Below are positions 1 to 36,791 of a stretch of 36,791 nt of DNA, piece by piece. Each line of letters starts with the position of its first letter. The first letter of the stretch is position 1. Position numbers and translations under genes: made by a program. Origin of the DNA: Clostridia bacterium (lineage in GTDB: Bacteria; Bacillota; Sulfobacillia; SLMV01); the NCBI GenBank assembly GCA_003552525.1, contig PUNF01000137.1, forward strand, positions 1 to 36,791, written 5' to 3'. The notes under the pieces are model-generated. The model worked only from the letters and a program-made list of their open reading frames with translations. It made no database searches and was not told the DNA's origin.

Positions 1-48
1 CAACTGAAGCGATACTGAGGCGATCATAACGGAAGTCGCCTGTCCTTG

Positions 49-84
49 CCCGGCATCTCCACGGCATCGAGTGGGGATGCCGGG
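49..84. repeat. Strong hairpin just upstream of the glycosyltransferase
   Basis: Positions 49-62 and 71-84 form a 14-bp inverted repeat with one G-T pair, around an 8-nt loop (63-70). No T-run follows on either strand, so it is not a typical intrinsic terminator. It lies only a few bases before the Shine-Dalgarno sequence (89-95) of the next gene. It may be the 3' end of an upstream transcript or an RNA structure in the 5' leader. Confidence 0.6.
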
Positions 85-103
85 GCAGAAGGGAGCGGGA
101 GGA

Positions 104-832
104 ATGAAATCAGCTACAGCGGCCATCGTGCCTGCATATAATGAGGAACCCCGCATCGGTAGCGTCCTGGATACGATCCTCGAAAGCGGTCTATTTCGTA
201 CGATCGTGGCCGTGGATGACGGTTCCCACGACGAGACCTGGAACGAAATCCTGGCTCGACCGGTAATGGGGATCCGGCATCCTTCGAACCGGGGGAAGGC
301 GGCCGCTCTGCAAACGGGCATCAAGCACCTGCCCGATTTCGATGCAGTTGCCTTTATCGATGCCGACCTCACCGGTCTCCGCACCGAGCATCTTGCGGAT
401 CTCCTTCTGCCGGTGCTCCACGATCCCAGGTGCCTCATGACGGTGGCAAAGCTTACCCGGGCCCGGGCAGCGGTAGATGTCGTGCAACAATACGTCTCGA
501 TCCTCAACGGTCAACGTGTACTCGCGCGCGGTTTTGTCGATCGGTTGCCCGACCTGAGTCCAGTGCGCTTTGGGGTAGAAGTGTTCCTGACGCGATATGC
601 GCGTGCACTCGGACCGGGACACACCACGGTCGCCTGGCCGGGGGTCAGCCACGTCATGAAAGAGGAAAAATATGGCCTGATCCCGGGATTCTACCATCGA
701 CTCCGAATGTACTACGAGGTGCTACACACGTACTGGATCTACTACCCGAACTGGGCGAAACACAACCTGCCGTCGAACAGCAGGTCAAGGCGACCCATCG
801 CGAAACGCAGGCAGTGTACACGTGGCAACTGA
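104..832 (+). CDS. Family 2 glycosyltransferase (GT-A fold)
   Basis: This is a 242-aa cytoplasmic or membrane-associated sugar transferase of the GT2 type, expected to move a sugar from a nucleotide-sugar to a lipid or small acceptor. Visible motifs are the N-terminal PAYNEE (residues 10-15), VDDGS (37-41), NRGKAAAL (62-69) and the metal-binding DAD (86-88). There is only the catalytic domain: no C-terminal membrane segments as in dolichol-phosphate mannose synthases with anchors. I chose ATG 104 because AAGGGAG at 89-95 is well spaced before it; the longer frame from GTG 71 would start inside the hairpin at 49-84. It stands alone on this strand and converges with addA. The sugar and acceptor cannot be read from sequence; glucosyl-3-phosphoglycerate synthase-like or polyprenyl-phosphate transferase-like roles are both possible. 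Confidence 0.85.
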   Translation: MKSATAAIVPAYNEEPRIGSVLDTILESGLFRTIVAVDDGSHDETWNEILARPVMGIRHPSNRGKAAALQTGIKHLPDFDAVAFIDADLTGLRTEHLADLLLPVLHDPRCLMTVAKLTRARAAVDVVQQYVSILNGQRVLARGFVDRLPDLSPVRFGVEVFLTRYARALGPGHTTVAWPGVSHVMKEEKYGLIPGFYHRLRMYYEVLHTYWIYYPNWAKHNLPSNSRSRRPIAKRRQCTRGN

Positions 833-865
833 CGACAAGCCCATTTCGGTTTTCGCCCGAAGGGA

Positions 866-3800
866 TTATGGACGCACGATCCCGGTACCCGGCGAAGACG
901 CGGTATCGCAGTGGAATTGGAAATCGCACCACCTGCAGTAGTCACTTCGATTACGGGGAAAGTCATCGATACTGCTCGCGCGTTCGATCGCGTCAATGAT
1001 GGTAGCCGCCTGTTCGACAGCATCTTCACCGCACGCCTTTGATTTCACCACATGCGTCGCCGCAGGTTGCAGGAAGTACAGGTACACCGACCCGACGCAC
1101 CCCAGATTGTTCCGGACCACCCACGCATAAAGTTGAAGTTGGAATGCATAGGACTGGGCCCTCTCCGCAACCTGGTCGGAGCCAATGCGATCCGACTTAT
1201 AGTCCACGATGTGCCATCCCCCACCCTCGGTCCGGTAGATGGCATCGATCTTTCCGGATATGTACCGGTCTGGCAACCCGGGAATGGATTGCTGGAAGGC
1301 CCACTCACTACGTGCCTCCCCCATCCGATAGGCGGCTTCAAAATCAGAGAAAACCGGGGATTCCCGAAATCTCTCGACCAATTGCAGCATCCGTTTTCTT
1401 GCAGGAAGGATAAACGCCGTGGTCTCCGATAGGCTGGCCTCGCGGAGGGCAACGGATACCGCGCCAGCAGGGCCGTGATCAATCAACAGCTCGCATGCCC
1501 GGTGGACCAACGATCCGAAGACCATTGGATCGAGCGGAGTCTGCGATGCGACGTCATCACCGGACCGATCCTGGCGAATATCGGGTGGAGGTGCCACCCA
1601 TCCCAGGCGGTGACGAAGGGCATATAACCTTGGACACTGTCGATAGTCCACCAGCGATGTCACCGCGTAAACCACCCGCTCCCGGGATTCCCCCGCCAAA
1701 ACCCCGGCGGCGACATCGTCCTCCATCCATCCCTCGGCGGTCTGGAGAATATCCGCTGTGGACGGATGCCCGCTGCGAAGATTCGCCGTGGCAGCCGTTT
1801 CGTCCGATAGGGCATCCAGGGGTACGTGGTAGACCCTGAGCGGCAGGCACCCGTTGTCCTCGAGTGCCTCACAATACCAACGGAAATAGCTCGTGGAGGG
1901 GAAGTAATCCGGGTCCGGCAATTCCTCGGGATCGCACGGGGATGCCTCGTGGCCCCCGCCCACGAGAATCAGTCGCCGCTCCGCTCGGGTACACCCCACG
2001 TAGAAGATGCGACCTTCTTCGGCGACGCCAAGTATCTTCTCTTCCTCCCCACGCCGTGAGAATAGGGGGCCCGCTCCTCCCCGGGCAGACTTCACAGTTA
2101 GACCACGGTCGGCATCCAAAAAATAATCGGGAAGATTCGTGCTCCGGCTGAAATTGGCATCGGGGATGAAGACCGTATCGAATTCGAGCCCCTTGGCCCC
2201 ATGTATGGTGGATAGAATGACTTCGTGCTCCCCGGGAAGACGCGCATCTGCCTCTTCCCGCGCGCCCGTCTCCTTGAGTACATCGAGATACCGGGCCAAT
2301 TCAGCAGTCCCGGTCGCCTGCACATCTTCGAGCTGCCTCGCGAGCGTAATGGCGCGGTCGAGATTTGCCAGCACCTGGTCACCCCACGGATGAAGGGACA
2401 CGATTTCGCGGTAACCGGTAGCGTCTAACGCAGCCGTCATCAGGTCTGCCGGGGACAACACGTCCCTCCAATCTCTCCACGTTGACAGTATCTTTTGGCA
2501 TCGATCAAGACGCGGTTTGCCGGCGCAGGCAGCCGACTGCAACGCATCCCATAGGCGCGGCATGCCTTCTTCGGCCAGGCTAAGCAAGGTATCGTCGTCG
2601 ACCGAAAAGAACGGCGAGCGAAGAAGGGTGGCGAGGGCGATGTCATCGGCGGGATCGGACAACCACCGAAGCAGCGCCTTCAGATCACCAATCTCGGTGG
2701 ATGCAAAGAGATCACGTCCGCCCACGACCCGGTGGGGAATGCCGCGGGATGCCAGGGCACGTGCACAATCGAGCAGCGGATTTTTGGACCTCGAGAGGAT
2801 GGCCAGGTCTCCCGGACGACTCCCGCTGGCCAAGCACTCCTCGATGCGTCCGGCGATGACCTCAGCCTGGCGGCGGCGAAACTCCGCGGCGTCCTTATTC
2901 TTCTTTGGGCGCGCCACCACGAGCAACTCCACAGGAGGATCGACGTCCGCCGATTTTTCCGGCCCGGGTGCCAGGGGCCGGTACTCGTCAAACCACTGCC
3001 CAAACACCGTGTTGGTGAGGGCGACCAACGTCGGCGTGCTGCGAAAATTCGTATCCAGGTGTACGCGCCGCGCGCCATCCGCCTCCAGCCGGTCGCCAGC
3101 GGCCCGAAACACCTCGACCTCGGCACCACGGAAGCGATAGATCGACTGATCGGCATCACCGACCACGAAAACACCACCCGCATCGCGGGATGGTGCCTTT
3201 CCATCTCCACGCAACAGCTGTACGATACGCCACTGTACGGTATCGGTGTCCTGAAACTCGTCCACCAACACGTGGGTGTATCGGCGACGCAGCCGGGCGA
3301 GCAAGTCGGGTTGGCATTCGAGCGCGTTCAGGGCGATTCTTTGAAAATCATCGTAATCCAGCGCATTCATGGAAGCCTTGGCGGCCTCGAAGCGGTTCTC
3401 GATTTCCCCGAGAACCGCGAGGATCTCTTGTGCCGTCTCCCATTCCAGCCGTAGATCCATGCGCACACCGAGTCCATGGATGCCCTCGATCGCGGGCTGA
3501 TACGGCTTGGGACATTCTTTCAGGGGAAGCAGGTCGCGGATCCTAGCCAGCACCCGCTCGCCTTCCCCACCCTTGAGTCGCTGCTTTAGGGTGGGCCATT
3601 CCCCGAGGAATCGCGCGACCAGCGGGGGATACTTCTTGGACCGCGTCGATTTCTCACGATACACGCTGAGGAAGTGTTCCACCGCCGCTTCGATTGCCGC
3701 GGGGTCCTCCGGCTCCAGGCCGCCATTTGCCCAGGTGAATTCCGATCCCCCGGCATCCCGGTACAGTTGATGCAATGTGTCCTCGGTCTTCCGTCGAATT

Positions 3801-4411
3801 CCTTGCCAATCCAGGGGCAAACGCATGGCAGCATTCCGGATCCGCTGCAGCAGGTCCTTGGTGGTGTTCTCCCGGCGGTTGCTGCGATAATCCACCATTT
3901 CCCCAAGGTGCTCATACTCCCAAAGGGCGAGGGCTTCCTCGAGCACATCGTCCACGATCTCACCCAACAAGAGTCCGCTGCGGTGGGGATCCAACACGGC
4001 GAACTCTGGATCCAGCCCCGCCATGTGCGGATAATCGCGCAGGATACTGCGGCAGAAACCATGAATCGTTCCAATGTAGGCCGACTCGATGCGCCAAATA
4101 GCCGACCGCCACAACCGGGCCTCCTCCATGTCTGACGCGGTGGCTGCATCGCGCCATCGCTTGATCAGCGTTGCCCGGAGCCTCTCTTTCATTTCGGCCG
4201 CAGCCCGGCGGGTAAAGGTGATTGCGGCGATTCGCTCGGCCGGCACTCCCGCGCCGATCAGCGCCTCCATGCGGCCCACGAGCACGCGGGTCTTTCCACT
4301 CCCGGGACCGGCCGTGACGACCACATCGCCAACCGGACAGTCGATCGCGCGCCTCTGGGCCGGGGTAGGCTCCAGGTCGCCCACCTTCAAGAACAATGGG
4401 TCCGCTGTCAT
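866..4411 (-). CDS. addA: AddA-like UvrD-family helicase/nuclease
   Basis: This is an 1181-aa ATP-dependent DNA helicase-nuclease, the motor subunit of an AddAB-type complex that resects double-strand breaks for RecA. Superfamily 1 motifs are clear: Walker A AGPGSGKT (34-41), VDEFQDTD (motif II), QSIYRFRG, STIHGAKGLEF (motif V) and FYVGCTRAERR (motif VI). The C-terminal nuclease domain has FGSLVHRACELL, GKIDAIYR, HIVDYKSDRI and a QLQLYAW segment, the RecB-nuclease signature. Unusually for AddA, four cysteines resembling an Fe-S staple are present: QCPRLY before the nuclease, and C1159, C1162 and C1168 at the end. Start ATG 4411 overlaps the addB stop by 4 nt (ATGA) behind a GGAGGAGG site, so the pair is translationally coupled; the upstream in-frame extension to 4480 is inside addB and is rejected. 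Confidence 0.93.
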   Translation of the reverse strand: MTADPLFLKVGDLEPTPAQRRAIDCPVGDVVVTAGPGSGKTRVLVGRMEALIGAGVPAERIAAITFTRRAAAEMKERLRATLIKRWRDAATASDMEEARLWRSAIWRIESAYIGTIHGFCRSILRDYPHMAGLDPEFAVLDPHRSGLLLGEIVDDVLEEALALWEYEHLGEMVDYRSNRRENTTKDLLQRIRNAAMRLPLDWQGIRRKTEDTLHQLYRDAGGSEFTWANGGLEPEDPAAIEAAVEHFLSVYREKSTRSKKYPPLVARFLGEWPTLKQRLKGGEGERVLARIRDLLPLKECPKPYQPAIEGIHGLGVRMDLRLEWETAQEILAVLGEIENRFEAAKASMNALDYDDFQRIALNALECQPDLLARLRRRYTHVLVDEFQDTDTVQWRIVQLLRGDGKAPSRDAGGVFVVGDADQSIYRFRGAEVEVFRAAGDRLEADGARRVHLDTNFRSTPTLVALTNTVFGQWFDEYRPLAPGPEKSADVDPPVELLVVARPKKNKDAAEFRRRQAEVIAGRIEECLASGSRPGDLAILSRSKNPLLDCARALASRGIPHRVVGGRDLFASTEIGDLKALLRWLSDPADDIALATLLRSPFFSVDDDTLLSLAEEGMPRLWDALQSAACAGKPRLDRCQKILSTWRDWRDVLSPADLMTAALDATGYREIVSLHPWGDQVLANLDRAITLARQLEDVQATGTAELARYLDVLKETGAREEADARLPGEHEVILSTIHGAKGLEFDTVFIPDANFSRSTNLPDYFLDADRGLTVKSARGGAGPLFSRRGEEEKILGVAEEGRIFYVGCTRAERRLILVGGGHEASPCDPEELPDPDYFPSTSYFRWYCEALEDNGCLPLRVYHVPLDALSDETAATANLRSGHPSTADILQTAEGWMEDDVAAGVLAGESRERVVYAVTSLVDYRQCPRLYALRHRLGWVAPPPDIRQDRSGDDVASQTPLDPMVFGSLVHRACELLIDHGPAGAVSVALREASLSETTAFILPARKRMLQLVERFRESPVFSDFEAAYRMGEARSEWAFQQSIPGLPDRYISGKIDAIYRTEGGGWHIVDYKSDRIGSDQVAERAQSYAFQLQLYAWVVRNNLGCVGSVYLYFLQPAATHVVKSKACGEDAVEQAATIIDAIERASSIDDFPRNRSDYCRWCDFQFHCDTASSPGTGIVRP

Positions 4412-7400
4412 GTTGCCTCCTCCCCCGGCACCGCACTTCGGCTCCGTTGCAACGCGATACGATCCCGGGAATAGCGGCAAAGATCCGGGTAGGGACAGTA
4501 GTCACAATCCTGTGCTCTCCCGGGATCGGGTGGAAACCGTCCGTGATGAATGTTGTGCCAGGATTCTTGTACGTGCGCTGCCACCTGCTTCAATACTGCG
4601 GAGGGGTCCTCTACCGTATCCCGTTCCCGCAGATTCAATAGGGATTGGGCCCCCGGGTGATAGATGCCTCGTCGCCAATGTGCACCGGACATGCTGATGT
4701 ACCCACCGCCGAGTAGACGTAAATCGGGAAAATCGTGTCGGACTGCCATCAGGTACAGTGGCATTTGCACATCACGGCCGCCGCGTGCATCATCCAATGT
4801 GGGTGGTTCCTTGCCCAGTTTATAGTCGAAGATGAGCAGTGAATCCGGCGTATCCGAGGCGGGATCTTCCACGATATCGACGCGATCAATGGTTCCCGAT
4901 ATGCCCACCCTGGCCCCCTTGCACGCCATTTGAATATCCAATAAGGCCGACAAGTCGATCAAAAAGCGATGCTCTACGAACCAAGGCTGCCAGCTTCCCC
5001 CCTGGACCCTCTGCCTGCAATCATCCTCTTCACGGATCAGCACGACCAGCTGCTCCTGTGCCCGACGACGCAGCGAATCCCACCAAACCGGGGAAATCCA
5101 CTCCAGGCCCGCACGTAAATCGTCGAGTGTCTGCTCGAGGGCGCGTTCAAGTACCGGGAGGTGCGCTTCGATCTTCGGCGACCGGGCGCGCGCATCCGCG
5201 AAGATAGGCATCATGTACCGGTAGTACTTCTCGAGGACACGGTGGTAAAGTTGGCCTACCCGCAGGGCCGATAGGCGCTCTTCGAGTTGGAAATCCTCGC
5301 CCAATCCCAGGATCGTGGAGGCGAAGAATCGAAATGGACAGTGCGCATACGTCTCAAGCGCCGACACAGAAAGTGTGCTTTTTTGGTTTAGGCGCGCCCG
5401 CACCTTCTCTTCCGCCGAAGGGGACAACATGCCGTCCCACCTTCCCGGTGCCGCGAACCAGCGCTCCACCTCAACGGCGACGCCCCGCAAGAGGTTCTCG
5501 CCGAGAACCGCCGGCAGTTCCCGGGTTGAAGGTCCCGGGGACCACTGCTCGACACCGCGGTCGGCGAGGCGACCCAGCACCTCGAGCAATTCGCCCCCGG
5601 GTGGATGATCACCACGCGCCCATCGCATCAGCGCGAGACGGGCCGTTTGCCAGGTTGCGGGTATGCGCGGCGATTGTGCATCGGTGCTGACATCCTCGAG
5701 AATGCCCGGCGCTGCCATGGCAATCTCCTGCACATACGGAGAAATGACAGGGGTCTCGCCCTCCTTGTGAACGGGGAATACGAGGAGTAGCTCCTGCTCT
5801 GCCGCGCGCACAACCCGGTAGAACCGTCGATTCTTCTCGCGATAAGATTCGACGGCCGGAACACCCTCGCGCACCAACCGCCCGATCCACGATTCACGCG
5901 AAGGACCGGGATATGCACTTGCAGAGACATCATCGACGGCCACGAAGTGAAAGGTCTCCTGCCCAATTCCCTCGGGAGTCTCGAGGCGCACACCGCGGCC
6001 GGACTCGGTCCGCAGAGACAGCTCCGGCGGCGTCGCAGGGATCGTTACCTGGGTGCCATCCAGCAATTCCCTCGCCGCATCGAGAACAACCCGCCGTGGC
6101 ATATCCGGTCTCACCTCGGTGAGCAGACCACCCATGCGGTTAAGGAGCCCATCCTTGAGGGCACGATAGGCCGCCAGATCCGTAAGACCCGCAGCACTCC
6201 ACCCTCGATGCGCACGCAACTGCCCATCGAGCGACCCCGGCACGTCGAAGCGCTCCAGGAGGTCGTACAGGTACTGCGAAGCATCCTGCGCACCAGCCGG
6301 AGGTGCTTGGGCAAAGAGATCGAGGATCTCCCTTACTGCGCCCTCCAAGAGGTCAACCTCGGCCACCCATCGGGCGAGCAAGGCAATGGGTTCCCAGGAA
6401 ATCCCGCGGGAACCCGCCATCCTGTGCCGAAAGCCCCGACGTACGCTCGCGAGGTGCTCCAGGATCTCCTCGCCCTCGAAGTGGGCGGGGCAATACTTCG
6501 CCAGGCGGAGCAGGGACGACCAGCACGTCATATACGGGGCCGAAGCGAGATCCACGATCCGCTCCACCGAGGGACGCTCAAGGGCAAGCAGCGCGGCGCG
6601 GAAAGTTCGACCGATGCCGGTCGCACCGAGCGTCCGTTTCGGTCTCGCATCCACGGGAATGCCTGCTCGAACGTATGCCGCATACCCTTCTGCCAATGAT
6701 TCTTCCGTGGGGAAAACGACACAGCAGCGCCCTGCAGGGACCCCGGCGCGCACCTGGGCCTTGAGGCACGCCATGATCTCCTCACGGCCTTGCCCCCTAT
6801 CCTTGGTCCTCAGGATCCGCACACGTGGTCCACCGGTGGGATCCCAGCCGGCCGAACGAAACACACCCCGGGCCAATGCCGGGCGGGCCTGATCGGGGTC
6901 ATACGCGATTACGTGGGGCATCAACGCATGCAGGCTATCCCTTAGCTCCGATTGCTCGGCGAACAGGTCCGGGCGATCGGAGTCGTGTGCCCAAAGGAGT
7001 GCCGGATCGGTTGCTTTTTTAAACAGTGCGCCAAAGAGCGCGACCATTGGGGGATCGAGATGCCAGAATCCCTCGATCGTGACGACATCCCAGGTAAGAT
7101 CTGAAGATGTGCCGAGGTGCTGCACGAGGCTTCGAAAGAGCGCGGGGCCATCGGCCATGCGCTGCTGTGCGAGCACCCGTTCATAGTCGCTATGGAGGGC
7201 GACGGCATCCTCGGGAAGAGAGTCGGGTAGCGATTGCATATCCCCCGATCGGATTTCTCGGACGAAACGCGCGAGGGATGCCGCGGTTCCGGGGTGGTCC
7301 CATATCGCGGCCAACGGACTGGAACGCTCGGGGGTATGCTCGTGGATGAGGGCACGCAACACAGCGTTCTGTTCCCAACCCTGCAACCTGCGCACGCCTC

Positions 7401-7623
7401 CCGCGAGCCCGGACGCCAACTCGCTGATCCAGCCTCCTAGCATCTTGATCGCGATATCGGGAGCATCGGTTGCTGCGATCTCTTGATACATGGACCGGCG
7501 GCGCGCAAGGAGCCTCCGGTCGGACACGAGGTAGAGGTGACGCCCCTTCGAAGTACCAGGGATGGTGGCCAACGCGAGGCGGCTGCGTGCCAGTTCGTCA
7601 ATATGATCGGGCGATACGCGCAT
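4408..7623 (-). CDS. addB: AddB-like PD-(D/E)XK nuclease subunit
   Basis: This 1071-aa protein is the partner of AddA: a degenerate SF1 helicase fold followed by a RecB-type nuclease. The nuclease part shows SALETYAHCPFRFFAS, GQLYHRVLEKYY, the catalytic IFDYKLGKE and QMPLYLMA. Four cysteines (AHCPF, then C1040, C1043 and C1049 in CDYCPYPDLC) match the 4Fe-4S staple known in AddB. The N-terminus has no recognisable Walker A lysine motif: it reads TIPGTSKGRHLYLVSD, whereas Bacillus AddB keeps GxxGxGKT. The protein is probably a non-motor scaffold, Chi scanner and nuclease subunit. ATG 7623 is preceded by GGAGGGAAAGGT. The gene starts only about 20 nt after an intrinsic terminator, so its promoter or any read-through control is unclear. 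The AddB assignment rests on the C-terminal domain and gene pairing. Confidence 0.88.
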   Translation of the reverse strand: MRVSPDHIDELARSRLALATIPGTSKGRHLYLVSDRRLLARRRSMYQEIAATDAPDIAIKMLGGWISELASGLAGGVRRLQGWEQNAVLRALIHEHTPERSSPLAAIWDHPGTAASLARFVREIRSGDMQSLPDSLPEDAVALHSDYERVLAQQRMADGPALFRSLVQHLGTSSDLTWDVVTIEGFWHLDPPMVALFGALFKKATDPALLWAHDSDRPDLFAEQSELRDSLHALMPHVIAYDPDQARPALARGVFRSAGWDPTGGPRVRILRTKDRGQGREEIMACLKAQVRAGVPAGRCCVVFPTEESLAEGYAAYVRAGIPVDARPKRTLGATGIGRTFRAALLALERPSVERIVDLASAPYMTCWSSLLRLAKYCPAHFEGEEILEHLASVRRGFRHRMAGSRGISWEPIALLARWVAEVDLLEGAVREILDLFAQAPPAGAQDASQYLYDLLERFDVPGSLDGQLRAHRGWSAAGLTDLAAYRALKDGLLNRMGGLLTEVRPDMPRRVVLDAARELLDGTQVTIPATPPELSLRTESGRGVRLETPEGIGQETFHFVAVDDVSASAYPGPSRESWIGRLVREGVPAVESYREKNRRFYRVVRAAEQELLLVFPVHKEGETPVISPYVQEIAMAAPGILEDVSTDAQSPRIPATWQTARLALMRWARGDHPPGGELLEVLGRLADRGVEQWSPGPSTRELPAVLGENLLRGVAVEVERWFAAPGRWDGMLSPSAEEKVRARLNQKSTLSVSALETYAHCPFRFFASTILGLGEDFQLEERLSALRVGQLYHRVLEKYYRYMMPIFADARARSPKIEAHLPVLERALEQTLDDLRAGLEWISPVWWDSLRRRAQEQLVVLIREEDDCRQRVQGGSWQPWFVEHRFLIDLSALLDIQMACKGARVGISGTIDRVDIVEDPASDTPDSLLIFDYKLGKEPPTLDDARGGRDVQMPLYLMAVRHDFPDLRLLGGGYISMSGAHWRRGIYHPGAQSLLNLRERDTVEDPSAVLKQVAAHVQESWHNIHHGRFPPDPGRAQDCDYCPYPDLCRYSRDRIALQRSRSAVPGEEAT

Positions 7624-7644
7624 ACCTTTCCCTCCGTGCCAGGC

Positions 7645-7688
7645 AAAAAAGACCGGGCAGCTCCCGACATTACCCCGGGAACCGCCCG
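7645..7688 (-). terminator. Intrinsic terminator after the selenium operon
   Basis: On the minus strand, 7687-7676 pairs with 7666-7655 as a 12-bp stem (two G-T pairs). After a short GGTC step comes a run of six T (7650-7645). It lies 27 nt after the stop of the small basic protein and about 20 nt before the addB start, so it should separate the lrp-selA-selD unit from addBA or attenuate transcription into addBA. Confidence 0.85.
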
Positions 7689-7714
7689 TCGTCTTGCAAC
7701 CTATCGGTATCGAG

Positions 7715-7897
7715 TCAGTTGTCGCAAGAGCTCGCCGCCTTCTCCGGCTGAGACTCCTTTAGGCGTGCTTTCTCACGCAACTGTTCGCGATACATGCTCT
7801 TCCTTGTCTGCATGATCAGTTCAACGAAACTATGTTTCCTCTTGCGCAGTTCACGGCGCCTCGCAGCCAGTTTCTCCTTACTGATGCCAACGGACAT
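7715..7897 (-). CDS. Small basic hypothetical protein, last gene of the sel operon
   Basis: This is a 60-aa, strongly basic, helix-forming protein with a dense Arg/Lys stretch (KLAARRRELRKRKHS) followed by an amphipathic-looking segment (FVELIMQTRKSMYREQLREK) and a polar tail ending in SSCDN. I do not recognise the family. Start ATG 7897 lies 11 nt after a GGGAGG site (7914-7909); an alternative GTG at 7906 is too close to that site. It follows selD after a 109-nt gap and is itself followed by a strong terminator, which supports it being the last gene of the selenium transcription unit. The charge suggests RNA or nucleic-acid binding, but that is speculation. Confidence 0.6.
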   Translation of the reverse strand: MSVGISKEKLAARRRELRKRKHSFVELIMQTRKSMYREQLREKARLKESQPEKAASSCDN

Positions 7898-8006
7898 CTG
7901 GGGCACGACCTCCCTATGTGAGTGGACGGGAATGGGTTCGCTGCTCGATTACTTTACTTCGCCATCCGAAACAAAATTCCTGCCCAATTTCACGGGATTT
8001 TCCGAT

Positions 8007-9074
8007 TCAATCACCCGAAAAAACACTTACATCGGTTCTTCCCCGCCGAATCCCGGCCTCTCCCACGAAGTGGGCCTCCGCCCCGATCGCATCCAGCGCG
8101 TGCCGGAGTCGGTCGACGCGATCGGGTGCGACCGCTATCAGAAGTCCTCCGCTGGTTACAGCGTCCGCAAGCAGCAACTGCTGTGACCGGGGATAGCCCG
8201 GCGGAAACCGAACTGCATTTTTCTCGAGCAGATAGTCGAGATTGGCCTGCGTCCCCCCGGGGATAACGCCCTGTTCCGCGAGGGCGCAAGCCCCGGGAAT
8301 GATCGGAATGCGTGGGGCTTCGAGGTGAAGGGTCACACCAGAGGCCTTGGCCATCTCGGCCGCGTGGCCCAGCAACCCGAATCCCGTGATGTCCGTAGCG
8401 GCGTGTACACCAACTCGCCGCATTGCCTTCGATGCGCCGGCGTTGAGTGTTTTCATCACGCCGACCACCATCGCGACCGTGGCTGCGGATACCAGATCCC
8501 TCTTCATGGCAGTGGTCACGATACCCACTCCGATGGGTTTGGTCAGGATCAGCCGGTCGCCGGGCTCGGCCCCGGCAAGCGTAATGATGGAATCCGGATG
8601 CACCAATCCGGTGACCGCTAACCCGAATTTCGGCTCCGGGTCGTCGATGGAGTGTCCACCCACCAAGGCCACGCCCGCCTGCCGGAGCACGGCTGCACTG
8701 CCCGAAAGGATGGAAGATAGCACGGACAGGGGCAACCGATCTTGTGGAAAGGCGACCAGGTTCATTGCGGTGAGCGGTTCGGCACCCATGGCGTAGATAT
8801 CACTCAACGCATTCGCGGTCGCGATGGCCCCAAAATCGGCGGGATCATCGACGACGGGCGTAAAAAAATCCACGGATTGCACCAGTGCGCGCCCCTCATC
8901 CAATCGGAACACGCCCGCATCATCCGGTACCTTCAGCCCCACGAGAAGGCGGTCATCATTCGCAAATGTATCCACTTGGCGCATGACCTGCGCCAGGGCC
9001 TTCGGGCCCATTTTGCAGCCTCATCCCGCCTTGTCGGTCATACGAGTCAGGCGCACCTGTTCTCTATCGGACAT
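8007..9074 (-). CDS. selD: Selenide, water dikinase SelD (selenocysteine-containing)
   Basis: This enzyme makes selenophosphate from selenide and ATP, the selenium donor for Sec-tRNA synthesis. The complete product is 355 aa. The frame upstream of the apparent ATG at 9009-9011 continues through a TGA at 9021-9023 and reads KAGUGCKMGPKALAQ, the SelD active-site motif with Sec at 18 and Lys at 21. The rest has the ATP-binding features of the family: KVPDDAGVF, SVDFFTPVVDDP, NALSDIYAMGA, ALVGGHSIDD and ATDITGFGLLGHA. Start ATG 9074 overlaps the selA stop by one base (TGATG), so the genes are coupled. A hairpin right after the UGA fits a bacterial SECIS. Ordinary gene callers would truncate the protein to 334 aa and lose the catalytic residues. 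Many SelD homologues have Cys at this position and a subset has Sec. Confidence 0.95.
8988..9023 (-). promoter_or_regulatory. Sec UGA codon and candidate bacterial SECIS in selD
   Basis: The UGA is at 9023-9021 (minus strand). Downstream, 9018-9015 (CUGC) can pair with 8991-8988 (GCAG). Above an asymmetric internal loop, 9009-9005 (GGGCC) pairs with 9000-8996 (GGCCC), leaving a CGAA loop at 9004-9001. The loop is about 17-20 nt from the UGA, in the range known for SelB-binding bacterial SECIS elements. I folded it by eye only. Confidence 0.7.
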
Positions 9075-10486
9075 CACGGCTCCCCTCCTTCCGCATCGGC
9101 CAATGCCCTGAAGGCATCCACCACGAGGTCATCCTCTCCCGGCAAGAGTGTGCGCGGATCGATCATCACGGCATCCTCAGACACGCGAACGATCACCGGC
9201 ACTTCCAGGGCACGAAGGGCCGCGGACCAGTCCTCGGCCGTGCGTGTATCGGGAACGAATCGCACCAGCACCGTTTTCAGCACCGTCCCCGGGGCGGATC
9301 CACCACCCACCCGCGAGTGCCCCGCGATGCTGTCAGCCTGTCCGGGGGCAACCGCGTTCAATCGTCCGACCAGGACTTCCGCGCGAGACTTAAGTGCGTC
9401 GATATCGAGGCTGAGCATGCGCCACACTGGCAGATCTTCCGCCGCTCTTCCCAGCCCATATACCTGCAACGTGGCATGGAGTGCGGCCGTCGTCACCTTG
9501 TCGATGCGAAGGGCGCGGTACAAGGAGTGGGCCCGCAATTTTCGCACGTGATCGCTCGAACCGAGGATGATGCCCGCCTGTGGTCCACCGAGCAACTTGT
9601 CGCCGCTGAAAGTGATGATGTCGACCCCGGCGGTGATGGCCCCCTCCACAGAAGGCTCCCCTGCGACGACATCCGCCTGCTCGAATCCCAAAAATCCGCT
9701 GCCCAGGTCAAAAATACTCAGGACACCGGCCTCCCGGGCGAGATCAGCCAGTGTGGCGGCAGCGACCGAAGCGGTGAAGCCCGCGATGTGAAAGTTGCTG
9801 GGATGCACTTTCATCAGTGCGGCGGTCTCCTCACCGATGGCCTGGAGATAGTCCGCCGCGTGCGTACGATTGGTGGTCCCGACTTCGCGAAGTCGCGCAC
9901 CACTGGCCGCCATGACATCCGGAATACGGAATGATCCACCGATCTCCACGAGTTCACCGCGTGAGACGACTACCTCATGGTCGCGCGCAAAGGTGGACAA
10001 GACGAGAAGTACGGCGGCGGCATTGTTGTTGACCACCAGGGCATCTTCGACCCCGGTCAACCGGGCCAGCGAATCGACGAGGGCCTTCCCGCGCCCACCC
10101 CGTCGACCGGTAGGCAGTTCGTATTCGAGGTCGCAATAATGGCCGGCGACCTCTATCATCGCATCGACGGCGGCCTCACACATGGGTGCGCGACCCAGGT
10201 TGGTATGTAGGATGACTCCCGTTGCGTTGATTACACGTGTGGGCCGCGACGCATACCATGCACGAAGTTTCCCTTTGGTCGCCTCGAGAATGTGGCTCGC
10301 CCGAACATCACCTTCGTCCACCTTTCCCGCGAGGACGCGTTCGCGAAGATCATCCAGTACCGCATTGAGGGCATCACGGCTGGTGGCCCTGGAATACTGG
10401 GCCACCAGGCTCTCACCCTCGGGCGTACACAGGAGCGTGTCAACCGCGGGAATGGATCGTAGGAGGCGCTGATACTCGGGTTCCAT
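9074..10486 (-). CDS. selA: L-seryl-tRNA(Sec) selenium transferase
   Basis: This is a 470-aa PLP enzyme of the fold-type I superfamily that converts Ser-tRNA(Sec) to Sec-tRNA(Sec) using selenophosphate. The N-terminal tRNA-binding part (about 1-70) begins MEPEYQRLLRSIPAVDTLL. Then come VINATGVILHTNLGRAP, ALVVNNNAAAVLLVLS, RGELVEIGGSFRIPDVM and the PLP lysine in SGDKLLGGPQAG (K297). The length is normal for the family. The ATG has GGAGGT a few bases upstream. It lies 12 nt downstream of the Lrp-type gene and overlaps selD by one base, so the three form one operon. selB and the tRNA(Sec) gene, needed to use the product, are not visible in this window. Confidence 0.97.
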   Translation of the reverse strand: MEPEYQRLLRSIPAVDTLLCTPEGESLVAQYSRATSRDALNAVLDDLRERVLAGKVDEGDVRASHILEATKGKLRAWYASRPTRVINATGVILHTNLGRAPMCEAAVDAMIEVAGHYCDLEYELPTGRRGGRGKALVDSLARLTGVEDALVVNNNAAAVLLVLSTFARDHEVVVSRGELVEIGGSFRIPDVMAASGARLREVGTTNRTHAADYLQAIGEETAALMKVHPSNFHIAGFTASVAAATLADLAREAGVLSIFDLGSGFLGFEQADVVAGEPSVEGAITAGVDIITFSGDKLLGGPQAGIILGSSDHVRKLRAHSLYRALRIDKVTTAALHATLQVYGLGRAAEDLPVWRMLSLDIDALKSRAEVLVGRLNAVAPGQADSIAGHSRVGGGSAPGTVLKTVLVRFVPDTRTAEDWSAALRALEVPVIVRVSEDAVMIDPRTLLPGEDDLVVDAFRALADAEGGEP

Positions 10487-10498
10487 GAAGACCTCCGT

Positions 10499-10954
10499 TT
10501 AGAGGGCCACGCCCCACTCGAAGCTCTGTTTGAACACGCGCAGAAGGAGCGAGGTATTGATCTCCCGGATACCCTCAACCGCGCTGAGATCTTCCAAGAT
10601 GAACCGCGAAAGGTGTTCGTTGGTCGGAAACACTCCCTGGACGATAATATCAAAGTTCCCCGTAGCCAGGCCTACGTAGTGGAGTGGACGCAGCTTCGCG
10701 ATCTGCTCGGCAACCACCTTGCTCTTTCCCGGATCAACGTTCAGCGCAATGATGACCGGTGAACTGAACCCGATCTTAAACGGATCGGAGACCCCAGCAA
10801 TATGGATAATCCCCTCGTTGATCAATCTGTAGAATTTTCGCCGGATGGTCCCTTCGGTGACCCCGATCTCCTCTGCCATGTCGACGAACGACATGCGACC
10901 ATCCTTCTGCAGTAGCTCCATGACCCGTTTCTCCGTGCGATCCAGTTTGATCAT
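10499..10954 (-). CDS. Lrp/AsnC-family transcriptional regulator
   Basis: This is a 151-aa DNA-binding regulator. An N-terminal helix-turn-helix (about residues 3-50: LDRTEKRVMELLQKDGRMSF, then EIGVTEGTIRRKFYRL) is followed by an alpha/beta RAM domain (about 65-145) that binds small effectors and drives oligomerisation. ATG 10954 was chosen because AGGAGG at 10969-10964 is 9 nt upstream; the longer frame from 11038 would run through that site. It is the first gene of the lrp-selA-selD unit, directly behind a promoter with a candidate operator. Lrp regulators often respond to amino acids; a link between amino-acid status and Sec synthesis is suggested by position only. Feedback on its own promoter is likely for the family. 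Confidence 0.9.
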   Translation of the reverse strand: MIKLDRTEKRVMELLQKDGRMSFVDMAEEIGVTEGTIRRKFYRLINEGIIHIAGVSDPFKIGFSSPVIIALNVDPGKSKVVAEQIAKLRPLHYVGLATGNFDIIVQGVFPTNEHLSRFILEDLSAVEGIREINTSLLLRVFKQSFEWGVAL

Positions 10955-11064
10955 TTCCGTGAGCCTCCTCAGGTTCATTTGTTGTTCGGAGCATCCGGCG
11001 TTACCCGGGACCATTTGCGATCCGACCAAAACCCGCAAATACGTTAAACATAATGAATACTACG

Positions 11065-11094
11065 ATCATATCATTCATTCGCCGCATGAATCAA
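11065..11094 (-). promoter_or_regulatory. Promoter and candidate operator of the lrp-selA-selD operon
   Basis: On the minus strand TTGATT (11094-11089) and TATGAT (11070-11065) are 18 bp apart, a good sigma-A-type promoter in an A+T-rich patch about 110 bp before the lrp gene. The inverted repeat ATTCAT-N7-ATGAAT (11073-11091) covers the spacer and the edge of the -35, a plausible binding site for the Lrp-type product itself. Confidence 0.6.
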
Positions 11095-11129
11095 AACATA
11101 CTTGGGCAATCGTTGCATGATGCGAAATG

Positions 11130-11609
11130 CTACAGGGACCGATCCTGCGCGAGTAGCGCGGCCTTCATCTCCGTCCCGCCACCGAAGGCACCCAGCCCGC
11201 CTGCCGCGGGTACCACGCGTTGACATGGCACGAAAAGCGGGAAGGGATTGCGTGCCATCACCGTGCCGACCGCCCGGGCCGCCCGGGGGCTAGCAGCAGC
11301 ACATGCGACCTCACCATACGTGCGCGTTTCCCCCGGTGGTATTTCGGAAACGATCCGGCGCACCCGGCGGGAAAAGCACGTTCCCCTCGAAAATAGCGGG
11401 GGAATAGGGCCCGGGTGCACACCTGCGAAATAGCGTTCAATCCATCGGCGATAGCGTCCACCTTCCCCGGGAAGCTGCACACATGTCCCGAGTTCATGCC
11501 AAAAATCCGCGTCGGCATGACCGGGCAAGGTACTACGGTAGAGCATATCCTGGCAGAGAGCGAGCAATACCGGTCCCATGGGTGTTTCCACAGACGTCCA
11601 CCGCAACAT
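11130..11609 (-). CDS. ogt: Methylated-DNA--protein-cysteine methyltransferase
   Basis: This is a 159-aa suicide DNA-repair protein that removes alkyl groups from O6-alkylguanine. The C-terminal DNA-binding and active-site domain (about 78-155) shows FSRRVRRIVSEIPPGETRTYGEVA, AARAVGTVMARNPFPLFVPCQRVV and GLGAFGGG. The acceptor cysteine is C129 in PCQRVV, where the more common form is PCHRVV, and Gln in place of His is a known variation in some members. The N-terminal part (SVETPMGPVLLALCQD) fits the family. The start has GGAG 8 nt upstream. It lies after the terminator of the AOR operon and before the lrp promoter, so it is probably a single-gene unit. Ogt and AGT class names are not separable here. 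Confidence 0.9.
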   Translation of the reverse strand: MLRWTSVETPMGPVLLALCQDMLYRSTLPGHADADFWHELGTCVQLPGEGGRYRRWIERYFAGVHPGPIPPLFSRGTCFSRRVRRIVSEIPPGETRTYGEVACAAASPRAARAVGTVMARNPFPLFVPCQRVVPAAGGLGAFGGGTEMKAALLAQDRSL

Positions 11610-11661
11610 CGCACCATCTCCGATTTCAAAATTGCACCATCTTTCGACATTTTACAGCACT

Positions 11662-11725
11662 TTTCCCCGAAAGGGGAAGCGGCTTTCGAAAAAAACGGGG
11701 GTGAGAGCCAGTGGCTCCCACCCCG
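11662..11725 (-). terminator. Terminator of the AOR operon
   Basis: On the minus strand, 11725-11696 folds into a long G+C-rich hairpin (GGGGTG...GAGCC against GGCTC...CACCCC), followed at once by seven T (11695-11689). A second small hairpin, TTCCCC-GAAA-GGGGAA (11663-11678), lies just beyond. The first element ends about 32 nt from the AOR stop codon and before the ogt start. Confidence 0.85.
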
Positions 11726-11756
11726 CGCGACGTCTTCCGTCGTCCGATGCTTTGGC

Positions 11757-13616
11757 TTATTCCTCCACAACCCATTCCACGCCCAGTTCCGTTAACCGAT
11801 CGGGGGTGGGTCGCCCGAGATCATCCCAACCCATCATGTGATAGTAACTGATCATGGCTCGGTTGAACACCTTGCGATCGATCTCTTTGCCCTCGAGCGG
11901 ACCACGGGTGAAGGCCGTGAAGAACCGATCATTGAGCATATCATCGCGATCATCGAAGCCACAGCGCAGGTTGAATACCCGGGCCAGGGTTGCCGCGCGT
12001 TCTCCGGCCTTGACCAACTCGTACACGCTGGTATCCCAGCCGGTCACCGCGCGCATGGCATCCACGTATTCGCGTTTGGTCCAGGGCACGAACATGCAAC
12101 TTACGGTGGTGTTTTGCATGTGCCGCCAATTGCTTTCGTAATAGAATAGGCGCATCTTTCGCCCGGACAAGTCATCAATCGGCACGGGCTCGGTAATGCC
12201 GAAGACATTCGCAGCATCCGCGCTGTTCTCGAACGCAGTATCGTGCATGTTGTGCATGTGATCGGCGCCGGTGGGTGAAACGGCGTAGCCGACGCCCAGT
12301 GCATGCTTGAATCGCGGCTCGTGCATGGGGACTTCCAGGCCCTTGATGGTCAGGGCGAGCTCCAGCGCCTGGGGACCGATCTTCCTGGCCGCCTTGGCAG
12401 CACCCTCGGCCATCAAATCTCCGACACCCTCACGGTGGGCGATTTTTTCGAGCAGTGCAATCATGCCAGCGCTATTTCCAAAGCAAAGCTCGATCCCATC
12501 GAGATCCTCCTTGGACAAGACGCCACGTTCGAAGCACTCCATGGCGAAGCTGACGACCATGCCGGCCGAAATGGTGTCCATGCCCAGCTTGTTGCAGATC
12601 TCGTTGCCCTTGGAAATCGCCGCGAGATCATCGATCCCACAATTGGAGCCGATGGATCCCACGGTCTCGTATTCCGGGCCCCCGTAGCGCGGATCCACGC
12701 CACCGTATTCGTCGCACTTGACGACACGCTTGCAATAGATCGGACACGCGTGGCAGGTGTCCCGCTCAACGAGGATGGTCTCCGTCATGGTCGGACCCGA
12801 GATCTTCTCCGCACCCTCGAAGTTACCGAATTGGAAATTGTTCGTCGGGAGCCCACCCCCGGCATCGAGGGCCATGACGCCGCCGGGCGTACCGTGCTGG
12901 TGCAGGCTCTCTGCGCGTATCCCTTCCCTGACCTCGGTACCCATGAGACGGGCAAGTTCCATGACGCGATCGCGGTCGTCCAGTTCGACGTTGTTCGATC
13001 CCTTGACCGCGAGGGCGCGGAGATTCTTGGATCCCATGACGGCACCCATGCCCGTGCGCCCGGGGAAGTGGGTCAGGTCATTGATCACACAGGCGTAGCG
13101 GACGAGGTTTTCTCCCGCGATACCACACTGGGTAATCCGAATGCCGGGAACGTCCAACTCCTCCCGGATGAGATCCTCCACTTCACCCGTCTCCTTGCCC
13201 CACAGGTGACCCGCATCGCGAATCTCTACTTCTCCATCCTTGATCCACAGATACACGGGTGATGGCGCACGACCCTGGATGACGACGTGATCGAATCCGG
13301 CCTTTTTGAGTTCGGTCATCCAGTAGCCGCCCCCTTGTGCATCACCGAACCCTCCCGTGAGGGGCGATTTCGCACCCACGTTGTTCCGCCCACTTCCCGC
13401 TATCGGGGTCCCGGTGAGCGGTCCCGTGGCGAAGATGAGCCGGTTCTCGGGGCCCAACGGATCGCAATCGGTGGGCACCTCTTTCAGCAGGTAATAGGCG
13501 ACTACAGCGCTACCACCGAAATATGTGCGGTACCAGGACTCCGGCGGTTCTTCTATCCAGGTCTTACCCTCTGTCAGGTCTACTCTGAGTACCTTCCCAA
13601 CAAATCCCTTAGGCAC
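11757..13616 (-). CDS. Aldehyde:ferredoxin oxidoreductase family protein (tungsten/molybdopterin)
   Basis: This is a 619-aa cytoplasmic enzyme of the AOR family, which oxidises aldehydes to acids with ferredoxin using a tungsto-bispterin and a 4Fe-4S cluster. The N-terminal domain is typical: GKVLRVDLTEG, YFGGSAVVAYYLL, TGPLTGTPIAGSGR and SPLTGGFGDAQGGGYW. Cluster ligands are visible as C288, C291 and C295 in DTCHACPIYC and a fourth cysteine in NLRCGFDDRDD (about 552). Pterin-site segments such as GPEYETVGSIGSNCGIDD and PRFKHALGVGYAVSPTGADHMH are present. GTG 13616 follows GGAGG with a 7-nt spacer. It is the last gene of the nitroreductase-M55-DUF1893-AOR operon. The substrate is not determined; aldehydes from amino-acid-derived 2-keto acids would suit the surroundings. 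Confidence 0.95.
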   Translation of the reverse strand: MPKGFVGKVLRVDLTEGKTWIEEPPESWYRTYFGGSAVVAYYLLKEVPTDCDPLGPENRLIFATGPLTGTPIAGSGRNNVGAKSPLTGGFGDAQGGGYWMTELKKAGFDHVVIQGRAPSPVYLWIKDGEVEIRDAGHLWGKETGEVEDLIREELDVPGIRITQCGIAGENLVRYACVINDLTHFPGRTGMGAVMGSKNLRALAVKGSNNVELDDRDRVMELARLMGTEVREGIRAESLHQHGTPGGVMALDAGGGLPTNNFQFGNFEGAEKISGPTMTETILVERDTCHACPIYCKRVVKCDEYGGVDPRYGGPEYETVGSIGSNCGIDDLAAISKGNEICNKLGMDTISAGMVVSFAMECFERGVLSKEDLDGIELCFGNSAGMIALLEKIAHREGVGDLMAEGAAKAARKIGPQALELALTIKGLEVPMHEPRFKHALGVGYAVSPTGADHMHNMHDTAFENSADAANVFGITEPVPIDDLSGRKMRLFYYESNWRHMQNTTVSCMFVPWTKREYVDAMRAVTGWDTSVYELVKAGERAATLARVFNLRCGFDDRDDMLNDRFFTAFTRGPLEGKEIDRKVFNRAMISYYHMMGWDDLGRPTPDRLTELGVEWVVEE

Positions 13617-13645
13617 TGCGATCCCTCCAAAAGTCTACTCTCGAA

Positions 13646-14083
13646 TCAGCTTCCACAGATGAAGGCGCGGATGCGCTCTCGCGCCACGGCGGGGTCGTCG
13701 TTTTCCACGGCGATACGTTCCAGCGGACATAGGTCATCCCTCGACCGGTTGGCGATATGTTCGACCACACGCTCACCCTCGACATGGATGCCGGATCGCT
13801 CCAGGTGGTCTTGTGCATGCTCGCTGAGGAGTTCACCGAACACCCACCGCACGCCCGCTTCCGCGAGGAATAGTGCGGCGGCCTTGCCGATGACGCGATC
13901 TGCCACGGCCGACCCGATGAGATCGTCACCGAGGACGCCTATCGCGTCGAGGATGGGCTTGATTCCCGGTCCGTCTCCTCGCAGGATGATGCGGCCGCCC
14001 TTGACGACCACGAGTGATTCCTCAGAAGCCATCAACGTGTCAGCAGCGAGGCGAAGATCGGCCGGTCGGGTTGACTCGCTCAA
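13646..14083 (-). CDS. DUF1893 domain protein
   Basis: This is a 145-aa soluble protein matching my memory of the DUF1893 family: LRLAADTLMASEESLVVVKGGRII at the start, SAVADRVIGKAAALFLAEAGVRWVFGELLSE in the middle and NRSRDDLCPLERIAVEN near the end. Molecular function is not known; the fold has been grouped with deaminase-like proteins, which I recall but cannot verify here. The C-terminal CPLE cysteine and the N-terminal glycine-rich part are conserved-looking. The start is TTG at 14083, overlapping the stop of the M55 gene by 4 nt (TTGA), so it is translationally coupled. AOR follows 29 nt downstream. Confidence 0.85.
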   Translation of the reverse strand: MSESTRPADLRLAADTLMASEESLVVVKGGRIILRGDGPGIKPILDAIGVLGDDLIGSAVADRVIGKAAALFLAEAGVRWVFGELLSEHAQDHLERSGIHVEGERVVEHIANRSRDDLCPLERIAVENDDPAVARERIRAFICGS

Positions 14084-14922
14084 CTCTCCAACACCCCGCC
14101 CATTGCACTCCGCCCGAGGATCAACGCGCCCCAGAGTTTCTTAAACGCCGCGAGGTAGTCTCCATCGACGATTTCAACCGTCCGGGCATCGACCGGCTTC
14201 ACCGAGGGAAACAGGCAGGCCATGGCGGCAGAGGCGGTTGATCGGAAAGCAATCTCGAAGACGACGGGCAGTTCGACCTCGAGAGGTTTGACCTCTCCGA
14301 GGTGCGCCAATGCCCTTCGTGCGCCGTCCTCGATCATGCCCCGGGTGCGCGAGGGTGGGATGCAGTTTGACGCATGACGATCAAAGGAGTCCTTGACCGT
14401 AACGGTCTCGATACCGGGCAGGCGACACTGCGCTTCTCGCGCCACTTCCCGATCTCCCGTGAGCAAAACCACCGGAACACCCATGGCACCCGCGATGCCG
14501 GCATTGATCGCCGTTTCCCCGACACTCTCCCCGTTACAACGGAGCTCCTGCACCACCGATCCCATGATGGTGTGGTTAAGTAGTCCCTCTCCCGTACCCT
14601 CGCGTGCATGATAGGCGACGAAGAACACGGCATCGAATCCGGGTTCCAATCCTTGCATCTGCAGGAGGGGCTTATTGCTGCCACTAATGAGCCGGGCGCC
14701 TTCGGCCAGGTCCTCGATGAGTATGTTGGTCATCGGTCCGTGACTATCGTTTACGAGGACCTCGTCAGCACCGGCGGCGATGGCACCCCGGACGGCGGCG
14801 TTCACGTCGCCGGTCAAAAACTTCCTGCCGCGCTCGTATTCAGTGGTCTCCTTTGGCGAACACTGCTTGGTGCTGGTAATCCCACTGGCACCCTCCATGT
14901 CCGCCGAGATGAATATCTTCAA
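14080..14922 (-). CDS. M55 family D-aminopeptidase (DppA-like)
   Basis: This is a 280-aa zinc peptidase related to Bacillus DppA, which releases N-terminal D-amino acids from peptides and assembles as a ring-shaped oligomer. Diagnostic segments are KIFISADMEGASGI (zinc ligands D8 and E10), LVNDSHGPMTNIL, FFVAYHAREGT, LLNHTIMGSVVQELRCNG, GETAINAGIAGAMGVPVVLLTGD and AVKPVDARTVE-like C-terminal residues. Start TTG 14922 has GGAGG 11 nt upstream; the longer frame to 15075 overlaps the nitroreductase and lacks family similarity. It lies 26 nt after the nitroreductase and overlaps DUF1893. The D-peptide specificity is inferred from the family; some M55 members have other roles. Confidence 0.93.
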   Translation of the reverse strand: MKIFISADMEGASGITSTKQCSPKETTEYERGRKFLTGDVNAAVRGAIAAGADEVLVNDSHGPMTNILIEDLAEGARLISGSNKPLLQMQGLEPGFDAVFFVAYHAREGTGEGLLNHTIMGSVVQELRCNGESVGETAINAGIAGAMGVPVVLLTGDREVAREAQCRLPGIETVTVKDSFDRHASNCIPPSRTRGMIEDGARRALAHLGEVKPLEVELPVVFEIAFRSTASAAMACLFPSVKPVDARTVEIVDGDYLAAFKKLWGALILGRSAMGGVLES

Positions 14923-14948
14923 TGCTCGTCTCTCCTCCCCCTGGGAAA

Positions 14949-15464
14949 TCACATGTAGGTGATGACTTCTCCGGGTTTGCGCCGCTTCCTCGCGTCCGGA
15001 TGCATCCGCTTCGCACCCACCGGGGTCATGGCCACCGGGCGATGATGACGCGGCAAGTCCAGCAGTTGGGAGCAAGCCTCCTCGTCAAAGGCCCCGATCC
15101 AGCAAGTGCCCAGATCGTGGGCTTCTGCAACCAGCAGGATGTTCTGCATCGCCGCCGCCGTATCCTGCAGGCAGTATAGCTCGCGTCCCCGATCGCCATA
15201 ATGTTCGGCAGAACGCTCGGCATCGGCGCAGATCACGATCACCACCGGAGCCTCGGCGATAAAGGATTGTCCGCCGGCGACGTCGACCAAACCCCGCCGC
15301 ATGCCGTCATCCCTGACGACGTAAAAATGCCACGGCTGCCGATTTCCCGCACTTGGTGCCCAGCGGGCGGCCTCGAGTAGCTCTTCGATCACTTCTTCCG
15401 GGATTTCTTCCGACGCATAGCCCCGCACACTTCGTCTACGCTTGATAATGTCGATAAGGGTCAA
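14949..15464 (-). CDS. Nitroreductase family FMN protein
   Basis: This is a 171-aa flavin oxidoreductase of the nitroreductase superfamily. The N-terminal FMN phosphate-binding RRRSVRGYASEEIPEEVI and APSAGNRQPWHFYVV are clear; the middle AAAMQNILLVAEAHDLGTCWIGAF and C-terminal PVGAKRMHPDARKRRKPGEVITY complete the fold. The physiological substrate is unknown; such enzymes reduce quinones, nitroaromatics or enones. I chose TTG 15464 because it sits 8 nt after GGAGG, whereas the longer GTG at 15473 overlaps that site. It is the first gene of the operon leading into M55, DUF1893 and AOR. Nothing in the sequence says whether it works with AOR. Confidence 0.92.
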   Translation of the reverse strand: MTLIDIIKRRRSVRGYASEEIPEEVIEELLEAARWAPSAGNRQPWHFYVVRDDGMRRGLVDVAGGQSFIAEAPVVIVICADAERSAEHYGDRGRELYCLQDTAAAMQNILLVAEAHDLGTCWIGAFDEEACSQLLDLPRHHRPVAMTPVGAKRMHPDARKRRKPGEVITYM

Positions 15465-15581
15465 AGACCACACCTCCAGGTAATTGGCACACGCTCATAC
15501 ATATTCGGGTTTTCTTTATCCGGGGAGGTGATTCCTACCGAGGATCGCGTGATGGCAGCGGCGGGAACGGGGAAAAGGGTA

Positions 15582-15614
15582 CTCCCGGGGATCGGCCGAA
15601 GCCTTCCCCGGGAG
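15582..15614 (-). terminator. Hairpin after the 102-aa gene
   Basis: CTCCCGGGGA (15582-15591) and TCCCCGGGAG (15605-15614) form a perfect 10-bp stem, 11 nt after the stop of the 102-aa gene on the minus strand. The T-rich tail is weak (only TTTT a few bases later), so termination efficiency is uncertain. Confidence 0.5.
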
Positions 15615-15624
15615 CAAAGGCAAA

Positions 15625-15933
15625 TCATTCACCCCGCCAAAGCTTCGTGATCAAGGCATGGATCCGTGCAGCCACATCCGGATCCAAGGGGCCGATGTTT
15701 AATTGGTTACCAACGTGTTTTTTGATCCGAACCGTGTCGCCATCATCGCCCGGGATGATGTCACAATGGCTCATATCGCTAAAGTACACGGAAGTCTTGG
15801 CCTGGCCAAGCTTCTTCTGCTCGATCGCCGTGACACAATCCTCTTCGATAATCGCCTGGTTGCCGGCAGCCAACGCGTCGACCGTAAGCGGAAGCGTCTC
15901 TTCGACATTCTTCTCATCGGTGGCAAAGCCCAT
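15625..15933 (-). CDS. Hypothetical protein, 102 aa
   Basis: This is a soluble, acidic protein of unrecognised family. It begins MGFATDEKNVEETLPLTVDA, has AGNQAIIEEDCVTAIEQKK and a central YFSDMSHCDIIPGDDGDT, and ends NIGPLDPDVAARIHALITKLWRG. Two cysteines and one histidine (E-E-D-C, S-H-C) could bind metal but the pattern is not diagnostic. ATG 15933 has GAGGGGGG about 8 nt upstream; the longer frame to 16014 lacks a good ribosome site. It is a single gene ending in a hairpin and diverges from the 152-aa gene across a 420-bp region with a long inverted repeat. No function can be given. Confidence 0.7.
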   Translation of the reverse strand: MGFATDEKNVEETLPLTVDALAAGNQAIIEEDCVTAIEQKKLGQAKTSVYFSDMSHCDIIPGDDGDTVRIKKHVGNQLNIGPLDPDVAARIHALITKLWRGE

Positions 15934-16031
15934 GGGTTTTCCCCCCTCGATAATTGTGTGCTTCCATGATGACACACCAACCCGGGCACCCTCCCTGCCG
16001 GGGATGTATCGCACGCATGCGCCCTACGTCT

Positions 16032-16098
16032 ATATTCGACTGGGCAGGCGATGACTCCTTTGAAATTCGGCCACAAATCAGGGATATGCGTCGAATAT
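16032..16098. repeat. Inverted repeat ATATTCGAC / GTCGAATAT
   Basis: A perfect 9-bp inverted repeat at 16032-16040 and 16090-16098, with a 49-bp centre. It lies in the divergent region between the 102-aa and 152-aa genes. It could be paired binding sites for a regulator; no regulator gene is adjacent. Confidence 0.5.
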
Positions 16099-16175
16099 TA
16101 AGGAATCACCCTGTCATTTCGGGGGCTTCGCGTGCGTCACCGTATGCAAGCCGGCCGGGTGGAGGCCGCCGATGG

Positions 16176-16289
16176 GTGGTGTACAAAAAGATCGGCATCA
16201 TCGGAATTTCCGCGGACTTAGCAGGCCTCCCCTGGACCGAAGGGTACGCAACAGTATTTAAAGGAGTTTTGCGCTCGAGGCCGCGGTAG
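16176..16289 (+). CDS. Possible small ORF, 37 aa
   Basis: A GTG at 16176 is 10 nt after GGAGG (16161-16165) and opens a 37-codon frame whose product begins VVYKKIGIIGISADLAG and contains LPWTEGYATVFKGVL. The sequence looks protein-like and the initiation signals are reasonable, but the ORF is too short to judge by composition. It could be a real small protein, a leader peptide for the 152-aa gene that starts 64 nt after its stop, or a chance frame. Confidence 0.3.
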   Translation: MVYKKIGIIGISADLAGLPWTEGYATVFKGVLRSRPR

Positions 16290-16310
16290 GCAATTGCATC
16301 GTCGTTCGCG

Positions 16311-16331
16311 AAGATCCCCCCCGGGGATCTT
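16311..16331 (+). repeat. Perfect hairpin before the 152-aa gene
   Basis: AAGATCCCC (16311-16319) and GGGGATCTT (16323-16331) form a 9-bp stem with a 3-nt loop. It ends 22 nt before the ATG of the 152-aa gene and just before its ribosome site. No T-run follows, so it is more likely an mRNA leader structure than a terminator. Confidence 0.5.
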
Positions 16332-16353
16332 GGGTTGAGTGAGGGGGACGACC

Positions 16354-16812
16354 ATGTTCGAAGAAAACGCAGATACCCGCACCGTGACAATCTGCCTAAA
16401 TGGATGCCAGTACGGGTTTCAAATCGCCTCGGCCAATCAGCGGCGGGATCGATGCAGCATCGTGTTCGACGGGGACGTGCCACTATGCAACGTGATCGCC
16501 GGCATCCTCGCCCGCCCATTGTCGTCTTACGAGCTGGATGCGGTCGTGATCGAAGCACCGCGCATGGGCCCCGTGGCGCACGCCCTCGCGAGTTTCCTGG
16601 GGGTTGATAGGGTGATCTGCCTGGGCCGCGAAACCGCCCGCACTGATGTGGCCAATACGCGCCGGATGCTGCTGCTTCTCGAGCACGCCCCCGATCGGGA
16701 GGCGTTCGAGGGGATGGAGTGCTGGGTGCGAAGGATGGGGGCAGAGGCGAGGGCATATGCCGCCATCACCGCGGGAACAAACACCCCCGGATTGCACACC
16801 GCCCACTGCTGA
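16354..16812 (+). CDS. Hypothetical protein, 152 aa
   Basis: I do not recognise this protein. It has an N-terminal half with TVTICLNGCQYGFQIASA and FDGDVPLCNVIAGILARP, a central hydrophobic stretch DAVVIEAPRMGPVAHALASFLGVDRVICLG that reads like a Rossmann-type beta-alpha-beta unit, and a C-terminus TAGTNTPGLHTAHC. Six cysteines in 152 residues is high for this genome. ATG 16354 is 6 nt after AGGGGG, so the 5-residue-longer start at 16339 is less likely. It is preceded by a perfect hairpin and converges with minC. The gene ends TGC TGA TAG; since the organism makes Sec, a C-terminal Cys-Sec is conceivable but not supported (see rejected items). Confidence 0.65.
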   Translation: MFEENADTRTVTICLNGCQYGFQIASANQRRDRCSIVFDGDVPLCNVIAGILARPLSSYELDAVVIEAPRMGPVAHALASFLGVDRVICLGRETARTDVANTRRMLLLLEHAPDREAFEGMECWVRRMGAEARAYAAITAGTNTPGLHTAHC

Positions 16813-16836
16813 TAGCGCCCCGGCGCAGCCGCGGTG

Positions 16837-17478
16837 TCAGTGGTCCGCGGTACCAAAAGACAGCCGATCCGAACGGCGGCCGATGGCCTCCTCGGCAGGA
16901 TAAATCGCAATGCCGCCATCCTCCACCACGGCACACTCGGCCCCTGAGGACTCGGATGCCTCGCCGCCACGTGCCATGGCGTCCCCAATACGGATTTGAA
17001 GTGGATTCATCCTGCCCGCGTAAATCCGGCGGGACGAATCACCCTCGGCGCCCGCCACGGCAAACCCCGACAGGGCACCCGTGATATACAAATCACCCAC
17101 GGCCGCCGCCCGACCACCCGGGTTCACATTCCCAAAGATGACCAGCGTGGCAGGGGACGAAACCGTCTGCCCACTACGGATATTGCCGAAATGGAATTCG
17201 GTATCCATGACCGCGTCCGCCATGCCCTCTGTGCCCACGCCGATTCCCAGCAGGGAAACGCCCGGAACGCTCTCCAACGCACGCAGAACCGCATCCACGA
17301 CGCCGGGTAGTAACCGTGGTGCGGCCAATTCCACGCGGACCTGCGCACCATCGAGAAAATCCCCCATGGTCTGCAAACGCTGGCGCAGGGCGGATTCGAT
17401 ATCGCCCGGCTCACGAGCCGCGAGGTCTTCATGGACGAGGATCCTCAGGCCGCGACCGGTACCTTTTATCTTGATCAC
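16837..17478 (-). CDS. minC: Septum site-determining protein MinC
   Basis: This is a 213-aa inhibitor of FtsZ assembly. The N-terminal domain (about 1-100) starts VIKIKGTGRGLRILVHEDL and includes VELAAPRLLPGVVDAVLRAL. The C-terminal beta-helix domain (about 105-185) is diagnostic: SGQTVSSPATLVIFGNVNPGG, AVGDLYITGALSGFAVAGAEGD and RIYAGRMNPLQIRIGDAMAR. A 30-residue tail follows. Start GTG 17478 is 9 nt after GGAGG; the frame to 17706 lies within the dehydrogenase gene and is ignored. It is the last gene of the aroM-M42-tdh-minC run, 77 nt after tdh. No minD or minE is in the window, which is unusual for minC, normally beside minD. Confidence 0.9.
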   Translation of the reverse strand: MIKIKGTGRGLRILVHEDLAAREPGDIESALRQRLQTMGDFLDGAQVRVELAAPRLLPGVVDAVLRALESVPGVSLLGIGVGTEGMADAVMDTEFHFGNIRSGQTVSSPATLVIFGNVNPGGRAAAVGDLYITGALSGFAVAGAEGDSSRRIYAGRMNPLQIRIGDAMARGGEASESSGAECAVVEDGGIAIYPAEEAIGRRSDRLSFGTADH

Positions 17479-17555
17479 TTCGGAACACCTCCGGGAGGTT
17501 GAAGTCGAGTCGTAGAAAATGCTACCCGAAGAACCCCCCGGAGGCAAATGCCGGA

Positions 17556-18596
17556 CTAGGGAATCAGGACGACCTTGCCGCAATCTCCCGAAGCCATTAA
17601 TTCCATTCCCCGCTCGAAGTCTTCCATCGGCATCTCGTGGGTTAATATGGGGGATATGTCCAGACCAGCCTTCAAAAGGCCATCGGTCTGATACCAGGTT
17701 TCCCACATCTTCCGGCCGGCGATGCCCTCGATGGTGATCGCTGGGAACACGATGTCGTCACCGAAATCGAGGGTGACCCCCCGCTTCGACGGGACCCCCA
17801 ACGCACTCATCCGCCCACCGGGACGGAGCATCTTGACGCCCTGGTCAATGGCTGCCGGCGCACCCGACATCTCCAGCACCCCATCCACACCGAGGCCACC
17901 CGTGGCCTCCTTTGCGATGGCCACCGGGTCTTCTTCCGCGGGATTAATCGCGATATCCGCACCCAGTTTCCGTGCCAGGTTCAGCCGATAGGCGTTCACC
18001 TCGGTCACGATGATCTTCTGTGCACCGCACATCTTCAGCAGAGGAATGCACATCAATCCGATGGGTCCAGCACCCGTGACGGCGATACTCTGGGCCGCTA
18101 CGGGCCCGGCGAGGGCAGTCTGGACAGCGTTGCCCAGGGGCTCCATGGCGGAGGCTACCGAAAGATCCAGCCCGGGATCATTGACCCACAGGTTATACGC
18201 CGGGATGGAAACGTACTCTGCAAAGCACCCATCGACATCCACGCCGATGATGGTGGTATTGATGCAGGTGTGCATTTGCCCGGTACGGCACTGATGACAG
18301 GTATGACACACGATGTGCGTCTCCGCCGACACCATGTCTCCCGGTTTGACAATATCGACGTTCTCTCCCACCTCCAGGACCTCACCGGAGAATTCATGGC
18401 CGGCGATTAGAGGTGGTTTGATCCGCTCCTGGAAGGATTCGTCCCAGGCATAGATGTGATAATCGGTTCCGCAAATCGACGTTGCCTTGACCTTCACGAG
18501 AGCATCATCGGGACCAATGGCAGGAATGTCCACTTCTTTCATCGTCAACCCGGGGGCGGGTTCCGTCTTTACCAGGGCTTTCATCTTGCCTTGCAT
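17556..18596 (-). CDS. tdh: L-threonine 3-dehydrogenase-like zinc alcohol dehydrogenase
   Basis: This is a 346-aa medium-chain, NAD-dependent dehydrogenase. In the TDH family it oxidises L-threonine to 2-amino-3-oxobutyrate. Catalytic zinc residues are in SICGTDYHIY (C42) and GHEF (H67, E68); the structural zinc site is C97, C100, C103 and C111 in HIVCHTCHQCRTGQMHTC. The NAD-binding segment is VTGAGPIGLMCIPLLKMCGA. IIGVDVDGCFAEYV and MEPLGNAVQTAL are strongly TDH-like. ATG 18596 follows GGAGG with a suitable spacer; the longer frame would start 12 codons upstream. It lies 35 nt after the M42 gene. No kbl (the usual next step) is adjacent, so related polyol or 2,3-butanediol substrates remain possible. 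Confidence 0.88.
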   Translation of the reverse strand: MQGKMKALVKTEPAPGLTMKEVDIPAIGPDDALVKVKATSICGTDYHIYAWDESFQERIKPPLIAGHEFSGEVLEVGENVDIVKPGDMVSAETHIVCHTCHQCRTGQMHTCINTTIIGVDVDGCFAEYVSIPAYNLWVNDPGLDLSVASAMEPLGNAVQTALAGPVAAQSIAVTGAGPIGLMCIPLLKMCGAQKIIVTEVNAYRLNLARKLGADIAINPAEEDPVAIAKEATGGLGVDGVLEMSGAPAAIDQGVKMLRPGGRMSALGVPSKRGVTLDFGDDIVFPAITIEGIAGRKMWETWYQTDGLLKAGLDISPILTHEMPMEDFERGMELMASGDCGKVVLIP

Positions 18597-18631
18597 CGAT
18601 GCATCTCCTCCCCTTTTCGTCCCACACTCCA

Positions 18632-19723
18632 TTACCGGGTAAACCCGGACACCACCTCGGCATCCAGGGCCCGGATGATTTCGGTCAGCAGGTCCAGCGT
18701 ATGCTCGTAATCCTCGAGCGCAATGATGCCCGCCTGGGCGTGTATGTATCGGGTCGGTACACCGAGCACCACACTCGGAACACCACCGGCGTGCAGGTGA
18801 ATCTTACCCGCATCGGTGCTGCCTCCACCCATGAGGGATGTCTGTAGTGGAATATCGGCGGCTGCCGCACGCTCGATCACCAGGTCTCGAAACGGCAGGT
18901 TGGGCACCATGCTGCGGTCGAATACCAGCAGCGACGGTCCCCCGCGTAGCGTATCCGAGGCCCTGTCCTTGTCCCCACCCGGCACGTCCCCGGCGATGCT
19001 TACCTCGAGGGCAATTCCCACATCGGGGGCAACCATGTCGACGCTGGTCTGCGCCCCACGCAGCCCGATCTCTTCTTGGGCAGTTCCCACGCCGACCAGC
19101 GTTCCCGGGAAATCGCCATCGGCCAACCGGTGAAAGAGGTCGACGATCAGGCCACAACCTACCCGATCATCCCAGGCCTTGCTAAGGAGCAAATCCCCAT
19201 CGCCGATGCGGGCAAATGGGCTGTCGGGCACGATTGGATCCCCCACGCGGATTCCCATGTTTTCGCGGGCATCCTCCTCATCACGCGCACCGACATCGAT
19301 GAACATGTCCTTCGCTTTCACGACCTTATCGCGCTCCTTGGGTTCGAGGATATGCGGCGGCTTCGACCCGATGATCCCGACGTGGTCTCCACCAGCCGCC
19401 TTGACCACGACGCGATGGCCGAGAATGACCTGGTCCCACCATCCACCGAGGGGTTGAAACTTGATGAACCCCTCCGGGGTAATTCGCCCCACCATGAACC
19501 CGACCTCATCCATATGGCCCGCGAGCATGATCCTTGGGCCATCACTGGACCCGGGCAATTCAAAAATGACGCTGCCGAGCCCATCGTACTCCGGTTGTGC
19601 GATGTCTCCGATCCAGTCACTCATGACATCGGCCACTGCCATCTCGAAACCGGGAACACCCGGTGCCTGCGTGAGCATCTCGAGCATACGTATACGTGCC
19701 TGCCTATCCAATCCGGTCAACAT
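18632..19723 (-). CDS. M42 family metallo-aminopeptidase
   Basis: This is a 363-aa cytosolic dinuclear metalloprotease of the M42 family (tetrahedral aminopeptidases, YsdC or FrvX-like), which trims N-terminal residues from small peptides. Metal and catalytic motifs: LAGHMDEVGFMV (His, Asp), SKAWDDRVGCG, GTAQEEIGLRGA (catalytic Glu pair), IALEVSIAGDVPG and a late GGVPSVVLGVPTRYIHA with the last His ligand. The length is typical. ATG 19723 directly follows the stop of the AroM-like gene, with GGAGG at 5 nt, so translation is coupled. Substrate preference (acidic, hydrophobic or basic residues) differs between subfamilies and cannot be read here. Confidence 0.93.
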   Translation of the reverse strand: MLTGLDRQARIRMLEMLTQAPGVPGFEMAVADVMSDWIGDIAQPEYDGLGSVIFELPGSSDGPRIMLAGHMDEVGFMVGRITPEGFIKFQPLGGWWDQVILGHRVVVKAAGGDHVGIIGSKPPHILEPKERDKVVKAKDMFIDVGARDEEDARENMGIRVGDPIVPDSPFARIGDGDLLLSKAWDDRVGCGLIVDLFHRLADGDFPGTLVGVGTAQEEIGLRGAQTSVDMVAPDVGIALEVSIAGDVPGGDKDRASDTLRGGPSLLVFDRSMVPNLPFRDLVIERAAAADIPLQTSLMGGGSTDAGKIHLHAGGVPSVVLGVPTRYIHAQAGIIALEDYEHTLDLLTEIIRALDAEVVSGFTR

Positions 19724-20428
19724 CTATCCCTCCCGTCTCGCCGGCGCGATTGCCCGGACGAGGAGTGCGGTTGCATGGGCCGTAGCGAGGGAAGCGGGTA
19801 GCGCCGGGAGGCGTGCCCGTTCCGCCACATGGTCGGCCATGATTCCAGTATAACCCATACAGTTCATGGCAATGATCTCGACACTGGTCCGGGAGAGCAC
19901 CCGGGCGGCGCGATCGAAGTCCGTCGGATCGCGATCGAAATCATACGGTGACGCCGCAACCGTCACGACCCGTCGCGAATCCACGCCAAACAACGTCTTT
20001 GCTGCGGATTCCTGTTCGGGCCTTGGTACCATCACACCGATCGGGCCACGCACGAGGCCGCGCACGAGACCTGGGAAGATCTCTCGGGGGACGATGATAC
20101 GAGAACCGGGCAGCGCGAATCCGGGGGTACCCGTACAAAGCAGTACGACGGGATCCGCACCACTTTGGACGAGAAAACGAACGGCCTCGCACAGGAGCCG
20201 GCGTACACGTACCGGCTCGAGACAGACTTCGCGACCATTCCGAAGACGCGTTACCAGCACATCATCTCCGGTCGGCTGGAGGGCTGTTCGCCCGCGCTCA
20301 TCGAGGCCATCCAGCGCTCCGCGCTCCAGTACGGGGATATCGCGTCCCCATACCTCCTGCATCAAGGGAACGACATCGGAACGCGGTGATTCTCCGATTG
20401 TGGCAACCCCTATTGGCCGCAGCGTCAC
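19724..20428 (-). CDS. AroM family protein
   Basis: A protein of about 234 aa, similar to E. coli AroM, a family without a settled function that resembles Asp/Glu racemase-like folds in its C-terminal half. Typical segments are PIGVATIGESPRSDVVPLM at the N-terminus, VLLCTGTPGFALPGSRIIVP in the middle and IIAMNCMGYTGIMADHVAE near the end, with a cysteine in each of the last two (possible catalytic pair; inference). The start is uncertain: the frame is open to ATG 20500, but family similarity begins at about GTG 20428, whose GGAGG is only 1 nt away; CTG 20422 would have the better spacing. It leads the minus-strand run with M42, tdh and minC, and diverges from the first MATE gene. Confidence 0.82.
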   Translation of the reverse strand: MTLRPIGVATIGESPRSDVVPLMQEVWGRDIPVLERGALDGLDERGRTALQPTGDDVLVTRLRNGREVCLEPVRVRRLLCEAVRFLVQSGADPVVLLCTGTPGFALPGSRIIVPREIFPGLVRGLVRGPIGVMVPRPEQESAAKTLFGVDSRRVVTVAASPYDFDRDPTDFDRAARVLSRTSVEIIAMNCMGYTGIMADHVAERARLPALPASLATAHATALLVRAIAPARREG

Positions 20429-20569
20429 CCCTCCACTCGTGGTTGCGCTCCACCTTTTCGTGTGTTCGCCAATCCGGGGTGACAACCCTGCCGTCATCAT
20501 TTTGATCGTCGTCGTTTCTCATGTACACCGCTTGAAGGACCCCGGCATAAACTTCGAGTCCCGAAGGGA

Positions 20570-20598
20570 TAGACGACGTCCCTTCCGGATGCTACAAT
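20570..20598 (+). promoter_or_regulatory. Promoter of the first MATE gene
   Basis: TAGACG (20570-20575) and TACAAT (20593-20598) are separated by 17 bp, a plausible sigma-A-type promoter about 30 nt before the TTG start and directly ahead of the GGGGAGG ribosome site at 20614-20620. It lies in the 200-bp gap divergent from the AroM-like gene. Confidence 0.5.
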
Positions 20599-20629
20599 TG
20601 GAGCATCTTTTCCGGGGAGGCGACCCCAC

Positions 20630-22066
20630 TTGCGATGGAAAAAACCTGGGGTGCGTGACGCTGCCGGTTTCCCCGGTCCCCCCCCCGCGGGACGCCCCAT
20701 CCCGATTCCTACCGAGCATGCGGAAGAGCCTTATAATGATCAACTGATAAAAAAGGGGATCGTCAGCCTCGCGTGGCCGGCCATCACCGAGATGGTCCTC
20801 ATGACGATCACCCAGATCGTCGACATGCTCATGGTGGGTCGGCTCGGTCCGGCGGCTATCGCCGCCGTTGGCATCGCGAACCAGCCATCGTTCTTCGTGA
20901 TGGGCGTGTTCCAGGCGATGGCCGTGGGTACTACCGCCGTCGTGGCGCGTACCATGGGAGCGGGTGATGCTGTATCCGCGGGCAGGACACTCAAGCAATC
21001 CATCCTCCTGGCGCTGGTCACCGGCGTCGTATTCACGGGCTTCTTCCTGGCCATTAGCCCCCTGGTCATCCGCTTCATGGGTGCGGGACCAGGGGTGTAC
21101 CCTTCTTCCCTCGCATACTTCCGCGTCGTCGTCGGGGGTTTGATCGTCACCGCACTCACCGTGATCCTCACGGCCGCACTCAGGGGGGCCGGCGACACCC
21201 GCACACCGATGGTTGTTCGCGGGGTGGCAAACCTGCTGAACATCTTGCTGAACTACTTGCTGATCTTCGGTGCCTTCGGTTTCCCGCGTCTCGAGGTGAT
21301 GGGGGCCGCCACGGGAACCGTACTGAGCCGGGTGTTCACCGTGGTTGTGTTGTTCTTGCTCATCCGGAGTAATCGGACGGTCCTGCATTGGACTGGCCCC
21401 CTACTCTCGAGATGGGACATGGCCCTCATCCGTCGAATCGTCCACGTGGGCTTCCCGGCGGCCGCAGAACAGGTAATCATGCGAAGCGGGCAACTGCTCT
21501 TTGTGCGCACGGTCGCCTCGATGGGAACGGTAGCGATGGCTGCTCACCAGGTCGCGATGAACATCGAATCCCTAAGCATCATGCCGGGGTTTGGATTCTC
21601 GGTGGCGGCCACCACCCTGGTGGGCCAACACCTTGGGGCTGGCCGCCCGACGTGGGCGGCACGCGCCGGCACCTTGACGTCTCAGGTGGCCGTGCGCGCG
21701 ATGACGGTGATGGGCATCCTGCTCTTTCTCTTCGGGCCTTCCCTGGTGCGTTTTTACACTTCAGATCCGGGGGTGATCGCCCTCGGGGGAACGGCGCTTC
21801 GTATCCTTGCGCTCGCCCAACCCTTTTGTGCCATCAGCTTCACGATGGCCGGGGCACTCCGCGGAGCCGGCGATACCCGTTTCGTCATGCTCAGCACCGC
21901 CGTCGGCATCTGGGTGCTCAGGCTCAGTACCGCCCACATCCTCGGCATCATGATGGGACTCGGGGTTGCCGGGGCCTGGATCGGATTGGTGACGGATCAG
22001 CTGGCGCGTTCGTTTCTGACGCGCCGGCGTTTCCGGGGTGGAACGTGGAAAAGGATCCGGATCTAG
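20630..22066 (+). CDS. MATE family efflux transporter (first copy)
   Basis: This is a 478-aa inner-membrane exporter with about 12 membrane segments. MATE proteins expel cationic drugs or metabolites using a Na+ or H+ gradient. Repeated signatures show both bundles: SLAWPAITEMVLMTITQIVDMLMVGRLG near residue 50 and its pseudo-repeat VGFPAAAEQVIMRSGQLLF, with AALRGAGDTRTPM and AGALRGAGDTRFVM at matching places in each half. The start is TTG 20630, with GGAGG 9 nt upstream. The cytosolic N-terminus is long (about 45 residues) and proline-rich. It begins a plus-strand run with the D-acylamino-acid deacylase and a second MATE of similar sequence, which suggests an old tandem duplication. The substrate is unknown. 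Confidence 0.92.
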   Translation: MRWKKPGVRDAAGFPGPPPAGRPIPIPTEHAEEPYNDQLIKKGIVSLAWPAITEMVLMTITQIVDMLMVGRLGPAAIAAVGIANQPSFFVMGVFQAMAVGTTAVVARTMGAGDAVSAGRTLKQSILLALVTGVVFTGFFLAISPLVIRFMGAGPGVYPSSLAYFRVVVGGLIVTALTVILTAALRGAGDTRTPMVVRGVANLLNILLNYLLIFGAFGFPRLEVMGAATGTVLSRVFTVVVLFLLIRSNRTVLHWTGPLLSRWDMALIRRIVHVGFPAAAEQVIMRSGQLLFVRTVASMGTVAMAAHQVAMNIESLSIMPGFGFSVAATTLVGQHLGAGRPTWAARAGTLTSQVAVRAMTVMGILLFLFGPSLVRFYTSDPGVIALGGTALRILALAQPFCAISFTMAGALRGAGDTRFVMLSTAVGIWVLRLSTAHILGIMMGLGVAGAWIGLVTDQLARSFLTRRRFRGGTWKRIRI

Positions 22067-22159
22067 CATGTATGTTGCAGGGGAACGCAGGCCCGTTGTC
22101 AAAACGAAGAGCGTCCAAGCAACCACTGTAGTCAGTCGTCGTGGAGAGGGGAGCATGCA

Positions 22160-23776
22160 ATGCCCGACCTAGTGATCACCAACGCAACGATCGTGGACGG
22201 CCTCGGGAATCCTGCGTTCCCGGGCGCGCTGGGAATCACCGGTGATACCATCACCGAGATCTGGCGCGACCCCAACCCGGAAGGTTTCGGGGAACCTTCC
22301 GACACCATAAACGCCTGGGGGCAGGTGGTGTGCCCGGGGTTTGTCGACATTCACACCCACTCCGATTGGGGTATCTTCGAACATCCGGGGGCCGGTTCTT
22401 CGCTTCTGATGGGAGTCACCAGTGAGATCGGCGGCAATTGCGGCACCAGCCTGGCACCGACCTCCGCTGCCCTAGAGCGATACCTCAAAAGCATTGGCCG
22501 CAAGAGTCCCGAAAGACCCGGGGATATCGGCGAATTCCTGGATCGCGTGGATGCGATACGACCCGGGAATAACCAGGGAACCTTCCTGGGCCAGGGGGCC
22601 ATTCGCGCCCTGGTCATGGGCGATGCGGTCCGTTTCCCGCGGGATGAGGAGCGCGATCTCATGATTCGCCTGGTGCGGGAATCCATGGAACTGGGTGCCT
22701 TCGGCATGAGTACAGGCCGGGCCTACGTTCCGGGGTGTCACGGGGGCTTCGCCGAAATACTCGCTCTCACCGAAGAAATTGGACGCCACCGCGGCCTATA
22801 CACCTGCCACATCGCAGACCAGTGGGCCAACATCCACCGGGCCGTGCGGGAAGTATTGGAACTTGGCCTGTGCACCCACACGCCCGTCCAAATTGCCCAT
22901 CTGAAAGTTGTCGGTAAAGATCACTGGGGGCGGATGGCCGAAGTCCTCGCCCTCATCGAAGATGGCCGGGACGCGGGCGTCGATGTGGCCGCGGATGCCT
23001 ATCCGTACGATTATGCAGCCATCGCCCAGTTGCGGGATCGTCTGCCCCCCCGGATGCGAAGTCTCGCCGAGGGCGAGCTGCTGGATCTCCTCGGTATCGA
23101 TGCGGGCGTCGAAGAAATCCGGCGTGGGTGGAGAGAAAACCCCGACTACGGATCGGCTCGCCTCCCCGGACTGGGCGTCGTCTGGTGCGCGGAAACCCCT
23201 GATGCGATCGGCAAGGACCTCGGCGAGCTGGCCGTGGAGTACCGGACCGACGTCGCCGGCGCCGTGGCCCGCCTGCTCCGCTCCAATGCCCTCGGGGTCA
23301 AGGTTGCCGGCATCATGGATGAGGATGACCTCCGCACGGCACTGTGTCATCCGCTGGTGGCAATCGGAAGCGATTCCGGGCTGCGAGATCCCCGGGAAGA
23401 CGAGGCGGCGAATCCGGCGGCTTCATCGGTTCACCCCAGGGAATATGGCACTTTTCCCCGGGTTCTCGGGCGGTACGTGCGCGAAGAAGGGCTGCTGACA
23501 CTCGAAGAAGCCATCGCCAAGATGACCTCTCTACCGGCGGAACGTATCGAATTACCCGACCGGGGCAGCATCACCAGAGGCCATCGGGCTGACCTGGTAG
23601 TCTTCGACCCCGATACCATCATCGACCTTGCCACGCCGGAAGATCCCATGCGCCCACCCGCGGGCATATCCCGGGTGATCGTGAACGGCCGCATTGCGGT
23701 ATCCGATGGCAAACTCACGGGGCAGCGGGCCGGAGGATCACTCCGTGACTTACAGGGTCGCGTGATATACGGATAG
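22160..23776 (+). CDS. N-acyl-D-amino-acid deacylase family amidohydrolase
   Basis: This is a 538-aa metal-dependent hydrolase of the amidohydrolase superfamily, closest by eye to D-aminoacylases, which cleave N-acyl-D-amino acids to D-amino acid and carboxylate. The zinc motif HTHSD is at 65-69 (H65, H67) after CPGFVDI; the bridging cysteine typical of this subfamily is in GGNCG (C94). Further family segments are GAFGMSTGRAYVPG, YTCHIADQWAN, VQIAHLKVVG, DAYPYDYAA and IGSDSGLRDP, and a final ADLVVFDPDTI strand. The ATG follows a GGAGAGGGGAG ribosome site. It lies 93 nt after the first MATE and about 60 nt before the second. Related enzymes act on D-glutamate, D-aspartate or dihydropyrimidine-like substrates, so the exact substrate is open. 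Confidence 0.9.
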   Translation: MPDLVITNATIVDGLGNPAFPGALGITGDTITEIWRDPNPEGFGEPSDTINAWGQVVCPGFVDIHTHSDWGIFEHPGAGSSLLMGVTSEIGGNCGTSLAPTSAALERYLKSIGRKSPERPGDIGEFLDRVDAIRPGNNQGTFLGQGAIRALVMGDAVRFPRDEERDLMIRLVRESMELGAFGMSTGRAYVPGCHGGFAEILALTEEIGRHRGLYTCHIADQWANIHRAVREVLELGLCTHTPVQIAHLKVVGKDHWGRMAEVLALIEDGRDAGVDVAADAYPYDYAAIAQLRDRLPPRMRSLAEGELLDLLGIDAGVEEIRRGWRENPDYGSARLPGLGVVWCAETPDAIGKDLGELAVEYRTDVAGAVARLLRSNALGVKVAGIMDEDDLRTALCHPLVAIGSDSGLRDPREDEAANPAASSVHPREYGTFPRVLGRYVREEGLLTLEEAIAKMTSLPAERIELPDRGSITRGHRADLVVFDPDTIIDLATPEDPMRPPAGISRVIVNGRIAVSDGKLTGQRAGGSLRDLQGRVIYG

Positions 23777-23837
23777 CCATCGGCACCGGGGGGATCGGGG
23801 TACCACCCGGGTGAAACCTGACAGGGGGATTGACACC

Positions 23838-25211
23838 TTGGACCTCGACCGGGACCCAGACGGACCCTCCGCGGGACAGCGTCGTCGGAATATGCACAGT
23901 CGGGTCATGCGCCTGGCATGGCCGGTCATGACCGAGCAGATCCTGGCGACGATCACGCAGATGGTGGACGTGGCCATGGTAGGCCGTCTCGGCGCGGCTG
24001 CGATCGCCGCCGTCGGCATCAGCATACAGCCTTTGATGCTGGTGTTCTCCATATTCGGCGCTCTATCCGTCGGAACCACGGCCGTGGTCGCACGCTCCAT
24101 CGGTGCGGGCGATCCGGGCCTGGCCTCGCGCACCCTGCGTCAATCCCTCATCGTCGGCACGTTGATGGCGATCGGAATCTGTGTCGCCGTCTATTTCGGG
24201 ACGCCACAATTCGTGGGCATCATGGGTCCGGCACCCGACGTATTGGACCTGAGTGTCGGCTATGTGCGCGTGATCCTCCCGGGCGTGGTGCTCATGATGG
24301 TCTCCTTTATCATTGCCGCCGCATTACGGGGGGCCGGCGATACCATCACACCGATGAAGGTGAACCTCGTGGTCAACCTGGTCAACCCGATCCTCAACTA
24401 CCTCTTCATCTTCGGAGCCTTGGGATTTCCCGCCCTGGGCGTACGGGGTGCTGCACTTGGAACGACGCTTGCGCGTAGTGTCGGCGGGGTGGTACTCCTG
24501 GTCATCGTGATGCGCGGCCCCACACCCCTCCGTATTCGCTTCCGCGAGGGCCCCCTCTTCCGACCCGAGCTGATCAAGCGCATCGTCCGGGTCGGATTGC
24601 CCGCTGCCGGGGAACAACTCATCAGCCGCGTCGGGCAGATCTTCTTCTTGCGCATCGTAGCCGGCCTCGGGACCCTGGCGTACGCGGCCCATACGGTCGC
24701 CGTTAATGCCGAATCCATATCCTTCATGCCCGCCTTTGGTTTCGCGACGGCGGCAACCACGCTCGTCGGTCAGAACCTCGGTGCGGGGCAACCGGATCGC
24801 GCCCAGGAAAGCGTATGGGCGACGTGGCGGATCACGGCCACGATCGGTGCGGTGGCCGGCGTATTGATGCTGACGATACCGTCATGGATCATGCGAATCT
24901 ATACGACCGATCCCGGGGTCATCGCCACCGGCACGATGTTACTCCGAATCGTCGCCCTTGCGCAGGTTCCGATGACCACCTACTTCGTCATCGCCGGGGG
25001 CTTGCGGGGCGCCGGTGACACACGCATGATGCTTTACATTAGCACCGGGAGCGTGTGGCTGGTGCGGCTGGGCCTCGCGCAATTGTTCGTGGGAGTCCTC
25101 GGGCGCGGTATCGACTTCGTTTGGTACGCCATGGTACTGGATTGGTTCGTGCGCGCGGGCCTGTCGGTCCTGCGCTTTCAACGCGGAAAGTGGAAGGATC
25201 TACGTGTGTAG
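23838..25211 (+). CDS. MATE family efflux transporter (second copy)
   Basis: A protein of about 457 aa, again a 12-segment MATE exporter. Shared landmarks with the first copy are LAWPVMTEQILATITQMVDVAMVGRLGAAAIAAVGI near the start, AALRGAGDTITPM, VGLPAAGEQLISRVGQIFFL in the second half and GGLRGAGDTRMML near the end. The two are clearly paralogues but diverged, not a recent duplicate. The start is uncertain: TTG 23838 has GGGGG 9 nt upstream, while GTG 23811 in the same frame has a poorer site. The gene ends 8 bp from the convergent stop of the substrate-binding protein, with no terminator between them. Substrate unknown. Confidence 0.9.
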   Translation: MDLDRDPDGPSAGQRRRNMHSRVMRLAWPVMTEQILATITQMVDVAMVGRLGAAAIAAVGISIQPLMLVFSIFGALSVGTTAVVARSIGAGDPGLASRTLRQSLIVGTLMAIGICVAVYFGTPQFVGIMGPAPDVLDLSVGYVRVILPGVVLMMVSFIIAAALRGAGDTITPMKVNLVVNLVNPILNYLFIFGALGFPALGVRGAALGTTLARSVGGVVLLVIVMRGPTPLRIRFREGPLFRPELIKRIVRVGLPAAGEQLISRVGQIFFLRIVAGLGTLAYAAHTVAVNAESISFMPAFGFATAATTLVGQNLGAGQPDRAQESVWATWRITATIGAVAGVLMLTIPSWIMRIYTTDPGVIATGTMLLRIVALAQVPMTTYFVIAGGLRGAGDTRMMLYISTGSVWLVRLGLAQLFVGVLGRGIDFVWYAMVLDWFVRAGLSVLRFQRGKWKDLRV

Positions 25212-25219
25212 CGAAGGGG

Positions 25220-26980
25220 CTAGTCGCTGCGGATCCACGCGTGATGCAGGCGTAGATCATGCCCGTAGGGAATGCGTAATTCCTGTACATCTTCGCGGAC
25301 GAGGCCGCGAACACTTGTCGTCCAAAGCGATGCATATAGGTAATGTTCCTCGACGAGTCGCCCGAATTCTGCGACCTTTTCGCGTCGCGCATCGGGATCA
25401 TACTGGCTCGCGGCTTCCATCAGAATGTCGTCGATTTGGTTTTGGAGACTGCGCAGATCGGGATTGTGCCACATCTGTGACACGTTCCAGTAGCTGTCGC
25501 TGCGCATGTTGGCCGTGTAGGCCAGGGGATCGACCACTTCCGGCATGAGCACCCAGTAGGAGAGATCGAATTCCCCTGCACGCATCCGCTCATAATACTC
25601 CGACCGTTCCAGTACCTCGAGATCAACACCAATACCGAGCCTTTCGATCTGCTCGGCCAGCATGCGGGATACCTCGACGCGGCTCTTCTCCGAATCGGTA
25701 ATCATGTTGAGCACGTGCGCGGGCTCGGCTTCAGCGGAACTCCCGGCCTCGGGGGCTAAGAACCCCGCATCATCGAGCAGGGAACGCCCCTGCTCCAGGT
25801 CCGGGGACATGGACTCCTCTTCGGATTTTTCCCCGGTGAGCGGGATTTCGCCGGGTCCCAGCAGTTGTGCATCGTGACGGAAGAACTCCTCGATGATATG
25901 CGCCCGATCGATGGCAGCATCGATGGCCCGTCGCGCCCGCTCATCCTCGAGCACGGGACTGGCGAGGTTGTACATGAGCACATGTTGATCCAGCTGCGGC
26001 CGCCGCACCGCGCGATACCCCTCGGGAGCAGAGTATCCGAAAGGCACCCGCATCATGAGCCCGAAATCCAGGTCCTTGAGCGTTTCGGGATCCACCCCGG
26101 AAGCGCTCGTGACAAAGGTTACAGATCCAAGTCGCGGATCCCCGCGGTAATAGTCCTCTGTAGGCGTGAGACCGACCGACACCTCCTCGGCCAGCGGATC
26201 GCCCAGCCCACCTTCTCCTCCCATGTACTCGCCGGCGTAGAAGCTGCGATCGCCCGCACCCTCGATGCCGACCTGCCAATCCACCGAGAACGGCCCCAGT
26301 CCGACGGGTTCCATTTCGAAAGCCTCTTCCCGTTTTGCCACCGCGCTGGGAGAGACCAAGCCCATCTGCGGCCTTGCGAGCGTAAAGAGCAGATTGGGAT
26401 CGGCATACCACAGGTGAATCTTCAACGTGTCGGGATCGACGACCTCGATCTCGCGGACACTCGCGAGCCACGCACCGGCCACCACGGGTGGGCCGACCTC
26501 ACGAACGCGGCGCAGGTTTTCCGCCACGGCTTCTGCATCACAGGGGGTTCCGTCTGCGAAGGATATCCCGGGCCGCATGTGGATCTCGAGCACCCGGCCA
26601 TCATCGGAAAAGGACCAGTCGGAAGCAGCGGCACCGGTGATGCCCTCCTCCGCCCGGTATTCGAATAGCCCGTCGGTAATGGCGGCAGCGATAGCCTGTT
26701 CGCCCTGTGTCATGGCCTGGTGAGGATCCAGGGTCTCGATGAGTCCCGAGACGGAAATGCGGAGTGATCCCCCGACGTCCACACCCGACATGCCCTCGAA
26801 ATCGGAGTAACCCTCGACCCAGGCTTCCTGGGAGAGCGATTCCGGGACATCCCCGGGCAAGAGGTAGGGCAACAGGAATAGCAAGAGGATCGCGGGGAGA
26901 ATCCACGCGTAACCAAGCCGGTCTTTGAGTGCCGACCTCCGGGCGTTAGGACGAGAGACACGTCTTCTCCTCGGTACCAA
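25220..26980 (-). CDS. Peptide/nickel-type ABC substrate-binding protein, membrane-anchored
   Basis: A protein of about 586 aa, family 5 (OppA/DppA type) extracytoplasmic binding protein. The N-terminus is basic, then a hydrophobic segment YAWILPAILLLFLLPYLLPG; there is no lipobox cysteine, so it is likely an uncleaved anchor or an ordinary signal peptide. Family landmarks follow: LIETLDPHQAMT, ITDGLFEY, LEIHMRPGISFADGTPCDAEAVAENLRRV, GLGPFSVDWQ, LMYNLASPVLEDERARRAIDAAIDRAHI and YWVLMPEVVDPLAYTANM. I chose TTG 26980 (GGAGG 9 nt upstream); GTG 26959 with AGGAG is also possible. There are no permease or ATPase genes near it, so it is an orphan that may serve a distant transporter or act as a sensor. 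Confidence 0.88.
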   Translation of the reverse strand: MVPRRRRVSRPNARRSALKDRLGYAWILPAILLLFLLPYLLPGDVPESLSQEAWVEGYSDFEGMSGVDVGGSLRISVSGLIETLDPHQAMTQGEQAIAAAITDGLFEYRAEEGITGAAASDWSFSDDGRVLEIHMRPGISFADGTPCDAEAVAENLRRVREVGPPVVAGAWLASVREIEVVDPDTLKIHLWYADPNLLFTLARPQMGLVSPSAVAKREEAFEMEPVGLGPFSVDWQVGIEGAGDRSFYAGEYMGGEGGLGDPLAEEVSVGLTPTEDYYRGDPRLGSVTFVTSASGVDPETLKDLDFGLMMRVPFGYSAPEGYRAVRRPQLDQHVLMYNLASPVLEDERARRAIDAAIDRAHIIEEFFRHDAQLLGPGEIPLTGEKSEEESMSPDLEQGRSLLDDAGFLAPEAGSSAEAEPAHVLNMITDSEKSRVEVSRMLAEQIERLGIGVDLEVLERSEYYERMRAGEFDLSYWVLMPEVVDPLAYTANMRSDSYWNVSQMWHNPDLRSLQNQIDDILMEAASQYDPDARREKVAEFGRLVEEHYLYASLWTTSVRGLVREDVQELRIPYGHDLRLHHAWIRSD

Positions 26981-27021
26981 CGCGATCCACCTCCCGCGGC
27001 AAGAATCCAAATGCTGCGAAC

Positions 27022-27049
27022 ATCCTACCATCAAGCGTGCGATCTGCAA
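27022..27049 (-). promoter_or_regulatory. Promoter of the substrate-binding protein gene
   Basis: On the minus strand TTGCAG (27049-27044) and TAGGAT (27027-27022) are 16 bp apart, about 40 nt before the TTG start, in the gap after bioY. This suggests the binding protein is transcribed separately from the upstream operon. Confidence 0.55.
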
Positions 27050-27087
27050 ACGGGTGGCACAAGCGGGCGAACCGGGGAAAGCAGTGC

Positions 27088-27621
27088 CTAGACGCGACCC
27101 CCCTGATTACGTAGGAAAGCCAGGCGCCGTCCGATGAAATACGCCGCCAGGACCTTGATAATGTCACCGGGAATATAGGGGAGGACACCGGCGACGATTG
27201 CGCCGGAAATACCCATCTGGGTGATGATTGCGAGCCAAAGCGCGCCGGGGATGTATACCAGGATCACTCCGCCGACAACACACCCCAGTACGATGCCGGA
27301 AGGGCCCGGCTTTCGGTCGGCGATCCAACCGGTGACATACGCACCACCGATCAAACCGACCAGGTAGCCGCCGGTCGGGCCCATGAGCACCCCGGGACCG
27401 GCCAACCCCCCAAACAGGGGCAGGCCCGCGATACCCAACAGCACATACACCACCTGGCTGACGGCGCCGTCCCCTGCACCGAGCAATATCCCGGCCAGCA
27501 TCGTACCGAGCGTCTGCCCGGTGATGGGCACTGGCGTAAAGGGAAGTGGGACGCGCAGAAAAGACAGGGCCGCGGTGGCGGCCACCATAAGGGCGATACG
27601 TGCAAGCCTACGAATATGCAT
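27088..27621 (-). CDS. bioY: BioY family biotin transporter
   Basis: This is a 177-aa integral membrane S-component for biotin uptake, with six predicted membrane helices. BioY hallmarks: ALSFLRVPLPFTPVPITGQTLGTMLAGILLG near the N-terminus, GIAGLPLFGGLAGPGVLMGPTGGYLVGLIGGAY in the middle and YIPGDIIKVLAAYFIGRRL at the end. Start ATG 27621 comes 2 nt after the stop of the ComB-like gene, with a G-rich ribosome site overlapping that gene's end; the longer frame to 28005 is inside the upstream gene. No ecfA/ecfT genes are nearby, so it either uses a shared ECF module elsewhere or works alone, as some BioY proteins do. No biotin operator can be seen. Confidence 0.94.
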   Translation of the reverse strand: MHIRRLARIALMVAATAALSFLRVPLPFTPVPITGQTLGTMLAGILLGAGDGAVSQVVYVLLGIAGLPLFGGLAGPGVLMGPTGGYLVGLIGGAYVTGWIADRKPGPSGIVLGCVVGGVILVYIPGALWLAIITQMGISGAIVAGVLPYIPGDIIKVLAAYFIGRRLAFLRNQGGRV

Positions 27622-27623
27622 GC

Positions 27624-28373
27624 TCAACTCTCCCCCCGGGGAACGATGAGCGGAATGCCCGATGCTTCGGCAGTCCGCAATACCTGGGGTATCACCCGGG
27701 TGCAGTTGCGACGGGCCGCCCAGGCTACATCTTCGCGGTATCCCAGGCGAACCAGGTTCTGTGCCGCCGGGGATTCGAGTAGCGCCTCGAACAGCGAACC
27801 GTCTCGAGAGCGGGCATAGTCGCGGGCCACCATGGCTCCCCCGCCGAGTACGTGACCATTCACGCCGCCAATCAGTTCCCCGGCGAACAACACGTCCTCG
27901 GGGGTCACGCGGCGTCCCCCGGCCGTCCCCGCGCAGGCGACGTGGACGCGATCCGTTTCCACCCGGGATAGATATTCGACCAGGGCATCGACATTGTTGA
28001 AACACCCGAGCACGGTGTGGGGCGCATCACGGGCCAGGGCGATGGTCCGGGTGCCGTTGCTCGTCGTCATGGCGATACGACGTCCGTTGACCACCGCGCC
28101 CGCGTGCTCCGCGGGCGAGTTTCCAAGATCCAGCTGGGGGAGCTTCTTCCCCTCGCGTTCGCCCGCCGTCACCACCCCCGTGGTTTGACCCAGCTGCGCT
28201 GCCGCCTCGGGTGTCGTGACCGCCCATATCCCCGACGCCCCCGCTCCGAGCGCGGCCGTGATCGTCGTGGTGGCTCGCAGGATGTCGACGACCACCACGG
28301 TCGTATCCGCCAGGTCAACCGCCGCCAGTTCATCCGCCGTGAAGCTGACGTCCACAGAAGACACGCTCGTCAA
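27624..28373 (-). CDS. 2-phosphosulfolactate phosphatase family protein (ComB-like)
   Basis: This is a 249-aa protein of the ComB family, Mg-dependent phosphatases known for the sulfolactate step of coenzyme M synthesis in methanogens. Family signatures: VVVVDILRATTTITAAL, GEREGKKLPQLDLGNSPAEH, IAMTTSNGTRTIA, HVACAGTAGGRRVTPEDVLFAGELIGG and VARDYAR. Bacterial members (for example Bacillus YitC) are linked to sulfolactate, a spore component; that is established for Bacillus, not for this organism. The start is TTG 28373, with AGGAG 8 nt upstream, overlapping the stop of the dehydratase gene by 4 nt. No other sulfolactate genes are adjacent. Confidence 0.88.
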   Translation of the reverse strand: MTSVSSVDVSFTADELAAVDLADTTVVVVDILRATTTITAALGAGASGIWAVTTPEAAAQLGQTTGVVTAGEREGKKLPQLDLGNSPAEHAGAVVNGRRIAMTTSNGTRTIALARDAPHTVLGCFNNVDALVEYLSRVETDRVHVACAGTAGGRRVTPEDVLFAGELIGGVNGHVLGGGAMVARDYARSRDGSLFEALLESPAAQNLVRLGYREDVAWAARRNCTRVIPQVLRTAEASGIPLIVPRGES

Positions 28374-29356
28374 GGATGCATCTCCTCTCCAGGCAACGTA
28401 CGCAGACCCGCCGTGAAGATCTCGGCCAATACGGTGAGGTCGACATTGCCCCCGGTGAGTACGACGGCCACCTTCTTCCCAGCGCCTTCGACGGCGCCCG
28501 TGAGCAGGCCAGCAAGTGAGACGGCCCCCGATGGTTCGATGAGCAGCTTTAGCCTTTCACAACCCAGGTAGGTGGCGTCGCGGATGGCATCCTCGGAGAC
28601 GAGGTGGATCCGATCGACATGCCGACTACAGTATGCAAAAGTCACCGGACCCGGCTTGGGCGTGCGCAGTCCGTCGGCAATCGTGTCCACCTCGACCTGG
28701 ACGGGTTCGCCCGCCTGCAGCGATGCATGCATGGCACGAGATCCCTCGGGTTCCACCCCGATGATCTCCACCCCGGGATGCGCAAGCTTCGCGGCCGTGG
28801 CCACACCGGACATCAGTCCGCCGCCGCCGATGGGAGCGAGAATCGTATCGACATCCGGGAGTTGTTCGATGATCTCAAGTGCACATGTCCCCTGCCCGGC
28901 AATGATGTCATCGTCGTCGGTGGAGTCGATGTAAGTAAGCCCGCCCTCTTCGGCCAATACCTTGGCGTGGGCCTTGCGCTCATTCGAAAACCTTCCATGT
29001 CGCACGATGGTGCCGCCATACCCCGCTACGGCCCGCTCCTTGAGAACGGGGGCATCTTCGGGCATGACGACGGTGCAGGGGACCCCGAGTTGGGCGGCGG
29101 CGAATGCCACCGCGGCCCCGTGATTTCCCGAAGACGCCGTAATGACACCCAGGGCGCGATCGTCGTCGGGCATCCGCGTCATCTTGGTGAAGGCACCGCG
29201 GATCTTGAACGAGCCGGTCTTTTGGAGCCCTTCCGGCTTCACCCATACCTCGTGCCCGGTGTAATTGCTGAAGGTGCGCGAGTACTGCATCGGCGTCGGA
29301 TTCAACACGGAGGCCAGTTCCCGCCTCGCCATTCGAAAGCTATCCCACTCGATCAT
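28370..29356 (-). CDS. Threonine/serine dehydratase-like PLP enzyme
   Basis: This is a 328-aa fold-type II PLP enzyme, best matching catabolic threonine ammonia-lyase (threonine to 2-oxobutyrate and ammonia). Motifs: PTPMQYSRTFSNYTGHEVWVK, the PLP lysine in GSFKIRGAF, TASSGNHGAAVAFAAAQLGVP, GQGTCALEIIEQLP, the phosphate-binding IGGGGLMSG, VEPEGS and LTGGNVDL. There is no C-terminal ACT regulatory domain, so it resembles the short catabolic form; serine racemase is a possible alternative. ATG 29356 was chosen because AAGGGG lies 8 nt upstream; GTG 29365 is nearer that site. The ATG overlaps the stop of a possible small upstream ORF (ATGA), and the gene overlaps the ComB-like gene by 4 nt. Confidence 0.88.
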   Translation of the reverse strand: MIEWDSFRMARRELASVLNPTPMQYSRTFSNYTGHEVWVKPEGLQKTGSFKIRGAFTKMTRMPDDDRALGVITASSGNHGAAVAFAAAQLGVPCTVVMPEDAPVLKERAVAGYGGTIVRHGRFSNERKAHAKVLAEEGGLTYIDSTDDDDIIAGQGTCALEIIEQLPDVDTILAPIGGGGLMSGVATAAKLAHPGVEIIGVEPEGSRAMHASLQAGEPVQVEVDTIADGLRTPKPGPVTFAYCSRHVDRIHLVSEDAIRDATYLGCERLKLLIEPSGAVSLAGLLTGAVEGAGKKVAVVLTGGNVDLTVLAEIFTAGLRTLPGEEMHP

Positions 29357-29592
29357 GACATCCACCCCTTCGGGAATCGCCCCAGCATAGATGCATACCG
29401 GAGCTCGTACGGTTTCTTATTGACGAAATACCCGCCATTTTCCTTCCAAGGGGTTGCGTAAGATGGGGGGGCGCCGATGCACAGAGCCCCGGGATTCCCG
29501 CCGCACACAATGTGCGCGCCCGTTCGCCGGCGAGAGCTGGGTCGAAGAATACCCTCCGCGAAATCCTCGGACGGGTTTTGGCATCGCACCAC
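29353..29592 (-). CDS. Possible small ORF coupled to the dehydratase gene
   Basis: An open frame that ends in TGA at 29353-29355, overlapping the dehydratase ATG as ATGA, the arrangement seen at several real junctions in this window. Its C-terminal part (WKENGGYFVNKKPYELRYASMLGRFP) looks protein-like, while the upstream part is rich in Arg, Pro and Cys and less convincing. No start has a good ribosome site: GTG 29592 is the first candidate, with a G-run 12 nt upstream. I do not recognise it. It may be a small real gene, the tail of a degraded gene or a chance frame. Confidence 0.3.
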   Translation of the reverse strand: MVRCQNPSEDFAEGILRPSSRRRTGAHIVCGGNPGALCIGAPPSYATPWKENGGYFVNKKPYELRYASMLGRFPKGWMS

Positions 29593-29671
29593 TCGGCAGG
29601 AAAGCCCCCGCTCACCAAGAAGACGTGTGCATCAGAAGTGATCTCTCATGAAGGCGGGGATATTTGTCGTG
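29366..29671. other. Divergent gap between dehydratase and moxR genes
   Basis: Around 300 bp between divergent genes. Apart from the doubtful small ORF on the minus strand I see no tRNA, riboswitch-like repeat or clear promoter. Promoters for both operons should lie here, but none has two good hexamers. Confidence 0.5.
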
Positions 29672-30616
29672 ATGGACGACGCGCGCAGGATCCAGGACAT
29701 GCGGGACGCTATCGGGGAAGTCGTGGTGGGTTACCAGGAACCGGTCGACCTTCTGTTGGTCGCACTGCTCGCGGAAGGACACGTGCTACTCGAGGATGTT
29801 CCCGGGGTGGGAAAAACACTCCTCGCCCGCACCGTGGCCCACATCTCCGGCCTGGCCTTTGGACGCATCCAGTTCACCCCGGATCTGCTGCCATCGGATG
29901 TGACCGGCATCAACGTGTTCAACCCGCAGACGCGAAACTTCGAATTCGAGGCCGGCCCGGTATTCACCAACATCCTCTTGGCCGACGAGATCAACCGGGC
30001 AACACCCCGTACGCAATCGGCGCTCCTCGAATGCATGCAGGAGCGGCAGGTAACCATCTCGGGCACAACCCGACCCGTCCCCCGCCCGTTCTTCACCATC
30101 GCCACGCAGAACCCGGTGGACATGTCCGGCACCTTTCCCCTCCCATCAGCGCAGATGGATCGATTCCTCCTTCGGATTCACCTGGGCTACCCCACCGAAG
30201 ACGATGAAATGCAACTTTTGGATCTGCATCCAAGGGGGGCCGACCCCGATTCCCTCGCGAGGCAGGTATGCGATAAGGACGCGCTCTCGATACTGCAGCA
30301 AAGCGCCCAGGAGGTGTTCGTCTCGGAGGAACTGCGAGAATACGTGGTCCAAATCGTTCGTGCCACCAGGGAACACGAAGCCCTGCAGCTGGGGGCCAGT
30401 CCTCGCAGCGCCATCATGCTGGCATCCGCGGCACGTGCCCTCGCATTGATCCGGGAGCGGGACTATGTCACCCCGGATGATATTCAATCGCTGCTGATCC
30501 CGGTCCTCGCGCACCGGATCGTCCCCAGCCGGGATACCAGCTTACGCGGGAAAGATACCTCGGCCATCCTCGAGGAAATCGCCGGGAACACCCCGGTTCC
30601 CGTTGATCAACCATGA
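29672..30616 (+). CDS. MoxR family AAA+ ATPase
   Basis: A protein of about 314 aa, a MoxR/RavA-type AAA+ chaperone ATPase thought to help assemble or activate protein complexes. Walker A LLEDVPGVGKTLLA, the Walker B and sensor region ILLADEINRATPRTQSALLECMQERQVTI, sensor 1 TIATQNP and the arginine-finger region FPLPSAQMDRFLL are all visible, followed by a C-terminal lid (about 230-305) with ASPRSAIMLASAARALALI. The start is uncertain between ATG 29672, GTG 29669 and ATG 29648; homologues usually begin close to DDARRIQDMRDAIGEVVVGY. It overlaps the DUF58 gene by 4 nt (ATGA), giving the common moxR-DUF58 pair. Confidence 0.93.
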   Translation: MDDARRIQDMRDAIGEVVVGYQEPVDLLLVALLAEGHVLLEDVPGVGKTLLARTVAHISGLAFGRIQFTPDLLPSDVTGINVFNPQTRNFEFEAGPVFTNILLADEINRATPRTQSALLECMQERQVTISGTTRPVPRPFFTIATQNPVDMSGTFPLPSAQMDRFLLRIHLGYPTEDDEMQLLDLHPRGADPDSLARQVCDKDALSILQQSAQEVFVSEELREYVVQIVRATREHEALQLGASPRSAIMLASAARALALIRERDYVTPDDIQSLLIPVLAHRIVPSRDTSLRGKDTSAILEEIAGNTPVPVDQP

Positions 30617-31830
30617 GCCGAGACCGAGTACTCGCCCTGATCCTCTCGATGATACTGATCCTCGGGCTTGCCTCCGAAACACCTTCGCTGGTATTCCTCT
30701 CCCTGAGCGTGGGAGCGGCCGCCCTGCTCGGGCGACTGTGGGCATTGCTTGGTGCGCAGAACTTCTTTCACGCCCATACCATGAGCGAGCAACGCTGTTT
30801 CATCGGCGACGTGACCGACCTCGAGGTCCGGATGGACAACCCAACGCCCCTTCCACTCCCGTGGGTTGAGGTTAACGATCCGCTACCGGAGGAAGGCCTG
30901 CAGCTGACCGGTGGACCCTTCGGGGCAGAATGGGTTGGTCTCTCGATGCGAACGGGCCTGGGCTGGTTTGAGCGATTGCGCCGCACCTATCATTTCACCG
31001 CCCGACGGCGCGGATACTATCGGCTGGGCCCCGCCTCGATACGAATCTGGGATCCCCTGGGCCTGTCTTTCGTCGACCGGCGATTTTCCCAGCGCCTCGG
31101 GGTCACCGTGCTTCCTCACGTGTTGTCGCTCGAAGACCTCGGCATCATCGCGGACCACCCGTTCGGTGATCCCCAGCACGATCGCTGGCTCTTTCGTGAC
31201 CCGCTTTCGATCGCCGGCGCCCGCCCCTATCAAACAGGAGACCCCATGCGATCCATTCACTGGCCGGCCACCGCTGCCACCGGTGAAATGATGACGCGCG
31301 TGCAGGAAGGGACGCGCACCCCCGAACTGACCATATTTCTCAATGTCACGACCGTACCCATCTCCTGGATCGGGCTCATCCCCGAGTTGCTGGAACTATC
31401 CATCACCACCACCGCCAGCGTCGCCTCCCACGCGCTCGAAGAAGAGTTCGCGGTGGGACTGTACTCCAACGGAAGCCTGGTGAAGGAAACGCCGGAGGAC
31501 AGCGCACGTCCCATCATCGTGGAACCATCTGCGGCATCCGGTCACCTCGGCGACATTCTCGAGATCCTGGCGAAAACCTCCGACCACGGGCGGGAATCCA
31601 TCGAGACGACCATGCGCCGGCAGATGGACCCGAACGACTATGGCGTCCATACGGTGCTCGTCACTTCACTGCTGCTGCCTCCCCTGCGGACCCATCTTGC
31701 GGGATTATTGGAACGCAACATACCATTGACCATCCTGTACACCGGCGAGGAACCCGTGCCATCGATGCCCGCGGGAACGGACATACACGTTCTCGGGGGC
31801 AAGGGGAGGTGGAAGGCAATTGTGGAGTGA
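30613..31830 (+). CDS. DUF58 domain protein
   Basis: A 405-aa protein with two N-terminal hydrophobic segments (VLALILSMILILGLA and SLVFLSLSVGAAALLGRLWALLG) and a large region ahead of the DUF58 signature, which here reads DPLSIAGARPYQTGDPMRSIHWPATAATGEMMTRVQEG, close to the family's usual D-P-R-x-I-x-W pattern. The last part has a von Willebrand A-like fold. DUF58 proteins accompany MoxR ATPases and are thought to be membrane-linked partners in cell-envelope processes; the activity is not known. The gene is translationally coupled to moxR, and the next gene overlaps its end by 11 nt. Confidence 0.9.
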   Translation: MSRDRVLALILSMILILGLASETPSLVFLSLSVGAAALLGRLWALLGAQNFFHAHTMSEQRCFIGDVTDLEVRMDNPTPLPLPWVEVNDPLPEEGLQLTGGPFGAEWVGLSMRTGLGWFERLRRTYHFTARRRGYYRLGPASIRIWDPLGLSFVDRRFSQRLGVTVLPHVLSLEDLGIIADHPFGDPQHDRWLFRDPLSIAGARPYQTGDPMRSIHWPATAATGEMMTRVQEGTRTPELTIFLNVTTVPISWIGLIPELLELSITTTASVASHALEEEFAVGLYSNGSLVKETPEDSARPIIVEPSAASGHLGDILEILAKTSDHGRESIETTMRRQMDPNDYGVHTVLVTSLLLPPLRTHLAGLLERNIPLTILYTGEEPVPSMPAGTDIHVLGGKGRWKAIVE

Positions 31831-33187
31831 TAACATCCATGTCGAATCGATCTTTTCCGCGCTCCTGCGGGCTACAGTTGACCTCTGCTGGCTACTTCCG
31901 GCGGGAACCATCGTGGCCGAAGCCTTCTCCGATTACCCGAACCTCGTCGTAGGCACGACACCCCTGGTCGCCGCACTGTACCTCCCCGCCCTTGCTGCGG
32001 GATTCTTCGGCGAGCGGCCGGAGCACCTGTCGCTGACCCGGGCGGTCGGCGCCACGATCCTTTTGGCCGTGTGGTGGCTCAGCAACCGCCCACTCTTCAC
32101 CGACCCCTCCGCCCCGGGGCTTGCGGCCATCCTGTTTGCGATCGCCTCCGGCCTTTACCTGGGGATCGCGACCTATCGCGGGCTGGCGGCAGCCGTGAGC
32201 GGCGGATCCCTGCGCTTTCCACGGGCGCTGATGCGCGGAACGATCATGACATCTTTGGTACTGCTCTACCTGCGCATCGTGGAACTCCCCGTCCCAATAT
32301 GGCCCGCCCTGGTGTTGCCCATCGCCATCGTCGCCATCGGTGTATCGGAGCGCAGCTCGACCGGCGATCCCACCGAGATGGGATCGGGACTTCGCCTGGG
32401 GGGCAGGGGGGTCATCACCCTGGTCGTTGCCGCCATCGCCATCCTGCTCGCCCTCCTGGTCACCGCCACCCTCTCCGCGGGTTTTTGGACCGGGGTCCTT
32501 TCACTGCTGGGCTTCGCCTGGAGAGTCATCGGTACCGGCATCGCTTACCTCGCGTACCCGGTTATATACGTGGTGTTCTTGATCTTCCAATTTATCCGGG
32601 GATTCTTCCGGGAAATCGAACCCCACGAGGAGGCGACGACCCCGGGCCCGCCGGAGCTACCCGAGGAAATCGCCCAGGCGACAACCGGGGCAAGCCCCTG
32701 GGCGATTCTCGCGCTGCAGGTACTATTGGCCATCGCGGTGGGCCTCTTCCTTTACTGGTTGTTCCGCACCATCATGCATCGCCGCGAACGGCCCGATCCC
32801 GGGCAGTGGGAAGAGGTCCGCGAATCGATCTGGGAACCGGGGATGCTGCAAAGCGCCCTGTCCAGCCTCTTTACACGCGGCGATGGGGAGGCCCCGACTT
32901 ACCGTACGAACACCGAGAGGCAGGTGCGGACGATCTTTCGTCGGCTATATACCAGGGTGCTCCCACTCCGGCGCGCACCGGATGAAACGGCCCGCACCTT
33001 TGTCGGGCGACTGGCCCGGCATGTACAATCACTCGAGGGCGCACTTACCCGGTTGGTCAGATGCTACGAGCGCGCACGCTACGCGCCGCCCGTCGAAGAC
33101 GAGGAATTGGTACGCACGGCTCGGATCGCGTGGGGTGAGGTCTCGCGGGGTTGGCGCGAAGTGAGAAGCGAAGACGACCGCGAGTAA
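31820..33187 (+). CDS. DUF4129 domain membrane protein
   Basis: A 455-aa protein with many membrane segments: about seven hydrophobic stretches between residues 10 and 260, one more near 285-310 (WAILALQVLLAIAVGLFLYWLF), then a cytosolic C-terminal domain (about 365-445) with TERQVRTIFRRLYTRVLPLRRAPDETARTFVGRL, matching DUF4129. TTG 31820 was chosen with GGAGG 10 nt upstream; it overlaps the DUF58 gene by 11 nt. In many bacteria DUF4129 lies at the end of a transglutaminase-like protein (TgpA type) within moxR-DUF58 operons; here the transglutaminase core is absent. The operon ends with this gene and a G+C-rich hairpin. Confidence 0.85.
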   Translation: MWSDNIHVESIFSALLRATVDLCWLLPAGTIVAEAFSDYPNLVVGTTPLVAALYLPALAAGFFGERPEHLSLTRAVGATILLAVWWLSNRPLFTDPSAPGLAAILFAIASGLYLGIATYRGLAAAVSGGSLRFPRALMRGTIMTSLVLLYLRIVELPVPIWPALVLPIAIVAIGVSERSSTGDPTEMGSGLRLGGRGVITLVVAAIAILLALLVTATLSAGFWTGVLSLLGFAWRVIGTGIAYLAYPVIYVVFLIFQFIRGFFREIEPHEEATTPGPPELPEEIAQATTGASPWAILALQVLLAIAVGLFLYWLFRTIMHRRERPDPGQWEEVRESIWEPGMLQSALSSLFTRGDGEAPTYRTNTERQVRTIFRRLYTRVLPLRRAPDETARTFVGRLARHVQSLEGALTRLVRCYERARYAPPVEDEELVRTARIAWGEVSRGWREVRSEDDRE

Positions 33188-33190
33188 CAG

Positions 33191-33231
33191 GCGGCGGGCC
33201 GAGACGAAACGGTCCGTCTTCGCCCCGCCGC
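33191..33231. terminator. Hairpin between convergent genes
   Basis: 33191-33206 can pair with 33215-33231: 8 bp perfect, then a mismatch and a further 3 + 4 bp with a bulge. It is placed between the DUF4129 stop and the aminotransferase stop, so it may act in both directions. No T-run follows on either strand, hence moderate confidence. Confidence 0.4.
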
Positions 33232-33256
33232 AGATGAGACCAAGAGCGCATTATTC

Positions 33257-34558
33257 TCACTCGGTTGGCGAGCAGGCCTCGGTCAATTCCTCGAGCACGT
33301 CGCAGGCTTTCCACAATTCTTCCTCGGGGATCATGAGCGGGGGCGTCAGGCGGATAACCTGTCCGGCGACGCCGGCGGGCACGAAGAGATATCCGCGCTC
33401 CAAGGCCGCATCCAACACCTTTTGCACGATGCCGCCATCCGGTGCACCGGTCGAGGGATCCACGTATTCGATGCCCACCATCAATCCGAGACCGCGTACA
33501 TCACCCACGCAGCCGAATCGATTCGGCCAACTGGAGAGGTGTTCAAGCAGTCGTTCGCCCAGCCGAAGGCTCCGCTCTGGCAGCGCATCCCCCTGCAACA
33601 CCTCCAAGGTGGCGATCCCGGCGGCGGCGGAAATCGTGTTCCCCCCGAACGTCGTTCCATGGCTTCCGACGGGCCATCCACCGAGCAAATCCCTCGGGCC
33701 GGCCAGGGCACTGATCGGGAATCCCGATGCCATGGCCTTTGCCACGCACATTAGGTCGGGCGTAACCCCCAACCGATCTGCCGCGAACATGGCCCCGGTT
33801 CGCCCGAAACCGGTCTGTATTTCGTCAAACACGAGCAGGATGCCATGCGCATCGCAGAGGGAGCGAAGCCCCCTGAGGAACCGCGCCGGTACCGGGATGA
33901 ATCCTCCCTCTCCCTGTACGGGTTCGATGATGATCGCGGCAACCTCATCGGGGGGTGCCACCCGGTCCATGTGTTCCTCGAGGGCGGATAGGCACTCTAG
34001 GTCGCACTCCTCTGCGCTTCGGCGATGCCACGGGCAGCGGAAGCAGTTGGGATAGGCGGCGAAGCTGACCCCCGGAAGAAGCGGGCCGTAACCGCGTTGG
34101 TGGCCGGCCTTGGAGCCCGTTACGGACGTGGCCCCGATGGTTCTACCGTGAAAGGATCCGTGGAAGGCAATGAAACGAAAACGACCGCTGACATATCTTG
34201 CCAGCTTGAGGGCCGCATCCACGGCTTCTGCACCGCTGTTGCCAAACCAGACCATGTCGAGTGGGTCGGGCAACAGGTCGATCAGCTTCTCCGCGAGATC
34301 CAGCTGTGCCCCGGTGCCCATCACACCTGCCGGCGCGTGAATCACACGGTCCATCTGGGATCGGGCGGCATCCACCACCGCTGGATGGTTGTGTCCCACG
34401 TTGGCGACGGCGAACCCCGCCATCATGTCGACGACACGACGCCCCTCGGACTCTAACCATACCCCGCTGGCACGATCGATCGGTATGTTGGGCCAATCAT
34501 CACTTACCACCGGTGGCACAAGGCGATCCAGGCGGCTCTTCATGTCCGCACGCTTCAT
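33257..34558 (-). CDS. Class III aminotransferase (GabT/acetylornithine type)
   Basis: This is a 433-aa PLP fold-type I enzyme. Motifs: GRRVVDMMAGFAVANVGHNHP, FGNSGAEAVDAALKLAR, the GSFHGRTIGATSVTGSK segment, IIIEPVQGEGGFIPVP, LLVFDEIQTGFGRTG and the PLP lysine in CVAKAMASGFPISAL. A cysteine-rich insert (NCFRCPWHRRSAEECDLEC) is characteristic of the archaeal and Firmicute 4-aminobutyrate aminotransferase-like branch. That branch also contains ornithine aminotransferases and, in Pyrococcus, a broad amino-acid racemase (recalled from literature), so a racemase is a real alternative. ATG 34558 is preceded by GAGGA. It is probably the last gene of the usp-zinc ribbon-aminotransferase run, 72 nt after the zinc-ribbon gene. 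Confidence 0.9.
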   Translation of the reverse strand: MKRADMKSRLDRLVPPVVSDDWPNIPIDRASGVWLESEGRRVVDMMAGFAVANVGHNHPAVVDAARSQMDRVIHAPAGVMGTGAQLDLAEKLIDLLPDPLDMVWFGNSGAEAVDAALKLARYVSGRFRFIAFHGSFHGRTIGATSVTGSKAGHQRGYGPLLPGVSFAAYPNCFRCPWHRRSAEECDLECLSALEEHMDRVAPPDEVAAIIIEPVQGEGGFIPVPARFLRGLRSLCDAHGILLVFDEIQTGFGRTGAMFAADRLGVTPDLMCVAKAMASGFPISALAGPRDLLGGWPVGSHGTTFGGNTISAAAGIATLEVLQGDALPERSLRLGERLLEHLSSWPNRFGCVGDVRGLGLMVGIEYVDPSTGAPDGGIVQKVLDAALERGYLFVPAGVAGQVIRLTPPLMIPEEELWKACDVLEELTEACSPTE

Positions 34559-34630
34559 ATCCTCACACGCCCCTTTCCGGTACGAGGAATCGCTGGGTCA
34601 TCAAGGGTGGGACGGGCCAGGAAAGCCACC

Positions 34631-34867
34631 CTAAGTCTCATCGTATTCGTGTCCGCAGCTCCAGCACCGGACACTTCCCGGCCATCTCCTGGCGCCACAA
34701 TCCGTACATCGCCCCCGGGTACCCGGCTTCACCCGAACGCGCGGTGCCGAAAAATCCGGGCGCGCCTCCGTAGAGTGCCCTGCTTCGTCGGGTGGCGTCC
34801 GTCCACGGAATAGGTAGATCGCCACCCCCAGCAGGATGAGGGCAAGGGCAATGTACAGCAGTGTCAT
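34631..34867 (-). CDS. Small membrane protein with C-terminal zinc ribbon
   Basis: A 78-aa protein. Residues 2-20 (TLLYIALALILLGVAIYLF) form a single membrane helix. A short linker then leads to a zinc ribbon: C54 and C57 in RCTDCGARR, and C68 and C71 in RCWSCGHEYDE. The family is not recognised. The ATG overlaps the stop of the universal stress protein by 4 nt (ATGA), so the two are made together. The layout suggests a membrane-tethered metal or protein-binding module; nothing more specific can be said. Confidence 0.8.
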   Translation of the reverse strand: MTLLYIALALILLGVAIYLFRGRTPPDEAGHSTEARPDFSAPRVRVKPGTRGRCTDCGARRWPGSVRCWSCGHEYDET

Positions 34868-35340
34868 TCTGCTCCAGCCTCCACTTGTTCGGCGTAGAAC
34901 GCGTCACCCCGGATAATCAGGACCGAGCAACGTGCGTTGCGCGCGACGCGCTCACCTACGCTCCCGAGGAACACCGAGGCGAGCCCCGTGATCCCCCGGC
35001 TACCCATGAGGATGAGGTCCACATCGCGCTTTCGGGCTGTCTTGACGATCTGCGAGCCGGGATCCCCGTGGGCCAGCACGCCCTCCACGCTGACACCATT
35101 CCTACGCATCTGTTCTACGGCTTCTTCGAGCAGTTGCTTACCGTGTTCCTCGAGGAAACTCATGACGTTCACGCGCCAGACGTCGACGCCCTCGTAAATC
35201 GCCGTCGTCGGTATCACGTGGATCATGATGACCTCGGGAATCTCGTACTTCTCCACCATGGTGGCCGCGAATTCCGCCGCTTCGAGGGAGTGTTCCGATC
35301 CATCGATGGCGACGAGGATACGTTCCAGTTCCGTTCTCAA
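34864..35340 (-). CDS. Universal stress protein (UspA family)
   Basis: A 158-aa single-domain Usp. The N-terminal strand is ILVAIDGSEHSLEAAEFA, and the ATP-binding loop is present as MGSRGITGLASVFLGSVGERV, with ARCSVLIIRG as the last strand. The nucleotide-binding form (G-x2-G-x9-GS) fits. TTG 35340 is preceded by GGAGGAGAG. It heads the minus-strand run with the zinc-ribbon peptide and diverges from the SleB-like gene across about 250 bp that contains several TTTAC/GTAAA inverted repeats. Usp proteins bind ATP or AMP under stress; the specific role is unknown. Confidence 0.93.
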   Translation of the reverse strand: MRTELERILVAIDGSEHSLEAAEFAATMVEKYEIPEVIMIHVIPTTAIYEGVDVWRVNVMSFLEEHGKQLLEEAVEQMRRNGVSVEGVLAHGDPGSQIVKTARKRDVDLILMGSRGITGLASVFLGSVGERVARNARCSVLIIRGDAFYAEQVEAGAE

Positions 35341-35388
35341 GTCTCTCTCCTCCTGATGCCAGCAAGATAATGTGCTTCACTGCGCAGA

Positions 35389-35464
35389 TTGTTTACCCCC
35401 CGTGAAGTATTTACACGCGGATCACACAAGTTCCTCCAACCTCAAGGGCAGGCCGTGTAAACAA
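35389..35464. promoter_or_regulatory. Inverted-repeat cluster in usp/sleB divergent region
   Basis: TTGTTTAC (35389-35396) and TTTACACG (35410-35417) each find an inverted partner in CGTGTAAACAA (35454-35464). The sites lie between the divergent starts of usp and the SleB-like gene and could bind a regulator or form alternative RNA structures. No regulator gene is adjacent. Confidence 0.4.
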
Positions 35465-35496
35465 CCTGTAAGGTGCTTCCTGGAGGGCATTCTGTC

Positions 35497-35502
35497 TATA
35501 AT
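35497..35502 (+). promoter_or_regulatory. Candidate -10 of the SleB-like gene
   Basis: A consensus TATAAT at 35497-35502, 87 nt before the GTG start. The -35 region (about 35474-35479) is poor, so it may need an activator or be read by another sigma factor. Confidence 0.4.
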
Positions 35503-35588
35503 GGGCAAAACGATACCGGGCCTCCGGTGTCGTGCGAGGTCGATTGGAGAAGATAACGAGACGTAGTCCGATAGAAAGGGTGAGCGAT

Positions 35589-36530
35589 GTGACAGGTATG
35601 TATGCCACGGCTACCGCGCCATGCATCAAGACACGATGTTGGGCGATCGCCCTGGCCCTGGCCCTATGCCTCGCACCCTACTTCGCGGCCAACATGACCG
35701 CACAGGCCGCAACGCCTCCAAGTATTATCGTCAACGATACACCGCTGGAGACCTCCGTCACACCCATCGTGGTGGAGAATCGTTTGATGGTGTCCGTGGC
35801 GGACTTTGCCCACCTGGTGGGAGGCAGTGTGCACTTGCACAGCCCGACCGGGGTCATGCGATTCCTGTCTCCGGTGGCGGGCTTTATCCTGCAGTCAGGC
35901 GACAGGGCGGTATATGGGCATCCCGAGATTACCGAGCAACCCGTCGCGCCGGTCATGCGGGGGGATCACCTGATGGTCTCCGTGCGCTTTTTGGCAGAAG
36001 CGTTCGGGTGGGAGCTGGATTGGGATGCAAGTCAGCACGCCGTCGTTTTGCACTTTGAGCCGGTAGATACCGTTCCCGTCCCCGAGGAGGCGTCGGAAGA
36101 GGAAACCGATGACACCGATGACAACGTGTTCTCCGCAGTGGATTATCATCCCACGGAAGAAGAAATGGAGCTATTCGTTCGGACGGTCAGTGCCGAGTCT
36201 CCCAACGAGCCTCTGGAAGGCCAGACTGCGGTGGCAGCGGTCATCGTAAACCGTGTACTCTCCGATGACTTTCCCAATACCCTTTGGGAAGTACTCACCG
36301 CGCCCAACCAGTTCTGCGTGGTCGAAAATGGCCAGGTAGAACGACCGATCGTGGACGGTGCCGAAGAGGCGGTACAGCGGGCGCTCGCCGGTGAAGACCC
36401 CTCCGAGGGTGCTTTCTTCTTCTTCGCCTTTAACCGCGTGTCACGCAACACGCAAACCGGGGCCTGGATGTACAGTCTGCCCGAGACGGTCCGCATCGGT
36501 GTACACAGTTTCCGCGCCATGCCGAAGTAG
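35589..36530 (+). CDS. SleB-type cell-wall hydrolase with copper-amine-oxidase-like N-terminal domain
   Basis: A 313-aa exported protein. A signal peptide (CWAIALALALCLAPYFAANMTAQA) is followed by the substrate-free beta-alpha repeat domain often labelled copper amine oxidase N-terminal domain (about 40-155; IIVNDTPLETSVTPIVVENRLMVSV and MRGDHLMVSVRFLAEAFGWELDW). An acidic linker (EEASEEETDDTDD) leads to the SleB hydrolase (about 195-310): ELFVRTVSAESPNEPLEGQTAVAAVIVNR contains the catalytic glutamate and LWEVLTAPNQFCVV the conserved core. SleB is a spore-cortex lytic transglycosylase; similar proteins also act in vegetative walls, so sporulation is not proved. I chose GTG 35589 (AAGGG 8 nt upstream). 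Confidence 0.9.
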   Translation: MTGMYATATAPCIKTRCWAIALALALCLAPYFAANMTAQAATPPSIIVNDTPLETSVTPIVVENRLMVSVADFAHLVGGSVHLHSPTGVMRFLSPVAGFILQSGDRAVYGHPEITEQPVAPVMRGDHLMVSVRFLAEAFGWELDWDASQHAVVLHFEPVDTVPVPEEASEEETDDTDDNVFSAVDYHPTEEEMELFVRTVSAESPNEPLEGQTAVAAVIVNRVLSDDFPNTLWEVLTAPNQFCVVENGQVERPIVDGAEEAVQRALAGEDPSEGAFFFFAFNRVSRNTQTGAWMYSLPETVRIGVHSFRAMPK

Positions 36531-36559
36531 ACACGGCATCGCGCCGCAGGCATCAACTG

Positions 36560-36590
36560 GACCCGTCCTGTCAGAGCGGACGGGTCTTCT
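36560..36590 (+). terminator. Terminator after the SleB-like gene
   Basis: GACCCGTCC (36560-36568) pairs with GGACGGGTC (36578-36586) as a perfect 9-bp stem with a 9-nt loop, followed by TTCTCATTT. It lies 30 nt after the stop codon of the SleB-like gene. Confidence 0.75.
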
Positions 36591-36676
36591 CATTTCGCGG
36601 ATACTGGAAAACCCGGGGACGGGCAGTTATCATGAATCCAGAACGAGGGTGCGCACCTTGAGGAGGTCTGTTTTCT

Positions 36677-36791
36677 TTGCCGGACAAACGTGTGCGATAC
36701 ATCTCCCGAGAACTCGGATTGCGGGCGGTCGCCGCCACGACCACGGAGGCCATCGCCGACGCCCACCAGGCCCACGAGACCACGCCCACCG
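36677..36791 (+). CDS. hslO: Hsp33 family redox chaperone HslO (5' end only)
   Basis: The last 115 bases open with TTG at 36677 behind GAGGAGG (36660-36666) and read MPDKRVRYISRELGLRAVA, followed by ATTTEAIADAHQAHETTPT, the typical Hsp33 N-terminus (RAFAATTTELVEEAR...HxTSP in relatives). The frame is open to the window edge, so only 38 codons are seen; the zinc-binding cysteine switch lies beyond. Hsp33 is a cytosolic holdase activated by oxidation. It is downstream of a terminator and so probably has its own promoter in 36591-36660. Confidence 0.8.
   Translation, partial: MPDKRVRYISRELGLRAVAATTTEAIADAHQAHETTPT

Follow-up and report, generated by a model that had tools for sequence, protein, structure and literature searches.

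A family-specific gene cluster joining a nitroreductase, an M55 peptidase, a DUF1893 protein and a tungsten-type aldehyde:ferredoxin oxidoreductase

A tightly spaced four-gene cluster

Why would a gene for a DUF1893 protein lie between genes for a D-aminopeptidase and a tungsten-type aldehyde:ferredoxin oxidoreductase (AOR)? The question is raised by four genes on the minus strand of a 36,791-nucleotide stretch of a Clostridia bacterium genome (contig PUNF01000137.1 of assembly GCA_003552525.1; hereafter the window). We read the cluster as an operon, specific to one family, for the catabolism of peptides or amino acids, with DUF1893 acting as an accessory factor, and we give this reading a probability of about 55%.

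Reading from 15464 to 11757, the genes encode a nitroreductase-family protein (171 aa, 14949..15464), an M55 D-aminopeptidase of the DppA family (280 aa, 14080..14922), a DUF1893 protein (Pfam TM1506; 145 aa, 13646..14083) and the AOR (619 aa, 11757..13616). The tight spacing of four genes claimed in the original prediction was confirmed: 26 nt separate the first two genes, the M55 and DUF1893 genes overlap by 4 nt, and 29 nt precede the AOR gene. The Pfam matches are far over the cut-offs. The nitroreductase gene, which is the first of the cluster, and the M55 and DUF1893 genes start with TTG, and the AOR gene starts with GTG. A purine-rich stretch precedes three of them: GGAGG upstream of the nitroreductase gene, GGGGGAGGAG upstream of the M55 gene and GGAGGG upstream of the AOR gene.

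The AOR stop is followed, ~32 nt on, by a terminator-like hairpin on the minus strand (11698..11724) with a 12-pair stem and then a T run (CGTTTTTTTC). Between 10900 and 16400 there are eight terminator-like sites compared with 4.7 expected from shuffles, and the hairpin after the AOR gene has the longest stem. No such site follows the AOR gene on the same strand in the three relatives that we scanned (L087, L088 and L089), so the predicted shared terminator is established for the source genome only. The region has two promoter-like sites, compared with 2.7 expected; both lie near 11045-11094 and none near 15464. We infer that the four genes are co-transcribed. Past the terminator, on the same strand, comes a gene resembling O6-methylguanine-DNA methyltransferase (OGT; 11130..11609, PF01035), and genes for an Lrp-type regulator, SelA and SelD (the last named by its sequence) are found further downstream. 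Across the whole window, no Rfam family reached its gathering score and no tRNA was found.

Identity of the AOR, the M55 peptidase and the nitroreductase

The AOR carries both the AFOR_N and AFOR_C domains, with matches to PF01314 (402.2 bits) and PF02730 (257.6 bits) that are far above the cut-offs. It is homologous over its full length to known members of the family, namely the P. furiosus AOR (1aor, E 7.5e-124, residues 6-613) and 9mqx (E 5.9e-121). In the alignment to 1aor it retains CxxCxxxC, the distal Cys, GPEYE, DTIS and DH, which we take to include the [4Fe-4S] cysteines and the catalytic Glu and His. It differs from the family in two respects. Asp is replaced by Asn in what is presumably the second pterin motif, a change shared by 22 of 35 more distant AORs that we inspected for it, and neither a MoaD nor a ferredoxin gene lies alongside. 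According to the original prediction, AOR genes are usually found with pterin or ferredoxin genes. Excerpts of one study describe this for a subset (PMC1779556), but in three other AOR neighbourhoods of the source genome, inspected by eye, we recognised no pterin gene and one ferredoxin-like gene.

The M55 protein matches PF04951 along its chain (316 bits, E 2.5e-94). Its residues 1-262 align with B. subtilis DppA (1hi9), and SADMEG, NDSH, YHA, NHT and VGE, which presumably form the metal and active site, are all present in this 262-residue alignment. Unlike DppA, it scores 206.6 bits where the DppA equivalog cut-off is 430, and no peptide-transporter gene adjoins it within the window. Together with an M55 paralog of the source genome lie genes for a peptidase of family S58 and for a PLP enzyme. 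The nitroreductase is a clear member of its family (PF00881, 140.7 bits, E 6.9e-41). For its subfamily, no NCBIfam equivalog was matched at its cut-off, and its PDB relatives are mixed nitroreductases among the best 60 of 86.

Conservation of the cluster within one family

Our sample of the source order consists of eight genomes from one family and five genera, all of them draft. The relatives are Clostridia MAGs, and we take their isolate codes to refer to soda-lake sediment, which is their probable habitat. Because a simple gene caller chose some shadow frames and at certain loci overlooked the DUF1893 frame, we used tblastn for the neighbourhood counts. AOR and DUF1893 are adjacent in seven of the eight genomes, M55 lies within the AOR cluster in seven, and the M55-DUF1893-AOR trio is present in six. 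The full order of nitroreductase, M55, DUF1893 and AOR is found in G000, G001, G002, G005 and G006. The nitroreductase is the loosest member, set apart by an inserted S9 peptidase gene ahead of M55 in G005 and by a gap of ~440 nt in G006. In G004 the trio is present and the contig begins ~413 bases ahead of M55. G007 has nitroreductase-DUF1893-AOR, and its M55 relatives lie only elsewhere in the genome (best 41% identity). In G003 the cluster reads nitroreductase-M55-AOR; DUF1893 sits on a separate contig, and was either lost from the cluster or never part of it. The arrangement is thus not confined to the source genome, and it was kept in the family while identity fell to 64% for AOR and to ~40% for DUF1893.

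Conservation of this kind could also arise if the four genes were adjacent through the general synteny of a small family, without a common pathway. The order of the outer genes is indeed partly kept. In G001 and G003-G007, too, the cluster is followed by the OGT-like gene (the G002 contig stops short of it), OGT, Lrp and SelA hold their order in several relatives, and so do M42, TDH and MinC in L088. With eight draft genomes of one family, the linkage may therefore in part be plain synteny, and the absence of DUF1893 and of M55 from the cluster in one genome each, like the more distant nitroreductase genes in G005 and G006, fits this view. However, the M55-DUF1893-AOR core stays close in the relatives, with ~50 nt or less between matches, while DUF1893 identity drops to ~40%. 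Moreover, where one core gene is absent the other two are still near each other: M55 lies 26 nt from AOR in G003, and in G007 the called frames of DUF1893 and AOR are 14 nt apart. We consider synteny as the whole explanation somewhat unlikely, and continue to favor a catabolic operon.

Search outside the family

We searched 398 genomes of the phylum, of which 68 have a DUF1893 match. They gave 66 DUF1893 loci outside the family, as we excluded the source genome and G279, whose match falls below the cut-off. At none of the 66 loci did we find a relative of AOR, M55 or the nitroreductase; flanks reach at least 3 kb on both sides in 46 and ~8 kb in 37, and because many are short, neighbouring genes may be lost beyond the contig ends. 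AOR is present in 43 of the 68 genomes with DUF1893 and in 185 of the 330 without it (p = 0.29). DUF1893 as a general partner of AOR was rejected on the basis of these loci and the lack of co-occurrence.

The named genomes yielded 60 AOR loci, eight from the family (six cluster copies and two sister copies) and 52 others. Neither DUF1893 nor M55 was found at any of these 52, many of which are short, and two of them (L121 and L122) lie near a partial nitroreductase relative. Around M55 relatives, DUF1893 or nitroreductase relatives were found at none of 49 loci, made up of 29 short and 20 longer ones that in part cover the same places. The lone M55 locus with an AOR (L185 in G288) has a copy that is 32% identical and ~5 kb off, with an aminotransferase relative between, and a D-aminoacylase relative lies near M55 at five short and two longer loci. 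The gene-neighbourhood search suggested in the original prediction thus extended the arrangement beyond the source genome but only as far as its family. Judged by sequence, the four-gene set was found in one family only, within the loci examined, and we found no description of such an operon in the literature searched. The cluster is made of known protein families, ordinary parts in a family-specific arrangement.

The DUF1893 protein

In a Pfam scan at E <= 0.001, the DUF1893 protein matches PF08973 alone (102.7 bits, E 1.5e-29), and in the PDB it matches TM1506 of Thermotoga maritima (1vk9, E 2.4e-10). A structure model with a mean pLDDT of 93.9 aligns with 1vk9 along 137 residues (Z 20.0), so that Pfam family, fold and CPxE motif are all shared with TM1506; the Borrelia burgdorferi protein 9e9a is of the same Pfam family and its fold matches at Z 9.8. 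The setting is different: outside the family, the gene stands alone or fused at the 66 loci, whereas here it belongs to a cluster and adjoins AOR.

To judge the state of the operon copies we aligned 74 DUF1893 sequences, seven from operons and 67 others. The conserved positions are D62, G66, S87, N112, R113, C119, P120 and E122, which form a D...G and CPxE signature. G66, C119 and E122 occur in all 74 sequences and D62 in 73, so the operon copies are not degenerate; all seven keep D62, G66, C119, P120 and E122.

After 1vk9, the best fold matches of the model are AICAR transformylase (Z 12-14), followed by RibD and cytidine and dCMP deaminases, with several deaminases at Z 10-11. The zinc site of cytidine deaminase is marked by the motifs H/CxE and PCxxC. 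The sequence lacks PCxxC and in this respect departs from the zinc-dependent cytidine deaminases. As modelled, the fold is deaminase-like, minus the zinc motifs.

Elsewhere, the surroundings of DUF1893 vary, and some copies are fused to another domain. Pfam verified a GHMP kinase as the fusion partner in L051 and L065 and an ECF transporter S component in L018 and L021; the kinase looks like homoserine kinase. Four further proteins (L052, L074, L019 and L023) are similar to these fusions by length alone.

The literature that we searched holds hardly anything on DUF1893. Excerpts of a review citing Iyer et al. (PMC8946771) state that TM1506 proteins include ADP-ribosylating enzymes that are auto-modified on Asp. 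Accordingly, DUF1893 could regulate the pathway by ADP-ribosylating itself or its operon partners. The near-invariant D62 would fit, if our guess that it is the modified residue is right, and the fusions to GHMP kinase and ECF transporter S components are what one expects of a regulatory domain. However, the same fusions suit a ligand-binding domain equally well, and we regard this mechanism as rather improbable. An accessory factor of a catabolic operon, whether ligand-sensing or protein-modifying, is the role that we prefer. The operon gives DUF1893 a conserved context, which can be tested with few co-expressed proteins.

Tungsten-type enzymes and an apparent lack of pterin-cofactor genes

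The most surprising by-product of the analysis is an apparent gap in the cofactor genes. The family genomes have 2-9 matches each to the AOR C-terminal family, 46 across the eight, some of them partial. The MoaA C-terminal domain was found in one of the eight genomes, MoaC in one and MoeA in two. All three are present in G006 (contamination 7%), and G005 has MoeA plus, by eye, a MobA-like gene. These two genomes suggest that some members of the family do have the cofactor pathway. None of MoaA, MoaC and MoeA had a match in G000, G001, G002, G003, G004 and G007 (completeness 86-92%; source genome 92%). Because these six genomes have AOR matches and none of the three cofactor genes, their tungsten-type enzymes look 'orphan'. 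At such completeness, independent chance loss in six genomes is unlikely. Shared binning bias or MAG incompleteness is possible. If the pterin cofactor is truly not made, the function of the AOR is in doubt.

Like the organisms with 'orphan' molybdoproteins described in excerpts of PMC6147048, these genomes encode pterin-dependent enzymes while their cofactor pathway looks incomplete; the difference is that here six of eight genomes of one family are concerned, each with several AOR matches. A family with many tungsten-type AOR genes and mostly no detected pterin-cofactor genes thus offers a concrete case for 'orphan' tungstoenzymes. The situation is uncommon but not unique, since 36 of the 228 AOR genomes in the phylum sample are without MoaC (192 have it). 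Nor is this type of AOR cofactor-free by its sequence, because MoaC is present in 23 of the 35 genomes whose AORs are 43-54% identical to that of the cluster (from 35 of the 52 non-family loci). In the same genomes, the Asn of the second pterin motif was rejected as a mark of cofactor loss, as MoaC occurs in 13 of the 22 genomes with Asn and in 10 of the 13 with Asp.

The gap bears on another role for DUF1893, that of an AOR maturation factor handling the pterin cofactor in the manner of FdhD, a protein of related fold that serves formate dehydrogenase. Three lines are consistent with it: FdhD-type structures are among the fold matches of the model (2pw9, Z 11.2; 4pde, Z 9.2), C119 and E122 are invariant, and DUF1893 adjoins AOR in most family genomes. 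In addition, the phylum sample has 84 families with AOR, in 11 of which none of the sampled AOR genomes has MoaC; DUF1893 is present in 7 of these 11 and in 12 of the remaining 73 (p = 0.002). However, 8 of the 11 rest on a single genome, and DUF1893 is commoner without MoaC whatever the AOR status (35/135 vs 33/263, counted by hand, p = 0.001), so the enrichment may reflect lifestyle. AICAR transformylase and several deaminases match the fold equally or better, all 66 non-family loci are without an AOR nearby and the two genes do not co-occur in the phylum. Furthermore, Thermotoga maritima has DUF1893, and a control search for AOR there gave no match. A maturation role is therefore very doubtful. 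It would be extremely improbable that most of the family runs several AORs on cofactor obtained from neighbours or by an unrecognised route, with DUF1893 helping to load the AOR of the operon.

A proposed catabolic operon for peptides or amino acids

The reading that we favor, catabolism of peptides or amino acids with DUF1893 as accessory factor, allows us to propose substrates, an order of steps and a role for each gene. M55 would cleave small peptides and so free amino acids, probably D-residues among them. Enzymes encoded elsewhere would then convert the carbon skeleton of such an amino acid into an aldehyde, through a threonine-aldolase or a 2-oxo-acid route; no aldehyde-forming enzyme is found inside the cluster. 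AOR would oxidize the aldehyde to the acid and hand the electrons to ferredoxin, with the nitroreductase-family protein as a putative companion redox enzyme. DUF1893 would not be a pathway enzyme, and probably entered the cluster within the source family.

The sister copies of the AOR gene bear on this proposal. They are found in G005 (L092) and G004 (L093), and their products are 63-64% identical to the cluster AOR. In both genomes, genes for a beta-eliminating lyase (PF01212) and an amidohydrolase follow the sister gene; in L093, where the lyase scores 292 bits, an S9 peptidase gene comes after them. The lyase looks like threonine aldolase, and threonine aldolase yields acetaldehyde, which is a substrate of AOR. 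Because a sister AOR adjoins such a lyase, with an S9 peptidase in one genome, we favor peptide or amino-acid catabolism with AOR acting on a derived aldehyde. The peptide and aldehyde part of the original prediction is in line with these neighbours and with the S9 peptidase gene inside the G005 cluster. At the loci examined outside the family, DUF1893 is no general partner of AOR or M55. Upstream of the sister AOR gene in L092 lies a fragment of the amino-acid-kinase family. In the source genome, another AOR gene has a class-III aminotransferase gene next downstream.

DUF1893 fusions outside the family

At loci outside the family of the window's genome, DUF1893 is found fused to two kinds of partner. 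In one kind, verified at two DUF1893 loci (L018:7977-8942, minus strand; L021:7299-8411, plus strand), the partner is the S component of an ECF transporter (PF12822), and two further loci (L019 and L023) hold candidates identified by length only. Fusions to a GHMP kinase were likewise verified twice (L051:7017-8396 and L065:6990-8426), with DUF1893 forming the C-terminal part of the protein; L052 and L074 are candidates, again by length only. The GHMP kinase joined to DUF1893 looks like homoserine kinase.

Genomic context of the cluster

The eight genomes searched in the window's family each contain 2-9 AOR matches, whereas six of the eight gave no match to the pterin cofactor genes MoaA, MoaC or MoeA.

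Upstream of the cluster, a 105-aa protein (15625-15942, minus strand) has no family match in Pfam or NCBIfam; a relative at 57% identity lies upstream of the cluster at locus L087 of another genome. Near the cluster, within 18632-23776, are genes for an M42-like peptidase (labeled by sequence), an AroM-family protein and an amidohydrolase (the Pfam assignment) that is D-aminoacylase-like by sequence. Elsewhere in the same genome, a gene group on contig C30 (L150:5180-9937, minus strand) holds an M55 paralog together with a PLP enzyme, a peptidase of family S58 and further peptidase-like genes that resemble M20 by eye.

SelD (8007 to about 9080, minus strand) is probably a selenoprotein, because its frame contains an in-frame TGA (between KAG and GCKMGPK) at the usual selenocysteine position, and because SelA adjoins it.
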